This document shows positions 1 to 64,000 of a stretch of 64,000 nucleotides of DNA, in pieces. This DNA is from an uncultured bacterium (lineage in GTDB: Bacteria; Nitrospirota; Thermodesulfovibrionia; Thermodesulfovibrionales; Thermodesulfovibrionaceae), in contig CALLBR010000005.1 in NCBI GenBank assembly GCA_937998865.1, positions 1 to 64,000 of the forward strand. The letters run 5' to 3'. The notes below the pieces were generated by a model. The model was not told the origin of the DNA and did no database searches. It worked only from the letters and a program-made list of their open reading frames with translations. Every line of letters starts with the position of its first letter. Positions within the stretch are counted from its first letter, which is position 1. The position numbers and the translations under genes were made by a program.

Positions 1-417
1 ATTCTTCATATTTCCTCTGATTTAAGGCATACTGCATCAGTTGTAAAAACAAAGAAAACTCAAGAGATGCTTTTTGATATTTTTAAGGGAGACCACGAAA
101 GATTAATGATAAGAGTTAATGCCCATCTGAAAGGTATTGACAGACTTGATCCAGAAAAACTTGCTAATTACAAGGAATGCGGATTTGGAAAGTGGTATTA
201 CGGAGAAGGGCAGAGATTTAGGGATTTACCAGGCTTTGTAGAATTTGAAGATATTCATAGAGCTTTTCACCAATTAGGGAGAGACATAGTTATTGCTCAT
301 AATTCTGGTGACCATGAGAAAGCAAAAAAACTTTTCCGTGAAATGGAAAAGAGAATCCAAGATATAAAAAGATACTTAGATAGATTAAAAGAAGGTTATC
401 TTGCAAGAATTAGTTAA
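1..417 (+). CDS. CZB (chemoreceptor zinc-binding) domain protein, 5' end outside window
   Basis: The ORF track starts at the ATG at 67, but the frame is open back to base 1, so this is probably the C-terminal part of a longer protein, perhaps a chemoreceptor or other signalling protein. The visible part carries the CZB pattern: an early HERL and NAH histidine region, then CGFGKWYYGEG, then HRAFHQLG and a final VIAHNSGDH histidine. CZB domains bind zinc through three His and one Cys and are usually fused to methyl-accepting chemotaxis proteins or diguanylate cyclases. The residues before Met67 (SSDLRHTASVVK) are helix-like, fitting the end of a receptor signalling helix. A stand-alone CZB protein starting at 67 is possible but no Shine-Dalgarno precedes that ATG. 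Confidence 0.8.
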   Translation: MLHISSDLRHTASVVKTKKTQEMLFDIFKGDHERLMIRVNAHLKGIDRLDPEKLANYKECGFGKWYYGEGQRFRDLPGFVEFEDIHRAFHQLGRDIVIAHNSGDHEKAKKLFREMEKRIQDIKRYLDRLKEGYLARIS

Positions 418-430
418 AGAATGGTATGAT
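401..430 (+). promoter_or_regulatory. Putative sigma-70-type promoter of tRNA-Ser
   Basis: TTGCAA (401-406) and TATGAT (425-430) are separated by 18 bp, and TGG just before the -10 gives an extended -10. The predicted start near 437 lies a few bases before the tRNA. The -35 lies inside the end of the CZB gene. Confidence 0.5.
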
Positions 431-442
431 TAAAAAAGGCTT

Positions 443-533
443 GGAGAGGTGGCCGAGTCGGTCGAAGGCAGCCGCCTGCTAAGCGGTTGTAGGGCCAAAA
501 GCTCTACCCAGGGTTCGAATCCCTGCCTCTCCG
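443..533 (+). tRNA. tRNA-Ser (anticodon GCT)
   Basis: A class II tRNA folds here. The acceptor stem GGAGAGG pairs with CCTCTCC with discriminator G. The anticodon stem GCCGC/GCGGT encloses CTGCTAA, giving anticodon GCT (reads AGC/AGU). A long variable arm typical of serine tRNAs precedes the T arm with GGTTCGAATCC. CCA is not encoded; a run of six T follows directly. Confidence 0.96.
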
Positions 534-545
534 TTTTTTCAAAAA

Positions 546-1157
546 ATGGATCCCTATTCATTAATATCTCAATTTTCATATGTGGGACTCTTTATTCTCC
601 TTATCTTGGGAGGTCTTGGGATTCCCTTCTTCCCTGAAGATTTAATTCTTATATCCTGTGGAATGTTAATATCTTTTGAAATTATTGAACCAGTTCCAGC
701 CACTGTAATTGCCTATTTAGGTCTTGTGATTTCTGATTCTATGCTCTACTACGCTGGAAGAAAGTTTGGAAGAAAAATTATTACAAATAGCAGATTTGCG
801 AGAATTATATCACTGCCTAAATTTCTTCTCTTGGAGAGAAAATTTAAAAAACACAGTATTCTCATTATGCTTGCAGGAAGGCTTCTTGTAGGTTTTAGAG
901 CTCAGGTTTTTCTCTTGGCAGGAATGACCAAAGTTTCATTTATAAAGTTTTTTTTAATAGATGCTATAGGTGCTGCTATTGTTCTGACAATTATGATTTA
1001 TGCTGGGTATATGGGAGGAGTATTTCTTGATAAAGTGAAAAAAGGGATTCTTTATATGGAATATGCTCTTGCTTTTTTAATAATCCTTGGAGTTATTTTA
1101 TTATTAATTTACCTTTCTCGAAAGTATCTAAGAATAAACAACAAAAATTCTAAATAA
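546..1157 (+). CDS. DedA / SNARE-associated family membrane protein
   Basis: A 203-residue polytopic membrane protein with the DedA (VTT) layout: an early hydrophobic segment with GGLGIPFFPED, an amphipathic middle with GRKFG, and the conserved GRLLVGFRAQVFLLAGM stretch. DedA proteins are inner-membrane transporters or scramblases linked to undecaprenyl phosphate and phospholipid recycling and to envelope charge balance; the substrate here cannot be told. The length matches the family. The ATG lies only 12 nt after the tRNA-Ser 3' end and has no Shine-Dalgarno, so the gene is probably expressed from the tRNA promoter. The 62-aa ORF at 449-637 is a shadow of the tRNA and this gene. Confidence 0.85.
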   Translation: MDPYSLISQFSYVGLFILLILGGLGIPFFPEDLILISCGMLISFEIIEPVPATVIAYLGLVISDSMLYYAGRKFGRKIITNSRFARIISLPKFLLLERKFKKHSILIMLAGRLLVGFRAQVFLLAGMTKVSFIKFFLIDAIGAAIVLTIMIYAGYMGGVFLDKVKKGILYMEYALAFLIILGVILLLIYLSRKYLRINNKNSK

Positions 1158-1210
1158 ATAGCCTTTTAAAAAGCATTAAAGTCTTTTAAGATTCCTTGTT
1201 GTTCCAAATG

Positions 1211-1234
1211 GCACACCTGAAGATTTTCATGTGC
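1211..1234. promoter_or_regulatory. Imperfect inverted repeat, possible activator site
   Basis: GCACA (1211-1215) and TGTGC (1230-1234) form inverted half-sites around an AT-rich centre. The repeat lies about 55-80 bp upstream of the -24 element at 1287, a normal distance for an enhancer-type site of a sigma-54 activator. Its function is inferred from position only. Confidence 0.35.
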
Positions 1235-1286
1235 AAAATAGACCAATCTAAGTTTTTTCTTCTCTATATATTTCAACAATTTTTAA

Positions 1287-1304
1287 TTGGCAAGCCTATT
1301 GCAT
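1287..1304 (+). promoter_or_regulatory. Putative sigma-54 (-24/-12) promoter
   Basis: TTGGCAAGCCTATTGCAT fits the -24/-12 consensus: GG and GC elements with exactly 12 bp between their second bases, the spacing RpoN requires. The predicted start is near 1314, about 25 nt before the usp ATG with its Shine-Dalgarno. No good -35/-10 pair was seen in this 181-bp gap. The promoter would drive usp and probably the whole operon to nuoN. Confidence 0.6.
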
Positions 1305-1338
1305 GCGGATTTTTTAAGAACTTAAAGGAGGTGTGTTG

Positions 1339-1752
1339 ATGAAAAGGATTTTAGTATGTTTTGATGGTTCTGAGTGGTCACAAAGGGCTCTAAATGAAGC
1401 CATCAATTTAGCACAGAAATTTGACTCTCACATTACTGTTCTTTCTGTTATCCCAAAAGTTTGCTTTTTAGAGGTTGGCGTTGATTGCGCTACAGTGGAG
1501 GCAATATTTAAAGCCGAAATGGAGGGAAATCTAAACAGAGCAAGACAAATTCTTGAGGAAAAGGGGGTGAAAGGAGAAACCATTATACTGGAAGGTACAC
1601 CAGCAGATGTTATAGTGGATTATTCTAAGAACGCTTTTGATTTAATTGTCCTTGGCTCCAAAGGCAAAGATGCTACAGAAAGGACACTCTTTGGAAGTGT
1701 AACTCAAAGGGTGGCAGCAAACGCCACTCAATCAGTCTTAATAGTCAGATAA
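1339..1752 (+). CDS. Universal stress protein (UspA family)
   Basis: A 137-residue single-domain Usp protein. The N-terminus KRILVCFDGSEWSQRAL is the usual first strand and Ser/Asp loop. The C-terminal ATP-binding signature GSKGKDATERTLFGSVTQ fits the G-2x-G-9x-G(S/T) motif, so it probably binds ATP. The ATG at 1339 is preferred over the track's GTG at 1333 because AAAGGAGG ends 7 nt upstream of it. It is first after the sigma-54-like promoter, and its stop is 22 nt before the TauE gene. Usp proteins are cytoplasmic and respond to starvation or redox stress; here it may serve the respiratory operon, but that role is inference. Confidence 0.92.
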   Translation: MKRILVCFDGSEWSQRALNEAINLAQKFDSHITVLSVIPKVCFLEVGVDCATVEAIFKAEMEGNLNRARQILEEKGVKGETIILEGTPADVIVDYSKNAFDLIVLGSKGKDATERTLFGSVTQRVAANATQSVLIVR

Positions 1753-1774
1753 TATTTTATCGGAGGTAAAACAT

Positions 1775-3019
1775 ATGAAAAACTTTTTAAAATTCTTAAC
1801 AGTTCTGATGATTTTATCAGTCTTTTCCGTTACAGTTTATTCTCAAACATCAACAGAGAAAAAAGATTCAGAACCACCGAAGGAAGCATCTCCTGCAGAT
1901 AAAATTATTGTTCAGGTAGACAAAAATCAGCTTTCTGGAGGAGGTAAGATAATAATTACTGGTAAAGCACCAGCAGGAAGAGATGTGTATATTGAAGTTT
2001 GGTCAGAGAAAACTGTTAGAGCAGCAAGATTAGATGCTGATCCTGATCCAAAAACAGGTAAAAGGCCCTATATCTTCTATATGACTGATGAGATGCCCGG
2101 TTTTTACAGATTAATTTTACCTGAAAAATACAAATCAATTTTGGAGGAGGAAAAAGCTAAAGGCAAAAAATGGAGTGTTTCTGAAATAATTAAAAAATCC
2201 GGAGCAGATGCTGTTTATGGCTATCCAGCAAAAATTAAGATTGACAGATATCAAACCACTCTATGGGAAAGTATCATTGGTTCAAGAGGTACTAAACTAG
2301 AGCCAATGGATGAAAAGGAAAATAAGCGGAGATCAATGCAACTTCTAAAGGCAAGATTTCGTACCGTTGGCAATGTCTTCTCTTCAAATTTAAAAATTGA
2401 AGAAGACGGAACTTTTAAGGCAAGTGTTGAACTTCCAGAAAACGCTGCACCTGGTAAATATTTTGTAGTTGCAAAAGTTGACAAGGATTTAAAAAGTGAA
2501 CCCCTGGTAGTTCAGAATGACATCTCTTTCCCAAGTGTATATTTGCCTAATGCAGGAAGAACTGTTAATGTCCTTTGGCCCTTCCTTTTAACAGCTGCCA
2601 TTACAACTTTTGGAGTTTTGATGGGTGCTGGTGGTGGATTTATTCTTAATCCAATCCTCGTTATGCTCGGTCTTCCTCATACAGTTGTGGCAGGAACTGT
2701 AATGCCCACAGTTCTTTTCTCCCAAGGTACAGGAATCTATAACTATTCCAGAATTAACTTTATAAGCTTAAAACTTGGTATAACCTTAGGAATTGCAATG
2801 CTTGTGGGTGGTTTTATTGGTCCAAAACTTACAGAGCTCATAACTTTAGAACAGTATAAATTCCTATTTGGGTGGGTTTTGATAATTTTAGCAGCTTTAA
2901 TGTTCTGGCAGACAACACCAAAATATCTCGAGAAGAACAAGAAAGAACAAGCTATATTGAAGGAATTTAAAAAGAGAGCTGAAGAAGCTGCAAAGAAAAA
3001 AGCTGAAGGAGGTAAATAA
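1775..3019 (+). CDS. TauE/SafE-family permease, N-terminal half with periplasmic domain
   Basis: 414 residues. A signal peptide or anchor (MKNFLKFLTVLMILSVFSV) is followed by about 230 hydrophilic residues with beta-rich stretches (DKIIVQVDKNQLSGGGKIIITG), probably a periplasmic beta-sandwich. From about residue 262 come membrane helices with the TauE signature GVLMGAGGGFILNPIL, then a charged Lys/Glu-rich tail. TauE/SafE proteins export sulfite, sulfoacetate or similar organosulfur anions. Only one of the two pseudo-symmetric TauE repeats is present; the second is encoded by the next ORF, 2 nt away. The downstream sulfur-type molybdoenzyme supports a sulfur-anion substrate, but this is inferred. 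Confidence 0.8.
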   Translation: MKNFLKFLTVLMILSVFSVTVYSQTSTEKKDSEPPKEASPADKIIVQVDKNQLSGGGKIIITGKAPAGRDVYIEVWSEKTVRAARLDADPDPKTGKRPYIFYMTDEMPGFYRLILPEKYKSILEEEKAKGKKWSVSEIIKKSGADAVYGYPAKIKIDRYQTTLWESIIGSRGTKLEPMDEKENKRRSMQLLKARFRTVGNVFSSNLKIEEDGTFKASVELPENAAPGKYFVVAKVDKDLKSEPLVVQNDISFPSVYLPNAGRTVNVLWPFLLTAAITTFGVLMGAGGGFILNPILVMLGLPHTVVAGTVMPTVLFSQGTGIYNYSRINFISLKLGITLGIAMLVGGFIGPKLTELITLEQYKFLFGWVLIILAALMFWQTTPKYLEKNKKEQAILKEFKKRAEEAAKKKAEGGK

Positions 3020-3021
3020 AT

Positions 3022-3411
3022 ATGAGGATTGAATTTTGGGGACAAGAATTTAAGGCAAATCTTTTTATAGGTATACCAGGTGCTTTTCTCATAGCTGTTG
3101 TATCGTCCATGTTTGGTTTTGGTGGAGGTCCTTTTATGGTTCCTCTCATGGCAGTTGGTATGAGGCTACCCATGTATGTTATAGTGGGAAGTTCTCTCCT
3201 TGCTATTTTCTTCAATACCCTTATGGGTACCTTCAGGCATTATGGATTCGGTAATTTTGATTTAATATTTTTCTTGATTATGTTTCCTGGAGCAATTTTG
3301 GGAGGATATTTAGGACCTAAGATTGCAAAAAAACTAAATCCTGTTATTGTAAAAAGAGTTGCCTGTCTTGGTCTTTTGATTCTTGCACTACAGTTATTGG
3401 GAGTATTTTAG
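3022..3411 (+). CDS. TauE/SafE-family permease, C-terminal half
   Basis: 129 residues, essentially all membrane helices, with the second-repeat signature SSMFGFGGGPFMVPLM, equivalent to GAGGGF in the preceding protein. A typical TauE protein has about 250 residues with two such repeats on one chain, so this ORF completes the permease. It has its own Shine-Dalgarno (GAAGGAGGT) and ATG two bases after the upstream TAA, and no stray frame links the two, so it reads as a true gene split, not a sequencing frameshift. The two products probably assemble into one transporter. Cytoplasmic membrane. Confidence 0.8.
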   Translation: MRIEFWGQEFKANLFIGIPGAFLIAVVSSMFGFGGGPFMVPLMAVGMRLPMYVIVGSSLLAIFFNTLMGTFRHYGFGNFDLIFFLIMFPGAILGGYLGPKIAKKLNPVIVKRVACLGLLILALQLLGVF

Positions 3412-3423
3412 GAGGTCAGAGAA

Positions 3424-5511
3424 ATGAAATATTCAGTTTTTAGCCATTGCAGTATGTGCTCCGTAAGATGTCCTGTTAGAGTGGAAGTTCAAGATGGTAG
3501 GGTAAAATGGCTTGAGGGAAATCCTTATGTTCCTGGCATGGAGGGTAGCCTCTGTGCCAGGGGCTCAGCAGGTATTGCTCTTCTTTATGATTCTGAGAGA
3601 CTTCAATATCCTATGATTAGAACTGGGCAGAGAGGTTCAGGACATTTCAAAAGAGTAAGCTGGCAAGAGGCATTTAGTTATGTTTCTGAAAAAGTAAAGG
3701 AAATTCAGTCTAAATATGGAAATAGAACTCTTGCATTACTTGACAGAGGAGGAGGGTTATTTGGCGAGATCCAAAGGTTAATAGTAAGAGGTATGGGGTC
3801 TCCAAATTATTTTAGTCATGACGATTTTTGTAGAAATAATGTGAATCAAGCATATCAGTGTCTCTTAGGTTATACGAGACCAGAGGTAGGATATGACTTT
3901 GCTAACACAAAACACATGGTATTCTTTGGTAGAAATGCCATTGAGGCTTTAGGAGTAAGAGAGGTAAATAACATTATTAAAGCTCTTGAGGATGGAGCTG
4001 ATCTGACTTACATTGATGTGAGAGTATCAAAGACTGCCACAAAAGCCACAAGATTTTTCCAAATAAGACCAGGATCAGACTATGCTCTCACTTTAGCTCT
4101 CATTCACACAATTTTAAGAGAGAATCTATATGACAAAGATTTCATCGATAGATTCATGACGGGCTTGCCAGAACTGGAAGATTTTGTTAAGAACTACACA
4201 CCTCAGTGGGCTGAAAGGGAGACAGGAATTCCAGCTTATGAAATTCAAGGTTTAGCAAGAGCATTGAGTGAGGCAAAGCCAAGAGTTATCCTCTATCCGG
4301 GATGGTTTGCCGCAAGATATATGGATGCTTTTTATTTTGCTCAATCTGTAATAATTCTAAATGCTCTCCTTGGAAGTATTGAACAAAAAGGAGGTCTTAT
4401 TTTAGCTAAGACACCAAAAGAGGTAGGTGCAAAGGGATTAAACAGTCTTTTAGAGAGAATTCCAGCACCTCAGGAAAAAAGAGTTGAACAAGAAGAAGGT
4501 AAAGGTTTTCTATTTGATGGTACAGGTCATATTCTACATCTCTACAGAGCAATAAAAACTGGCCAACCCTATCCCATAAAAGCGCTATTTGTAGTTAGGT
4601 ATGATCCCTTTGCAGGAATTCCAAAAAAGGACATAGAAGAACTCCTAAACGGTTTAGATTTATTAGTGACAATTGATGTTAACTACTCAAACACCTCTTG
4701 GTATGCAGATGTGGTTTTGCCAGAATCCACCTATCTTGAAAGAGACGATATAATTGGAATGCAAAGAGGAGCCAAACCTACTTTAGTTATGAGAAAACAG
4801 GCAATAAAGCCAATTTATGATACAAAAGGTAAATGGGAGATTGTAAAGGGTCTTCTTGAAGCTTATGGAGTTGGTGAATACATGCCCTATGAGACTATTC
4901 AAGATCTTTGGAATTACCAACTGGAGGGAACAGGAATCAAGATTGATGATTTTAATAAAACAGGACAGGTAGCCCTTTGTAAAGATCCTAAAATGTATTC
5001 AAGAGATGAACTTAAATTTAGAACACCTTCTGGTAAAATAGAGATTTTATCAACTAAGATGGCTGAAAGAGAGGTGCCCTTTTTCTTGGAATATCAATCT
5101 CCTTTAAAGCCCAATACTGATGAAGGCGAATTCAGACTTCTCTTTGGAAGAGTAGCTACTCATACTCATGTTCAGACTCACAATAATAAATATCTTAATG
5201 AAATACTGCCTGAAAATGACCTTTGGATTAATGATAAAGTAGCTTCCAAACTGGGCATAAAAGATGGTGACTGGGTAGAGGTTTCTTCTGGTGATTTTAC
5301 GGGTAAGATTCGTGCTAAAGTGACTCCCTTTATTCATCCTGAGGCTGTATTTATGTATAGAGGTTTTGAAAATGAAGTTCCTTGGAAGAGTCGTTCCTAT
5401 GGTAAGGGATTAAATGAAGGAAGACTACTGAAAGGAGCTTTTGACAGAATGGCATATGGAAGCCATACAGGTGCTCTCTTTGAAAATTTTGTAAAAGTAA
5501 AGAAGGCTTAA
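3424..5511 (+). CDS. Molybdopterin oxidoreductase, PhsA/PsrA (thiosulfate/polysulfide reductase)-like catalytic subunit
   Basis: 695 residues of the DMSO-reductase superfamily. The N-terminal [4Fe-4S] site is C9, C12, C16 and C44. The LCARGSAGIALLYDSERLQYP stretch is typical of PhsA/PsrA proteins. C136 in DDFCRNN is the likely Mo/W ligand. The C-terminal molybdopterin dinucleotide-binding domain starts near FRLLFGRVATHTHVQTHNN. Unlike PhsA/PsrA there is no twin-arginine signal, so the enzyme should be cytoplasmic. It is followed by a ferredoxin subunit and then directly by complex I genes, with no NrfD/PhsC membrane subunit. I infer that it exchanges electrons with complex I. The true substrate (a sulfur compound, formate or other) cannot be read from sequence; formate dehydrogenase hallmarks were not seen. 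Confidence 0.85.
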   Translation: MKYSVFSHCSMCSVRCPVRVEVQDGRVKWLEGNPYVPGMEGSLCARGSAGIALLYDSERLQYPMIRTGQRGSGHFKRVSWQEAFSYVSEKVKEIQSKYGNRTLALLDRGGGLFGEIQRLIVRGMGSPNYFSHDDFCRNNVNQAYQCLLGYTRPEVGYDFANTKHMVFFGRNAIEALGVREVNNIIKALEDGADLTYIDVRVSKTATKATRFFQIRPGSDYALTLALIHTILRENLYDKDFIDRFMTGLPELEDFVKNYTPQWAERETGIPAYEIQGLARALSEAKPRVILYPGWFAARYMDAFYFAQSVIILNALLGSIEQKGGLILAKTPKEVGAKGLNSLLERIPAPQEKRVEQEEGKGFLFDGTGHILHLYRAIKTGQPYPIKALFVVRYDPFAGIPKKDIEELLNGLDLLVTIDVNYSNTSWYADVVLPESTYLERDDIIGMQRGAKPTLVMRKQAIKPIYDTKGKWEIVKGLLEAYGVGEYMPYETIQDLWNYQLEGTGIKIDDFNKTGQVALCKDPKMYSRDELKFRTPSGKIEILSTKMAEREVPFFLEYQSPLKPNTDEGEFRLLFGRVATHTHVQTHNNKYLNEILPENDLWINDKVASKLGIKDGDWVEVSSGDFTGKIRAKVTPFIHPEAVFMYRGFENEVPWKSRSYGKGLNEGRLLKGAFDRMAYGSHTGALFENFVKVKKA

Positions 5512-5521
5512 GGAGGATATT

Positions 5522-6028
5522 ATGAGCATCTACTACATATATCAAGATCACGACCGATGCATAGGTTGTTATGCCTGTGAAGTTCACTGTAAAACAAAAA
5601 ATGAACTTCCCCTTGGACCTAGGCTTTGCAGAATCATAGAGACTGAGATAAAACTCTTAGGTGGACTTCCAAAACAAAGATTTATTTTTATGCCATGTTT
5701 TCATTGCGAAGATCCATGGTGTGTGAAGGCTTGCCCAACAGCAGCTATGCAGAGGCGTTCAAAGGATGGAATAGTATTTGTTGAACAGAGCCTCTGTGTT
5801 GGGTGTAAATCTTGTATTACTGCTTGTCCATGGGGAGTACCTCAGTGGAATCCTGAGACAGGTAAAGTGGTAAAATGTGATTATTGTAAAGACAGAGTAG
5901 ATGAGGGTCTTAAGCCTGCCTGTGTTACCAAATGCACTACAAAAGCTTTGAAATTTATTACTGCCGATGAAGCTTCAAAACTCAAGAGAGAAAGATTCGT
6001 AAAGGATACTTATGCCTCTTTATACTGA
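5522..6028 (+). CDS. Four-cluster [4Fe-4S] ferredoxin subunit (PhsB/PsrB/HycB-like)
   Basis: 168 residues with four cysteine groups: [35 protein letters not shown] and [20 protein letters not shown], enough for four [4Fe-4S] clusters. This is the usual electron-transfer subunit paired with DMSO-reductase-type catalytic subunits. No signal peptide, matching its cytoplasmic partner. The start follows AAGGAGGATATT. Its last 17 bases overlap the nuoB start, so the two are translationally coupled, physical evidence that it belongs with complex I. It probably wires the molybdoenzyme to NuoI/NuoB in place of NuoEFG. Confidence 0.9.
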
Positions 6029-6536
6029 TAATAAAGATTTAATTGTAGTAGAGGAAAACACTAAGATAATAAAGGGTAGTAATGTTATCATTACTACCCT
6101 AGATAAGATTGTCAATTGGGGAAGATCTAACTCTTTATGGCCACTTACTTTTGGATTAGCCTGTTGTGCTATTGAAATGATGGCTGCAGGAGCTTCTCAT
6201 TTAGATCTTGATCGCTTTGGCATTCTTTTTAGAGCCTCACCTCGGCAAGCTGATGTCATCATTATTGCAGGCACTGTTACTTATAAAATGGCACCTATTG
6301 TAAAGCGTGTTTATGATCAAATGCCAGAGCCTAAATATGTAGTAGCCATGGGAAGCTGTGCTTGCACAGGAGGTATATTCGATACTTACAGTACTGTTCA
6401 AGGAGCAGATCAATTTTTACCTGTAGATGTTTATATTCCAGGATGCCCTCCAAGACCTGAAGCTTTAATGCAAGGTTTAATTAAATTAAAAGAAAAAATA
6501 ATGAAGGAAGAGGGAAGATGGGGCAGTTGGAAATAG
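6012..6536 (+). CDS. nuoB: NADH-quinone oxidoreductase subunit B
   Basis: 174 residues, carrying the N2 cluster closest to the quinone. Cluster ligands are visible: C51-C52 in [10 protein letters not shown]116 in GSCACTGG and C145 in [10 protein letters not shown]. The start overlaps the ferredoxin gene by 17 nt with AAAGGA upstream; the end overlaps nuoD by 19 nt. Starting the complex I block with nuoB instead of nuoA is unusual. Confidence 0.96.
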
Positions 6537-7723
6537 AAAAAGTAGATGAAACAACTTTTGTTCTACAAATGGGACCTCATCATCCTGCCACTCACGGGGT
6601 GCTTAAACTTTTTTGTGAATTCGAAGGTGAAAGAGTAAAGAAGATTTTACCTGAAGTAGGTTATCTTCACAGGGGAATAGAAAAATTAGCTGAGTTTAAA
6701 ACTTATCCAGCTGCTATGACTCTCACAGATAGACTTGATTACATATCAAGCATGTCAAATAATATTGCTTATTGTTTAGCTGTTGAGAGATTAATGGGTA
6801 TAGAGCCTCCAGCTCGAGCAAAATTTATAAGAACCATGGTGGCAGAGCTTACAAGACTTAGTAGCCACCTTCTTTGGCTTGCCACTCATGCCCTTGACAT
6901 TGGTGCCATGACTGTTTTTCTTTATGCTTTCAGAGAGAGGGAACAAATATTACAATTTTTCGAGAAAATTTGTGGTGCACGTCTCACTGTGAGCTACCCA
7001 AGAATAGGAGGGGTTAGATTAGACATAAAGAAACATGTTTTAGAAGAAATTTATGAATTTATGAAGGTTATGGTAAAAAGAGTAGATGAATACGAAACTC
7101 TTCTCACGGAAAATCGTATTTGGATAGCAAGAACCAAAGGAATAGGAGTTATCTCTCCTGAAGAGGCTGTTTCCTTAGGAATTACGGGTCCTGCTTTGAG
7201 AGGTTCAGGAGTTTATTATGATATAAGAAAACACGCTCCATACGATGCCTACAGTGAGGTTGATTTTGAAGTGCCCTTGGGAGAGCATGGTGATACCTAT
7301 GATAGGTATTTATGTAGAGTTCGTGAGATGAGGCAATCTGCTTTCATTGTAAAGCAATGTATTGAGAAAATGCCCGAAGGTGAAATTCTGGCTGAAGACT
7401 CACCTGACATAGATTTAGCTCCTCAATCAAAAAGGATAATAAAAGGGGGGGAATCTCTTTGGAGTGGTTTTGTAGAATTTACTGATGAAAAATATGAAGT
7501 GCTTCCAAAAGGGGAAATTTATTCAGCTGTGGAAGCTCCCAAAGGAGAATTAGGGTTTTACATTGTAAGTGATGGAGGAGGCAAACCCTATAGGATGAGA
7601 GTGAGAGCTCCTTCCTTTATTCATATATCAGCTATACCAAAGCTTTGTGAGGGACATCTCCTTGCAGACATAATTGCCATAATTGGAACTCTTGACATTG
7701 TTATGGGAGAGGCTGACCGATGA
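6518..7723 (+). CDS. nuoD: NADH-quinone oxidoreductase subunit D
   Basis: 401 residues, the 49-kDa subunit that forms the quinone cavity with NuoB. The N-terminus holds the quinone-site motif [13 protein letters not shown], followed by GYLHRGIEK and the C-terminal [16 protein letters not shown] with DIVMGEADR. NuoC is a separate gene downstream, so this is not a NuoCD fusion. It overlaps nuoB before it and nuoI after it, indicating translational coupling. Peripheral arm, cytoplasmic side. Confidence 0.97.
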
Positions 7724-8292
7724 GCAATTTTTTAAAAAGATTATTTTTCCTTGATTTGATTAAAGGATTAATTATAACCTTTAAGACCATATTTACAACA
7801 CCAGTAACGATTCGTTATCCAAAACAGAAAAGGGCAATTGAGCCTGGTTTTAGAGGTAGACATGCTTTTGTTCGTGACCCAGAAACTGGCAAAGAAAGAT
7901 GCGTTGCCTGTACTAAGTGTGCTCAAGTTTGTCCTTCTCAATGCATATACATAGACTTCGTCATAAACTCAGAAACTGGAGCAAGAGTGCTAAGAAAGTA
8001 TGAAATTGATGCTCTAAGATGTATTTTTTGTGGTTACTGTGAAGAAGTCTGCCCAGTTAATGCCCTTGTGCTTACAGAGTTTTTCGAGTATGCCTCCTAT
8101 GACAGAGAAACTAATTATTTTAATAGAGAGAAGCTTCTTAACAATTGGGATGACTTTATCAAACATCATGAGGAAGAGGAATACCTTAATAAATTTTGGT
8201 ATCTGCCGGGAATAAACAGACGGAGATTACCTTCAGCAAAAAGAAATCCCAAGGCAGTTTTGAAGTTTATGAATAAAGGAGAAGAATATTAA
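7720..8292 (+). CDS. nuoI: NADH-quinone oxidoreductase subunit I
   Basis: 190 residues with two [4Fe-4S] motifs, CVACTKCAQVCPSQC and CIFCGYCEEVCPVNA (clusters N6a and N6b), preceded by an amphipathic N-terminal helix that rests on the membrane. In canonical complex I it receives electrons from NuoG. Since NuoG is missing from the operon, the PsrB-like ferredoxin is the likeliest donor here. Start overlaps nuoD by 4 nt; nuoA follows with no gap. Confidence 0.96.
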   Translation: MSNFLKRLFFLDLIKGLIITFKTIFTTPVTIRYPKQKRAIEPGFRGRHAFVRDPETGKERCVACTKCAQVCPSQCIYIDFVINSETGARVLRKYEIDALRCIFCGYCEEVCPVNALVLTEFFEYASYDRETNYFNREKLLNNWDDFIKHHEEEEYLNKFWYLPGINRRRLPSAKRNPKAVLKFMNKGEEY

Positions 8293-8673
8293 ATGGAACC
8301 AGGAAATTACATACCAACTAAATATTTACCTGTTATCATTGCTTTAGCCTTTTCAACAATTTTTGGGGTGGGAGGATTATTGATTAATAAAATATTGGCT
8401 CCAAAAAAATTCAATCCTGTCAAACTCATGAGCTATGAGAGTGGTAATCTTCCGAGTGGAGATACTAGAAGTAGATTTTTTATAGGATTTTTTTTGCTTG
8501 CCATACTATTCGTGGTATTTGATGTAGAGGTAATATTTTTATATCCCTGGGCTTTAGCATTTGATTTGATTTCCTTAGAAGGATTTTGGGCCATGTTAAT
8601 TTTTATTAGCCTTATTTTATTAGGTTATATTTATGAGATTTTTATAGGAGCCCTCCAATGGCACAAGAAATAG
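8293..8673 (+). CDS. nuoA: NADH-quinone oxidoreductase subunit A
   Basis: 126 residues with three membrane helices. The conserved loop KLMSYESGNLPSGDTRSRFF is the NuoA signature that takes part in the quinone-site switch, and FDVEVIFLYPWA is in the second helix. It lies inside the operon (fifth Nuo gene position after B, D, I), whereas it is first in most bacteria. Overlaps nuoC by 16 nt. Confidence 0.95.
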   Translation: MEPGNYIPTKYLPVIIALAFSTIFGVGGLLINKILAPKKFNPVKLMSYESGNLPSGDTRSRFFIGFFLLAILFVVFDVEVIFLYPWALAFDLISLEGFWAMLIFISLILLGYIYEIFIGALQWHKK

Positions 8674-9185
8674 GAAATCTTCAAAAGTTAATAGAAAAAG
8701 TGAGAGCTCTCTTTGCAACAGAAATAATTGAGATAAAAGAGTTTAGAGGGCAGACTGCAATACTGATAAATAAACAAAATGCAAAGAAGATTATTAAATA
8801 TCTAAAGGAACAAGAAGGTTTTAATCATCTTCAGGATCTTTGCGGAGTTGATTATTATCCAGAAAAACCAAGATTTGAAGTTGTTTACAATCTATACAGT
8901 ATTTGGAGAAAAATGCATCTAAGAGTAAGAGTTAAAGTTCATGAGGAAGACCCCGAAATAGATACTATTACAGATCTTTGGCAAGGGGCTAATTGGCACG
9001 AAAGAGAATGTTATGACATGTTTGGTATTAGCTTTAAGGGACATGCAGATTTAAGAAGAATACTCATGCCAGAAGACTGGAATGGTCATCCTCTTAGAAA
9101 AGATTATCCTTTAAAGGGCAAGGAAATTTGGAGCGGCTTTAGACAGTTATTTAATCAAAATTACCTTGATGATGGAGGATATTAA
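8658..9185 (+). CDS. nuoC: NADH-quinone oxidoreductase subunit C
   Basis: 175 residues, the 30-kDa subunit. The family signature WHERECYDMFGISFKGHADLRRILMPEDW and the terminal HPLRKDYPL are present. The ATG follows GGAG and lies within the nuoA 3' end; the last base of its stop overlaps the first base of the nuoH ATG. Peripheral arm, cytoplasmic. The separation from nuoD by nuoI and nuoA is unusual. Confidence 0.95.
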   Translation: MAQEIGNLQKLIEKVRALFATEIIEIKEFRGQTAILINKQNAKKIIKYLKEQEGFNHLQDLCGVDYYPEKPRFEVVYNLYSIWRKMHLRVRVKVHEEDPEIDTITDLWQGANWHERECYDMFGISFKGHADLRRILMPEDWNGHPLRKDYPLKGKEIWSGFRQLFNQNYLDDGGY

Positions 9186-10177
9186 TGTTAGAGTTCCTTT
9201 TAATGATAATAAAAACTATGATTGTTTTTGCAATTGTCCTTGCTCACGTTGCCTATACCACTTATGCAGAGAGAAAAATAATTGGCCGTGCTCAAGCAAG
9301 AATGGGTCCTATGGAAGTTGGTCCTCATGGATTACTTCAGCCTATAGCAGATTTTATAAAAATATTTTTCAAAGAGGATATTATTCCTGTAAAGTCAGAA
9401 AAGTTTATTTTTCAGATTGCACCTTTGATTGTTTTAGTCTTTACAATGGTTAATTTAACTGTTATACCTTTTACTGCCAATTTTGTATTAGCTGATTTAA
9501 ACATAGGATTGCTCTTCATATTAGCTTCTGCATCAATTGCTGTGTATGGAATTATACTTGCTGGATGGGCGTCAAACAGCAAGTATTCTTTTCTTGGAGG
9601 ACTTCGATCTGCAAGTCAGGTTTTATCTTATGAAATTGCTCTTGCTCTAAGTCTTGCAGGAGTTGTACTTGCTTCGGGCTCTCTTAATCTAAAGGATATT
9701 GTGATAGCTCAGCATAATACAATTTTTGGCATTTATGCTATACCTCAAATAATCGGGTTTGTTGTTTTCATTGTTGCAGCCTTTGCAGAGACTAATAGAG
9801 CTCCCTTTGATCTTCCAGAAGCTGAGACAGAACTTGTAGCAGGATATCTAACAGAATATAGCGCCTTCCGCTATGCTTTGTTTTTCCTTGCTGAATATGT
9901 TGCTATGTATATAATGGCATCTTTATGTGCCCTCTGTTTTTTGGGAGGTTGGACTGTTCCTAAGTTTATAACCCATATATTTCCCTTTCTTCATAAAGTT
10001 CCCGGCTTACTATGGTTTGCCATTAAAGTTTATGCCTTTATATTTTTATATATTTGGGTAAGAGCTACTTTTCCAAGATACAGATTTGATCAGCTATTAA
10101 ACATAGGCTGGAAAGTGCTTATCCCAGCTGGAATAATTAATTTAATTATAATTGCCTTTGTTAAGAAATTCCATTAA
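9185..10177 (+). CDS. nuoH: NADH-quinone oxidoreductase subunit H
   Basis: 330 residues with about eight membrane helices. Signatures are YAERKIIGRAQARMGP near the N-terminus and AAFAETNRAPFDLPEAETEL in the middle, the acidic loop that couples quinone reduction to proton pumping. Subunit H forms the membrane end of the quinone tunnel. The start follows GATGGAGGATATTA. The 95-aa ORF at 9166-9453 is a frame shadow. Confidence 0.97.
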   Translation: MLEFLLMIIKTMIVFAIVLAHVAYTTYAERKIIGRAQARMGPMEVGPHGLLQPIADFIKIFFKEDIIPVKSEKFIFQIAPLIVLVFTMVNLTVIPFTANFVLADLNIGLLFILASASIAVYGIILAGWASNSKYSFLGGLRSASQVLSYEIALALSLAGVVLASGSLNLKDIVIAQHNTIFGIYAIPQIIGFVVFIVAAFAETNRAPFDLPEAETELVAGYLTEYSAFRYALFFLAEYVAMYIMASLCALCFLGGWTVPKFITHIFPFLHKVPGLLWFAIKVYAFIFLYIWVRATFPRYRFDQLLNIGWKVLIPAGIINLIIIAFVKKFH

Positions 10178-10189
10178 AGGGGATTGAAA

Positions 10190-10708
10190 ATGGTAAAGAT
10201 AATTTTCGTATATTTTGCCATACTAATTATAGCCTCAGCCTTAGCTGCTATAACGAGGAAAAATCTTGTTTATAGTTTGTTTTGGATACTTCTTATGTTT
10301 ATTCATCTTGGTGGACTTTATCTTTTACTAAACGCAGAATTTCTGGCTATGGTTCAACTTATAGTTTATGCTGGTGCTATTCTTGTAATGTTTCTTTTTG
10401 TAATATTTTTGCTCAACTTAAAGGAGGAGATTAAAGAAGCGGTATTCCTACATAAATGGTCTTCAAGGCTCTACGGGATACTTTTTTTACTATTTTTTGC
10501 TTTTCTAGGTGTCTGGAGCTTTAAAAATAACTTTAAAGGCATTTACTCTATTGAATTAATTGAAAAAGAGGGACATACAAAAGTATTAGGCACAGTCCTT
10601 TTCAATGAATATTTATTTCCTTTTTTAATTCTAGGTTTTATCTTACTTGTTCCTTTATTGGGAGTAGGGATTGTGGCATTGAGGAGGAAAACTAATGGTA
10701 CCACTTAG
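10190..10708 (+). CDS. nuoJ: NADH-quinone oxidoreductase subunit J
   Basis: 172 residues with five predicted membrane helices. The motif LNAEFLAMVQLIVYAGAILVMFLFVIFLLN is the family core containing the pi-bulge helix. The ATG at 10190 is chosen over the track's TTG at 10184 because AAAGGGGA ends 6-7 nt before it. Overlaps nuoK by 14 nt. Confidence 0.93.
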   Translation: MVKIIFVYFAILIIASALAAITRKNLVYSLFWILLMFIHLGGLYLLLNAEFLAMVQLIVYAGAILVMFLFVIFLLNLKEEIKEAVFLHKWSSRLYGILFLLFFAFLGVWSFKNNFKGIYSIELIEKEGHTKVLGTVLFNEYLFPFLILGFILLVPLLGVGIVALRRKTNGTT

Positions 10709-11000
10709 TTACTACCTTATCTTGAGCGTAATTGTCTTTTTTATTGGAGCATTTAGCTTTTTAACAAGAAGAAATCTTATCATGATGTTTTTATCTATTG
10801 AAATAATGCTTAATGCTGTAAATATATCACTTGTGGCTCTGAGTCATTACATGCAGGATATAAGAGGTCAGATACTTGCCCTTTTTGTTATAGCTCTGGC
10901 AGGTGGTGCAGTGGCAGTAGGTTTAATTATTCTTGTTTTGGCTTATAGAAACAGAAAAACTCTGAAACTTGAAGATTTTAATCTTTTAAGGGAAGAATGA
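10695..11000 (+). CDS. nuoK: NADH-quinone oxidoreductase subunit K
   Basis: 101 residues, three membrane helices. The conserved glutamate of helix 2 is in FLSIEIMLNAVNI and the second acidic position is replaced by the ALFVIALAGGAVAVGL stretch. Length matches the family. Starts inside nuoJ and its TGA overlaps the next start. Confidence 0.94.
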   Translation: MVPLSYYLILSVIVFFIGAFSFLTRRNLIMMFLSIEIMLNAVNISLVALSHYMQDIRGQILALFVIALAGGAVAVGLIILVLAYRNRKTLKLEDFNLLREE

Positions 11001-12484
11001 TGAACATAGAGTATTCTTTCTTACCTTTAGTACCAATAATAGTCTCTCTTTTAGCGATTCCTCTCATAATTGCAACAGGTGAGCGAAATCCTAATCTAAG
11101 GGAGTTTTGGTCTTTATTAGCAGGTATTATTAAGTTTTCAGCTATAGTCAGTATGCTTCCTAAGGTTTTATCGGGCACAATCATAGAATGCCAAGTTTTT
11201 CAAATTTTGCCAGGTATAGAGATAAAATTTAGGGTGGATGCCCTAGGAATGTTATTTGCCATTGGCGCATCCTTTCTATGGATAATTACAACTTTCTATT
11301 CTATCGGTTACATGAGAGGTCACAAAGAGAGAAAACAGACAAGATACTTCGCATGCTTTGCAGCAGCTCTTTCAACAACCATAGGTGTTGCTTTTTCAGC
11401 AAATCTTTTCACTATGTTTTTATTTTATGAAGGATTAACTTTTGTAACTTATCCCTTGGTGGCTCATCATGAGACTGAAGAAGCAAAGGCAGGTGCAAGA
11501 AAGTATGCTATATATCTGATAGGTGCTGCAAAAGTTTTTCTGGTGGCGGCTATTGTTGTTACCTATTTAATTGCTGGAACCCTTGATTTTAAAAAAGGTG
11601 GCATATTTTCTGAAACAGTAAGGCAAACTTATTCAGGAATTCTTAGCATTGTATTTTTCATGTATCTTTACGGATTTGCAAAGGCTGCTTTAATGCCTTT
11701 GCATGGATGGTTACCTGCTGCAATGGTGGCTCCAACTCCTGTAAGTGCCTTACTTCATGCTGTGGCAGTGGTTAAAACAGGCGTATTTACAATTTTAAGA
11801 GTCATATTTTTTGTTTACGGTACAGATTTTCTTAAAGAACTTCCATCCACTGACATAGCTTTATTTATGGCTGCTTTTACCATTACAGTGGCTTCAATGA
11901 TTGCATTAACAAGAGATAATATTAAAGCACGATTAGCTTTTTCCACAGTGAGCCAACTTTCATACATTATTCTTGGAGCTTTATTGCTCACCTATAACGG
12001 AATGATAGGAGGCATAATTCACATTTCAAACCATGCCTTTGCAAAAATAACTCTCTTCTTCTGCGCTGGTTCACTTTATGTGTGTGCCCATAAAACAGAG
12101 GTTAGTCAGCTTGATGGAATTGCAAAGAAAATGCCTTGGACAATGGCAGCTTTCACAATCGGAGCATTAGGAATGATAGGCGTTCCTCTAGTAGGAGGTT
12201 TTGTAACAAAGTGGTATCTTCTTTTAGGAGCCCTTGAGAGAGGAAGCATAGAAATATTGTCCCTTTTACTTTTTAGCTCTCTTCTTAATGCTGGATACTT
12301 TTTACCCATAATTTACCGAGCCTACTTTAAGAATTTTCCTGAATCTCTCCAGGAAGGACATACTCATGACATTAAAGAAAACCCCCTCATGGCAGTAACT
12401 TTGACGATTACTGCCCTATTAAGCATAATTGGTGGTTTATATCCTGATTTAATAGTTAATCTTGCAAAGGAGGTTTTAAAGTGA
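10997..12484 (+). CDS. Extra antiporter-like subunit (MrpD/NuoM/NuoL type, without lateral helix)
   Basis: 495 residues, about 14 membrane helices. It has the proton-channel motifs of antiporter-like subunits: the helix-5 glutamate in FLFYEGLTFVTYPLV and GFAKAALMPLHGWLPAAMVAPTPVSALLHA with the helix-7 lysine. It ends at helix 14 and lacks the long C-terminal lateral helix of NuoL, which instead is present in the 590-aa protein encoded downstream. It most resembles MrpD-type subunits. With NuoL-like, NuoM and NuoN this gives four antiporter-like subunits in one operon, one more than standard complex I. Start is ambiguous between ATGs at 10997 and 11000, both over the nuoK stop. Confidence 0.88.
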   Translation: MMNIEYSFLPLVPIIVSLLAIPLIIATGERNPNLREFWSLLAGIIKFSAIVSMLPKVLSGTIIECQVFQILPGIEIKFRVDALGMLFAIGASFLWIITTFYSIGYMRGHKERKQTRYFACFAAALSTTIGVAFSANLFTMFLFYEGLTFVTYPLVAHHETEEAKAGARKYAIYLIGAAKVFLVAAIVVTYLIAGTLDFKKGGIFSETVRQTYSGILSIVFFMYLYGFAKAALMPLHGWLPAAMVAPTPVSALLHAVAVVKTGVFTILRVIFFVYGTDFLKELPSTDIALFMAAFTITVASMIALTRDNIKARLAFSTVSQLSYIILGALLLTYNGMIGGIIHISNHAFAKITLFFCAGSLYVCAHKTEVSQLDGIAKKMPWTMAAFTIGALGMIGVPLVGGFVTKWYLLLGALERGSIEILSLLLFSSLLNAGYFLPIIYRAYFKNFPESLQEGHTHDIKENPLMAVTLTITALLSIIGGLYPDLIVNLAKEVLK

Positions 12485-12615
12485 TGGATAGGGAAAGAGA
12501 GGAAAAAATGATTCTAAAACATGATCCCATACCTCTTTATAGAACTATATTTTATTTAGTTTTTTTATTAGGTTCTCTTTATCTTGCACTAATAGTATTT
12601 TTAGGAGCTAAATAA
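12484..12615 (+). CDS. Small single-span membrane protein, 43 aa (absent from ORF track)
   Basis: A 43-codon ORF beginning MDREREEKMILKHDPIPLYR and ending in one hydrophobic segment with FLGAK. Its ATG overlaps the preceding stop (TGATG) and its TAA overlaps the next start (TAATG), so it is tightly coupled on both sides. GGAGG lies upstream. I do not recognise the family. Position between antiporter-like genes suggests a small accessory subunit of the membrane arm, comparable to the small subunits of Mrp antiporters, but that is inference. Confidence 0.7.
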   Translation: MDREREEKMILKHDPIPLYRTIFYLVFLLGSLYLALIVFLGAK

Positions 12616-12851
12616 TGAGCAGTAAAAAGATGGATAAAGGCTTAAAAAGAATTTTAACGATTTTCTATATCTTTCTTTTAGTTCTTATTGTAATCGATCT
12701 TTTTATTCATAAACATGATTTTTTCGGGTTTGACGGATATCCCTCTTTTTATGGTGCCTATGGTTTAGTTGCTTGTATTCTTCTTGTTCTCGTTGCTAAA
12801 TATGTTCTTCGCCCTCTAGTTATGAGAAGGGAGGATTATTACAATGAATAA
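12615..12851 (+). CDS. Small two-span membrane protein, possible antiporter/complex I accessory subunit
   Basis: 78 residues with a basic N-terminus, two membrane helices (about 11-29 and 47-66), and a charged tail LVMRREDYYNE. The loop has HKHDFFGFDGYPSFYGAYG. From memory, small proteins ending in a similar RKEDYYD tail sit next to MrpD-like genes in other bacteria; I cannot verify this here. Start overlaps the 43-aa gene and the end overlaps the next gene, so it is an operon member. Function unknown; probably a structural or linker subunit of the membrane arm. Confidence 0.82.
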   Translation: MSSKKMDKGLKRILTIFYIFLLVLIVIDLFIHKHDFFGFDGYPSFYGAYGLVACILLVLVAKYVLRPLVMRREDYYNE

Positions 12852-14616
12852 CTTCACACCTCCAGCTTTGATTTTAATATTTGGATCTCTTTTGATTCCC
12901 TTTCTAAGGGGTCGAACAAGGCAAGTATATTTAGTCCTTCTTCCCCTTCTTACAGTAGCTTATCTTTTCAGCCTCTCTGAAGGTATTTATTGGAAATTGA
13001 AAATTCTTGATTATGAGTTAATATTTGGAAGGATAGATAGGCTCAGCCTTGCTTTTGGATATATTTTTGCCATCATCACCCTAATAGTATCAATATACAG
13101 CCTTCATGTGAAAGATAATCTTCATCTTATATCAGCTTTCATCTATGCTGGAGGAGCTTTAGGTGCAATTTTTGCCGGAGATTTTATTACTCTATTTGTT
13201 TTTTGGGAGATTATGGCTTTTTCTGCCACATATGTGATTTGGTCTGCAAAAACAAAAAAGGCTGTAAATGCAGGTATGCGATATCTTATGGTACATATTT
13301 TTGGTGGACTTCTTCTGCTTGGTGGAATAATGGTTTATTACAAAGAAACAGGATCTCTAGTATTTAACTACATAGGCTTAAAAGGCTTGGCAGAATGGCT
13401 TATTTTTCTTGGATTCGGCATAAATGCTGCTTTTCCAATTCTTCATGCATGGTTACCAGATGCTTATCCAGAATCTACTGAGACAGGAACAGTTTTTTTA
13501 TCAGCCTTTACTACCAAAACAGCTGTATATGTCTTAGCAAGAGGATTTCCCGGAACAGAGTTATTGATATATATAGGTGCCATAATGACAGCTTTTCCAA
13601 TATTTTATGCTGTTATTGAGAATAACTTGAGAAGGGTTCTCTCCTATAGTCTTATTAACCAAGTTGGTTTTATGGTAACTGGCATTGGAATAGGAACACA
13701 ACTTTCATTGAATGGAACAGTGGCTCATGCTTTTTGTCATATTCTCTATAAAGCCTTATTATTCATGTCCATGGGTGCAGTGCTTTATAGAACAGGTAAA
13801 ATAAATGCCACAGATTTGGGCGGTCTTTATAAATCTATGCCTTTAACAACTCTTTTCTGTATTGTGGGGGCTGCTTCCATATCTGGAGTCCCTTTAACCA
13901 GTGGCTTTGTAAGTAAGTCTATGATAGTGTCTGCAGCAGCAGAGGGAGGGATGCTTCTTATTTGGATTGCTCTACTTTTTGCTTCTGCTGGTGTTTTTCA
14001 TCATTCTGGAATAAAGATTCCCTTTTTTGCTTTCTTTAGTCACGATTCTGGCTTAAGACCAAAAGAGGCTCCCATCCATATGTTGGTTGCCATGGGATTA
14101 GCTGCATTTATGTGTATTGCTATAGGTGTTTTACCAGGACCTCTTTATTCAATCCTTCCCTATCCTGTGGATTATGAACCATATACTCCTTCCCATGTAA
14201 TAGATCAGACCCAACTTCTTGCTTTTTCAGCCTTAGCTTTTACTTTGCTTATGCTTTCAGGGATTTATCCACCTGAAATTAGATGTATTAATTTGGATAC
14301 AGACTGGTTTTACAGAAAAGGAACCCGCCTTTTTGTTACCTTTAGCCACAATGTTCTTGCGAAAATTGAATATAACATCATAGGTCAAGCCTATGAGTAT
14401 GCTGTTATAAAGCCTTTGCTTAAAATAGCCAATTTTTTGAAAATTCTGGATTCATCAGGAATAGATGGTACTTATAATGGGATGGCAAAGGGATCCATGA
14501 AAATAAGTAACATCCTAAAGGAAATACAAACAGGTAGAGCCCATGATTATGCTTTTATAATGATTTTAGGGATAATTTCAATGATTTTCATAATGCTAAT
14601 TTCTTTCTTAATTTAG
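12844..14616 (+). CDS. NuoL-like antiporter subunit with C-terminal lateral helix
   Basis: 590 residues. The first about 460 are an antiporter core, with FWEIMAFSATYVIW (helix-5 Glu), INAAFPILHAWLPDAYPEST and a later HAFCHILYKALLFMSMGA. The C-terminal 120 residues (DTDWFYRKGTR, then GIDGTYNGMAKGSMK and LKEIQTGRAHDYAF) match the NuoL lateral-helix and terminal-helix region. This makes it the NuoL equivalent, although the core looks MrpD-like. The lateral helix normally braces NuoM and NuoN, so a version spanning four antiporter units would be needed here. Start follows GGGAGGATTATTACA. Confidence 0.88.
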   Translation: MNNFTPPALILIFGSLLIPFLRGRTRQVYLVLLPLLTVAYLFSLSEGIYWKLKILDYELIFGRIDRLSLAFGYIFAIITLIVSIYSLHVKDNLHLISAFIYAGGALGAIFAGDFITLFVFWEIMAFSATYVIWSAKTKKAVNAGMRYLMVHIFGGLLLLGGIMVYYKETGSLVFNYIGLKGLAEWLIFLGFGINAAFPILHAWLPDAYPESTETGTVFLSAFTTKTAVYVLARGFPGTELLIYIGAIMTAFPIFYAVIENNLRRVLSYSLINQVGFMVTGIGIGTQLSLNGTVAHAFCHILYKALLFMSMGAVLYRTGKINATDLGGLYKSMPLTTLFCIVGAASISGVPLTSGFVSKSMIVSAAAEGGMLLIWIALLFASAGVFHHSGIKIPFFAFFSHDSGLRPKEAPIHMLVAMGLAAFMCIAIGVLPGPLYSILPYPVDYEPYTPSHVIDQTQLLAFSALAFTLLMLSGIYPPEIRCINLDTDWFYRKGTRLFVTFSHNVLAKIEYNIIGQAYEYAVIKPLLKIANFLKILDSSGIDGTYNGMAKGSMKISNILKEIQTGRAHDYAFIMILGIISMIFIMLISFLI

Positions 14617-14625
14617 AGGTGAAAT

Positions 14626-16122
14626 ATGGCAGAAACAACATTTAGTTATCCTCTTGTCTCCTTCATAATTTTCTTTCCTTTGTTGGGAGTTTTATTGATT
14701 TTAATCCTCAGAAAGGAGACAATAGCAAAGTTTGTGGCTCTTTTTGTAACCCTGGCAAATTTGATTATATCACTTCCTGTCTTTATAAATTTTGATAAAA
14801 CAAATCCTCATTTTCAGTTTGTTGAATCATATAAATGGCTATCATCAATAAATGCCCAATACAAGATAGGAGTAGATGGCTTAAGCATTTTATTTGTTTT
14901 ATTAACATTGATAATTAGCATACTTTGCGTAGCCGTTTCCTGGAGTGCCATTAAGGAGCGAGTTAGGCTTTTTTATGCCATGATTCTCTTTATGGAAACT
15001 TGCATGATAGGTGTTTTCTGTGCTATGGATTTACTTCTATTCTACCTCTTTTATGAGGCTATGTTGATTCCTATGTTTTTATTAATCGGTATCTGGGGAA
15101 GTGCAAACAGGGTCTATGCTTCCGTAAAGTTTGTAATTTTTACCTTTGCAGGCAGTATTTTAATGCTTATTGGAATTATAAGTCTATATTTTATGGCAGG
15201 GAAAACTTTTGATGTAACAGAAATCCTAAAGATAAAACTTCCGTTAGAATTTCAATATTGGCTATTTTTTGCATTTTTTGCTGCTTTTGCCGTGAAAGTT
15301 CCCATGTTTCCCTTTCATACTTGGTTGCCTGATGCTCATACAGAAGCGCCTACTGCAGGAAGTGTAATACTTGCTGGAATACTCCTAAAAATTGGAGGTT
15401 ATGGATTTTTAAGATTCTCTATCCCTTTCTGTCAAGAGGCTGCCCTTTCTTTGAAATTATTCATGCAAATACTGTCGATTTTCGCAATAATTTACGGAGC
15501 TTTTGTAACCTTAATGCAAAATGATTTTAAAAGACTCATTGCCTATTCAAGTGTAAGCCATATGGGGTTTGTTACCTTAGGAATTTTCTCTTTTAATCAA
15601 GTTGCCATGGAAGGTGGCATACTTCAAATGATCAATCACGGCATTGTGACAGGAGCATTATTTATGTTAATTGGGGTTATTTATGAAAGGACTCACACAA
15701 GGGATTTAGAAAAATATGGAGGTTTAGGAAAAGCTGTTCCTATTTTCGTCTTATTCTATACTTTTTTCTCAGCAGCTGCTATTGGTTTTCCTGGTACAAA
15801 TTCCTTTATAGGTGAATTTCTGGTAATGCTTGGAGCTTTCAAAAGCAGCATATACATTGGTACTCCTCTTATTTTAGGCATAGCTCTCGGTACAACTTAT
15901 ATGGTTTGGCTATACTATAGGGTTGTTTTGAATGAGATAAAAGCGGACATGAGAGAACAATTGTATGATTTAAATTTAAGAGAAATTGTAATGTTCATTC
16001 CATTAATTTTTCTTGTTTTACTTATCGGTTTTCAACCTTCGGTGGCTCTTGATTATATGACATCCTCAGTAAAGATGTTACTCGAAGATTTATTTATGAA
16101 TTCTGCTTTAACTTTTAGATAA
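14626..16122 (+). CDS. nuoM: NADH-quinone oxidoreductase subunit M
   Basis: 498 residues, 14 helices. The NuoM signatures are clear: FYLFYEAMLIPMFLLIGIWG with the helix-5 glutamate, KVPMFPFHTWLPDAHTEAPTAGSVILAGILLK, and RLIAYSSVSHMGFVTLGIF. The length matches the family. Follows the NuoL-like gene by 9 nt (AGAGGTGAAAT Shine-Dalgarno) and precedes nuoN by 12 nt. Confidence 0.96.
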   Translation: MAETTFSYPLVSFIIFFPLLGVLLILILRKETIAKFVALFVTLANLIISLPVFINFDKTNPHFQFVESYKWLSSINAQYKIGVDGLSILFVLLTLIISILCVAVSWSAIKERVRLFYAMILFMETCMIGVFCAMDLLLFYLFYEAMLIPMFLLIGIWGSANRVYASVKFVIFTFAGSILMLIGIISLYFMAGKTFDVTEILKIKLPLEFQYWLFFAFFAAFAVKVPMFPFHTWLPDAHTEAPTAGSVILAGILLKIGGYGFLRFSIPFCQEAALSLKLFMQILSIFAIIYGAFVTLMQNDFKRLIAYSSVSHMGFVTLGIFSFNQVAMEGGILQMINHGIVTGALFMLIGVIYERTHTRDLEKYGGLGKAVPIFVLFYTFFSAAAIGFPGTNSFIGEFLVMLGAFKSSIYIGTPLILGIALGTTYMVWLYYRVVLNEIKADMREQLYDLNLREIVMFIPLIFLVLLIGFQPSVALDYMTSSVKMLLEDLFMNSALTFR

Positions 16123-16134
16123 GGAGGCTGTTAA

Positions 16135-17517
16135 ATGGAAAAATTCTATGCTATGGTTCCTGAGATAACTCTTACATTTTTTTTCATACTTTACTTTTTT
16201 GAGGGATTACTGTTAAAGAACAGAAAACTTAATGGTATTACTGTCATCATTATTTCAATCCTTACAGCTTTAACTTTATTTTCATTCCAAGGAAAGGCTT
16301 TCAATGGCATGTTTGTTGCTGATAATTTTAGTCAGAGCCTTAAGCTGGTTTTTCTAATAAATTTAACCTTTTCCATTCTTATCTCCCTAAAGTATGAAAA
16401 AATTAAAGATGAACTATTTTACGAGTATTCTCTTTTGATGATACTTAGCACCCTTGCCATGATGCTTATTGTGTCGTCAAAGGATTTAATTCCTCTTTTT
16501 TTAGCAGTAGAATTAATGTCACTTTGTCTCTACCTACTGGCAGGTTTTGGGATTAAAGACCTTTTTTCAAATGAGGCATCAATGAAATATTATATTCTGG
16601 GAAGTTTTGCCTCTGCCATTTTTCTTTTTGGAATAGCAGGCTTCTACGGACTTTTTGGTACTACAGATTTCCATGGAATTTCACAAATTCTTAAAAATCA
16701 AAAAGATATTACAATTTATCATTTCATGGGCACCTTTGCCATTTTATCTGCTCTTTCCTTCAAAGCTGCCTGCGCGCCCTTTCATCAATGGTCTCCAGAT
16801 GTTTATGAGGGAGCACCAACTACAGTTACTGCTTTTATGTCCGTGGGTCCTAAGGCAGCAGCCTTAGCTGCTATAGGAAGATTCATCTTTGAAGCCTTGA
16901 TTTCAAAACCTGAACTTTGGCTACTCCCTATTTCCACAATAGCTCTTCTTACAATGGCCTTAGGAAACATACTTGCTCTAAGACAAAACAATATAAAAAG
17001 ACTTCTTGCCTACTCATCTATAGCTCATGCAGGCTATGTAATGCTTGCCGTTTTAGCAGGATCTCCAGAAGGTATGTCCTCTTTAGTGTTTTATATGATT
17101 GTTTATGCTTTCATGAACTTGGGTGCTTTTTCTGTAATTTTGGCGAATCCACAAGGAGAAAAAATTGAAGGTTATAATGGTCTGTATAGTGTAAATCCTA
17201 TAATAGCTTTATGTATGTTATGTTTTATGTTTTCTTTAGCAGGAATACCTCCCTTTGGTGGTTTCATAGCTAAGTTTTTAGTTTTTAAATCAGCAATTCA
17301 AGCAGGACATTTGTTGATTGCAGTTTTTGGAATTTTATTTTCTATCTTGTCAGCCTACTATTATCTTAGAATAGTTATGAAAATGTTTTTTGTCTCAAAA
17401 GAATATATGGAAACGGAGGCATTTGGTGTTCCTTCAAACTTAAAATTAGTCATTTTATTGAATGCAGGCTTTGTCATTTTATTTGGTCTAATTCCCGATT
17501 TTATTTTCGCTATGTGA
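16135..17517 (+). CDS. nuoN: NADH-quinone oxidoreductase subunit N
   Basis: 460 residues. NuoN features: LFLAVELMSLCLYLLAGF with the helix-5 glutamate, KAACAPFHQWSPDVYEGAPT, and NIKRLLAYSSIAHAGYVML. Last gene of the operon, followed 35 nt later by an intrinsic terminator. Proton channel nearest NuoK. Confidence 0.96.
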   Translation: MEKFYAMVPEITLTFFFILYFFEGLLLKNRKLNGITVIIISILTALTLFSFQGKAFNGMFVADNFSQSLKLVFLINLTFSILISLKYEKIKDELFYEYSLLMILSTLAMMLIVSSKDLIPLFLAVELMSLCLYLLAGFGIKDLFSNEASMKYYILGSFASAIFLFGIAGFYGLFGTTDFHGISQILKNQKDITIYHFMGTFAILSALSFKAACAPFHQWSPDVYEGAPTTVTAFMSVGPKAAALAAIGRFIFEALISKPELWLLPISTIALLTMALGNILALRQNNIKRLLAYSSIAHAGYVMLAVLAGSPEGMSSLVFYMIVYAFMNLGAFSVILANPQGEKIEGYNGLYSVNPIIALCMLCFMFSLAGIPPFGGFIAKFLVFKSAIQAGHLLIAVFGILFSILSAYYYLRIVMKMFFVSKEYMETEAFGVPSNLKLVILLNAGFVILFGLIPDFIFAM

Positions 17518-17552
17518 GCTTAGGCTCTCATCCCACCCCCACCCTCCTTTGG

Positions 17553-17590
17553 TAAGGGCTTGGATATTATTATCCAGGCCCTTATTTTTT
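17553..17590 (+). terminator. Intrinsic terminator of the nuo operon
   Basis: TAAGGGCTTGGATA and TATCCAGGCCCTTA form a 14-bp stem with one wobble and a 4-nt loop, followed by TTTTTT. It works on the + strand only; the T run overlaps the last bases of the convergent regulator gene. Confidence 0.93.
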
Positions 17591-18929
17591 ACTCCTCTTC
17601 TGAGTAAGGAAGCAATCCATGATGTTTCATTTTTGTTCGAAGTTGTTTACGGGAAATGCCCAATATTTCTGCTGCTTTTGTTTGATTCCATCCCGTTTTA
17701 TTTAATGCTCTTAAAATTAATGACTTTTCTACTTCGTGAAGATTCAATGTATTTTCTTTGATTATATTCCAACCACTTTTCTCTTGAATTCTTCTTGGAA
17801 GATGTTTCATGGAAACTAAACCTGAAGGTGACAAAACGATAGCTCTCTCTATTACATTTGCCAACTCTCTAATATTACCAGGCCAATCGTAATTCATGAG
17901 GGCTTCCATTACTTCTGGCTCCAGTTGTGGAATTGGTTTATTATTCTCCTTTGAGAATTTGCTCACAAAATGATTTACTAAAAGAGGTATATCTTCTTTT
18001 CTTTCTCTTAAAGGTGGAAGGTTTATTCTGACAACATTAAGCCTCCAGTAAAGATCTTCCCTAAATGAACCTTCTTGAATTGCTTTCTCAAGATTCCTAT
18101 TTGTAGCTGAGATTACTCTTACATCTATTTTTACTCTCTGAAGGCTACCAATTCTTTGGAGTTCCTTTTCTTGAAGGAATCTCAGAAGTTTTTTCTGAAG
18201 TGCCATAGGTAATTCTCCAATTTCATCTAAAAAGACAGTGCCTCCATTTGCCATTTCAAGAAGTCCAATTTTTTTGTCTACCGCTCCTGTGAAAGCTCCT
18301 TTTTCATGTCCAAAAAGCTCACTTTCTAGAAGATTTTCAGGAATAGTGGTGCAATCAACAATTACAAAAGGATTTGATTTTCTGTGAGAATTTTTATGGA
18401 TAGCTTTTGCCACAAGCTCTTTTCCTGTTCCAGACTCACCTGTTATAAGGACATTTGCGTTGCTCTCCGATACCATTTGCATTATGTAGAAAATTTCTTG
18501 CATGGTTTTACTTTTTCCAATTATTTCAGGGAAGGGATTTTCTATGCTCTCTATTTCTTTAATTCCCTTAGATTTTTCAATTGCCTCTTTTATTACATTT
18601 ATAAGAAGAGCAGTATCTACAGGTTTTACTAAAAAATGATAAGCTCCAAGTTTCATTGACTCTACTGCTTTTTCAATGGTTCCAAAGGCAGTTATCATTA
18701 TGGTAGGAATTGTAATTTCATTGAATTTTAGCCATCTTAATAAATCTATTCCATCCATTCCTGGCAATTTATAATCAAGGAGGAGGCACTCAATTTCATT
18801 AGCTTTAAGAATCTCTATGCCTTCTTCTGCAGTAGTGGCAGTGAAAATTTTATAGCCTTCCTTCTTAAGAATTGCTGAGATTGCCTTTAAAGCACTAATT
18901 TCATCATCTATGTATAATATATTTGCCAC
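17589..18929 (-). CDS. NtrC-family sigma-54-dependent response regulator
   Basis: 446 residues: receiver domain (about 1-120, phospho-acceptor in LLLDYKLPGMDG, Lys in FLVKPVD), AAA+ domain (Walker A GESGTGKE, sigma-54 contact loop GAFTGA, Walker B GGTVFLDEIGE), and a Fis-type HTH (about 400-440, NQTKAAEILGISRKQL). All features for RpoN activation are intact. Its cognate kinase is encoded 8 nt upstream, in the same operon. Targets are unknown; the -24/-12 promoter at 1287 is a candidate only because both lie in this window. Confidence 0.95.
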   Translation of the reverse strand: MANILYIDDEISALKAISAILKKEGYKIFTATTAEEGIEILKANEIECLLLDYKLPGMDGIDLLRWLKFNEITIPTIMITAFGTIEKAVESMKLGAYHFLVKPVDTALLINVIKEAIEKSKGIKEIESIENPFPEIIGKSKTMQEIFYIMQMVSESNANVLITGESGTGKELVAKAIHKNSHRKSNPFVIVDCTTIPENLLESELFGHEKGAFTGAVDKKIGLLEMANGGTVFLDEIGELPMALQKKLLRFLQEKELQRIGSLQRVKIDVRVISATNRNLEKAIQEGSFREDLYWRLNVVRINLPPLRERKEDIPLLVNHFVSKFSKENNKPIPQLEPEVMEALMNYDWPGNIRELANVIERAIVLSPSGLVSMKHLPRRIQEKSGWNIIKENTLNLHEVEKSLILRALNKTGWNQTKAAEILGISRKQLRTKMKHHGLLPYSEEE

Positions 18930-18937
18930 TTTTGTCT

Positions 18938-20533
18938 CTACTTAAGCGGTAATTCTATCATAAAATTTGTACCTTCTTTTTGTTTACTGATTACTTTTAT
19001 GGAACCTTCATGATCCTTGATTATTCTCTCAACACAAGCAAGTCCAAGTCCTGAACCAGTAGTTTTTGTTGTAAAAAAAGGTTCAAATATTTTATCTAAA
19101 AGTTCTTCTGGTATACCAGTACCTGTGTCTTTTATAACTATTCTTATTTTGTTATTAAGTTTTTCGGTCTTTATCTCAATAAGGTCTCCGCTTTTCGTTG
19201 CATCAATGGCATTTACTAGTAGGTTGAGTATTGCTTGTTTAATTTGATGGTGATCAAAATAAAATTCAGGTATAGAGTTTTCAAATTCTGTTTTCAATAT
19301 TTTATTCTCTTCCACTATCTCCGTCTCTACAAGTTTTATCACCTCTATTATTGTCTCATTAATATTACCTTTTTCATATTTAATGGGCACAGGTCTTGCA
19401 TAGGATAAAAAGCTTGTAATAAGTTCGTTTAGTCTTTCTGTCTCTTTATCAATAATCGATAAAAATTCTCTGAGTACTTCTCCCTGAAAATTAGATTTTA
19501 TATAAGCTGTTGATGCTTTGATAGCATTTAGAGGATTTTTTATTTCATGGGCAACAGTCATGGCCATCTCTGCCATAGCAGAGGATTTTTCCAGTTTTAA
19601 TTTCTCCTTAGTGGCTTTGTCAAGCTCTTGAAGAGAGTGTTTAAGTTTTATTATCATTTCATTGAAGGTTTCAATTAGATATCCTATTTCATCTCCACAG
19701 GAGATTTTATATACATAACAGTCATGACAGTCTATGATATAAGACATTTTGCAATTTTCCTTTGCTTCTTTGATAATCCAGCATCTTTCCTTGCCAAAGG
19801 CGGGGCAGTCCTTTTTTTCACATTTTAGAATATCTTTACAAAGTACAGTGTTTGGATTTTCACATATTTCAAGTTTGTCTGTACCTATGTTAGCTATTTT
19901 ATTTTTCAATTTTTTCAAGGGGTTTAGGAGTGTTTTTGATAACATGAAAGACAAAAAGATTGTCAAAATGAAGGAAAAAGAACTAATAATATATATATAG
20001 TTTTTAAGTGCCTTTGTAACTTCATCTATATGATGATTTATCTTATTCTCTGAAACTCCTGCTCTTAAGATTCCGAAATAGGTATCACCAGCTCTAATTG
20101 GTAAATTAATATGTAGAATTCCTTCTTTATCTGTTTTTTGCCATTTAATAAAATCTATGTCAATTTTTTTACCAAGATATTTTTTATCACTGTGTCCTAC
20201 AATTCTTCCCCTTTGATCAGCTATCATGACATATTCTATCCCCGGATTATTCATGGTAAGAGCTAATTTTTCATCTATTGCCAAAGGATCAAAAAAAACT
20301 AAATTATCTATTACATCTTTTGATAGATTTTCTAATTGTAAAAGCACGTTGGTATTTATTTGCTCCTTCAAGGATTTTTTCTGATAGTTAATTATTAAAA
20401 AATTAATCAATAAAACTATAATCAAAAAGATAATCAAAAAGGAAAAGAATATTTTCCAGCTTATGCTTAGTCTAACAATATTTTTCAGAGATTTTTTAAT
20501 AACTGAGTTTTTGAAGTGTTGACAAATCTTCAT
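18938..20533 (-). CDS. Membrane sensor histidine kinase with cysteine-rich insert
   Basis: 531 residues. TM1 is about 27-48, then a periplasmic sensor of about 125 residues, TM2 about 180-200, a HAMP-like linker starting LLNPLKKLKNKI, the HisKA domain (VAHEIKNPLNAIKAS, His329) and the ATPase domain (DTGTGIPEELLDKIFEPF, GSGLGLACV). Between the two HAMP helices lie nine cysteines in residues 224-279 (LCKDILKCEKKDCPAFGKERCW and following), suggesting a bound metal or Fe-S cluster on the cytoplasmic side. The start lies 38 nt inside the 3' end of the PhnD-like gene. The periplasmic binding lipoprotein encoded upstream is a likely partner. Confidence 0.92.
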   Translation of the reverse strand: MKICQHFKNSVIKKSLKNIVRLSISWKIFFSFLIIFLIIVLLINFLIINYQKKSLKEQINTNVLLQLENLSKDVIDNLVFFDPLAIDEKLALTMNNPGIEYVMIADQRGRIVGHSDKKYLGKKIDIDFIKWQKTDKEGILHINLPIRAGDTYFGILRAGVSENKINHHIDEVTKALKNYIYIISSFSFILTIFLSFMLSKTLLNPLKKLKNKIANIGTDKLEICENPNTVLCKDILKCEKKDCPAFGKERCWIIKEAKENCKMSYIIDCHDCYVYKISCGDEIGYLIETFNEMIIKLKHSLQELDKATKEKLKLEKSSAMAEMAMTVAHEIKNPLNAIKASTAYIKSNFQGEVLREFLSIIDKETERLNELITSFLSYARPVPIKYEKGNINETIIEVIKLVETEIVEENKILKTEFENSIPEFYFDHHQIKQAILNLLVNAIDATKSGDLIEIKTEKLNNKIRIVIKDTGTGIPEELLDKIFEPFFTTKTTGSGLGLACVERIIKDHEGSIKVISKQKEGTNFMIELPLK

Positions 20534-22148
20534 CTTTTGCTTCTTTAAAACCTTTAACTTTTGCTTTCTTTAATATTTTTTCATCATTGATATCAATTAT
20601 CAATTTTTTAACTTTCTCTGTTAGAGCATTATTTCTGTTGTTCACAACGGCAAAGGGCCAATTTGGGAGGTATTCACCATAATCGAGAATTTTTATTTTG
20701 GATATATCTACTTCATTTGCCCAGACACTAAGGGCAGCTTCTCTTACAAATCCTGCCTCAGCTTCTCCTTTGTATACTCCTATGATTACTTTTTCTTGTC
20801 TCTTTGCATCAATTAATTTGAAATCTTTATTTAGATTAAAACCCTTCTTTTCAAGATATATTTTTTGAGATAGATAGCCACCTGCTGAGGTAGGAGAGAC
20901 TATCATTATTTTTTTACCTTTCAAATCTTCAATCTTATTGATATTGCTATCTTTTCTTGTAATTATAATGCCACGGAATTTTTCTCCTCCGCAAATTCCC
21001 TCTTCAGTAGTGCAGTCTTCCCCTATTGTTATAGCAAGGGGTTTTATGGGATATTTTTTGGATATTATTGAGTAAACATAAGGATTTTGATAAGAAAAAT
21101 CCACTTTTCCTTCACTTGCTAACTTTATAAACTCTTCAAAATTTTTAGGAATTACCAATTTGAATTCATATCCAGTGTTTTCAGAAAGGTATCGCATAAG
21201 GGGTTCATATCTTTTGTATATAGTGAGAGGGCTATAAAGAGGAAGTATGGCAACCTTAAGTGTTTTTGGTCCATATTGAATGTAATCAACTCCCTTAATG
21301 TTTTTTATTATGATTCTAATATAGTCAAAATCTCTGTCTTCAGCAATTAGAAATTTTTCTATTCCTAAGGCTTTACGTACTGTGTCCTCTGCTGATGCTT
21401 GGATTATAGCATCCTTTACTTTATCAATTTCTTCATTTGATAGCCCCTTCACATAAGATATTAAAAATCTCGGAGTGGGTTCAGAATATCTTATTATTTT
21501 CAGTCCATACTTTAAATATTTATTTGCCACTACTTCGCTCATAGCACCTATGTCATAGTCGCCTATCATTATAGATAGAGCTATTTTTTGTTCCTTTCCT
21601 AAAATTCCTACTGATTTGAAATCTTTTAATGATATATCAACATCTCTTAACATGGAAAGAGGAATAAGATAGCTAAAGGATGACTTTTCATCACCAAGAG
21701 CAATTCTTTTACCCAGAGAGTCAAATATTTTTTCAATTTTACTTTCCTCTTTGGTAACAAAAACACTTCTTGTCTCAGCTATTCCTCCTTCAGGTTTAAT
21801 TAGAGGAAATATTTTATTTTTCATATGCCACTTAAGTTCACAATAAATCGCTGGATCTATGAATAGTAAATGGATTCTGTTTTCCTGTATTTTATTCTCT
21901 AAATCAGCATAATCCTTAGCTATCTCTATGTGAACAGATCTCTGAAGTTTTTGAGAAAGGAAATTTTTTAAAGGATATAGTTTTTCATATATAGTTCTTG
22001 GAGACTCTTCAGGTAATACGCCAATAACAAGGGGAGATCCACTAATATAGTCTTCCCTCTGTATTTGATACTTTTGCTCTTCAGAACTTTTACTACAAGA
22101 TAAGATAAATATAAACAAAAATAATGCTAAAATTCTAATGAATCTCAT
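20496..22148 (-). CDS. Lipoprotein with two PhnD-like periplasmic binding domains
   Basis: 550 residues. A lipoprotein signal ends at FILSC. Two homologous PhnD-type substrate-binding domains follow: the first starts at SPLVIGVLPEESPRTIYEKLYPLK (about 38-275) and the second at LKVAILPLYSPLTIYKRYEPLMRYL (about 293-530). PhnD-type proteins bind phosphonate, phosphite or other oxyanions for ABC transport, but no transporter genes are nearby. The gene is instead coupled to a histidine kinase and NtrC regulator, so I infer a sensory receptor. Ligand unknown. Confidence 0.88.
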   Translation of the reverse strand: MRFIRILALFLFIFILSCSKSSEEQKYQIQREDYISGSPLVIGVLPEESPRTIYEKLYPLKNFLSQKLQRSVHIEIAKDYADLENKIQENRIHLLFIDPAIYCELKWHMKNKIFPLIKPEGGIAETRSVFVTKEESKIEKIFDSLGKRIALGDEKSSFSYLIPLSMLRDVDISLKDFKSVGILGKEQKIALSIMIGDYDIGAMSEVVANKYLKYGLKIIRYSEPTPRFLISYVKGLSNEEIDKVKDAIIQASAEDTVRKALGIEKFLIAEDRDFDYIRIIIKNIKGVDYIQYGPKTLKVAILPLYSPLTIYKRYEPLMRYLSENTGYEFKLVIPKNFEEFIKLASEGKVDFSYQNPYVYSIISKKYPIKPLAITIGEDCTTEEGICGGEKFRGIIITRKDSNINKIEDLKGKKIMIVSPTSAGGYLSQKIYLEKKGFNLNKDFKLIDAKRQEKVIIGVYKGEAEAGFVREAALSVWANEVDISKIKILDYGEYLPNWPFAVVNNRNNALTEKVKKLIIDINDEKILKKAKVKGFKEAKDEDLSTLQKLSY

Positions 22149-22764
22149 GATAAAAGGGATTTGTCATTATCTCTATCCTAAGCTGAGTTTTTGGGCCATG
22201 ACCAGGTAAAATAATGGTCTCAGGAGGAAGAGAAGATAATTTTTTTAAAGAATTAAGAAGTTGTTCCATACTACCTCCCATAAGATCTGTTCTTCCTACA
22301 GAGCCTGCAAAGAGGGTATCACCTGTAAAAAGGTAATTGTCAATATAAATACAAATACTTCCTAAGGAATGACCTGGAGTATGAATAAATTTAATCTCTT
22401 TATCAATTAAATTCATTGTCATTTCATTTTCTAGTAAAATTTCAGGTTCTGGTTGAGAATCTATCCTAATGCCAAAAAATTGAGAAGCGATTTGGGGCGC
22501 ATTCCTGTACATTTCAAGATCACTTTGATGAAGAATAACTTTTGCTCTACTTTCTTCTTTTAATTCCTTTACAGCACCAATATGATCAAAATGACCATGC
22601 GTACAAATGATGTATTGAAGGGATAAACCCTCTTCTCTTATGAAATCAAGAATAAGTTCTGGTTCATCACCAGGATCAATTACTAAGGCTTTTTTTGTTT
22701 TTTCATCATATAGGACATAACAATTTACACCAAGGGCTCCTACTTCAAATCTCTTAATTTTCAT
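22135..22764 (-). CDS. MBL-fold metallohydrolase (glyoxalase II-like)
   Basis: 209 residues of the metallo-beta-lactamase fold. Metal ligands are in THGHFDHIGAV (HxHxDH), HTPGHSLGS, FTGDTLF and the final LPGHGP. The protein is short compared with true hydroxyacylglutathione hydrolase and lacks its C-terminal helical domain, as in the YcbL-type group. It probably hydrolyses a thioester or similar substrate; the substrate is not predictable. Start overlaps murJ's stop, end overlaps the PhnD-like gene. Confidence 0.9.
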   Translation of the reverse strand: MKIKRFEVGALGVNCYVLYDEKTKKALVIDPGDEPELILDFIREEGLSLQYIICTHGHFDHIGAVKELKEESRAKVILHQSDLEMYRNAPQIASQFFGIRIDSQPEPEILLENEMTMNLIDKEIKFIHTPGHSLGSICIYIDNYLFTGDTLFAGSVGRTDLMGGSMEQLLNSLKKLSSLPPETIILPGHGPKTQLRIEIMTNPFYHEIH

Positions 22765-24317
22765 TTCCTGCTCCTTAACTTTTTTAAAATATAACCAAGT
22801 TCTTCATGTTTAAGCAAATAACAGATAAGAACATAAAGAAAAACAGCAATAAAAATTGCAAAGCCAAGCCATATAAATTTTATTAACATTTTTTCGCTCT
22901 TTAGCCAAAGAGAAGAATTTATATCACAAAATCCTTTTGCTACAGCAACACTTATCAAGGATGCTATTGTGCTTTTTAAGAAAGAGGGGAAAATATTATT
23001 GAAAGAGATTTCTTTGACTGATTTTTTAATAAGGATTGCAAGCATTGAAAACTGAACAGTTGCTGCTAAGGAGTAGGCAAGGGCTAATCCATTATGTTTC
23101 ATTGTATTCATGAGAAGAATTGAGAGGAAAATATTTATAAACATTCCTACAGCTGCACAAAATACGGGAATTTTAGTATTCTGTAGAGAATAAAAAGTGG
23201 CTGTTATTGTCCTTGAGCCAACTGTTCCGAGGATTCCAAAACTGTAAAAAAATAGCGCTTGAGCAGTATTTAATGTAGCATTTACATCAAACATTCCTCT
23301 TTGAAATAAGGTGTTCACAATGGGTTCTTTAAGGAAAATTAGACCCATTGTAGAGGGAATAGTCAGGAAAAAGAGAAATTTTAGGGAAAAGGAAAAATCC
23401 TTGGCAAGTTGATACTTGTTTCCTTCAGCTACATGTTCAGACAGAGTAGGTAAAACTGCCATACCCACTGCTACGCCAAAAACTCCGATGGGAAGTTGAA
23501 TTAATCTCATGGAATAATATAAGTAAGTTATACTTCCCTCAGGTAGAAAGCTTGCTATTATAGTGCTCACGAATATATTTATCTGATTTACAGCCATGGC
23601 AAGACTCGTAGGGATAATTAGAAGCACTATTTTTTTTAAAGCAGGATGGATGCCCGAAAATCCAAAAGAAAACCCATTTTTATAAAAATGGGGAACCTGT
23701 ACTATCCATTGAAGTAATCCTCCTATTGTCACTCCCACAGCTACTGAGACAATAGGATTAAAAAACATATTGCTAAATCCTACAACCAACAAAATTATGG
23801 CAAGGTTTAAAAAACAAGGAGCTAAAGCAGGGACAAAAAAAATACTATTTGTATTTAACGCGGCCATTGTAAGAGCAGCGAGGCTTATAAAAAACAAAAA
23901 GGGAAACATTATTCTTGTAAGTAGAACTGTTAAATGGAATTTTTCAAGATTTTCAGTAAATCCTGGTGCTATTAAAGTAACAATGTAAGGACTTAATAAT
24001 ATCCCAAGTAGTGTTATGGTTCCAACAATTAAGATGATAAAAGTGAATAGTGATCTCACAATTTTTTTTGTCTCTTCCTGTCCATATTTAACTTGAGCTT
24101 CTTTAAGAACTGGCACTACTGCTGACGACATAGAACCTTCGGCAAAAAGTTCTCTCAGTAGATTAGGAATTCGAAATGCTACAAAGAAGACATCACTTAG
24201 GCCTGTTGCTCCAAAGTATTTTGCCAGTATCATGTCTTTTATATAACCTAAGATTCTACTGAATGTAGTTGCTAAAGAAATAGCACCGGCAGCTCTAACA
24301 ATCTTTCCCTTCGCCAT
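22761..24317 (-). CDS. murJ: Lipid II flippase MurJ
   Basis: 518 residues with about 14 membrane helices. Starts with SLATTFSRILGYIKDMILAKYFGATGLSDVFFVAFRIPN, the standard MurJ/MviN N-terminus, with the RELFAEGSMSSAVVPVL segment after it. MurJ flips lipid II across the cytoplasmic membrane for peptidoglycan synthesis. It follows the TPR lipoprotein gene by 8 nt and overlaps the MBL gene. Essential function expected. Confidence 0.95.
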   Translation of the reverse strand: MAKGKIVRAAGAISLATTFSRILGYIKDMILAKYFGATGLSDVFFVAFRIPNLLRELFAEGSMSSAVVPVLKEAQVKYGQEETKKIVRSLFTFIILIVGTITLLGILLSPYIVTLIAPGFTENLEKFHLTVLLTRIMFPFLFFISLAALTMAALNTNSIFFVPALAPCFLNLAIILLVVGFSNMFFNPIVSVAVGVTIGGLLQWIVQVPHFYKNGFSFGFSGIHPALKKIVLLIIPTSLAMAVNQINIFVSTIIASFLPEGSITYLYYSMRLIQLPIGVFGVAVGMAVLPTLSEHVAEGNKYQLAKDFSFSLKFLFFLTIPSTMGLIFLKEPIVNTLFQRGMFDVNATLNTAQALFFYSFGILGTVGSRTITATFYSLQNTKIPVFCAAVGMFINIFLSILLMNTMKHNGLALAYSLAATVQFSMLAILIKKSVKEISFNNIFPSFLKSTIASLISVAVAKGFCDINSSLWLKSEKMLIKFIWLGFAIFIAVFLYVLICYLLKHEELGYILKKLRSRK

Positions 24318-24325
24318 TTTTATTT

Positions 24326-25057
24326 TTAGTATTTTAGAATTTCAAGGATATCTAGAATATCCTCTTTCGGGAAAGTTCCTTGACCAGATTTTAATGACAT
24401 GATTAAATCACTTCTGAATTTTTCTGTATCACCTTTGTAGGTTGAGTCAAATTTGAGAGAATTTCTTAAAATTCTGGATGCTTCTGAATAAAGTCCTAAT
24501 TTTTGATAACTAAGGGACATATATATATGTGCCTCTAAGAGCAAAATATTTCTTTTTATTGCCTTATCAAAGGAGTTTTTTGCTTCATCATATTTCCCAA
24601 GTCTGTAAAAGGATAAGCCTTGTCCAAAATAGGCTTTATCTTGAGTGACAAAGAGAGGATTACTTAAGGCATTACTGAAAGCTTTTATTGCTTCATTATG
24701 CATATGGAGATTCTGATAACAAATTCCAAGATTAAACCAAGCATCTCCGTCCTTTGAGTCAAGGGAGAGAGTTTTAAGGAAAAGCTCTTTTGCTACTTCA
24801 AATTCCTGAAATGCCATATGAACTAATGCCAATCCATGGAGAGCTTTTTTGTTTTGGGGATTGACCTGTAAAGCTTTATGAAACTCAGCATAGGCAAGTT
24901 GGTAATTTCTCTCTATGTAGTAAGCATAACCGATTTCTGTATGAAAATCAGATTCATTGGTTTGTCTAATTATTTCCTCAGAGGCACATGCTGTGAGAGT
25001 AATGATAAATATTAAGATCATGAATACCTTCATTCTCATTGACATATAGTATATCAT
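24326..25057 (-). CDS. TPR-repeat lipoprotein (PilF/BamD-like architecture)
   Basis: 243 residues. A lipoprotein signal ends in the lipobox LTAC, followed by about five TPR units, such as AYYIERNYQLAYAEFHKALQVNPQNKKAL and GDAWFNLGICYQNLHMHNEAIKAF. Predicted membrane lipoprotein acting as a protein-protein scaffold; no specific partner can be named. The start ATG overlaps mfd's TGA (ATGA). Later Met codons would give a shorter signal peptide. Confidence 0.85.
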   Translation of the reverse strand: MIYYMSMRMKVFMILIFIITLTACASEEIIRQTNESDFHTEIGYAYYIERNYQLAYAEFHKALQVNPQNKKALHGLALVHMAFQEFEVAKELFLKTLSLDSKDGDAWFNLGICYQNLHMHNEAIKAFSNALSNPLFVTQDKAYFGQGLSFYRLGKYDEAKNSFDKAIKRNILLLEAHIYMSLSYQKLGLYSEASRILRNSLKFDSTYKGDTEKFRSDLIMSLKSGQGTFPKEDILDILEILKY

Positions 25058-28000
25058 TTTTTCTCTTCTAATTTTGATATCAATTTTTTAAGTAATATAA
25101 TTATACTATCTAAATCTTTGATGCTGACCTCAAATCCCTGCGGATAAAATTTTAAATCTTGGATAATTTCTCTTTTTTTAAATTTATTGAGAGTAAAAAT
25201 CAATTTATTGATAAAATTCTCCTCAAGATTTTCCTGCATGATAAATTTAAAACCCTGTTTTTTCTGTTCAATTCTAGCAATTTTAAGCTTAAATGATAAA
25301 ATTCTTATTAATGATGCTTTAAGTAAATTTTCTACTTCTTGAGGAAGTTTGCCAAATCTATCAAAAATTTCCTCTTTAAGCTTTTTCACTTCATCAACTT
25401 CAACAATTTGACTTAGTTTTCTATATATTCTAATTCTCATGGAGGTATCTTCCATATAGTCTTCTGGAATAAAAGCTTTACCAATTAACTTTATCTCTGG
25501 AAGATTAGTCTGGACAATTGATTCTCCTTTGCTCTCTCTAATAGCTTCGTTTAACATTTCTATATATAGATCAAATCCTATTCTGTTTATTCCGGATTGT
25601 TCAATTCCTAATAGTTCTCCAGCTCCTCTTATCTCAAGATCTTTAAGGGCAATGTGGAATCCAGCCCCCAGATAACTCATTTCTTGAATGGCTTTAATCC
25701 TTTTTTTTGCATTTTCAGTTAGACCTTCTTCCTTAGGCACAATAAAGTAGGCATAGGCTTGTTTGTCTGCTCTTCCTACTCTACCTCTTATTTGATAAAG
25801 GTCACTTAACCCAAAAATATCAGCCCTATTTACAATTATGGTATTAACATTGGGAATATCTATTCCCGATGCAATGATGGAAGTACATACTAATATGTCA
25901 ATTTCTCTGTCTAAGAATTTTATCATGATTCTATTTAGCAAGTTTTCGCTCATTCTACCATGAGCTACAGCAATTCTTGCTGAAGGTATTAACGTTTTAA
26001 GTCGGCTCTCATAAACACGGATATCTTGAATTCTGTTATGTAAAAAATAAACCTGTCCATCTCTGCTTAGTTCTCTCTCTATGGCTTCCTTTATAATTTG
26101 GTAATCTTCTGAAATAATGAAACTTTTTACAGCTAATCTCTCTTTAGGAGGAGTTTGAATTATACTTATATCCCAAAGTCCGCTTAAACCTATTTGTAAA
26201 GTCCTTGGAATAGGAGTAGCAGTAATAGTTAGTAAGTCCACTTGAGGAAATTTCTCTTTTATTTTCTCTTTTTGAACTACACCAAATTTTTGCTCTTCAT
26301 CAATAATTAACAGACCAAGATCAAAAAAGTCTATTTCTTTTAAAATTAAAATGTGAGTTCCTATTAGAATGTCTACCTTTCCTTTTTGTGTATCTTCAAT
26401 AACTTTTTTAATCTCTGATTTTGTCCTAAATCTATTAAGGTATTCAATTCTAACGGGAAAGGCTTCAAATCTTTTTTTGAAAGTTCTATAGTGTTGTTCA
26501 CATAAAAGCGTTGTGGGAACTAATACAGCCACTTGTTTTTTATCATAGACAGCTCTAAAAGAAGCTCTCATAGCCACTTCTGTTTTTCCATATCCTGCAT
26601 CACCACATAAAATAATATCCATGGGATAAGTTTCTCTCATTTTTTTTAAGATTAAATCAATGGCTTTTTTCTGATCTTCTGTTTCTTCATAAGGAAAAAA
26701 GTCGTCAAAATTTCTATGTATTTCAGTGTCCTCACTGTATATAAACCCTCTTTCCCTTTTTCTTTGAGCATAAAGTTTGAGGAGTTTTTCAGCCACATCA
26801 TGTATCTTTTTTCTCTCTCTTTCCTTTAATTTTTGCCATCTCGTAGTTCCTAATTTATCAATTTGAGGAACATATCCTTCTTTTGCTGAATATCTATAGA
26901 CTTTTTCTATGCTCCATGTGGGAAGATAAATAATATCTCCACCAGCATATTCAATTACTAATACATCTTCTTCATTATCCTCATAATTTTGCCTTTTTAT
27001 TCCTCTAAAAATTCCTATTCCATGTTCCTTATGAACGACATAATCTCCCTCTTTAATCTCTAATCCCTCTAAGGGAATTTTTTGTAAGAGAGTTTTTTTT
27101 CTTTTGTGAAATTTTTCATCAAAAATTTCTCTATCTGTAAGGATTAGCAAGTTTTCCCTATGGAATCCCTCATGAAGTTCTCCCAAAGTAATAGCGTATT
27201 TACCAGAATAATGAGCCACATCATTTCTGTTAATAATAGGGGCGATTATTCCATGATTAAATAAAATTTCCTTTACAGTTTCAGCTTTTCCTAAAGAATT
27301 AAGGATTATAAGAATAGGGATTTGAAGTTCTTTTATATTTTTAGGAAAATCAAAAAGGCTTTTTCTCTCATTTTTGAGTATATTAAGACCTGTTAATGAT
27401 TTGTCCTTACCATCCATGGCATTTATAGAAAATTGATAGGGAAGATGCGATACATGAATGATTTTAAAATCCTTAAAGGTTTCATCCCTTAGATCAGAGC
27501 ATGATATAATCAAACTTTTAGGTCTAATTACATTGATTATATTTTCATTGCGAGAGGCTTCACGGGTGGGAAATATGGTAATTTCTGATAAACTTTTGAA
27601 AGATTTTTGTGTATCAGGATAGAAAAATTTTATTTCCTCTATAGTTTCACCAAAAAATTCAATTCGGTAAGGATATTCTTCTCCAAGGTTCCAAATATCA
27701 AAAACCCACCCATGATGAGAAAACTCTCCTTCCTGTAATACCATTTCTACTTGACGGTATCCAGCTTTAATTATTTTTCTTATAAATTCATTACGAGATA
27801 TTTCCTCTTCTTTCTTAATTTTGAAAGATAGTTTAAGAATTTCTCCATCAAACATTAAAGCATTCTTTGTTGTGATTAATCTTGGTTCACTAGAATTAAG
27901 AATTTCTATGATTGGTTTTGTTCTGCTTTCTTCCTCTGATGGAAGATAAATAACTGATAATTGAATATTAAAAAAATCAGAAAAGGTTTTTAATGCAGTG

Positions 28001-28194
28001 AAGACCTTCTGAGCAGCCTCTTCATTTTCTTCAATCACCACAAAGGATTCTTCATAAAACAAAAGTCCTAATGCAAAAGAGGAAATGGAGAGATTGTAGA
28101 TTGAGTTATGATCTCTCAGTAAGTTTGCTATTGTATCTTTTTCTTTAGTTAAGGCCTGCGATAAACTTCTGTATCCTTTTTCGTTATAGTTCAT
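25054..28194 (-). CDS. mfd: Transcription-repair coupling factor Mfd
   Basis: 1046 residues. Order: degenerate UvrB-like N-terminal module, RNA polymerase-interacting domain (KEGDYVVHKEHGIGIFRG), RecG-like translocase with Walker A CGDAGYGKTEVAMRA and LLIIDEEQKFGV, helicase C-terminal domain (ASGIDIPNVNTIIVNRAD, YQIRGRVGRADKQAYAYF) and a C-terminal TRCF domain. Slightly shorter than the E. coli protein (1148) but complete. Releases stalled RNA polymerase and recruits UvrA. Overlaps the TPR gene by 4 nt, and its start shares the last base of the ubiA stop. Confidence 0.97.
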   Translation of the reverse strand: MNYNEKGYRSLSQALTKEKDTIANLLRDHNSIYNLSISSFALGLLFYEESFVVIEENEEAAQKVFTALKTFSDFFNIQLSVIYLPSEEESRTKPIIEILNSSEPRLITTKNALMFDGEILKLSFKIKKEEEISRNEFIRKIIKAGYRQVEMVLQEGEFSHHGWVFDIWNLGEEYPYRIEFFGETIEEIKFFYPDTQKSFKSLSEITIFPTREASRNENIINVIRPKSLIISCSDLRDETFKDFKIIHVSHLPYQFSINAMDGKDKSLTGLNILKNERKSLFDFPKNIKELQIPILIILNSLGKAETVKEILFNHGIIAPIINRNDVAHYSGKYAITLGELHEGFHRENLLILTDREIFDEKFHKRKKTLLQKIPLEGLEIKEGDYVVHKEHGIGIFRGIKRQNYEDNEEDVLVIEYAGGDIIYLPTWSIEKVYRYSAKEGYVPQIDKLGTTRWQKLKERERKKIHDVAEKLLKLYAQRKRERGFIYSEDTEIHRNFDDFFPYEETEDQKKAIDLILKKMRETYPMDIILCGDAGYGKTEVAMRASFRAVYDKKQVAVLVPTTLLCEQHYRTFKKRFEAFPVRIEYLNRFRTKSEIKKVIEDTQKGKVDILIGTHILILKEIDFFDLGLLIIDEEQKFGVVQKEKIKEKFPQVDLLTITATPIPRTLQIGLSGLWDISIIQTPPKERLAVKSFIISEDYQIIKEAIERELSRDGQVYFLHNRIQDIRVYESRLKTLIPSARIAVAHGRMSENLLNRIMIKFLDREIDILVCTSIIASGIDIPNVNTIIVNRADIFGLSDLYQIRGRVGRADKQAYAYFIVPKEEGLTENAKKRIKAIQEMSYLGAGFHIALKDLEIRGAGELLGIEQSGINRIGFDLYIEMLNEAIRESKGESIVQTNLPEIKLIGKAFIPEDYMEDTSMRIRIYRKLSQIVEVDEVKKLKEEIFDRFGKLPQEVENLLKASLIRILSFKLKIARIEQKKQGFKFIMQENLEENFINKLIFTLNKFKKREIIQDLKFYPQGFEVSIKDLDSIIILLKKLISKLEEKK

Positions 28195-29057
28195 TAAAAT
28201 TTAACAAGTAAAGAGAGGGCTACAAAGACAAAAAAGGTAACGCTTATATATCCATTCATATTAAAAAAGGCAATATTAAGCTTGGACAGATCATGGGCTT
28301 TTACAAGAGAATGTTCTTTAACAAAGAGCAAGGCAATTATAGTCATGCCAATCCAGTAAATAATGTTTAATTTAAAAAGCCAACCAATTATTAATAAAAA
28401 GGAGAAAGAAATGAAATGAAATATTCTTGAAAAATATATTGCCTTATTTATCCCGAAAACTCTTGGAATAGAATAAATACCATATTTTTTATCAAATTCT
28501 ACATCCCATAAGGCATATAAAGTGTCAAATCCTGCAAGCCAAAAAACAACTGCTAATGCCATAGGCAAAATTTCCCAATTAAAATCACCTTTAATGGCAA
28601 TCCATGCTCCTAAGGGAGCTAAAGCTAAGGCTAATCCTAGAAAAAAATGACATGCCCAGGTGAATCTCTTTGTATATGAATAGATAAAGAGAACTAATAC
28701 AGCAACAGGAGAGAGTTTAAAACACAAGGGATTTAACATCCAAGCAGAGAAGATGAAAATAACAAGACATACACTGGTAAATAAAATTGCTTCCCAAAGT
28801 TTAATTTTTCCAGTTGGGATTTCCCTCTTGGCAGTCCGAGGATTTAGGGCATCGATTTTTCTATCTATGATTCTATTAAAACCAAAGGCTGAAGCTCTTG
28901 CACTTACCATTGCAAAGGTTATCCAGAGTATTTTTTTTATCTCTGGAATACCACCTGCAGCAAGCATAGCAGCAGCAAAAGCAAAGGGAAGGGCAAACAC
29001 ACTATGTTCAATCTTTATCATCCTTAAATACAATATAGCTTTATTAAAAAGGGACAT
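28194..29057 (-). CDS. UbiA-family prenyltransferase (UbiA/MqnP-like)
   Basis: 287 residues, about eight membrane helices. Both Asp-rich motifs are present: NRIIDRKIDALNPRTAKREIPTG (NxxxDxxxD) and DTLYALWDVEFDKKYG (DxxxD). It should attach a polyprenyl chain to an aromatic acid for quinone synthesis. In organisms making menaquinone by the futalosine route the homologue is MqnP, which is plausible here, but 4-hydroxybenzoate specificity cannot be excluded. ATG at 29057 is preferred to the track's TTG at 29060; there is no Shine-Dalgarno, and a -10 hexamer ends 6 nt before the ATG. First gene of the - strand operon down to the NtrC gene. Confidence 0.9.
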   Translation of the reverse strand: MSLFNKAILYLRMIKIEHSVFALPFAFAAAMLAAGGIPEIKKILWITFAMVSARASAFGFNRIIDRKIDALNPRTAKREIPTGKIKLWEAILFTSVCLVIFIFSAWMLNPLCFKLSPVAVLVLFIYSYTKRFTWACHFFLGLALALAPLGAWIAIKGDFNWEILPMALAVVFWLAGFDTLYALWDVEFDKKYGIYSIPRVFGINKAIYFSRIFHFISFSFLLIIGWLFKLNIIYWIGMTIIALLFVKEHSLVKAHDLSKLNIAFFNMNGYISVTFFVFVALSLLVKF

Positions 29058-29063
29058 CAAATT

Positions 29064-29091
29064 ATTATAACATCATTGAAGAATATGAAAA
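29064..29091 (-). promoter_or_regulatory. Extended -10 promoter of ubiA, predicted leaderless
   Basis: On the - strand TGTTATAAT (TGn plus TATAAT at 29069-29064) has TTTTCA 16 bp upstream (29091-29086). The six bases after TATAAT are followed directly by the ubiA ATG, so the predicted +1 is the A of ATG. Confidence 0.6.
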
Positions 29092-29180
29092 TATTTAGCT
29101 TATATTTTCCTTTAATTTGCCTTCTCTGCCAAAGGTCATTTCTGAGAGATTTAATACTTTAAATTTCTCTTTTTTTTCTG

Positions 29181-29186
29181 TAAAAT
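29181..29186 (+). promoter_or_regulatory. -10 element of the SprA-like gene, predicted leaderless
   Basis: TAAAAT is followed by exactly six bases and then the ATG at 29193. No Shine-Dalgarno is present; the upstream TTTAAA at 17 bp is only a weak -35. Confidence 0.45.
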
Positions 29187-29192
29187 TTATTT

Positions 29193-29612
29193 ATGGAAAT
29201 TAAAACTCAAATATTTTCAATAAACTCCATTGAACAAATAAAAGTCAATGAAATAATTCAGACTTTGAAGAGAATCCAACAAAGGGTGATTTCCCATGAA
29301 AGGGCTCATAAAGCTGTTGGTGGGAAATATGCTGGCACAGTTCATTATTCCTATACTAAAGGACCTGATGGAAAAAAGATGTATATAACAGCAGGAGAAG
29401 TTAGTCTTGATTTGTCGGAGGAGGCATCTCCTAAGGAAACAGCAAAAAAAATGGAGATAATTCAGGCTGCTGCTTTAGCTCCATCAGATCCATCTCCACA
29501 AGACATTCGTGTAGCCCAAATAGCAGCTATAAAAAAAATGCGAGCAGAAATAGAAAATTCTGTTGAAGAAGAGAGGAACAAAAAGGGATTAATAATAAAT
29601 AGATCTATTTAA
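29193..29612 (+). CDS. SprA-related putative zinc metallopeptidase
   Basis: 139 residues. An HExxH zinc site is seen at 35-39 (ISHERAHKAVGG), followed by YAGTVHYSYTKGPDGKKMYITAGEVSLDL and a later IIQAALAPSDPSPQD-like segment, the layout of the SprA-related putative metallopeptidase family. No signal peptide, so cytoplasmic unless exported otherwise. Related proteins are usually longer with a variable N-terminus; this is a minimal form. Divergent from ubiA. Substrate unknown. Confidence 0.8.
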   Translation: MEIKTQIFSINSIEQIKVNEIIQTLKRIQQRVISHERAHKAVGGKYAGTVHYSYTKGPDGKKMYITAGEVSLDLSEEASPKETAKKMEIIQAAALAPSDPSPQDIRVAQIAAIKKMRAEIENSVEEERNKKGLIINRSI

Positions 29613-29865
29613 ATTAATTTTTTCAGAAAAAGAAAAAGCTTGCCACGATTATATTTTTTGGATGTCTTCTTTGCTCTCTCCATGAAGAAATAAATTAATT
29701 CGATTTGTAATGAAAGAATTATGATAAAGGTTTACACTACCCATGTCAGGAATTTGTATAAGTGTCTTTGGGCGACAGAGGCAAAGGAATTATTTAATTG
29801 TTAAAAAACTTGACATATAGTTATTAAATATGATTTCATATAGGAAAATTTTTTGTTCTTTCACA

Positions 29866-29894
29866 AGACTGTTTTTAAAAAAAGGGAACAGTCT
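29866..29894. repeat. Inverted repeat, 8-bp perfect arms
   Basis: AGACTGTT and AACAGTCT flank a 13-nt A-rich loop. No T run follows on either strand, so it is not a standard terminator. Confidence 0.6.
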
Positions 29895-29936
29895 GAAAAA
29901 ATTGAAAATAAAGAATTTCAAGCATGCTTCGAAATG

Positions 29937-29981
29937 ATCACTTTTGAGGCTTTAAGAATTCTCTGTCAAGGGGAAAGTGAT
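29937..29981. repeat. Inverted repeat ATCACTTT/AAAGTGAT
   Basis: 8-bp perfect arms 29 nt apart; inner bases TTGA and TCAA can extend the stem with a bulge. Possible RNA hairpin upstream of the CARDB gene. Confidence 0.5.
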
Positions 29982-30092
29982 TAAAAAATTATTCCAAATA
30001 TCCTTGAGCATATTGAGAAATAAATAAAAAAACAGAGTATGAAATGCAGCAACTTATGTGCTTTTTATTTCTTATTAATAGGAGGAAATAAA

Positions 30093-31241
30093 ATGATAAC
30101 CAAATTATTATCAAAAGTTTCATTTTTAATGTTTGTTTTGCTATTTTCAAGTTATTCTATTGCTCAAACAAATCCGGATAAACCAAAACAGCCTAATGTT
30201 AGTGTTTCAATGAAAAATTACTGGTGTGCTGAAGTAGAAAATTTGATTTTTTCAAAGGAACCAAAACAAGGTGAAAAATTAACAGTTGGAGTGAGAATTA
30301 AGTTTACAAAAAATATGGCAAATTCTCTTCCTCTACCCAAAAAAAATTGTCAATGTGCTTTTGAAGGCCCTCAAGGTAATCTTGTGTCTTCATGGTCAAA
30401 AATTCTGTCTTTGAGATTAATAGGCATAAAATATTCTGAAAAGGAAGTAAATTTCTTAGAATATTATGGACCTACTCCTGCCTTTCCTCCCTATTATTAC
30501 AGCGGTTTTCCAGTAATTGGATTTAGAGTTACAGAGAGTGATCTAAAAAGGGGTTATCTGGATATATGGAGTTGGGTATCAAAAGAACCTTTACAATGCA
30601 GAGAATCGTCAATATATGCATCGTTAGCGATTTACAATAAATTACCTTATAATATAGAAAATGAATGTCATCCCAAAGAAGATTTTAAAAAAACCTTTAA
30701 AACTACTTGCTTAGATATTTCTGGCATTGATAAAGAAAAATTAACAAAAGATTTGGATAAAACTAAGAATATTAGGTTGCCCGATCTTGAAATAGATAAG
30801 GTAAAAAGTTTTTTCAGAATCAGTAAAAGAGAGAATGAACAAGCTATCATTTACGATGAATTAGATTTAGTGATATCTATTAAAAATTCAGGAAATGTGG
30901 ATATTTCCAAATTTAAAATTTTAATAGAAAAAAAACGGGAAGGCGACACTCAGTATACCTCTCTTGAACAATTAGAATGGTCTTATGATGGTAAAAAGGG
31001 ATCATCACAAAATGGCATCATTGAAATAGATAATTTAAAAGCAGGACAGACAAAAGATATTATCGTATTTACTAATAATTCAAAAGCTCCTAAGTTAGAT
31101 TGCTGGCTTAGAGTTAAACTCGATCCAGAAAATGAAATATCAGAGATTAATGAGACAAATAACATGATAGATAATATTAGATTTCCAAGTCATTATAATA
31201 ATCCCGGTGAGTATGGTAATAAGGTAAAGAGAGCCCCTTAA
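30093..31241 (+). CDS. Secreted CARDB-domain protein
   Basis: 382 residues from the ATG at 30093, which has AGGAGG upstream and is followed by a clear signal peptide (SFLMFVLLFSSYSIAQ). The track start at 30039 would put 18 residues before it without a ribosome site. The first half (about 25-230) has several Cys (NYWCAEVE, KKNCQCAFEG, LQCRES, ENECHP) and is unrecognised. The second half, starting LPDLEIDKVKSFF, is a CARDB-like adhesion fold ending LDPENEISEINETNN. Predicted exported or surface protein. It stands alone between two long intergenic regions. Confidence 0.8.
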   Translation: MITKLLSKVSFLMFVLLFSSYSIAQTNPDKPKQPNVSVSMKNYWCAEVENLIFSKEPKQGEKLTVGVRIKFTKNMANSLPLPKKNCQCAFEGPQGNLVSSWSKILSLRLIGIKYSEKEVNFLEYYGPTPAFPPYYYSGFPVIGFRVTESDLKRGYLDIWSWVSKEPLQCRESSIYASLAIYNKLPYNIENECHPKEDFKKTFKTTCLDISGIDKEKLTKDLDKTKNIRLPDLEIDKVKSFFRISKRENEQAIIYDELDLVISIKNSGNVDISKFKILIEKKREGDTQYTSLEQLEWSYDGKKGSSQNGIIEIDNLKAGQTKDIIVFTNNSKAPKLDCWLRVKLDPENEISEINETNNMIDNIRFPSHYNNPGEYGNKVKRAP

Positions 31242-31350
31242 AAATAACTGGACAAAAGATTGCTGGGCATTACTTTTTCCTCTCTAAATGACTAAACAAG
31301 TCAGAAGGTTTCATCGTAAGAAAATAAATTAGTGAGCATTTCAAAAAATA

Positions 31351-31392
31351 AGATTTTTCCTTTCATAACAGAAAAATCTCCCTGTTATGAAA
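31351..31392. repeat. Two overlapping, mutually exclusive hairpins
   Basis: AGATTTTTC (31351-31359) pairs with GAAAAATCT (31371-31379), and TTTCATAACAG (31361-31371) pairs with CTGTTATGAAA (31382-31392). The arms interleave A-B-A'-B', so only one stem can form fully. No T run follows. The arrangement resembles a switch or attenuator. Confidence 0.65.
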
Positions 31393-31539
31393 GAATAGAC
31401 TTTGTCGATAAAATTAATTAAAAGAATTAAAATTACATCTTGCTATTTAATGCTTTGTATCTAATGATAAATAGTCAGATATGTGGAATTTCTTACAATA
31501 GGTCGGATTTTGATTTCTTATTAGCAACTTAAGGTTTTC

Positions 31540-31570
31540 TTGGAAAATTCCTGTAAAAATTTGGTATTAT
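31540..31570 (+). promoter_or_regulatory. Putative zapB-zapA promoter (extended -10)
   Basis: TTGGAA (31540-31545) lies 19 bp before TATTAT (31565-31570); TGG precedes the -10. The predicted start leaves a leader of about 41 nt before zapB. Confidence 0.5.
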
Positions 31571-31617
31571 TTTTAGATAAATTTATTTCATTTAAATTAA
31601 ACCTAAAGGGGGGAATA

Positions 31618-31824
31618 ATGATTGATCAAAGAATTCAATCAGCAATTGAGAAAATCAAATCTCTGAAAGCAGAAAGGGAAGAATTAAAAAAGAGAGTTTT
31701 AAGTTTGGAAGAAATAATAAAAACTAAGAATCAAGAAATTGAAAATCTTCTCTCTGAGAGAGATTTAATAAAGAGGCAAATTGAGGAATTACTTAAAGAA
31801 CTTGATTTAGAATCACATGAATAA
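31618..31824 (+). CDS. zapB: Short coiled-coil protein, ZapB-like
   Basis: 68 residues, entirely predicted coiled coil with heptads (SAIEKIKSLKAEREELKKRV, then IIKTKNQEIENLLSERD). The ATG at 31618 is chosen because AAAGGGGGG lies 5 nt upstream; the track start at 31540 has no ribosome site. Size and structure match ZapB, the FtsZ-ring-associated coiled coil that binds ZapA. The 8-nt overlap with zapA strongly supports this. Symbol is by structure and context, since coiled coils have little sequence identity. Confidence 0.7.
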   Translation: MIDQRIQSAIEKIKSLKAEREELKKRVLSLEEIIKTKNQEIENLLSERDLIKRQIEELLKELDLESHE

Positions 31825-32092
31825 AACTGAGGTTTATATATTAGGGCAGAAATACATAATAAGAGGAGAAAAACCTTCTGAATATATTCAGGAACTAGCT
31901 GCTTACGTGGATAAAAAATTAAGGAATGTTTATGAACAAAATCCTAACATCACTCCTCTAAGGGCAGCTATTTTGGCTTGTTTTTATGTGGCAGATGAGC
32001 TTGAAGAGACTAAAAGAGCTTATGAGGAAACTTTAAAAAAACTTCATGAAATAGATATAAAAACGGACGAATTAATTAATTTGCTTGAATAA
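31817..32092 (+). CDS. zapA: Cell division protein ZapA
   Basis: 91 residues. N-terminal head MNKTEVYILGQKYIIRGE with the ZapA pattern of a short beta hairpin, then the helix EYIQELAAYVDKKLRNV and a C-terminal coiled coil. ZapA bundles FtsZ filaments at midcell. Overlaps the coiled-coil gene. Its stop abuts the stop of the convergent GGDDF gene with no room for a terminator. Confidence 0.88.
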   Translation: MNKTEVYILGQKYIIRGEKPSEYIQELAAYVDKKLRNVYEQNPNITPLRAAILACFYVADELEETKRAYEETLKKLHEIDIKTDELINLLE

Positions 32093-33019
32093 TTATATTT
32101 CTTTTCTTCTATCTATGGCATATCTTTTATCTTTTTGATGTTTTGCGATAGATTTCATTTGAGAGGCAGCTTCTGCCATTTCACTAAAATGTTTGAATCT
32201 TCTGTATTTATTAGAGGTAATACCTACAGACACAGTCATAATAGGAAATTTATGTGTTTCATTTCTTCTGTCAATTGATTCTATATATCCTCTTCTGATA
32301 TCTTCTAAATCATAGAAATTTATGATTAAGTTTTGAAAAGTATCTATTATTTTTTTTGTTGCATCCTCTATTAATTCAGGAGACATTATATAGACAAAAT
32401 CATCACCACCTATATGGCCCACAAAACTTCCCTTTGGTTGGATAGATTTAGTGATATTTAATACGATTCTGCCAAGGACTTTTATAACTTCATCTCCTCT
32501 TGAAAATCCATATTTATCATTAAAAGGTTTAAAATTATCAAGGTCTGCGTAGGCTAAGGCAAAAATCTCTTCTTTAGTAAGTCTTTTCTGTATTTCTTGA
32601 TGAATTACTAGATTGCCGGGTAATTTTGTCAATGGATTAGTGGCTATCATTCTTTCAACTCTTTTCAGTGATAGCTCTATTCTCATTTTTAATTCTTTAT
32701 CTAAATTCCCAACTCTTATGTAATCATCTATTAACAATTCATCCCACTTTTCATAGGTAAAATCATCAGAAACTATGGATATAACAATCATTGATATAAA
32801 AAGAGGCTCACTTTTGATCTGATTTATTATTGATCCCGACATGTTTTCATCATTGATAGAATCAAAAATAACTAAATCTGGAATTTCTTCATAAATTATA
32901 TCAAGTGCCTGTTTTACATCATCAAAATAGTATATTTCATAGTCTAATGAGGCAAGTTTTTTGCCTATCTTTTTTCTCAAAGTTCTATTTTCAATGATAA
33001 TAATTATTTTTTTATTCAT
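32093..33019 (-). CDS. Receiver-GGDEF-family protein with GGDDF site
   Basis: 308 residues. An N-terminal receiver-like domain (about 1-120, phosphorylation candidate in LVIFDS) is followed by a GGDEF-family domain (ADLDNFKPFNDKYGF, then HIGGDDFVYIM). The active-site motif is GGDDF instead of GGDEF or GGEEF, and no RxxD inhibitory site precedes it, so cyclase activity is uncertain. Overlaps the HDOD gene by 8 nt, forming a three-gene signalling unit. It could make c-di-GMP or act as a GTP- or c-di-GMP-responsive switch. Confidence 0.85.
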   Translation of the reverse strand: MNKKIIIIIENRTLRKKIGKKLASLDYEIYYFDDVKQALDIIYEEIPDLVIFDSINDENMSGSIINQIKSEPLFISMIVISIVSDDFTYEKWDELLIDDYIRVGNLDKELKMRIELSLKRVERMIATNPLTKLPGNLVIHQEIQKRLTKEEIFALAYADLDNFKPFNDKYGFSRGDEVIKVLGRIVLNITKSIQPKGSFVGHIGGDDFVYIMSPELIEDATKKIIDTFQNLIINFYDLEDIRRGYIESIDRRNETHKFPIMTVSVGITSNKYRRFKHFSEMAEAASQMKSIAKHQKDKRYAIDRRKEI

Positions 33020-33848
33020 CTGATAAGAATATTTCTTGAGATGATGAAAGAGGGTCTTCTGCTTGCGTAAAAATATCTTTTATTTCTTCATAATTAAGAT
33101 CAAGATCTTTCCAAATAGTTGGATTTACGGGATTGACGTATAAATCTCCAGAATAGCCCATTCCTCTTGCTAGAGCTAAAATATTTGATAGATGAACAAC
33201 GGCAGTTTCTGTAGTGAAATTCTTGCTAAGTTGGGGTCTATGATGATTCATTATGGGTTCAATTAATTTTGTTGGAAAATTCCATTTTTTGCAGACTATT
33301 CCGCCTATTTCAGCATGAGTTATGCCAAAATATTCCTTTTCAATTTCATGGAGTAAACTTTCTCTTTTTTGGGCTAATTCAATTATTTTTGTATAATCTT
33401 CTTTAAAAGCAATGAGGAGAATTACCTTGCCAATGTCATGTAGCAAAGCAGCTACAGATATTTCTTCAGCAAATTCAAGGTCTTTCTTCTTGGAAATAAT
33501 TCTTGAATATATTGCTGAAGCTAATGAGTGTTCCCAAAGCCCCACCATATTTTTTTTCATAACCTCAAAGACAGAAACACCTATGAGAAGTCCTTTTACT
33601 GCATTTAAACCCAGGATAACCATTGCATGATTTACAGAAGAGATCCTTCCTGGGAATCCATAAACAGGAGAATTAACCATTTTAAGTATTCTTGCTGTTA
33701 GAGTAGGATCTGATGCGACAAAATCTGAGATTTTTTGTAGCGACACATGGGGATCTTCTATTATTCCAAGTATTTTTCGAAGTATTGAAGGAATAGTTGG
33801 CAGGTTTTCAATTTTTTCAATTTTTTGAATTATTTCTTGAGCATTCAT
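33012..33848 (-). CDS. HDOD domain protein
   Basis: 278 residues matching the HDOD domain: LPTIPSILRKILGIIEDPHVSLQKIS, then ITARILKMVNSP-like segment, ALLHDIGKVILLI with the HD pair, and IMNHHRP. HDOD proteins are signalling proteins without proven phosphodiesterase activity, often tied to chemotaxis or c-di-GMP. Overlaps its neighbours by 4 and 8 nt. Confidence 0.88.
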   Translation of the reverse strand: MNAQEIIQKIEKIENLPTIPSILRKILGIIEDPHVSLQKISDFVASDPTLTARILKMVNSPVYGFPGRISSVNHAMVILGLNAVKGLLIGVSVFEVMKKNMVGLWEHSLASAIYSRIISKKKDLEFAEEISVAALLHDIGKVILLIAFKEDYTKIIELAQKRESLLHEIEKEYFGITHAEIGGIVCKKWNFPTKLIEPIMNHHRPQLSKNFTTETAVVHLSNILALARGMGYSGDLYVNPVNPTIWKDLDLNYEEIKDIFTQAEDPLSSSQEIFLSDE

Positions 33849-34135
33849 TTATACATTTCCTCGATGTGTTCCTCTAAAGCCCTTTTTATAAGAAGGGTAG
33901 GTTGATCAGTTATTTTTTCAAATCTTTTCTGGATTTCACTAAGAAGGGATTCCTTAGGAGGCAAATTTCTTTCACCTTCTATGTAGATTATGTCAATATT
34001 CATTCTTAATATTTTATCAATAAGAGAATCTGTGAGCTCTTTACCAGCAGGAATCATAATAATACCTGCTTCATTTATTATATCTTGAGCTAATTTCATG
34101 CCTGGCTTTGCTTTATCAACAGAAATTTTTAGCAT
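33845..34135 (-). CDS. Small protein resembling the N-terminal cap of HD-GYP proteins
   Basis: 96 residues. The stretch VDKAKPGMKLAQDIINEAGIIMIPAGKELT resembles the short domain found at the start of many HD-GYP or HDOD regulators. A helical tail follows. As a separate gene directly before the HDOD gene (4-nt overlap), it probably works with it. The exact role is unknown. It follows aspS by 11 nt. Confidence 0.65.
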   Translation of the reverse strand: MLKISVDKAKPGMKLAQDIINEAGIIMIPAGKELTDSLIDKILRMNIDIIYIEGERNLPPKESLLSEIQKRFEKITDQPTLLIKRALEEHIEEMYK

Positions 34136-34146
34136 GGTATATTATA

Positions 34147-35931
34147 TCAAACATCAAGCTTGATGTGCAGCTCTTTAAGCTGTTTAAGATCTACCTCTGA
34201 AGGAGCCTCACTTAAGGGACAATAGGCTTTCTGAGTTTTTGGGAAGGCAATCACATCTCTAAGGGATTCAGCTCCTGTCATAAGCATAACAAGCCTATCG
34301 AGTCCTAAGGCAATCCCTCCATGAGGTGGAGTCCCATACTTTAGAGCTTCAATGAAGAAGCCAAATCTCCTCTTTGTTTCATCCTCAGGAAGCCCTAAAA
34401 CTTTAAAAATTTTTTCCTGAATGTCTGCTCTATGAATTCTAATGCTTCCACCTCCCAGCTCATAGCCATTTAAAACTATATCATAGGCTTTAGCTTTAAT
34501 ATCTTTTAAAGCACTTTTAGGGTTTTTAAGAGCCTCAGGAGAAATGTTTAAAAGTATCTCTAAATCCTCTTCACGAGGAGATGTGAATGGATGATGCATG
34601 CTTACAAACCTTTTTTCATCTTCATCCCATTCAAAGAGAGGAAAATCTGTGAGCCATACAAATTGGAAACCTTCTCTTTTTAACTTAGTCATTTCAGCAA
34701 TTTCTAAGCGGAGTCTTCCTAGAATTTCATTTGCTTTCTTAGGCTCATCACCTATAAAAAGAATCATATCACCCTCTTCTGCCTTAATTTTATCAGCAAT
34801 TTCCCTCAATAATTCCTTTGAGAAAAATTTTACGATAGGTGATTCAAAACCATTTTTAACTTTTATCCACGCCAAGCCCTTTGCACCAAAATTCTGAACT
34901 TTCTGAACTAATTTATCTATTTCACCTCTTGTTAAGGATGCAAACCCGATACCTTTAATAGCCTTTATCACTCCACCTTTTTCAATAGTGTCAAGAAAAA
35001 TTTTAAATTCAGAGTGCTTTACAAGCTCTGTTACATCTTCTATTTCAAGATTAAATCTTAAATCAGGTTTGTCAGTACCATATCTATTTAATGCCTCATC
35101 ATAGGTAAGTTTTTTTATGGGAATTTTTATTTCCCAATCTAATACTTCCCTGAAACAGTAAAGGAGCATTCCCTCCACTGTAGCAATAATGTCTTCCATT
35201 TCTACAAAGGACATCTCCATATCTATCTGAGTAAATTCTGGTTGTCTATCTGCTCTTAAGTCTTCATCTCTAAAACATCGTACAATTTGAAAATATCTAT
35301 CAAATCCGGAGATCATCAGAATTTGCTTAAAAAGTTGGGGTGACTGGGGTAATGCATAAAAAGTTCCCGGATTTAACCTACTGGGTACAAGAAAATCCCT
35401 TGCTCCTTCAGGAGTAGATTTGGTAAGCATTGGTGTTTCAATTTCAATGAATCCCTTGTCATTTAGATAATTTCTGATGGCTAAAGTTGTACGATGCCTT
35501 ATTAAAAAGTTTTTTTGCATTTGAGGTCTTCTTAAATCAAGATATCGATATTTCAATCTTAATAATTCATTTATTTGTTCTGTTTCTTCTATTTGGAAAG
35601 GTAAAGGCTTTGCCTGACTTAGGATTTTTAATTCTTTTACATAGAGTTCAAAATTTCCAGTCTTTAGTTCAGGATTTTCTGTTCCCTCAGGTCTTCGTCT
35701 TACAGTGCCTACAACACTTATGACATACTCACTTCTCAATTCGTGAGCTTTTTCATGAGTCTCTAAGGATATTTCAGGGCTAAAAACTATCTGCATTATT
35801 CCGCTACGATCTCTTAAATCAATAAAAATTAATCCTCCATGGTCTCTTCTTCGAAATACCCATCCACATAATTTAAGGTCTTTGCCTAAGTCATCTTCGT
35901 TTACTTCTGCACAAAATTTATCTCTCAGCAT
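34147..35931 (-). CDS. aspS: Aspartate-tRNA ligase (AspRS)
   Basis: 594 residues, bacterial class IIb type. An OB-fold anticodon domain ([24 protein letters not shown]), then motif 2 ([24 protein letters not shown]), the bacterial GAD insertion and motif 3 ([26 protein letters not shown]). Because gatA and gatB are present in this window, the enzyme may be non-discriminating and also charge tRNA-Asn for later amidation, but that needs biochemical or genome-wide evidence. Start has GGAGG four bases upstream. Confidence 0.97.
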
Positions 35932-36051
35932 TCATCCTCCTTTTTTTCGATTTCTCTCAAACTCATTTATTTTAATAAACTTTTCTCTTTATAATTTCAC
36001 TATTAATTAATGTGGTGCAACAAAAATTTATTATAGCAAAATGAGATAATT

Positions 36052-36060
36052 TGTTAAAAT
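36052..36060 (+). promoter_or_regulatory. Putative extended -10 promoter of argG
   Basis: TGTTAAAAT (TGn plus TAAAAT) predicts a start near 36067, giving a 28-nt leader that includes GAAGGAGGT. No good -35 is visible. Confidence 0.45.
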
Positions 36061-36094
36061 AAAACTTAAACTTCGAAAACTGAAGGAGGTAATA

Positions 36095-37282
36095 ATGAAA
36101 ATAGTTTTAGCCTACTCAGGAGGGCTGGATACTTCAATAGCTATCAGGTGGCTGAAGGAAAAATATTCAGCAGAAGTAATAGCCTTCTGTGCAGACATTG
36201 GGCAGGAGGAAGATTTTGAGAAAATTGCCGAAAAAGCAAAGAAAACTGGTGCTTCTAAGGTATATATAGAGGATTTGAAAGAAGAATTTGTAAGGGATTA
36301 TGTTTTCCCTATGTTAAGAGCGAATGCTGTATATGAATCAGGATATCTTATGGGAACATCCATAGCAAGACCTTTAATTGCAAAAAAGCAAATTGAAATT
36401 GCCATAAAAGAAAAGGCAGAAGCTGTTGCCCATGGAGCAACAGGGAAAGGTAATGATCAAGTGAGATTTGAATTGACATACTATGCCTTAAAACCTGATA
36501 TAAAAGTAATAGCACCATGGAGAGAATGGGAATTCGATTCACGTAGTGCTCTTATTGAATATGCAAATAAATATGGAATACCTGTTGAAGCCACAAAAGA
36601 CAAACCCTATAGTATTGATCAAAATCTTTTTCATATCAGTTATGAAGGGGGTATTCTGGAAGATCCATGGAATGAACCTCCTGAGGATATGTATAAATTG
36701 GTAATTCCACCTGAAATGGCACCAGATAAACCAACCTATGTTGAGATTAATTATGAAAAAGGTAATCCTGTTGCTATAAATGGAGAAGTTCTTAGTGCTG
36801 CTCAGTTATTATCTAAATTAAATAAAATAGCGGGAGAAAATGGCATAGGAAGAATTGACTTAGTGGAAAACAGATATGTAGGAATCAAATCAAGGGGTGT
36901 CTATGAAACTCCAGGAGGAACAGTTTTACATATAGCTCACAGAGCAATAGAGTCTTTAACATTGGATAGAGAATTAATGCATTTAAGAGACAGCCTTGTT
37001 CATAAATATTCTGAACTTATTTACTACGGTTATTGGTTTTCTCCTGAAAGATTGGCGTTGCAGACATTGATTGATGAAACTCAAAAACATGTTACAGGAA
37101 CAGTAAGGTTAAAACTTTATAAAGGAAACTGTATAGTAACGGGAAGGAAATCCCCCTGTTCTCTCTACAGCAAAGATTTGGCAACTTTTGAAAGAGAGGA
37201 GATCTATAATCAGAGGGATGCTGAAGGATTTATAAAAATAAATGCATTAAGGCTAAAAATGGCTAAGAGGATCTTTGAATAG
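36095..37282 (+). CDS. argG: Argininosuccinate synthase
   Basis: 395 residues, joining citrulline and aspartate with ATP in arginine synthesis. The PP-loop is [17 protein letters not shown], followed by [13 protein letters not shown] and [11 protein letters not shown]. Length fits. Strong AAGGAGG Shine-Dalgarno. It is followed with overlap by dprA, an unusual pairing that makes argG first in a long DNA-metabolism operon. Confidence 0.97.
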
Positions 37283-38378
37283 ACAGGAAGCAAGATATAC
37301 TATAGCTTTAAGGGAAATAAAAGATATCGGTCCTGTTTTGGTAAAAAGGATACTGACACATTTTGCCTCTGCAGAGGATGTCTTTCTTGCAGATGAAGAG
37401 GAACTTTTATCCTTAGAAGGATTCAATCTTGAATTAGTCAAAAGAATAAAAAATTTTAATCTTTGGGACAGGATTGACAATGTTATCAATACTTGCGAGA
37501 AAAGACAAATAGAAATAATTACCATTAAGGATGAAAAATATCCTAAGCTTTTGAGAGAAATACCAGATCCTCCACCAGTTTTATTTTGTAGAGGAGAAAT
37601 CAAAGAGGACGATAATCTGGGTTTGGCAATTGTCGGTTCGAGAAAATGTAGTGACTATGGAAAGAGAGTTACTGAAAAGATTGCTTTTGAATTAGCCTCA
37701 TTAGGAATTAATATTGTAAGTGGGTTAGCTCGAGGTGTAGACTCCCTTGCTCATAATTCAGCTGTCTGTGCAGGAGGAAGAACAATTGCCTTCTTAGGTA
37801 GCGGTGTGTCTGTAATATATCCTCCAGAGAACAAAAAATTAGCTGAAAAGATTATGAATAATGGAGCTATACTAAGTGAATTTTACCCTGATGAACCACC
37901 TAAGAGAGAGAATTTTCCCAAAAGAAACAGACTTATAAGCGGTTTTTCCTTAGGTACTCTTGTTACAGAAGCCACTTTAAACTCCGGTGCTTTAATAACA
38001 GCATCTTTTGCACTTGAACAAGGCAGAGAGGTTTTTGCAGTACCAGGTAACATAAACTCAAAAAACTCGGAGGGAACTAATTTTTTAATAAAAAAAGGGG
38101 CAAAATTAGTGCAGTCAGTAGAAGACATCCTTGAAGAGATTAAAGCCTTTGTTCCATTATTAAAAGAATTTGAAATAGAAAAAAATACGAAAAAAAGAGT
38201 TGACTTAGATGATAGTGAAAAAGCTATATTTAATTTGCTTAATTCACCCATGTTATTAGACGAACTTGTTATGAAAACGGGAATGAATATATCAAAAGTA
38301 CTTGAGATTTTATTACAGCTTGAAATAAAAGGGTTAGTAGAAAAATTTGAAGGGAAATATGTGAGGAGGAATTTATGA
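37275..38378 (+). CDS. dprA: DNA-protecting protein DprA
   Basis: 367 residues. An N-terminal helix-hairpin-helix/SAM-like region ([14 protein letters not shown]) precedes the Rossmann-fold core with the signature [41 protein letters not shown] and a C-terminal winged-helix. DprA loads RecA on incoming single-stranded DNA in natural transformation. The start is TTG at 37275 overlapping the argG stop, with AAGAGGA four nt before; no better ATG exists nearby. Overlaps the next gene by 4 nt. Confidence 0.94.
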
Positions 38379-38650
38379 AACTTCTCGATTTTTTAAGAGT
38401 CTTAGCAAGAGAGTTAATAAATAACGATTATAATGACGAAGCATTAAAGGACTTTTCTCTCTTTGAAGTAGATTGGCATCAAATAAAGGAAGAGTTAAAT
38501 TTTTTGGAAGGAACAGAATTATTAGATATGGAAGAAATAGATATGATAAGAGCCTTACTTGTATATTTATTAATGAAAGAAACGGATTTACACGAAGATG
38601 ATATTTACAGCTTTATCTTTAGCAAAGGGAAACAAATTGTATGGAATTAA
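38375..38650 (+). CDS. Smg-like (DUF494-like) small protein
   Basis: 91 acidic residues, all-helical by inspection. The order dprA, this gene, topA matches the enterobacterial smf-smg-topA-domain cluster, and the C-terminus ISFIFSKGKQIVWN-like fits, so it may be a short Smg/DUF494 relative. Enterobacterial Smg proteins are longer (about 150), so the assignment rests mainly on neighbourhood. Function unknown. Overlaps both neighbours. Confidence 0.55.
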   Translation: MKLLDFLRVLARELINNDYNDEALKDFSLFEVDWHQIKEELNFLEGTELLDMEEIDMIRALLVYLLMKETDLHEDDIYSFIFSKGKQIVWN

Positions 38651-40974
38651 AGAGAAAAGATCTCCTAATAGTTGAGTCCCCAGCAAAAGCAAAAACAATA
38701 AATAAAATTTTAGGTGAAAAATTTAATGTTAAAGCCTCCATAGGTCACATTAAAGACTTACCAGAGGATAGATTAGGGGTAGATGTTAAAAATGGTTTTA
38801 AACCTGAATATCTATTAATTCCCGGTAAAGAAAGGATAGTAAAAGATCTGAGAGACAGTGCTCAAAAAGCATCAAAGATTTACATAGCAACAGACCCTGA
38901 CAGAGAGGGCGAAGCAATTGCTTATCACATATTTGAAGAGATAAAAGTTCCTGAAGAAAAAGTGTATCGGGCTATTTTTCATGAAATTACTCCCCAAGCA
39001 GTGAAAGCTGCTATTGAAAATCCTACAAAGATTGACATAAATAAAGTTTATTCTCAACAAGCCAGAAGAATTCTTGATAGACTTGTAGGTTACAACCTTA
39101 GCCCCTTTCTATGGCGTAAAGTAAAGGGAGGCCTAAGTGCTGGGAGAGTTCAATCTGTAGCCTTACGACTTGTAGTAGAGAGAGAGAAAGAAATATTAAC
39201 TTTTCAACCTCAGGAGTATTGGACTATTTTGGGTAAATTTACCTATCAAAATAGTGAGGGCATTTTAATCTCTGCTAATCTTCATAAGTATAGAGGTAAA
39301 GTTCTTGTTGATAGAAAAGAAAATGATTTCTTAATAAAAGATGAAGCTTTAGCTAACAGAATAAAAGAAGAGTTGGAAGCATATACCTATCTACTTTCCA
39401 AAGTAGAGAAGAAAACAAAAAAGAGAACACCTCCAGAACCATTTAAAACAGTTACTTTGCAAGCTCAAGCATCTTCTATTTTAGGATTTTCTCCGAAAAA
39501 AACAATGATATTAGCCCAACAACTTTATGAAGGAATTGAAATAGAGGGAAATTCTGTAGGGCTTATTACCTATATGAGAACTGACTCTGTTAGAGTATCT
39601 GATGAAGCTAAGGGATGGGCAAGGAAGATTATTGAAAAAACTTTTGGGAAAGAATTTATAGGAACCTCTACTAAAATATCAAAAAAATCAAATATTCCCA
39701 TACAAGATGCCCACGAGTGCATTAGACCCACTTATCCTGAGATGACACCAGATAGAGTAAAGTCCTATTTATCGAAAGATCAATATGCTCTGTATAAATT
39801 GATTTGGGATAGATTCCTTGCCTCTCAAATGGCACCCGCAGAGATTGAACAGACCACTTATATTATTCAAGACCCTAACAATATTACAGAATTTAGAGTC
39901 ACTGGGTCTGTTATAGTATTTCCAGGTTTTTTAATCCTTTACAGAGACGAGGAAATGGAAAGTGAAAATCAACTTCCCAAGTTAGAAGAAAAAACTATAC
40001 TCAATGTGCATGAGATAATACCAGAGAAACACATTACCGAACCCCCGCCGCGATATACAGAGGCAACATTAGTAAAAGCTTTAGAGGAAAAAGGAATTGG
40101 TAGACCATCTACCTATGCCACTATTTTAAGTACAATTCAGGAAAAAAATTATGTAAAAAAGATTAAACAAAAATTATACCCTACTTACCTTGGCTTTACT
40201 GTAAATGATCTCTTAGAAGAGAAATTTCCTGAACTAATGGATTACAATTTTACTGCTAAAATGGAAGGAGATTTAGATAAAATATCACTTAGAGAAGCTC
40301 AATGGGACAAGGTAGTGGAAGAATTCTATAGAGATTTTGAAAAAAATTTATCTCAAGCTCTAACTATTTCTAAAATAACCAAACCAAAAGAAATAAAAAC
40401 CTCCTTTAAATGTGACAAGTGTGGTAAAGAGATGGTCATAAGATGGAGTAAAGGAACCCCATTTTTAGCTTGCTCTGGATATCCTGAATGTAAAAATACT
40501 AGATCTTTATCAGAAAAGACAAGAAAGAAGGATTCCGAACCTATAGTAACAGAAAAAATTTGTCCTCTCTGCCAGGGTTCTTTGCTTCTAAGAAAGGGAA
40601 GTAAAGGTGAATTTATTGCCTGCTCAAACTATCCTGAATGTAAATATACTGAACCAATCAAAGCAGATGCAAAATGTCCTAAGTGCGGAGGAGATATAAT
40701 AAAGAGACGATCTAAAGGTGGCAGAATTTTTTGGGCTTGTTCAAACTATCCCGATTGTAAATTTACTTTATCTCATGAACCTGCACCTGTTTCTTGTCCT
40801 AAATGCGGAGCTCAATATATGTTGAAAAAGAAGAATAAAGAGGGCGAAGAATATTTTCTTTGCCAAAATCGTCAATGTAAGTATACAATAAATTATAAAG
40901 AGAATTCAGCTGGGACCGACCCTACGCAACAGAAGGATGCGAACCCCGCCAGGTCCGGAAGGAAGCAACGGTAA
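38641..40974 (+). CDS. topA: DNA topoisomerase I
   Basis: 777 residues. TOPRIM domain (LLIVESPAKAKTINKILG, TDPDREGEAIAYH), the catalytic Tyr in GLITYMRTDSVR, and four C-terminal zinc ribbons (for example CDKCGKEM...CSGYPEC and CPKCGGDI...CSNYPDC). Relaxes negative supercoils. The last 20 codons and the stop, from about GTDPTQQKDANPARSG, are read from the 5' part of the SRP RNA gene, so this tail is dictated by the RNA. Overlaps the smg-like gene by 10 nt. Confidence 0.96.
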   Translation: MELKRKDLLIVESPAKAKTINKILGEKFNVKASIGHIKDLPEDRLGVDVKNGFKPEYLLIPGKERIVKDLRDSAQKASKIYIATDPDREGEAIAYHIFEEIKVPEEKVYRAIFHEITPQAVKAAIENPTKIDINKVYSQQARRILDRLVGYNLSPFLWRKVKGGLSAGRVQSVALRLVVEREKEILTFQPQEYWTILGKFTYQNSEGILISANLHKYRGKVLVDRKENDFLIKDEALANRIKEELEAYTYLLSKVEKKTKKRTPPEPFKTVTLQAQASSILGFSPKKTMILAQQLYEGIEIEGNSVGLITYMRTDSVRVSDEAKGWARKIIEKTFGKEFIGTSTKISKKSNIPIQDAHECIRPTYPEMTPDRVKSYLSKDQYALYKLIWDRFLASQMAPAEIEQTTYIIQDPNNITEFRVTGSVIVFPGFLILYRDEEMESENQLPKLEEKTILNVHEIIPEKHITEPPPRYTEATLVKALEEKGIGRPSTYATILSTIQEKNYVKKIKQKLYPTYLGFTVNDLLEEKFPELMDYNFTAKMEGDLDKISLREAQWDKVVEEFYRDFEKNLSQALTISKITKPKEIKTSFKCDKCGKEMVIRWSKGTPFLACSGYPECKNTRSLSEKTRKKDSEPIVTEKICPLCQGSLLLRKGSKGEFIACSNYPECKYTEPIKADAKCPKCGGDIIKRRSKGGRIFWACSNYPDCKFTLSHEPAPVSCPKCGAQYMLKKKNKEGEEYFLCQNRQCKYTINYKENSAGTDPTQQKDANPARSGRKQR
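40860..40889 (+). promoter_or_regulatory. Candidate SRP RNA promoter inside topA
   Basis: TTGCCA (40860-40865) and TACAAT (40884-40889) with an 18-bp spacer. The predicted start near 40896 lies 16 nt before the RNA's 5' stem, leaving a short 5' extension to be trimmed. It lies within the fourth zinc-ribbon coding region. Confidence 0.4.
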
Positions 40975-41009
40975 GCATTTTATTCTGGGTGCCGTAGGTA
41001 GTCGGTCCC
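40912..41009 (+). ncRNA. ffs: SRP RNA (4.5S, small bacterial type)
   Basis: The domain IV core CCAGGTCCGGAAGGAAGCAA with the GGAA tetraloop is present. The ends pair, GGGACCGAC with GTCGGTCCC, and the inner arms CCTACG/CGTAGG pair as well. Length about 98 nt fits the short bacterial SRP RNA. It overlaps the last 63 nt of topA and lies 24 nt upstream of dnaX, the neighbour it has in many bacteria. The closing stem plus TTTTATTT probably acts as terminator. Works with Ffh in membrane targeting. Confidence 0.95.
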
Positions 41010-41033
41010 TTTTATTTAGGGAGCATTTAAGGT

Positions 41034-42596
41034 ATGTCATATTTAGGACTTGCCAGAAAATATAGACCACAAAAGTTTTCTGATTTAATTGGACAGGAAA
41101 TAGTAGTGAAAGTACTTGAAAATTCCATAAAAAACAATAAAATTGCCCATGCCTATGTATTTTCAGGACCTAAAGGCGTTGGTAAAACTTCTACTGCTCG
41201 AATTCTTGCAAAAGCTTTAAATTGTAAAGATCTCCTTAATAGACCCTGTGACAACTGCTCTTCTTGCATTGCAATAAAAGAGGCAAGGGCTATGAACGTG
41301 ATTGAAATAGACGCAGCTTCCCATACCTCTGTAGAAAATATTAGGGACTTAAGAGAGAATGTAAAGTATGCTTCAGCAGAAGGTGGATATAAAGTATATA
41401 TAATCGATGAAGCCCACATGTTGAGTCAAGCAGCTTTTAATGCCTTTCTAAAAACTCTTGAAGAACCACCCATGCATGTGGTATTTGTTTTGGCGACTAC
41501 AGAGCCAAGAAAAATTCCCATTACAGTAATGAGCAGATGCCAACACCTTCAATTCAGGAGAATTCCCATAAATTTCATTAGAGAAAGATTGAGATTTATA
41601 TGTGAACAAGAGGGAATAGTAGCTGAAGAAGAAGCTCTTTATTTGATTGCCTCCAATGCAGAGGGAAGCATGCGTGATGCTTTAACATTGCTTGATCAAA
41701 TAAGTTCTTTCTCTGACAAGATTACTATCGACAGCGTTAATTTGTTACTAGGACATACTGATATAGAAATTTTAGCTAAACTAACAGAGTTTGTAATAAA
41801 AGGTGAAAAGGAAAAGATAATTGAAGAGGTAGAATCTCTAAATGATAAAGGGACAGATTTCAAAATTTTAGTTAGAGATTTGATTTATTTTTTAAGGAAT
41901 CTTTTGATGAAAAAATTTTTACCTAATTACAGGCTTGACATTAGTGAATTTACAGAAAAAATTGTAATGAAATTGAGTGAATTAACCTCAGAAGAGCACC
42001 TCATTGTTCTTTTAAAAGATTTGATCAATGCTGAGTTATCAATAAAAAATTCTCTTTTCCCTCGAATAATATTTGAATTAACACTCTTAAAACTAAGCCT
42101 TATGTCTCATTTCCAAAGTATTGATAAGACCATTGAGGAACTTAAAGGCAGGGCTCATAGTGATAGGGAAAAAAATATGACTCCAGACAATAAAACTCCA
42201 AACAACAAAAAGGATTTTTCTACTCCTGAAAGCCATTCAAAAGATATTGTAAAAATTTGGGAAAATTATTTAGAACAATTAGAGATAAAAAATCATCTAT
42301 TAGCCATAAAATTAAAGCAAGCCAAAGTCCTATTTCATGAAAACGAGATAGAACTCATATTTAACGGAGGAGCTTCTGTTCATGCTGACTCTGTAAAAGA
42401 ATCTCTCCCGGAAATTACCAAAGAATTGAAAGAATTTTATCCAGAAGTCAAAATAAGGATTGATGAAAAGGATCATGTAAAAAAGGATATTAGAAGTGAG
42501 GCTATAAATAATCCTTTAGTCAAAAGGGCATTGCAGCTTTTTGAGGGAAGAATTTACAATATAAAATTAAAAAAAGGAGGAAGCACTGATGTCTAA
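41034..42596 (+). CDS. dnaX: DNA polymerase III subunit gamma/tau
   Basis: 520 residues. Walker A GPKGVGKTSTA, zinc-binding CKDLLNRPCDNCSSC, IIDEAHMLSQAAFNAFLKTLEEPP and the sensor ATTEPRKIP region are intact. Clamp-loader ATPase. The C-terminal 150 residues are poorly conserved, as in other tau proteins. No convincing programmed frameshift site was seen. Followed by ybaB with an 8-nt overlap. Confidence 0.96.
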   Translation: MSYLGLARKYRPQKFSDLIGQEIVVKVLENSIKNNKIAHAYVFSGPKGVGKTSTARILAKALNCKDLLNRPCDNCSSCIAIKEARAMNVIEIDAASHTSVENIRDLRENVKYASAEGGYKVYIIDEAHMLSQAAFNAFLKTLEEPPMHVVFVLATTEPRKIPITVMSRCQHLQFRRIPINFIRERLRFICEQEGIVAEEEALYLIASNAEGSMRDALTLLDQISSFSDKITIDSVNLLLGHTDIEILAKLTEFVIKGEKEKIIEEVESLNDKGTDFKILVRDLIYFLRNLLMKKFLPNYRLDISEFTEKIVMKLSELTSEEHLIVLLKDLINAELSIKNSLFPRIIFELTLLKLSLMSHFQSIDKTIEELKGRAHSDREKNMTPDNKTPNNKKDFSTPESHSKDIVKIWENYLEQLEIKNHLLAIKLKQAKVLFHENEIELIFNGGASVHADSVKESLPEITKELKEFYPEVKIRIDEKDHVKKDIRSEAINNPLVKRALQLFEGRIYNIKLKKGGSTDV

Positions 42597-42933
42597 AAAA
42601 ATGTTTGGCGAAATTATGAGACAAGCGCAAAAAATTCAAGAAGAAATTCAGAAAAAACAGGAAGAAATAAAGAAAATGACAGTAGAAGCATCAGCTGGCG
42701 GAGGGATGGTTATAGCTAAGGCTAATGGTGGAGGAGAGATAATTTCTATTAAAATCGACAAGGAAGTTGTAAATCCTGAAGATATAGAAATGCTTGAGGA
42801 TTTAATTCTTGCTGCTGTAAATGAGGCATTAAAGCGTGCCCATGAACTTGCTCAAGCAGAAATGGCAAAATTATCCATGCCTTTTAATTTGCCAGGAATG
42901 CCAGATCTGAGTAAGTTATTTGGAAATTTATGA
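42589..42933 (+). CDS. YbaB/EbfC nucleoid-associated protein
   Basis: 114 residues. Features: KMFGEIMRQAQKIQEEIQKKQEE helix followed by VEASAGGGMVIAKANGGGEIISIKID, the family's beta core. It binds DNA as a dimer. Position between dnaX and recR is the conserved arrangement. Overlaps both neighbours. Confidence 0.95.
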   Translation: MSKKMFGEIMRQAQKIQEEIQKKQEEIKKMTVEASAGGGMVIAKANGGGEIISIKIDKEVVNPEDIEMLEDLILAAVNEALKRAHELAQAEMAKLSMPFNLPGMPDLSKLFGNL

Positions 42934-43526
42934 GAAAAAATCCCCTTGAAAATCTTATAGAAAACTTATCAAAACTCCCTGGTATTGGTAGAAAAACAGC
43001 CCAGAGACTTGCCTTCTTTATTATGTCTATGGATAAGGAATCAGCCCTTGAAATAGCAAATTCCATAGTAACAGTTAAAGAAAAAGCTCGATATTGTTCA
43101 ATTTGCTTTAATATTACTGAAGATGAAATATGTGATATATGTTCGAATCCTGAAAGGATACACTCTATCATCTGTGTTGTAGAGGAATCCAGTAATATTA
43201 TTTTGATTGAGAAAACTGGTTACAGAGGACTTTATCATGTATTGGGTGGTAACATCTCTCCCCAGGAGGGCATAACTGCAGAAAAGATAAAAATAAAGGA
43301 ATTAGAAAATCGAGTTGCTCAAGGTGGGATTGAAGAGATTATAATAGCTACAAGTCCCAATACAAAGGGAGAATTAACTGCCCAATGGATTGCTGATGTC
43401 TTAAAAAAATATAAGGTTAAAATTTCAAGAATAGCCTATGGACTTCCTATAGGTATTGATATTGAGTTTGCCGATGAAGTAACATTATCTAAAGCCTTAG
43501 AAGGAAGGAAACCTATTAATGCCTGA
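42930..43526 (+). CDS. recR: Recombination protein RecR
   Basis: 198 residues. HhH motif (LPGIGRKTAQRLAFFI), zinc site CSICFNITEDEICDIC, Toprim domain (ICVVEESSNIILIEKTG, YHVLGGNISPQEGI) and LPIGIDIEFADEVTL at the C-terminus. Loads RecA with RecO at gaps. Overlaps ybaB by 4 nt and the rodZ-like gene by 8 nt. Confidence 0.96.
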   Translation: MRKNPLENLIENLSKLPGIGRKTAQRLAFFIMSMDKESALEIANSIVTVKEKARYCSICFNITEDEICDICSNPERIHSIICVVEESSNIILIEKTGYRGLYHVLGGNISPQEGITAEKIKIKELENRVAQGGIEEIIIATSPNTKGELTAQWIADVLKKYKVKISRIAYGLPIGIDIEFADEVTLSKALEGRKPINA

Positions 43527-44226
43527 GGATTTAAAGAAAAGACGTATAGAACTTGGTAAATCACTAGATGAGATCTCTGAGCATACTAAGATAAAGAAAA
43601 GCTACCTTGCGGCAATAGAGGAGGGAAATTGGAAAGACCTTCCTTTAGAGATTTTTACCAAATCTTACATTAAGATTTATTCAGAAATTTTAGGTGTTAA
43701 TCCAAAAAAATATATTGAAGAATATGAAAATTACTTAGCTACCTTGGAACAAAGTAAGAGAAAAGAAGAAGTGATAGAAAAAAAACAAAAAAGAAGCAGA
43801 GAAAAATCTCACTGGAAAGTTTCAATGGTAATTACTTTAATAGTTTTTACAATAATTTTAGCACTTTTATATTTAGATAGAAGAGAATACCAGATCCCTC
43901 CACCACCACCTCCTCCAGAGGACGTTAAACCACTAATTCAAGAGAATGTAAAAATTCAGGAAGAATCGGCTGAGAAAAAAGAGTCTACAGTAAATAATCT
44001 TAAAATCGAAGCAATAGACCAGGTATGGATGAGAATAGTAATAGATGATCAAGAAACAAAAGAATACTTATTAGAAAAGGGTCAGAAAATAAGCCTTCAA
44101 GGAATAAAGAATTTTAAACTACATATAGGAAATGCTGGAGGAGTGAGAGTCTCTTTCAATGATGAGTATTTAGGAAAAATTGGAGAATCAGGTCAGGTTG
44201 TACATCTTAAACTTCCAAAGGATTAG
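43519..44226 (+). CDS. RodZ-like helix-turn-helix membrane protein
   Basis: 235 residues: N-terminal HTH (RRIELGKSLDEISEHTKIKKSYLAAIEEGNW), a single membrane helix near 97-115, a polyproline run (QIPPPPPPPEDVK), and a C-terminal periplasmic beta domain of the DUF4115 type. RodZ links MreB to the membrane. The seven-proline stretch would need elongation factor P. No mreB nearby. Confidence 0.88.
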   Translation: MPEDLKKRRIELGKSLDEISEHTKIKKSYLAAIEEGNWKDLPLEIFTKSYIKIYSEILGVNPKKYIEEYENYLATLEQSKRKEEVIEKKQKRSREKSHWKVSMVITLIVFTIILALLYLDRREYQIPPPPPPPEDVKPLIQENVKIQEESAEKKESTVNNLKIEAIDQVWMRIVIDDQETKEYLLEKGQKISLQGIKNFKLHIGNAGGVRVSFNDEYLGKIGESGQVVHLKLPKD

Positions 44227-44231
44227 AAAAA

Positions 44232-46322
44232 TTGGATAAAGATATAGTTTTAGACTTTATTAGGAAATCTTCCAAGCCTCTAAGTTTTAGAGAAATATCA
44301 GAAGGGCTTAATCTTAAGTCCTCCATGAGAAAAAAATTAAAGAAGCTTCTTCAGGATTTGCTCTCAGAAGGTAACATTATAAGGAATAGAAAAGGTCTTT
44401 ATCTTCCCCTTAAAGAAGCAAAATTAGTAACAGGATATTTTGAGGCTCATAAAGAGGGATATGGATTTGTAATCCCTGACTCTCCAAAGGAAACCGACAT
44501 ATTTATCCCACCTCATGCAACTTCTGGAGCCATGCATGGTGATAGAGTTATTGCAAGAGTAGAACATAAAAGGAAAAGAGAGGGGGCTATAATTCGAATT
44601 CTTGAGAGAGCTATCAGGAGAGTGGTTGGTTTTGTTGAAAAAATAGGTCCTATTTTTTATGTTAGACCCAGAAAACGACTAATTCAGCAACAAATAATAT
44701 TAACTCCTGAGCAAAAAAATATAAAAACAGGTTGTCTTGTTTTAGCTGAAATTATAAAGTATCAAAAAATCAACAATCCCCTCATAGCAAAGGTGATTAA
44801 GATTTTTGAAAAGCCTAAGTCTCCTAAGGATGATATAGAAATACTTATCCAGGAGTATGATCTTCCTCAAAAATTTTCCTCAGAATCTGAAAAGGAAGCA
44901 AAAAAAATTCAAAACACAAAAGTTAACACAAAAAGAAATCTTAAAGGCAGGGTAGATCTGCGACACCTCCCCACCGTAACTATTGATGGTGAATCAGCAA
45001 AAGATTTTGATGATGCAATTTCCATAAAAAAAACTAAAAAGGGATTTATTCTTTGGGTTCACATAGCTGATGTAAGTCACTATGTTAAATGGGATAGTCC
45101 CCTTGATTTAGAGGCAAGACAGAGAGGAACAAGTATATATTTCCCTGATAGAGTAATCCCCATGCTGCCACCCCAGCTTAGCGAAAATGTATGTAGTTTA
45201 CTACCTAAAATACCGAGACTTACTTTTACTGTAGAAATGCATTTTTCAAATTTAGGAGAGCTTACAGAGAGAGATTTCTATCCCAGTATTATTCAGACTG
45301 CAGAGAGAATGACTTATACCTCTGTAAGTAGGATTTTAGTAGACAGAGATGCTGAGGAGATTAAAAGATATAAAAAATTAATACCATATTTTGAAAAGAT
45401 GGCTGAACTATGTGAATTGCTTAAGAATAAGAGAAAAGCAAGAGGAAGTTTAGATTTTGATCTTCCAGAACCTGAAATACTTTTAGATATCAAAGGAGAC
45501 CCTCAAGCAATAATTAAAGCAGAGAGAAATCTTGCTCATTTTATCATAGAGGAATTTATGATTGTTGCCAATGAAACTGTAGCAGAATTTTTATATTCTA
45601 ATAAAATTCCCACTCTCTACAGAGTACATGAAACACCTGAACAGAACAAAATTCAGTATCTTACGAAAATAATAAAAAATTTAGGTATATTAAAAGAAGA
45701 CATTAAACCTAAAGATTTTCCAGAATTGATTAGATTAATTAAAGATACACCTTATGAGGAAATTGTGAATTATCTAATACTTAGAAGTTTAAAACAAGCA
45801 AGATACAGTCCTGAAAACGTAGGACATTTCGGTCTTGCCTCAGAATGTTATACTCATTTTACATCACCTATAAGAAGATACCCAGACCTTGTTGTTCATA
45901 GAATACTAAAGGAATTTATTATTAAGAAAAAGTTATCGAAGGAGAGATTAAGTTTCTTAGAGAAAATATTAACAGAAATTGCCATCCATAGTTCTCGCAT
46001 GGAAAGAAGAGCCGATAGCATTGAGAGAGATTCTATCCAAATAATGAGAGTTTGGTTTATGAAGGATAAAATAGGCGAAGAATTCTCTGGAAAAGTGACA
46101 ATGGTTACTCCAGAAGGATTGAGGGTTAGACTGGAAGATTATTTTATTGATGGTTTTCTACATTTATCCCATATGACTGATGATTTTTATCAATTTGATG
46201 AAAAGCGATATTGCCTTTTGGGACTTAAAAAAAAGAGAAAATTTACTATAGGAACATCTCTTATGGTTAAGGTATCAAAGGTAAGCCTTGATGAGCGAGA
46301 GATATTTTTTGACCTTCTATGA
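44232..46322 (+). CDS. rnr: Ribonuclease R
   Basis: 696 residues. Order: N-terminal helix-turn-helix (KPLSFREISEGLN), two cold-shock OB domains (TGYFEAHKEGYGFVIPD), the RNB catalytic domain (TIDGESAKDFDDAISIKK, with Asp residues for Mg2+) and a C-terminal S1 domain. 3'-5' exoribonuclease that degrades structured RNA. Start is TTG at 44232 with AAAGGA upstream. The last 56 nt overlap the convergent methyltransferase gene in antisense. Confidence 0.96.
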   Translation: MDKDIVLDFIRKSSKPLSFREISEGLNLKSSMRKKLKKLLQDLLSEGNIIRNRKGLYLPLKEAKLVTGYFEAHKEGYGFVIPDSPKETDIFIPPHATSGAMHGDRVIARVEHKRKREGAIIRILERAIRRVVGFVEKIGPIFYVRPRKRLIQQQIILTPEQKNIKTGCLVLAEIIKYQKINNPLIAKVIKIFEKPKSPKDDIEILIQEYDLPQKFSSESEKEAKKIQNTKVNTKRNLKGRVDLRHLPTVTIDGESAKDFDDAISIKKTKKGFILWVHIADVSHYVKWDSPLDLEARQRGTSIYFPDRVIPMLPPQLSENVCSLLPKIPRLTFTVEMHFSNLGELTERDFYPSIIQTAERMTYTSVSRILVDRDAEEIKRYKKLIPYFEKMAELCELLKNKRKARGSLDFDLPEPEILLDIKGDPQAIIKAERNLAHFIIEEFMIVANETVAEFLYSNKIPTLYRVHETPEQNKIQYLTKIIKNLGILKEDIKPKDFPELIRLIKDTPYEEIVNYLILRSLKQARYSPENVGHFGLASECYTHFTSPIRRYPDLVVHRILKEFIIKKKLSKERLSFLEKILTEIAIHSSRMERRADSIERDSIQIMRVWFMKDKIGEEFSGKVTMVTPEGLRVRLEDYFIDGFLHLSHMTDDFYQFDEKRYCLLGLKKKRKFTIGTSLMVKVSKVSLDEREIFFDLL

Positions 46323-47052
46323 AAAGAACTTCATAAGTTGCTTTCACCCCTTTTTCATTACCAAAATGTTTTTCATAAACTTCACAAAATCTTTTAAAAG
46401 AATTTTTACCGGAGAATTTTTTATTCTCCGTAAAATTAGTACCTGTCCTTTTAAGACAATAGAGCAAATCTGTCACTGTAGGATATTTTGCAATGAATTG
46501 TTTGGTATAGAATTTATATTTTATGGTGGGTATTGAATCTAAAAGATTTAGATAAGAGTAAGAGGGCTTTAAGTTATAAAGAGAACCAAAGCCACTTAAT
46601 TTTGATGCTACTTTTATTTCATAAAGAGTATTAGGGACAAAGATTGAAAAATAAAACTTGGCACCTTCCCTAAGAACACTAAGAATATCTAAAAAGCTTC
46701 TTCTATTCTCTAACCAATGAAGTGTAGAAGAACTGATCAAAAGATTAACACTATATGGTTTAATGGGTAAATTTTCAGCTTCTGCATTTAAGTAGAAACA
46801 TGACATTTTTAGAGAATCTTTTAGTTTTTTAAGCATTCTAAAAGAAATATCAATGTTTATATATCTGTTGAAAGATATTTTTTTAATGAGTGGTATTGTT
46901 ACAAAACCTAAACCAGAGCCGATTTCTACCACAGTCTCATAAAAATCATGGGCTATCATATCTAAAAGATGAATAGCTACTTTCTTTTGTATGTATCCTG
47001 ATTGACCATAGGTATTTGAAGCTTTTTCAAAGTAAAATTTTAGAGGCTTCAT
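46267..47052 (-). CDS. BioC-like SAM-dependent methyltransferase
   Basis: 261 residues. Class I methyltransferase with motif I TVVEIGSGLGFVTIPL and SSSTLHWLENRR, and the N-terminal FYFEKASNTYGQSGYIQKKVA region typical of malonyl-ACP O-methyltransferase BioC. No other biotin genes are present, so the specificity is a guess. The last 13 residues or so are encoded antisense to the end of rnr. There is no Shine-Dalgarno; an extended -10 lies just before the ATG. Confidence 0.78.
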   Translation of the reverse strand: MKPLKFYFEKASNTYGQSGYIQKKVAIHLLDMIAHDFYETVVEIGSGLGFVTIPLIKKISFNRYINIDISFRMLKKLKDSLKMSCFYLNAEAENLPIKPYSVNLLISSSTLHWLENRRSFLDILSVLREGAKFYFSIFVPNTLYEIKVASKLSGFGSLYNLKPSYSYLNLLDSIPTIKYKFYTKQFIAKYPTVTDLLYCLKRTGTNFTENKKFSGKNSFKRFCEVYEKHFGNEKGVKATYEVLFIEGQKISLAHQGLPLIP

Positions 47053-47057
47053 CTTAA

Positions 47058-47066
47058 AGTTTAACA
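47058..47066 (-). promoter_or_regulatory. Extended -10 element just upstream of the BioC-like gene
   Basis: On the - strand TGTTAAACT is followed by 5 nt and then ATG. With no Shine-Dalgarno this suggests a leaderless or almost leaderless transcript. The -35 is poor. Confidence 0.4.
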
Positions 47067-47281
47067 GAAAGAGTAGTTGTCTTGGAATTAATCTTAAATC
47101 CTAATTGACAATAGGAGTTAAAATTATAATTTCAAGCCATCAAAAGGGATAAGTAAAACATTTTTCAAGTTCAAAAATTTTGAATTTACAAAATGATAAA
47201 AAATTCTATTTCTTGCGATTATTAAAAAGCATTTAAGAGATCATGAATTTTAACTTTCATTACGATAGTTTTTTCTTAATG

Positions 47282-47290
47282 TGGTATAAT
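47282..47290 (+). promoter_or_regulatory. Extended -10 promoter of dapA
   Basis: TGGTATAAT (TGn plus perfect TATAAT), predicted start near 47297, leader about 20 nt carrying GAAGGAGG. No recognisable -35. Confidence 0.65.
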
Positions 47291-47315
47291 TTCATAAAAA
47301 AGAAGGAGGTTTGTT

Positions 47316-48191
47316 ATGTTTAAAGGTTCAATGGTGGCAATAGTTACACCTTTTAAAAAAGGAAAAGTTGATGAAAAAGCTTTGGAAAAACTTATAGAAT
47401 GGCACATTAAAGAGGGAACTCACGCTATAGTTCCTTGTGGTACAACGGGAGAAGCTTCAACTCTTGACTATGAAGAGCATTATAAAGTGATTGAAATTAC
47501 TGTAAAAGTAGTTAATAAGCGAATTCCTGTAATTGCTGGAACAGGTTCAAATTCCACTGAAGAAGCTATTATGATCACTAAGAAAGCAGAGCAATTAGGC
47601 GCAGATGGAGTTTTATCTGTGACACCCTATTATAATAAGCCAACTCAGGAAGGTTTATACAGACACTTCAAGGAGATTGCTGACAAAACAGGTTTACCAT
47701 TAATACTTTACAATGTACCGGGAAGAACATCTTTAAATATGTTACCTCAAACTGTAGCGAGACTTGCTGAGCATAAAAGAATCATAGGAATAAAAGAAGC
47801 AAGCGGCGATATGAAGCAAGTTAGTGATCTAATAAGATTATGTGGCAATGAATTTATTGTATTGTCAGGAGACGACTTTACAAATCTACCTTTACTTGCC
47901 CTTGGTGGAAAGGGTTTTATTTCTGTTACAGCTAATATATGCCCAAAAGATGTATCTGATTTATTTAATTATTGGGAAAAAGGAGATATAAATAGAGCAA
48001 GAGAAATTCATTATAAGTTGGAACCCCTTAATAAAGCCATGTTTATAGAGACCAATCCAATACCTGTAAAGACAGCTCTTGCTATGATGGGTAAAATAAG
48101 GGAGGAATTCAGATTACCCCTTTGCGAGATGAGCAAAGAAAACAAAGAAAAGCTGGAGCAAGTTCTCAGGAGCTATGGCCTTGTTAAATAG
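47316..48191 (+). CDS. dapA: 4-hydroxy-tetrahydrodipicolinate synthase
   Basis: 291 residues, first step of the diaminopimelate/lysine branch from aspartate semialdehyde and pyruvate. Signatures are GTTGEASTLDYEEH, YYNKPTQEGLYRHF with the catalytic Tyr, and IIGIKEASGD with the Schiff-base Lys. Followed without gap by recN. Confidence 0.97.
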   Translation: MFKGSMVAIVTPFKKGKVDEKALEKLIEWHIKEGTHAIVPCGTTGEASTLDYEEHYKVIEITVKVVNKRIPVIAGTGSNSTEEAIMITKKAEQLGADGVLSVTPYYNKPTQEGLYRHFKEIADKTGLPLILYNVPGRTSLNMLPQTVARLAEHKRIIGIKEASGDMKQVSDLIRLCGNEFIVLSGDDFTNLPLLALGGKGFISVTANICPKDVSDLFNYWEKGDINRAREIHYKLEPLNKAMFIETNPIPVKTALAMMGKIREEFRLPLCEMSKENKEKLEQVLRSYGLVK

Positions 48192-49826
48192 ATGATTGAA
48201 GAATTAGGAATTAAAGATTTTGCCATTATTGATAAAGTTATTTTACCTCTAAAAGAAGGATTTAATGTACTTACTGGCGAGACAGGAGCTGGGAAGTCCA
48301 TTATTGTGGATGCCTTAAGTATTTTAATTAAAGAAAAAATTTCATCTACAGACTACATAAAACATGGAAAAACAGAGGCTGTGGTAGAGGTTGTTTTAAC
48401 GGATGATTTCTCTGACTATGAGAGTTCTACTATAATTCTAAAGAGAATTTTAAGTGCTCAGGGTAAAAGTAGAGCTTATATAAATGATTCTGTTTCAACA
48501 ATTCAAAATTTCGTTAAATTTGCTTCTCAATACATAAGTATTCATGGTCAACATGAACATACCTCTTTACTTAAAAAGGAGAATCATATTGATTTTCTTG
48601 ACCATATGGCTGGGCTTACTGATGAAGTTAGAGAGTTTAAGTCCCTTTATGAAAAATATCAATTTTTAAAAAAGGAAACAGAGAAGTTAAAAGAGGATCT
48701 AGAGATTAACAAACAGAAATTAGAGCTTTATCAATATCAGCTAAATGAAATAAGTGAAGCAAAATTAATGGAAGAGGAAGAAAAAGATTTAATTGAAAAG
48801 CTAGAGATTTTGAAAAATATTCTCAAGCTAAGACAGATGACTGAAGAATCTTTTAAGTTTTTGTATGAAGACAAACAATCAGTATACACAGTTTTATCAA
48901 AGGTCTTATCCCATATGGATTCTTTATCAAAGATTGATTCTAGAACCATAGAAATTAAGTCATATCTTGACAATGCCTTTGCCCACATTGAGGAAGCCAT
49001 ATATCTACTAAGAAAAATAAAATCATCCTATGAATCAGATCCTGATGAATTAGAAAGGATAGAGCAACGACTCACCTTAATAAATAAATTAAAAAATAAA
49101 TACGGTAAAACAATCAAAGAGATAGTTCATTATGCTAATGAACTGGAAAATAAAATTAAAACTTTAAGTTTAACTGAAGAAGAAGTTGAAGTTAAAGAAA
49201 AAGAATTATCAAAATTGAACGCTCAAATAGAAGAAATGTCAAAGAAATTATCACAGAGTCGTAGAGAAGCGGCTAAAAAAATAGAGAGGGAAATTGAGGA
49301 GGAACTTAGATTTTTAGGTTTTACATCTCCTCAAATTAATATAAAGATTGAAGACTGTCCTCTTCAATGTAATGGAATAGATGATGTAGAGTTTTATTTT
49401 TCCGCAAATCCTGGTGAGCCACCAAAGCCATTAAGTAAAATTGCCTCAGGCGGCGAACTATCCAGACTAATGCTTGCCTTTAAATGTGTTGAGGTAAAAT
49501 TAGTCAAAAAAGGTTTAAAATCAATGACCTTAGTTTTTGATGAGATAGATTCAGGTATTGGGGGCAAAGTAGCTGAAAATGTGGGGAAAAGGCTTAAAGA
49601 GTTAGCAACCTATCATCAAGTACTGTGCATTACCCATCTTCCACAGATAGCTGTTTATGGTGATCATCATCTAAAAATAGAAAAACAAATTGAGGATGAA
49701 AAAACAAAAGTAATTGTTAGGTCTCTTTCAGAAGAAGAGAGAAAAAGAGAGATAGCTCGAATGCTTAGCGGAAGAATCACCGAGAGATCACTTTTTCATG
49801 CTGAGGAATTGCTGTCAAGAAAATGA
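48192..49826 (+). CDS. recN: DNA repair protein RecN
   Basis: 544 residues of the SMC-like family: Walker A LTGETGAGKSIIVDAL, a long central coiled coil, the ABC signature SGGELSRLMLAFK and Walker B TLVFDEIDSGIGG. It acts in double-strand break repair. Its ATG directly follows the dapA TAG (TAGATG), so translation is coupled. Overlaps the radical SAM gene by 4 nt. Confidence 0.96.
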   Translation: MIEELGIKDFAIIDKVILPLKEGFNVLTGETGAGKSIIVDALSILIKEKISSTDYIKHGKTEAVVEVVLTDDFSDYESSTIILKRILSAQGKSRAYINDSVSTIQNFVKFASQYISIHGQHEHTSLLKKENHIDFLDHMAGLTDEVREFKSLYEKYQFLKKETEKLKEDLEINKQKLELYQYQLNEISEAKLMEEEEKDLIEKLEILKNILKLRQMTEESFKFLYEDKQSVYTVLSKVLSHMDSLSKIDSRTIEIKSYLDNAFAHIEEAIYLLRKIKSSYESDPDELERIEQRLTLINKLKNKYGKTIKEIVHYANELENKIKTLSLTEEEVEVKEKELSKLNAQIEEMSKKLSQSRREAAKKIEREIEEELRFLGFTSPQINIKIEDCPLQCNGIDDVEFYFSANPGEPPKPLSKIASGGELSRLMLAFKCVEVKLVKKGLKSMTLVFDEIDSGIGGKVAENVGKRLKELATYHQVLCITHLPQIAVYGDHHLKIEKQIEDEKTKVIVRSLSEEERKREIARMLSGRITERSLFHAEELLSRK

Positions 49827-51034
49827 GAGTTATTTTTAAGGAAAATATTTACAACAAATATAGCATTTCTGCCTTAATAGCAGCTTTAGAGCATAAGGGA
49901 TTATTAGAAGAAATAGAGGTCATTATAGAAGATTCCGACTCACTCAAGGAAATGAAAAGACATGGAGATAGAGTTATATTTTGTTTCTCTTTTTGTTCTC
50001 CCCAAAAATATGATGTCTTTGATTCTTTGAGAAAACTTAAAGAAATTTATCCGGAGGCAATTTTTATCGCGGGAGGACCTCATCCTTCTGGTGATCCTGA
50101 AGATACCTTGAAAGCAGGTTTTGACTATGTTTTAAGAGGTGAAGGAGAAGATACTTTGCCGAAGATATTAAAAATTCTAAATACTTCAGAAGTAAAGAGT
50201 AAAATTATAAAGGGAGACATAGTAGATATTAATAATTTCCCTTCCTGGAGTGAAAAGTTTCATAGATTTTTTCCAATTGAGATAACAAGAGGATGTCCCT
50301 ACGCCTGTAAATTTTGTCAGACAAGCTTCTTATTTGGCACAAAACCTCGTCACAGAAGCATTGAAAATATAATTGAATACGTAGAAAAATTTTATAAAAA
50401 TGGCAAAAGAGATTTAAGATTCATCACACCAAATGCCCTATCATACGGCTCTTCAGATGGTAAGACTATTAATTTACAGTTAATAGAGATTTTTCTTAAG
50501 AGAATTAGAGAGATTTCAGAATCCATTAGGATCTTTTTTGGAACTTTTCCATCAGAATTAAGGCCAGAATTCATAAACAGAGAAGTCTTAAAACTGATTA
50601 AACCTTACATTTTTAATAAAACCCTTACCATAGGAGCACAAACAGGAAGTGATAGTTTGTTATCAAAAATAAATAGAGGTCATACCGTAGATGAGGTATA
50701 TTATGCTGTAGATAGTGCTACAGAGTGCGGTTTTTCCGTCAATGTAGATTTTATTTTTGGTTTTCCTGAGGAAACAGAAAAGGATCAGATTGAAACAATA
50801 AATTTTATTGATAGATTAATTACTTTAGGTGATAAACGAAATGTATCTGTTAAAATCCATGCTCATCATTTCATGCCTCTTCCTGGTACTCCTTTCTATA
50901 ATAAAAAACCAGCAAGACTTTCCCAAAAACTTACTCGTTACTTAGGAAGACTCTTCAATAGGGAGAAAATCTTCGGTGATTTTCATAAGCAAAGTCTTTT
51001 CTGTAGAAATATTAATAAACTTTCTTATAATTAG
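49823..51034 (+). CDS. B12-binding-type radical SAM protein
   Basis: 403 residues. The N-terminal 130 residues resemble a cobalamin-binding domain (PEAIFIAGGPHPSGDP, FDYVLRGEGEDTLPKI) but the usual DxHxxG His was not found. The radical SAM site is RGCPYACKFCQTSF (CxxxCxxC). TIGAQTGSDSLLSKINRGHT and FIFGFPEET follow. It resembles the MJ_1487-type family of B12-binding radical SAM proteins of unknown function. Overlaps recN; terminator follows. Confidence 0.85.
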   Translation: MRVIFKENIYNKYSISALIAALEHKGLLEEIEVIIEDSDSLKEMKRHGDRVIFCFSFCSPQKYDVFDSLRKLKEIYPEAIFIAGGPHPSGDPEDTLKAGFDYVLRGEGEDTLPKILKILNTSEVKSKIIKGDIVDINNFPSWSEKFHRFFPIEITRGCPYACKFCQTSFLFGTKPRHRSIENIIEYVEKFYKNGKRDLRFITPNALSYGSSDGKTINLQLIEIFLKRIREISESIRIFFGTFPSELRPEFINREVLKLIKPYIFNKTLTIGAQTGSDSLLSKINRGHTVDEVYYAVDSATECGFSVNVDFIFGFPEETEKDQIETINFIDRLITLGDKRNVSVKIHAHHFMPLPGTPFYNKKPARLSQKLTRYLGRLFNREKIFGDFHKQSLFCRNINKLSYN

Positions 51035-51038
51035 AAGT

Positions 51039-51082
51039 GGCATCCCTAAACCTCTTTGAATCTAGAGATGCCCAATTTTTTT
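51039..51082 (+). terminator. Probable intrinsic terminator after the radical SAM gene
   Basis: GGCATC (51039-51044) pairs with GATGCC (51067-51072), with inner CTCT/AGAG pairing possible, followed by AATTTTTTT. Confidence 0.6.
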
Positions 51083-51116
51083 GAGAATTAACTTATTTAT
51101 GAGAATTAACTTATTT
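51082..51116. repeat. 17-bp tandem direct repeat, period 18
   Basis: TGAGAATTAACTTATTT occurs at 51082-51098 and again, perfectly, at 51100-51116. It lies between a terminator and the 3' end of the convergent cytochrome gene. Confidence 0.85.
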
Positions 51117-51124
51117 CATTGAAT

Positions 51125-51871
51125 TTAAAGAGTTTTTAAATATTCGATAATATCATTGACCTCTTCATCTTTTAAATCTGTAAAAGCAGGCATGAATTTA
51201 AAAGGTTTTCTAATTTGATTTGCTATATTTTCTGGAGTTGCTGGTTTTTTACTTACTGGAAGATTTTTTTCACTCAATATTCCCTTTAATCCTGGTGCTG
51301 CTCTCCTGAAATCTTTTCTGTCAGTATAATGACAGGATGAGCAATTCTGAGAAAATAGTTTTTTTCCTCTCTCCACACTCCCTTCCTTAACCATAACATA
51401 CATTTCAGAACTTAATTTTGAATTATTGTTAATTTCAACCTTATTAATGTCTAATTTATCACCTACAACAATGGAATATCCGGTGGAGAAGGCTATAAGA
51501 TTAAATGTTAAGAGAACTATCAATATTCCTAAGAGCTTTGCATAAGAATAAAACTGCCGATAAAACTTGATGAATAATATTTTTAAACATAGTAATAAAA
51601 ACACAGCCACTGCAGAAAAGGCATGTAATGTTGCGCGGGGAGTTAATTCTGTTTTTGATTTAGAGAGCAAATAAATACATATTACGGAACCAACTATGAA
51701 TACGATAAAGAAAATTCTACCATTAATTCGATGTAAAGTTTTAAATAGATTCATGCTAATCCTCCTTTCATTTTGTCCGAATATTTCAAACATTGTAAAA
51801 GAGGCAACTAATGACAAGATCAAAAGGATTAAAGATATAGTTAGTTTAAAAAACATGCCAAATTTTAGCAT
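51125..51871 (-). CDS. Membrane-anchored cytochrome c (four-helix membrane domain plus class I c-type domain)
   Basis: 248 residues. About four membrane helices lie in residues 8-135, with His47 and His83 in or near helices that could bind a heme b. The C-terminal domain (about 158-248) is a monoheme cytochrome c with CSSCH (177-181) and a Met ligand in KFMPAF. I do not recognise a named family for the fusion. It would pass electrons between the quinone pool and periplasm. The convergent neighbour is the radical SAM gene. Confidence 0.82.
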   Translation of the reverse strand: MLKFGMFFKLTISLILLILSLVASFTMFEIFGQNERRISMNLFKTLHRINGRIFFIVFIVGSVICIYLLSKSKTELTPRATLHAFSAVAVFLLLCLKILFIKFYRQFYSYAKLLGILIVLLTFNLIAFSTGYSIVVGDKLDINKVEINNNSKLSSEMYVMVKEGSVERGKKLFSQNCSSCHYTDRKDFRRAAPGLKGILSEKNLPVSKKPATPENIANQIRKPFKFMPAFTDLKDEEVNDIIEYLKTL

Positions 51872-51956
51872 ATTATTTTATAAATTGCAACTTTAAAATT
51901 TAAATTTTAACATAAGACTTTAAATGCTTTCACTGCCATGGAATTCTCTTTATGCA

Positions 51957-52841
51957 TCATCTATAATGAATTTCTATTTGTTCCTTAAGTCTCTTTATAG
52001 CTCTCTCTTTTTGCTTAGCCTCAATCATGAGGTGAACTTTCTTTAGTCCTGTGCTTTTAAGCATTTCAATTAATTCCATGAAATCCTCTGAATTTACATA
52101 TTCACCATGTATACCTTTTTTACCCTTTCCCATAGAAGATAGATGGAACTTTGGTATTCCTTTACCATTCCATGTTTTAAATATTTCCTCTATTGAGAAT
52201 CTTGATGGATTCAACTTATGATGTAATAAGTCAAATACAAAAGGTACTTCTAAGGTTTTAGCTATATCTAAAACTTCTTGAGCTGTAAACATTTTTTCAT
52301 CATTTTCTATGGCAAGTCTTTTTTTAAGCCATTTATTTTCATCTACATTATTAATGAATCTCTCAATTGCTCTTTTCTTATCTCCATAGATTCCTCCAAC
52401 ATGAATAATTACTATGCCATCTTGTCCAATTCCTAAGGTATCCAAAACCCAAAAGTGATATTTAAGCTCTCTTAAGGAATTTTCAAGAACCTCTATTTTG
52501 GGAGAGTTTAGTACTGTAAACTGCCCAGGGTGCATAGTTATTCTGATATTGTAGTTTTGTTTTATCTTATCTCCTGCTTCAATTAAGTATGGTTCAAGTC
52601 TTGATAGCCATTCTTGTCTGAATAAACTATGAGATGCATAAGGAATAAAATTAGAACCTAATCTAAAGACTTCTATGCCCTCCTTTTTGCATAAATCAAG
52701 AAGACTAAAAAAATCTCTAAGATTTGCCTGGAAGCTTTCTTGCACTTTTTCAAAGGTAAGATTTTTAATCTGGAAAGTGTGATTTGTGGTGAGTTTACCA
52801 TCTGCACTTGTGCAGAATGTTCCAAATCCAATATAGAGCAT
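51957..52841 (-). CDS. uvsE: UV damage endonuclease UvsE (UVDE)
   Basis: 294 residues of the TIM-barrel UVDE family: LYIGFGTFCTSADGKLTTNHTF, VFRLGSNFIPYASH, RITMHPGQFTVLNSP, GIVIIHVGGIYGDK, ENDEKMFTAQEVL and FDLLHHKLNPS. It nicks DNA next to UV photoproducts and abasic sites. Last gene of a - strand run with msrBA 28 nt upstream. Its Shine-Dalgarno is weak. Confidence 0.95.
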   Translation of the reverse strand: MLYIGFGTFCTSADGKLTTNHTFQIKNLTFEKVQESFQANLRDFFSLLDLCKKEGIEVFRLGSNFIPYASHSLFRQEWLSRLEPYLIEAGDKIKQNYNIRITMHPGQFTVLNSPKIEVLENSLRELKYHFWVLDTLGIGQDGIVIIHVGGIYGDKKRAIERFINNVDENKWLKKRLAIENDEKMFTAQEVLDIAKTLEVPFVFDLLHHKLNPSRFSIEEIFKTWNGKGIPKFHLSSMGKGKKGIHGEYVNSEDFMELIEMLKSTGLKKVHLMIEAKQKERAIKRLKEQIEIHYR

Positions 52842-52869
52842 TTTTTAGCCTTTATGCTTATATTAGGGC

Positions 52870-53781
52870 TTAGAAATCCCAGATTTTATGGAGATTTACA
52901 TGACAGTACCCTCTTGGATTTTTATCTAAGTAGTCTTGATGATATTCCTCAGCTTTATAAAAATTTTTAGCTTTTGCAATTTCTGTTACAACATTTATCC
53001 CTTCTCTTTTTAATTCTTCAACGATTTTGTTAATTATTTCTAAATCCTCATCATCTAAATAATAAATTGCTGAACGATACTGAGTTCCTATATCATTTCC
53101 TTGTCTATTTTTCTGAGTGGGATCATGAACTTTAAAGAAATGTCTCAAAATTTTCTCTAAGTTTAAAACTTTTTCATCAAAAGTTACAAGAACAACTTCC
53201 GCATGTCCCGTTTCACCACTACAAACTTCTTCATAAGTAGGATTTTTTTTCCAACCTCCTGAGTAGCCTACAACAGTATGGATTACTCCCTTTACCTTCT
53301 TAAAGTAAGCCTGTATTCCCCAAAAACAACCTCCTCCAAGAATAATCTGTTTAAATTCTTTTTTGATATCCTTAAACATAGGAAGGTAATCCATATAACC
53401 CTCTTCAACAAGTTTCTCAAGAGGTACAAATCTTAGGGAGGCTGAATTTATGCAGTATCTTAATCCTGTAGGAGGTGGTCCATCATTAAAAACATGTCCT
53501 AAATGTCCGTCAGTCTTTTTCGTTCTTACTTCTATTCTTGTCATTCCATGAGAGGTATCAATTCTCTCATATATTAATTCCTTATGAACAGGTTTGGTAA
53601 AACTGGGCCATCCTGTACCTGAATCAAACTTATCAAGAGAGGAGAATAGAGCATCACCATTAATTATGTCCACATAAAGCCCAGGATGTTTGTTATTCCA
53701 GTAAGCATTTTCAAAAGGTTTTTCAGTTCCTCCCTTCACAAAGACATAATATTGCTCATCTGTTAATTTTTTCTTTTCCAT
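52870..53781 (-). CDS. msrBA: Fused methionine sulfoxide reductase MsrB-MsrA
   Basis: 303 residues. MsrB comes first (about 5-135; [23 protein letters not shown], catalytic Cys in RYCINSASL), then MsrA (about 145-303; [12 protein letters not shown] with the catalytic Cys, [13 protein letters not shown]). MsrB lacks the two zinc CxxC pairs, so it is the zinc-free form. Together they reduce both diastereomers of methionine sulfoxide. There is no signal peptide, so it is cytoplasmic. The order B-A is the reverse of the more common A-B fusion. It is 2 nt downstream of the molybdoenzyme gene. Confidence 0.95.
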
Positions 53782-53783
53782 AG

Positions 53784-55832
53784 TTAATCTCCTATTTTTT
53801 CAATTTTACAATAAAAGCTTCTTCCAGAAGGTGTACAAGTGATAGGGTCTCTTAATTCATCATCAGTGAGGAAATTAAAGTTCCAACTATCGGACTCCTC
53901 ACCCCATCCCCACGCTATTTTTATAACACCTTTTTGAATAGATTGGGAGATTCTTGCTTTCATCTCAATTTTTCCCTTTGGAGTTGATACTCTTAGCATC
54001 TGTCCATCTTTTATCTTTAAATTCTCTGCATCAAGGGGATTAATATCTATATATGGTTCTGGTTCCATATCTCTCAATTGAGGAACATGTATAAACTGAC
54101 TGTGGGTATAGCAATTTACTCTTTCTCCGCTTATTCCTATGAAATCATATTCCCTATTATTAGAGAAACTTATAGGATTCTGATTAAAGCCATTTATGAA
54201 AGGTATTGGGTCAAAACCTCCATAAAGCAATCTTTCTGAGAATATCTCAACCTTTCTTGAAGGCGTTTTAAATCCCTCTGACTCATATTTTCTGAATCTT
54301 GGTTTTTCATACCAAATTCCCTTTGGATTTTTTAAAAGCATATCAATAGTTAATCCTGTTGGCTGAAGTTGATAGTCCAGGGCCTCTTCCACGCTTTTCC
54401 AAGGGAAATAATCCTCAAGTCCTAAAACCTTTGCCAACTCAAAAATAATTTCTATATCTCCTTTACTGTCCCCAACAGGTTCTATGACCTTCTTTTGTAA
54501 CATGATAAAGGAATTTCTTATGTAAGCCCTATTTATCTGAGTTTTTTCAAAACAGCTGCTTGCAGGCAAAATTACATGGGCATACTGGGAAGTCTTATTT
54601 TTAAACATGTCAATCATTACCAAACAATCAAGCTTTTCAAGAGCTTTTCTTACTTTATGAGAATCCATCATAGTAACCGCTGGATTTCCTGATTGAACAA
54701 AAAGCATTTTAATTGGGTAAGGCTTTTCTTTAAGAATCGCATCAATAAGGCATGATTGACCATGAAGTCCCCAAGTAGGGTGAAATTTTTCAAAGAGAGG
54801 GTAATCAACCATTACAGAGGGAATAGAACTTACCAAGTCTCTTAATTGTATATTTTTAAGAGGAATTGGTTGGGGAATAAAGTCACCGCCTTCTATGTCA
54901 ATATTTCCAGTAAGTGCTCTAAGAATGGAAATTGCTCGAGTAGTCTGAAAAACCTGAGTTTGCATATCTATTCCGTTTCCGTCAATGATGCAAGCTGGTT
55001 TAGTTTTTCCATAAAGCCTTGCCATTTCCTTTATTTCATCAACACTTATCCCTGAAAGCTTTGACATTTCTTGAATATCTATTTTTGATAAAACTTCACA
55101 GAGACTATCAAAGCCAATACAATAGTTTTTGATGAAATCCATATCGTAGAGACCTTCCTCTACAATGACTTTCATTAAACCTAATGCCAGTGCACCGTCA
55201 TGAGCAGGTTTAATTTTGATCCACAGATCTGCCATTTCAGTAAAAAAAGTCTTTATGGGATCCACTACAATTAATTTTGCTCCCTTTTCCTTTGCATAGA
55301 TAATGGCTTCAGCCATGGTTGGAGCTGTATTTCTGTCATTTTTACCCCATATGACTATACATTTTGAATCTTTTACTTGCGGAATTGTTATGGCTCCATA
55401 AGTATAGGTATGCGCCATCTCTCGGGCAACAAAACAGACTGAACCATTTCCAAGAGCATTGGGTGAACCTAGGGCACTCATAAATCTCACTGAGTAATCC
55501 CAAGAAGTTCCCCAATCAGCAGCCATTCCCCTTAGAAGAGCTATGGATGCAGGAGAATATTCCTCTTTAATTTTTTCAAGTTTTTTTGCTATAAAACCAA
55601 TTGCCTCATCCCAACTTACTTCTTTAAATTCTTCTGAGATTGAATTTCTCAAAAGAGGCTTGAGAATTCTGTTTTTAGAATAGACAATATTTTTTGCTTG
55701 CATTAGCTTTGGACATTTTATAGTTTTTTCAAAACTTGTTATTCTCTGAGCTCCTTGAATTTTACCCTCCAGGATTTCTACCTCCACCGGGCAACAAGCT
55801 GAACATAATCTACAAATTGTTATCTCTCTCAT
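53784..55832 (-). CDS. Cytoplasmic molybdopterin oxidoreductase, substrate unknown
   Basis: 682 residues, DMSO-reductase superfamily. The N-terminal [4Fe-4S] site is C7, C10, C14 and C40; Cys133 in [14 protein letters not shown] is the likely Mo/W ligand; a C-terminal dinucleotide-binding domain is present ([19 protein letters not shown]). No Tat signal. No ferredoxin or membrane subunit is encoded next to it. It lies between a methyltransferase gene and msrBA, suggesting a redox or sulfur-related role. The acetylene hydratase-type and other soluble family members are alternatives. Only distantly similar to the PhsA-like protein at 3424. Confidence 0.82.
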
Positions 55833-55841
55833 TTTATCCCC

Positions 55842-56780
55842 CTACCTAATTGCTTTAATATAGAGACTTTTTATAAGCTCTGCATGATTTCTATGATTTC
55901 TTATTTTCCACATTACCTCTCCCTTATGGGTAATATTCCAGGGAGGATTTATGTAGTTATCGTAACCTTTAAGTATTCGTTCTAAATTGTCTATTCCAAA
56001 ACCAGTGAATTTACCATTCCTTTTTCCACCAATCCAATTTTCTATATCTGTAACTTCTTCAGACCAGGAAAAAGGATCAGAGATGAGAATCTGAGAATTA
56101 GTTTTGGAGGCTATTCTGTTCATTTCTTGGATGTGTTGGAGAGGGTAAGGGACCTTATCAATAAGATTTAGTGAGGATATGTTATTAAAAATTTCAGGAG
56201 GGAAAGGTAATTTTAAAGCATCACCGATAATAAAATCTACCTTTTCAGTATTAATTCTATGAGGAAGTTCTATTTTGGCAGGACTCGTAATATTTCCCTC
56301 TTGAATAATCTCAAACTCCATTGATCTATTTTTCATTATTTCTCTTGATGCTTTAATAAATGCCGTAGATAAGTCTACTCCAATGGCATAATCACTTTTT
56401 GAAGCCATTTCAAAGACAAATCTTCCTACAGCACAACCTAAATCCAAAGAAAAGCCTTTGTTAAAATTCATCAAATTAGCCCACTCATTGTAAGCAGGAA
56501 GCCATTCTTTATCATCTATTAGATCTCCATAGTGAGACCATAAATAGGAAGAGACAACTTTCTGGTTTTCGTATTTATTTCTCTTATCCGGAAACCAATG
56601 GGGATCAGGTGTTAGTATGGCTATGCCCTCCTCAATTCTGTATATTCTTCCACATTTTTTACAGGTGAGAGAACCTAAAATTATGTCTTCCTCCTCTATT
56701 TTATCTACACATAATCTCAAGGAATTCTCTTCCGGTAGACAGGCTGGACATATGAGTATTTCCAACAAAAACTTCTTCAT
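55842..56780 (-). CDS. Trm112-like zinc ribbon fused to a class I methyltransferase
   Basis: 312 residues. The first 60 residues form a Trm112-like zinc ribbon (LICPACLPEENS, then LTCKKCGRIYRIEEGIAILTP). A class I methyltransferase domain follows (FSLDLGCAVGRFVFEMA, YAIGVDLSTAF, FIIGDALKLPFPPEIF). It is the first gene of the cluster with the molybdoenzyme 9 nt downstream and has AGGGAGGAATT before its ATG. Substrate unknown; quinone or small-molecule methylation is possible. Confidence 0.8.
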   Translation of the reverse strand: MKKFLLEILICPACLPEENSLRLCVDKIEEEDIILGSLTCKKCGRIYRIEEGIAILTPDPHWFPDKRNKYENQKVVSSYLWSHYGDLIDDKEWLPAYNEWANLMNFNKGFSLDLGCAVGRFVFEMASKSDYAIGVDLSTAFIKASREIMKNRSMEFEIIQEGNITSPAKIELPHRINTEKVDFIIGDALKLPFPPEIFNNISSLNLIDKVPYPLQHIQEMNRIASKTNSQILISDPFSWSEEVTDIENWIGGKRNGKFTGFGIDNLERILKGYDNYINPPWNITHKGEVMWKIRNHRNHAELIKSLYIKAIR

Positions 56781-57016
56781 AATTCCTCCCTTCTTGATTT
56801 CTTAAAAGATTATATAAAATACAAATTGAATATTTCTATATTAGCAATAGAAAATAGTGAGCTTAAAAGAAATTCAAAAGATGGATAGGTAAATAGCACT
56901 TCTGCTCTTTAAAATCACTGCAATAAGGGAGGTTATCTTTGATTAAATAGCCTTTTAAAGGCTTTTTCAGTGATAGATAAATTAAAGTGGCAGGTATTTT
57001 TTGAGTAAATTTTTTC

Positions 57017-57046
57017 TTGACTTAAACATATTTCATATTGTTTAAT
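57017..57046 (+). promoter_or_regulatory. Promoter of ilvE, predicted leaderless
   Basis: TTGACT (57017-57022), 18-bp spacer, TTTAAT (57041-57046), then six bases and the ATG at 57053. The predicted +1 is the A of ATG. The rest of the 272-bp gap holds only a weak hairpin at 56949-56968. Confidence 0.6.
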
Positions 57047-57052
57047 ATACTG

Positions 57053-57967
57053 ATGGTGCCGAAAACAGATAAAATCTGGATGGACGGTAAATTCGTAGAC
57101 TGGGATGATGCAAAAATTCACATTTTAACACACTCTCTTCATTATGGATTGGCTGTTTTTGAAGGTATTAGGTGTTACAGAACTGAGGAGGGTCCTGCAG
57201 TATTTCGCCTAAAAGATCACATTGAAAGACTATTTAAGTCTGCACATATATTTACTCTAAATATACCCTTCAGTGAAGAGGAAATTGTTGAAGCAGTAAA
57301 AGAATCCATTAGAGTTAATAAGATAGAGTCCTGTTACATAAGACCAATAGTTTATGTAGGGTATGGTAACATGGGACTTTATCCAAAAAATAATCCTGTA
57401 CATGTAGCCATAGCACTTTGGAATTGGGGAGCCTATCTTGGAGAGGAGGGGCTTCAGAAGGGGATAAGGGTTAAAACATCTTCCTTTATAAGAAATCATG
57501 TAAATTCAAATATGTCCAGAGGTAAAGTGGCAGGTTACTATGTAAATAGTCAACTAGCAAAAATAGAGGCTATTTCTTGTGGTTTTGATGAGGCTCTTTT
57601 ACTTGATACTGAAGGCTATGTTTCTGAAGGAAGTGGAGAGAATGTATTTATAGTGAGGAAGGGATATTTAAAAACTACGCCCCTTACTTCGATACTTGAG
57701 GGAATTACCAGAGATTCAGTAATAAAGATTGCAAAAGATTTGAATATAGAAGTAAAAGAGGAAAGATTCACAAGAGATGAAGTATATATTGCAGATGAAG
57801 CATTCTTTACAGGCACTGCTGCTGAGATAACACCTATTAGAGAATTAGATGGAAGAGTCATCGGAAATGGCAATAGAGGACCGTTGACAGAGAAGATTCA
57901 GAGCATGTTTTTTGATATTGTAAAAGGAAAAAACCCCAAATACAGACACTGGCTTGATTTTGTCTAA
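57053..57967 (+). CDS. ilvE: Branched-chain-amino-acid aminotransferase
   Basis: 304 residues, class IV PLP aminotransferase. It begins [31 protein letters not shown], the normal family start, which favours ATG at 57053 over the TTG at 57038 in the track. PLP Lys in [37 protein letters not shown] and [12 protein letters not shown] follow. Transfers amino groups to the keto acids of Val, Leu and Ile. No Shine-Dalgarno. Convergent with the small cytochrome gene, 4 nt apart. Confidence 0.95.
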
Positions 57968-57971
57968 GGGT

Positions 57972-58211
57972 CTATTTTAATTGAAGATAATCTGAAGCTT
58001 TATTAATATCATCATCTGTTAAATTTCTATGTATTTTTGACATTTTACCATTTCTAAGTTTATTTATTAATTCATCCTTTGATTTTATCTCTCTTTCTTG
58101 CACTATTTTTGAGATGACTTTGTCATCTTTATGACATTTATCACATTTAAGAGCATACGAATTTGATATAAAAACGAACAAAGAGATAATAACAAAGATT
58201 ATAGTTTTCAT
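57972..58211 (-). CDS. Small periplasmic monoheme cytochrome c
   Basis: 79 residues. A signal peptide (MKTIIFVIISLFVFISNSYA) is followed by one heme site CDKCH and a Met candidate in GKMSKIH. Minimal class I cytochrome c. It is 5 nt downstream of gatB and probably co-transcribed with it, which is unrelated in function. Electron carrier; partner unknown. Confidence 0.85.
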   Translation of the reverse strand: MKTIIFVIISLFVFISNSYALKCDKCHKDDKVISKIVQEREIKSKDELINKLRNGKMSKIHRNLTDDDINKASDYLQLK

Positions 58212-58216
58212 CTTCT

Positions 58217-59644
58217 TTACTCCTTTAAGATTTTCATAACTAATTCATTTACAATTTTAGGATTAGCTTTACCTTTAGTTAGCTTCATTACTTGACCTAC
58301 AAAAAATCCAATAAGCTTTTCCTCTCCCTTTTTGAATCTTTCTACTTCTTTTGGATTTTTGTCCATAACTTCTTTAATTACTTCTATAATAATAGAATCG
58401 TCGGAAATTTGTGTTAGACCCTTCTGTTTAACAATAGTTTCAGCTGATTTTCCGGTTTTATACATTTCTTCGAATACTTCTTTTGCTATATTTCTGTTTA
58501 TTATATTTTTCTCTACTAAGTGAGTTAGTTCTACCAACTGAGAAGGTTTAAGATTACATGAAGTTATGTCCTTGCCGTCTTCATTAAGAAGTCTTAAGAG
58601 TTCTACCATAATCCAATTTGAGATTTCTTTAGGTTTTCCACCTAATTTTACTGCCTCTTCAAACCATTCAGCTAATGATTTTTCCTCTGTTAGAATCTCT
58701 GCATCATAAAGAGGTAGTCCATAATCTCTTGTAAATCTCATAATTTTAGCATCAGGCAATTCAGGCATTTCCTTGATAATTTTTTCTTTCCAATCTTCTG
58801 AGATTAAAACTGGCACAAGATCAGGCTCTGGAAAGTATCTATAGTCATGAGCTTCTTCCTTTGAACGCATGGATTGAGTAGTTCCTGTGGAAGAGTCCCA
58901 AAGTCTGGTTTCTTGAATAATTTTTTCTCCGTTACTTAGAAGTTTTATTTGTCTTTTAATTTCATACTCAAGGGCTTTTTCCACAAATCGGAATGAATTA
59001 ATATTTTTTATCTCTGTTTTCACACCGAATTCTTGTGAACCTAAGGGTCGAACAGATACATTTGCATCACAGCGAAGGGAACCTTGTTCAAGATTTCCAT
59101 CACATACTCCTAGGTATCTTAGTATTGTTCTTAATTTTTTCATATAAAGAGCAGCTTCCTTCGGAGATCTTATATCTGGTTCTGAAACTATTTCCATGAG
59201 TGGCACGCCAGTTCTATTAAAATCAACTAGACTATATCCTGAGGGATCATGAATATTCTTACCAGCATCTTCCTCTAAATGAATCCTCTTTATTCTTATT
59301 CTTTTCTTTTCTCCATCCACAGTGATTTCAAGATATCCATTCTCGCATAGGGGTAACTCATATTGACTTATTTGATACCCCTTGGGAAGATCAGGATAAA
59401 AATAATTTTTTCTTGCAAATCTACTATAAGGTGAAATCGTACAATTTAATGCCAAACCTGTTTTTATGGTATACTCAACGGCTTTTTTATTTAATACTGG
59501 AAGTACTCCAGGCATTCCAAGACAGATAGGACAGACCTGTGTATTAGGTTCTGCACCAAATTGAGTTGAACAGCTGCAGAATATCTTACTGTCTGTTAAA
59601 AGCTGTGCATGCACTTCCAATCCAATAATTGCCTCGTATTGCAT
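58217..59644 (-). CDS. gatB: Aspartyl/glutamyl-tRNA(Asn/Gln) amidotransferase subunit B
   Basis: 475 residues. Signatures: [62 protein letters not shown] and a C-terminal YqeY-like tail domain. Binds the mischarged tRNA and carries the kinase step. Follows gatA by 10 nt. Neither gatC nor glutaminyl- or asparaginyl-tRNA synthetase is in the window. Confidence 0.97.
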
Positions 59645-59654
59645 AATCTCTCCT

Positions 59655-61109
59655 TTATAGATTTGGTTTCATTTTATGCCAAGGTGTTGCTTGTTCATAA
59701 GCATAGGCTAATTGAAGGATACGAGCCTCATCAAAGTTTTTGCCTATTATTTGTAAACCAATGGGAAGTCCCTTTTGAGTGAATCCACAAGGAATTGAAA
59801 TTGCAGGCACTCCAGCAAGATTGACTGATATTGTGAAAATATCAGATAAGTACATTTGAAGAGGGTCATCTATTTTTTCACCAATTTTAAATGCTGCGGT
59901 AGGTGCAGTAGGAGTGACTATAAAGTCAACTTTTTTAAAAGCTTCTTCAAAATCTTTTTTTATAAGTGTTCTTACTTGTAATGCTTTTTTATAGTAGGCA
60001 TCATAATATCCTGCAGTAAGACAGTAGGTTCCAAGCATAATTCTTCTCTTAACTTCTTGTCCAAAGCCTTCAGATCTGGTCTTCATGTACATATCTAAAA
60101 GATCCTCACCTCTTGCTCTTAAACCATACTTGACACCATCATATCTTGCAAGATTTGAAGATGCTTCAGAAGTAGCCACAATATAGTAAGTGGCTACCGC
60201 ATATTCTGTATGCGGTAATGAAATTTCTATGGGAATACATCCAAGAGATTCCAAATGATTGATTGCTTGTTTTACTGCTTCCTCTACTTCTTCCTCCATT
60301 CCAGAAATAAAATACTCCTTGGGTATTCCTATTTTAAATCCTTTTATATCTTGGCCCAGAAATTCGGTAAAATCAGTGGATTCTAAGGGTGCAGATGTCG
60401 AATCCAGTGGATCAAATCCCGCAATAACATTCATTATAAGTGCGGCATCAGAGACAGACTTTGTTATAGGTCCTATCTGGTCTAAAGAAGAGGCAAAAGC
60501 TACGAGTCCGAATCTTGATACTCTTCCATATGTGGGTTTTAATCCTACTACTCCACAGAAAGAAGATGGCTGCCTTATGGATCCTCCGGTGTCAGATCCT
60601 AAGGCAGCAATGCATTCGTCAGCAGCTACAGCTGCAGCACTACCACCAGAACTTCCACCAGGTACTCTTTCTAGATCCCAAGGATTTCTTGTTATGTGAT
60701 ATCCAGAATTTTCTGTGGAAGAACCCATGGCAAATTCATCCATGTTGGTTTTCCCAGTTAAAATGTATTTTTGTCTTAATAGTTTTGAAGTAACTGTGCT
60801 TTCGTATGGTGGATAGAAATTATAGAGAATCTTTGAAGCACAGGTGGTCAAAAACCCCTTTGTACAAATATTATCCTTCACAGCAATAGGAATACCTGTG
60901 AGGATATTTTTTCTCCCACTAAAAATTGCATTCTCTGCATCTCGAGCCATATCATAGGCTTTGTCAGGAATTATGGTAAGGTAAGCTTTTACTTTTGGTT
61001 CTATTTCTTGAATTCTTTTAAATACATCAATTAAAACTTCATGAGGTCTAATTTCTCCATTATGTATCATTTTTGCTACTTCTGTTAGAGTTAATTTATG
61101 AAGTTCCAA
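59655..61109 (-). CDS. gatA: Aspartyl/glutamyl-tRNA(Asn/Gln) amidotransferase subunit A
   Basis: 484 residues, amidase-signature family. The Lys-Ser-Ser triad lies in [23 protein letters not shown] and [12 protein letters not shown]. Supplies ammonia from glutamine. The start is TTG with GGAGG 7 nt upstream. gatC usually precedes gatA but is not here. It is 41 nt downstream of the OYE gene on the same strand. Confidence 0.97.
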
Positions 61110-61150
61110 GATTAACCTCCCTCATTTTTTATGAGATAAAATAAAGCAAT

Positions 61151-62251
61151 TCATTTCTTTTTTTCAAGTTGAGTACATCTAACATAGTCTAATTTCATAA
61201 ATCTCATGCATCCATTGCAGTATATGCAATCACAAAGATCCTTTCCTTTAAACCATTTTTTAGGAAGATCTGGCTCTCTAATAAGTGGTCGGGAAAGTGA
61301 TATGAGGTCAGCATCGTTTTTCTGTAAAATATCTTCAGCAAGAGTTCTTGAACGGATTCCTCCTACAAGCATAATGGGTACGTTGAGATTTTTTTTAAAT
61401 TCTTTTGAAAAAACTCTAAAATATGCTTCTTTTTCTTTAGAATCTATTTTAGGTCTAACAGGTCTCTCTTCTGGTTTAGACTCTACTATTCCTCCGCTTA
61501 CTTCAATAGCATCTATTCCAAGATTTTCAAGTCTTTTTGCAATTCTTAAACTCTCCTCAAGGGTAAGTCCCTTTTCAACAAAATCACAGGCATTTAGTTT
61601 TATCATTACAGGATAGTCATATCCCACATTATCGCGAATGGAGTTATAAACTTCCTCAAGAAAATGAAATCTTCTTTCTTCATCACCACCCCAATAGTCA
61701 TCTCTTCTGTTAGTATAGGGCGATAGAAACTGATTTATGAGATACCCATGGGCTCCATGGATTTGTATGCCGTCAAAACCTGCTTCTTTTGCTCTTTTTG
61801 CAGCCTTTCCAAAGGAGTCTATAATATCCCATATTTCTTCATTAGTAAGTTCTCTTGGCATTACTTTATAAGTAGGCTCATAAACAGCAGAAGGAGCGAC
61901 AGGATTCGAACCATAAAGAAAAAGAGAGGAACATTGTCTTCCGCCATGATTTAATTGAATAACTATTTTACCTTCTGCTTCATGAACTGCTCTTGTTAGT
62001 TTTGATAAACCTTCCACATAGAAATCATTATGGATACAAAGCATCTTTGGTGCGCTTCTTCCTGATAGATGGACTAATGCATTACCTGTGATTATCAATC
62101 CTACAGATCCCTTTGCTAAGGTTACATAGAGATTTATGAGTTTTTCTGTGACAAAACCGTCCTCATCAGCCATTTTTTCGTAAGTAGCAGATCTGACTAT
62201 TCTGTTTTTCATTGTAATTGACTTTATTTTAAATTCTGTAAAGAGCTTCAT
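61151..62251 (-). CDS. Old yellow enzyme-family NADH:flavin oxidoreductase
   Basis: 366 residues, an FMN TIM barrel: MKNRIVRSATYEKMADEDG, QLNHGGRQ, DGIQIHGAHGYLINQFLSPYTNRRDDYWGG and LVGGIRSRTLAEDIL. The C-terminus has CDCIYCNGCMRF and a last Cys, an Fe-S-like site related to 2,4-dienoyl-CoA-reductase-type members, without their second half. Reduces an activated C=C bond; substrate unknown. Overlaps pdxA by 4 nt. Confidence 0.9.
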   Translation of the reverse strand: MKLFTEFKIKSITMKNRIVRSATYEKMADEDGFVTEKLINLYVTLAKGSVGLIITGNALVHLSGRSAPKMLCIHNDFYVEGLSKLTRAVHEAEGKIVIQLNHGGRQCSSLFLYGSNPVAPSAVYEPTYKVMPRELTNEEIWDIIDSFGKAAKRAKEAGFDGIQIHGAHGYLINQFLSPYTNRRDDYWGGDEERRFHFLEEVYNSIRDNVGYDYPVMIKLNACDFVEKGLTLEESLRIAKRLENLGIDAIEVSGGIVESKPEERPVRPKIDSKEKEAYFRVFSKEFKKNLNVPIMLVGGIRSRTLAEDILQKNDADLISLSRPLIREPDLPKKWFKGKDLCDCIYCNGCMRFMKLDYVRCTQLEKKK

Positions 62252-63201
62252 TTTTTCACCATCCTTAAAGATAATTTTATTGCTTCAATAAGGCTTCCAG
62301 GAGAGGCTTTACCTTGCCAAGCAATGTCATAGGCTGTTCCATGGTCAGGAGATGTTCTAATGAAAGGGAGCCCTAGTGTAAAATTTACACCTGTTTCAAA
62401 GGAAATCATTTTAAAAGGAGCTAAAGCCTGATCATGATACATGGCAACAACAATATCAAATTCACCTTTATAGGCTCTGTAAAATAATGAATCAGGAGGG
62501 TAAGGACCTGAAACATTTATTCCGAAATTTTTTGCCTCTTCCACTGCCGGGTATATTTCTTCTATCTCTTCTCTACCAAGAATCCCATCTTCTCCTGCAT
62601 GGGGATTTAATCCACATACGCCTATTCGAGGATTTTCTATTTGAAGCATATCGCAAGCTTTTTTTGCAAAAAATATAGAATTAATGACTCTATCTTTTTT
62701 AATAAGATATGGAACCTCTTTAAGAGGTACATGAATTGTAACAAGAACTAACTTTAATGTCTCACTGTAAAATGCCATGGCATAATTCTCAGTGTTTGTT
62801 AATTCAGCAAGCATTTCTGTGTGTCCATTCCAGGGTAATCCTGCCATTTTTAGAGCACTCTTAGAAATAGGGCAAGTTACTATTGCCTCTGTGATTCCAA
62901 GTTTACAGAGTTCTACTGCTTTCTTAATGTATGAAAAGGCTGCTTGACCACTCTGTTGAGATGGTTTTCCTTTTGGAAGTTTTGAGGGGTCTTCTATTTC
63001 ATTTAAGTTTAAGATTTCTATGTTGTCAGGGTCAAAATCTATGTCTAAAGATTTTATTACTTCTTTAATAATTGCTCTATCACCTATGACAAGGGGATTG
63101 CATATTTTGTATAAATCTTCTTGTAAAAAGGCTTTTACAATAATTTCAGGGCCTATTCCTGCTGGATCTCCCATGGTAATAGCGATTCTCTTTTTAGCCA
63201 T
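62248..63201 (-). CDS. pdxA: 4-hydroxythreonine-4-phosphate dehydrogenase
   Basis: 317 residues from ATG 63201, chosen because GAGGAGG lies just upstream; the track's start adds 11 residues. Signatures: AITMGDPAGIGPEIIVKAF, TCPISKSALKMAGLPWNGHTEMLAE and CGLNPHAGEDGILGREE. It oxidises 4-phosphohydroxythreonine in pyridoxal phosphate synthesis. Follows lolA by 29 nt. Confidence 0.95.
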   Translation of the reverse strand: MAKKRIAITMGDPAGIGPEIIVKAFLQEDLYKICNPLVIGDRAIIKEVIKSLDIDFDPDNIEILNLNEIEDPSKLPKGKPSQQSGQAAFSYIKKAVELCKLGITEAIVTCPISKSALKMAGLPWNGHTEMLAELTNTENYAMAFYSETLKLVLVTIHVPLKEVPYLIKKDRVINSIFFAKKACDMLQIENPRIGVCGLNPHAGEDGILGREEIEEIYPAVEEAKNFGINVSGPYPPDSLFYRAYKGEFDIVVAMYHDQALAPFKMISFETGVNFTLGLPFIRTSPDHGTAYDIAWQGKASPGSLIEAIKLSLRMVKK

Positions 63202-63230
63202 ATTTTCCTCCTCTTTTAAGTAAAGAATTT

Positions 63231-63869
63231 TCAATATGTTAGAACAGTATCATCGTCTCGAGGGATAAATTTAAATAGAGAATCTTTTAGATTCGTATTT
63301 ATCTTAAGTGAATTAAAATAGATTTGTATTACATTGCCATAAGTATCTCTAATTTTCATACTTTTTATGGGAAAGTCCTCTTCATTTACTGATAATTCAA
63401 TTTTTTCTATGTTTCCCATTTTTTCCTTAGGTTTAAGCATGATATTGTTTTCAGAAATTTTATTTACTTCAAAATCTCTCTTAATAACAGCCATTCTTGA
63501 CAGTAAGGCAAAGGGAAGTTGACCATATTTTTCAATGTGAAATTTACTCTTTATTGCTTGCTTTGCCTTTACGTCATATACTATGAGATTTTCTTTATTT
63601 ATGTATATGATTTGGGGATTTTCTCCTGAGTATTGCCATCTAATTTTGTCACCTTTTATAAAGAACTTTCCACTGAATTTTTGAGTTTTATCTAAATCTT
63701 TTATATAACTAATTTGAACAAAATTTCCGCTTGCGTCAATAATTTTTTTATAGGCATGCTCAAGCTTTGATATAACCTCATCCTGAGCTAAGGATGGGCT
63801 CAACAAAGAAAAGTTAAGGATTGCAAAACTTAAAAAAATTTTGTAAATTAATTTGTCTTTTTTTGGCAT
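63231..63869 (-). CDS. lolA: Outer-membrane lipoprotein carrier LolA-like
   Basis: 212 residues from ATG 63869. That start gives a signal peptide (KLIYKIFLSFAILNFSLLSPSLA). The track start at 63938 would run into the upstream gene. The mature part has LolA features: ASGNFVQISYIKDLDKTQKFSGKFFI, DKIRWQYSGENPQIIYINKENLIVYD and a C-terminal IYFNSLKINTNLKDSLFKF. Shuttles lipoproteins across the periplasm. No Shine-Dalgarno; start is 4 nt after the upstream stop. Confidence 0.87.
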   Translation of the reverse strand: MPKKDKLIYKIFLSFAILNFSLLSPSLAQDEVISKLEHAYKKIIDASGNFVQISYIKDLDKTQKFSGKFFIKGDKIRWQYSGENPQIIYINKENLIVYDVKAKQAIKSKFHIEKYGQLPFALLSRMAVIKRDFEVNKISENNIMLKPKEKMGNIEKIELSVNEEDFPIKSMKIRDTYGNVIQIYFNSLKINTNLKDSLFKFIPRDDDTVLTY

Positions 63870-63873
63870 ATTT

Positions 63874-64000
63874 TTAATTATACCATTCCATTCTGTTTTT
63901 TGGTACATACCAATGAATATAATTATGCCATATACCAATTACAGCTGGTTCTATTCCTTTTATTCTCTTGTTAACAGCAATAATGGCATCAGGAACATAA
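63874..64000 (-). CDS. C-terminal end of an unidentified gene (5' part beyond window)
   Basis: The - strand frame is open from the window edge for 42 codons, ending HWYVPKNRMEWYN and TAA. No stop in this AT-rich stretch and 4-nt spacing to lolA suggest a real gene. Not in the track. I do not recognise the family; the stretch is rich in Trp and Tyr. Confidence 0.55.
   Translation of the reverse strand, partial: YVPDAIIAVNKRIKGIEPAVIGIWHNYIHWYVPKNRMEWYN

Follow-up and report, generated by a model that had tools for sequence, protein, structure and literature searches.

Two divergent genes in the DNA that we analysed, a stretch of 64,000 nucleotides referred to here as the window, very probably each start from a −10 element placed directly before the ATG. 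Their messages would be leaderless, with the ATG recognised by the ribosome. The genes are ubiA and a gene for a short SprA-related protein, and they lie in a Thermodesulfovibrio genome (Nitrospirota) with a sampled GC content of 33%, whose relatives are other genomes and MAGs of Thermodesulfovibrio. The features of the window that bear on this finding are as follows.

28194–29057, minus strand: ubiA-family prenyltransferase (PF01040, E=6.8e-60), with a putative leaderless start at 29057
29064–29072, minus strand: extended −10 element of ubiA, TGTTATAAT, invariant in 13 of 13 genus genomes
29057–29058, minus strand: predicted ubiA transcription start (A of the ATG or the preceding G), placed by the 6-nt spacing of TATAAT
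29193–29612, plus strand: short SprA-related protein (PF12118, 93.2 bits, cut-off 27.3) with an HExxH motif (HERAH) and a putative leaderless start at 29193
29181–29186, plus strand: −10 element of the SprA-related gene, TAAAAT; its orthologs carry TANAAT
25054–28194, minus strand: mfd, transcription-repair coupling factor, with TRCF, CarD/RID and helicase domains
46267–47052, minus strand: methyltransferase, a further leaderless-type gene, TGTTAAACT-N5-ATG, start at 47052

Start sites in the window

On the minus strand ubiA reads 5'-TGTTATAATAATTTGATG, in which TATAAT (29069–29064) is followed by AATTTG and the ATG (29057–29055), and a TG at 29072–29071 provides the TGn extension. The SprA-related gene reads 5'-TAAAATTTATTTATG on the plus strand, with TAAAAT, TTATTT and the ATG at 29193. 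The first T of the −10 lies 12 bp before the ATG in both genes, and 11–15 bp before it in the ubiA orthologs. When a Shine-Dalgarno (SD) sequence was scored as a match of at least 4 nt to AAGGAGGTGA in positions −20 to −4, no such match was found in the 20 nt upstream of either start. Direct reading of the sequence thus bears out the original prediction that both ATGs lack an SD and have a −10 hexamer six bases ahead. The same prediction held that most other genes in the window have strong AGGAGG sites, which was overstated: AGGAGG was found at 12 of the 54 genes called in the window, and the SD match was at least 5 nt long in 28, 4 nt in 14 and absent in 12. Beyond the ubiA/SprA-related pair, the window contains at least one more leaderless-type start, that of the methyltransferase gene at 47052 (minus strand), whose ortholog in a second Thermodesulfovibrio genome, G010, reads TGTTAGAAT-N6-ATG. 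As a counterpoint to the leaderless reading, a weak −35-like hexamer lies upstream of each of the two divergent genes: TTTTCA, 16 nt upstream, for ubiA, and TTTAAA at 29158–29163 before the SprA-related gene, with a spacer of 17.

Conservation of the ubiA promoter

We found that TGTTATAAT is kept in all 13 Thermodesulfovibrio species with ubiA, 5–9 nt before the ATG; the individual spacers are 6, 6, 8, 5, 6, 8, 8, 8, 8, 9, 8, 8 and 8 nt. When the 13 genomes were aligned on this element, none of 80 upstream columns was invariant, and the third base was invariant at none of the 47 four-fold sites of the gene at which the first two bases are fixed. Across the 13 genus loci we detected no conserved −35, which fits an extended −10 promoter. 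Furthermore, nine of the 13 orthologs (those with spacer 5 or 8) have an in-frame stop within or beside the −10, making a start of the reading frame further upstream impossible there. The element also stays while the upstream neighbour of ubiA changes, from the SprA-related gene to tRNA-Cys, a 1.2-kb divergent ORF and several unrelated genes. As a separate observation, a divergent TGTTATAAT-N7-ATG lies close upstream of ubiA in one genome, G005 (C8:131412–131430, plus strand, beside ubiA in L012), and fronts a gene that is not the SprA-related one.

These results support one part of the original prediction and revise another. The leaderless configuration is supported by the conserved −10 and by the genome-wide peak reported below. 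The placement of +1 on the A of the ATG as a fixed rule did not hold, because TATAAT lies 5, 6, 8 or 9 nt from the ATG, depending on the ubiA ortholog; the common feature would be a leader of 0–3 nt, and orthologs with other spacings possibly have short leaders of 1–3 nt. For the two window genes, both with N6, +1 on the A of the ATG is the best prediction, and exact transcription start positions are predictions throughout.

The two genes might instead have ordinary leaders made from promoters further upstream and be translated without an SD, the AT-rich stretch before the ATG serving as an unstructured landing site for the ribosome. Bacteria do have leadered genes that lack an SD, the intergene is AT-rich, and promoter-like matches in the region number 7 where 3.2 are expected. 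However, a landing site needs neither an invariant nine-base TGTTATAAT at 5–9 nt nor a sharp positional peak with TGn throughout the genome, and no other upstream column is conserved. We consider this explanation improbable, although longer ubiA or SprA-related transcripts from upstream promoters may exist alongside leaderless ones.

Outside the genus, ubiA carries TATCAT 7 nt before the ATG in family f12 (L014 and L015), an SD and leader in family f2 (L019 and L022), and ambiguous upstream regions in the other families. We therefore confine the claim of a leaderless ubiA to the genus.

The ubiA product scored 323.5 bits against TIGR01475 (cut-off 180.8). Against the MqnP model NF041586 it reached 310.6 bits, below the cut-off of 430, and its scores with the other MqnP models were lower still, so we assigned it only as UbiA-like (TIGR01475). 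The genome also encodes MqnC of the futalosine pathway (521.5 bits, cut-off 428.1). The product therefore resembles the MqnP group in its UbiA-family match and in the presence of MqnC in the genome, but differs in scoring below the strict MqnP cut-offs. It is probably a prenyltransferase of the menaquinone pathway.

The genes flanking the ubiA start

The SprA-related gene is single-copy in the genome and was found in four of the 13 genus genomes searched (G000, the genome of the window, to G012). In all four orthologs TANAAT lies 5–6 nt before the ATG, in arrangements that include TAAAAT-N6-ATG (L040), TATAAT-N6-ATG (L041) and TAAAAT-N5-ATG (L042), and two matches outside the genus appear leadered. 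The protein has the HERAH motif in common with PF12118, but at 139 aa it is short, matching just positions 186–294 of the 335 in the profile. A member of the family in Campylobacter, CJM1_0395, is a candidate for flagellar export (PMC5223770).

Another possibility is that ubiA and the SprA-related gene form a functional divergent unit with one common regulatory region. They are divergent, 135 bp apart and each furnished with a promoter, and G009, the closest relative, likewise has them side by side. Elsewhere in the genus, however, they sit on separate contigs or the genome lacks the SprA-related gene; ubiA keeps its promoter beside other upstream neighbours, and the two −10 boxes are separate, 111 bp apart. 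The neighbourhood is not conserved, and we rejected such a unit as very unlikely.

On its other side, the ubiA stop codon overlaps the mfd start by one base (TAATG, 28194), and mfd has no SD. This arrangement points to coupling, and mfd is probably translated in this way from the leaderless ubiA. The order ubiA–mfd was found at six of 13 genus loci. In G010, where mfd does not adjoin ubiA, it has a leaderless-type −10 of its own, TAAAAT-N5-ATG.

Genome-wide signal before SD-less starts

Our genome-wide figures come from pattern searches and from sampled stretches of 360–438 kb in each genome. Gene calling covered the window's genome (438 kb), G010 (400 kb), G026 of family f12 (400 kb) and G016 of family f2 (360 kb). 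The pattern TANNNT-N6-ATG has 1345 matches in the 1.75 Mb of the window's genome, and its reversed control has 1057. The bare pattern is common in an AT-rich genome and is therefore weak proof when taken alone, so position and conservation were tested. A scan for TANNNT before SD-less ATG starts across the genome, as the original prediction had proposed, gave the matching peak at a spacing of 5–8 nt, with its top at 6, in all four genomes sampled; the peak was weaker in the two other families of the order than in G000 and G010. In the window's genome, TANNNT was present at a spacing of 5–9 nt in 47 of 97 SD-less ATG starts, compared with 19.1 ± 3.8 in dinucleotide shuffles, and TGnTANNNT in 19, compared with 1.0 ± 1.1. 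The corresponding counts and shuffle values for G010, G026 and G016 were 41 and 18.7, 30 and 15.6, and 38 and 19.2 for TANNNT, and 21 and 1.1, 5 and 1.0, and 14 and 1.1 for TGnTANNNT. At internal SD-less ATGs, which served as controls, TANNNT was found in 12% and TGnTANNNT in 1.1%. In E. coli MG1655 (200 kb sampled), SD-less ATG starts showed no TANNNT peak.

In addition, TGTTATAAT followed after 5–8 nt by an ATG occurs 161 times in ten genus genomes summed, against 20 for the reversed control (about 8-fold). The leaderless class is also kept between G000 and G010, where four of five genes of this class with an ortholog in both samples retained it (Fisher P = 0.0004). A chance placement of TANNNT near an ATG in a genome of 33% GC, which the modest excess of the bare pattern over its reversed control would allow, is scarcely credible: the element is strictly conserved at ubiA (13/13) and in the SprA-related gene (4/4), and TANNNT precedes 47 of 97 SD-less starts where shuffles give 19. 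For ubiA, conservation refutes chance.

From the excess over expectation in the TANNNT spacing counts, we estimate that roughly 9–10% of genes would be leaderless in the two Thermodesulfovibrio genomes sampled and roughly 4–7% in the two other families (f12 and f2), shares that are rough because starts were picked by a simple rule. The leaderless candidates include DnaJ-, MiaB-, TilS-, TatA- and ScpA-like housekeeping genes, labels that were given by recognising N-termini by eye, with no family search. The assembly showed no match to the 16S 3'-end pattern GGATCACCTCCTTT; as proxies for the anti-SD we used the SD use among the sampled genes (177 of 381) and the class-level anti-SD given in PMC10783764.

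Back-to-back close divergent pairs

When listing leaderless candidates, we found divergent genes whose start codons lie almost back to back. A scan of the samples, ortholog searches and upstream comparison gave at least five divergent pairs with start codons 15–23 bp apart. In these pairs the intergene consists of little more than one quasi-palindromic −10 that likely fires both ways and would yield two leaderless messages.

L050:7545–7565 (on the window's contig, G000:C5:71545–71565), divergent, 21 bp: ABC ATPase and a 167-aa protein; orthologs L172–L179
L050:15595–15611, divergent, 17 bp: HemN-like radical SAM protein and radical SAM-SPASM protein; orthologs L187–L193
L110:10463–10477, divergent, 15 bp: AmiA-like protein and amidohydrolase; orthologs L211–L219
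L110:8369–8389, divergent: ZIP transporter and 2-thiouracil desulfurase (DUF1722); orthologs L200–L206
L045:717–737, divergent: methyltransferase and His_biosynth-family gene; orthologs L223–L230

Between the ABC ATPase and the 167-aa protein the sequence is CAT-gatttttAGTATAATaatttt-ATG, which reads TATAAT-N6-ATG one way and TATACT-N7-ATG the other; this pair is kept in eight Thermodesulfovibrio species, two of which start the ATPase gene with GTG. The gap between the HemN-like and SPASM genes is exactly 17 bp in 7/7 species, with the core TATTATA, while the identity of the HemN-like protein falls to as little as 48%. For the AmiA-like/amidohydrolase pair, the gap is 15 bp in eight species besides the reference G010, and a ninth species has the same intergene sequence with the N-terminus unaligned. 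The gap measures 20–23 bp in six of eight species for the ZIP/2-thiouracil desulfurase pair and 21–22 bp in seven of eight for the methyltransferase/His_biosynth-family pair. A quasi-palindromic −10 was found in all five, with the cores TATTATA, TATCATA, AGTATAAC, TATATTATAAT and AGTATAAT, its symmetry being weakest in the pair with AGTATAAC.

Family searches indicated that the paired genes are real. Of 468 candidate start pairs in a 200-kb sample of E. coli, none qualified. A stricter scan that admitted only adjacent called genes gave fewer pairs, so that their number per genome is uncertain. Transcription starts at both start codons would lie 16–24 bp apart; a 17-bp gap would give 18.

Discussion

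We propose that ubiA and the SprA-related gene would be transcribed from sigma-70-type promoters, the former from the extended −10 TGTTATAAT without a conserved −35 and the latter from TAAAAT. RNA polymerase would start about 0–3 nt from the AUG, leaving no leader and no SD, and the 5'-terminal AUG itself would be recognised by the ribosome. The ubiA message probably runs on into mfd and the genes downstream, with mfd presumably translated through stop-start coupling at TAATG. Roughly one in ten Thermodesulfovibrio genes would be expressed in this general way, the two described here among them. The pair is ordinary in kind, and it is better supported than reading the sequence alone could show.

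Zheng et al. (2011) reported that bacterial leaderless genes carry a TA-like signal (TANNNT) some 12 bp ahead of the start codon, and a TG before the −10 has been described for leaderless genes of low-GC genomes (PMC3160421). The genes studied here resemble these in having a −10 that starts 12 bp before the ATG, no SD, and TAtAAT with TG. Nitrospirae are absent among the leaderless-bearing groups named in that study. Our searches of the open-access literature turned up no study of leaderless genes in Nitrospirota, the per-phylum figures of PMC12340547 aside. That survey covered the bacterial domain and describes a −10 motif for the leaderless genes of Deinococcus-Thermus. The share of leaderless genes is 30–40% in Deinococcus-Thermus, well above the 9–10% or so estimated for Thermodesulfovibrio.

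The close pairs recall a second known system. As PMC12825309 and PMC10268837 relate, Warman et al. (2021) described bidirectional promoters that arise from −10 symmetry. Such promoters are known from E. coli and Salmonella, with 18 bp as the commonest distance between starts, 23 bp also common and 10 bp recorded as well. The close pairs are alike in having one quasi-palindromic −10 between divergent genes but differ in that the start codons flank the box, so that both messages would be leaderless. Leaderless genes are not mentioned in PMC12825309 or PMC10268837, and a literature search joining bidirectional promoters with leaderless genes returned no relevant paper. We also considered the ubiA/SprA-related pair as a promoter of this type, which calls for a shared −10 and starts 7–25 bp apart, and rejected it since the two genes have separate boxes at 29064–29069 and 29181–29186.

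Collectively, these data suggest that an order of the Nitrospirota joins the lineages with a sizeable set of leaderless genes, using extended −10 promoters. The leaderless state of ubiA appears fixed across the genus and ubiA is SD-led in at least one other family (f2), which opens a switch of start mode to study. Annotation of these genomes calls for start prediction by a leaderless model. The close pairs are a more interesting consequence than the ubiA/SprA-related pair. If true, they would be very small complete promoters, with two promoters and two translation starts in about 20 bp, and one could ask directly how a single −10 box serves two polymerases and whether expression alternates between the paired genes.
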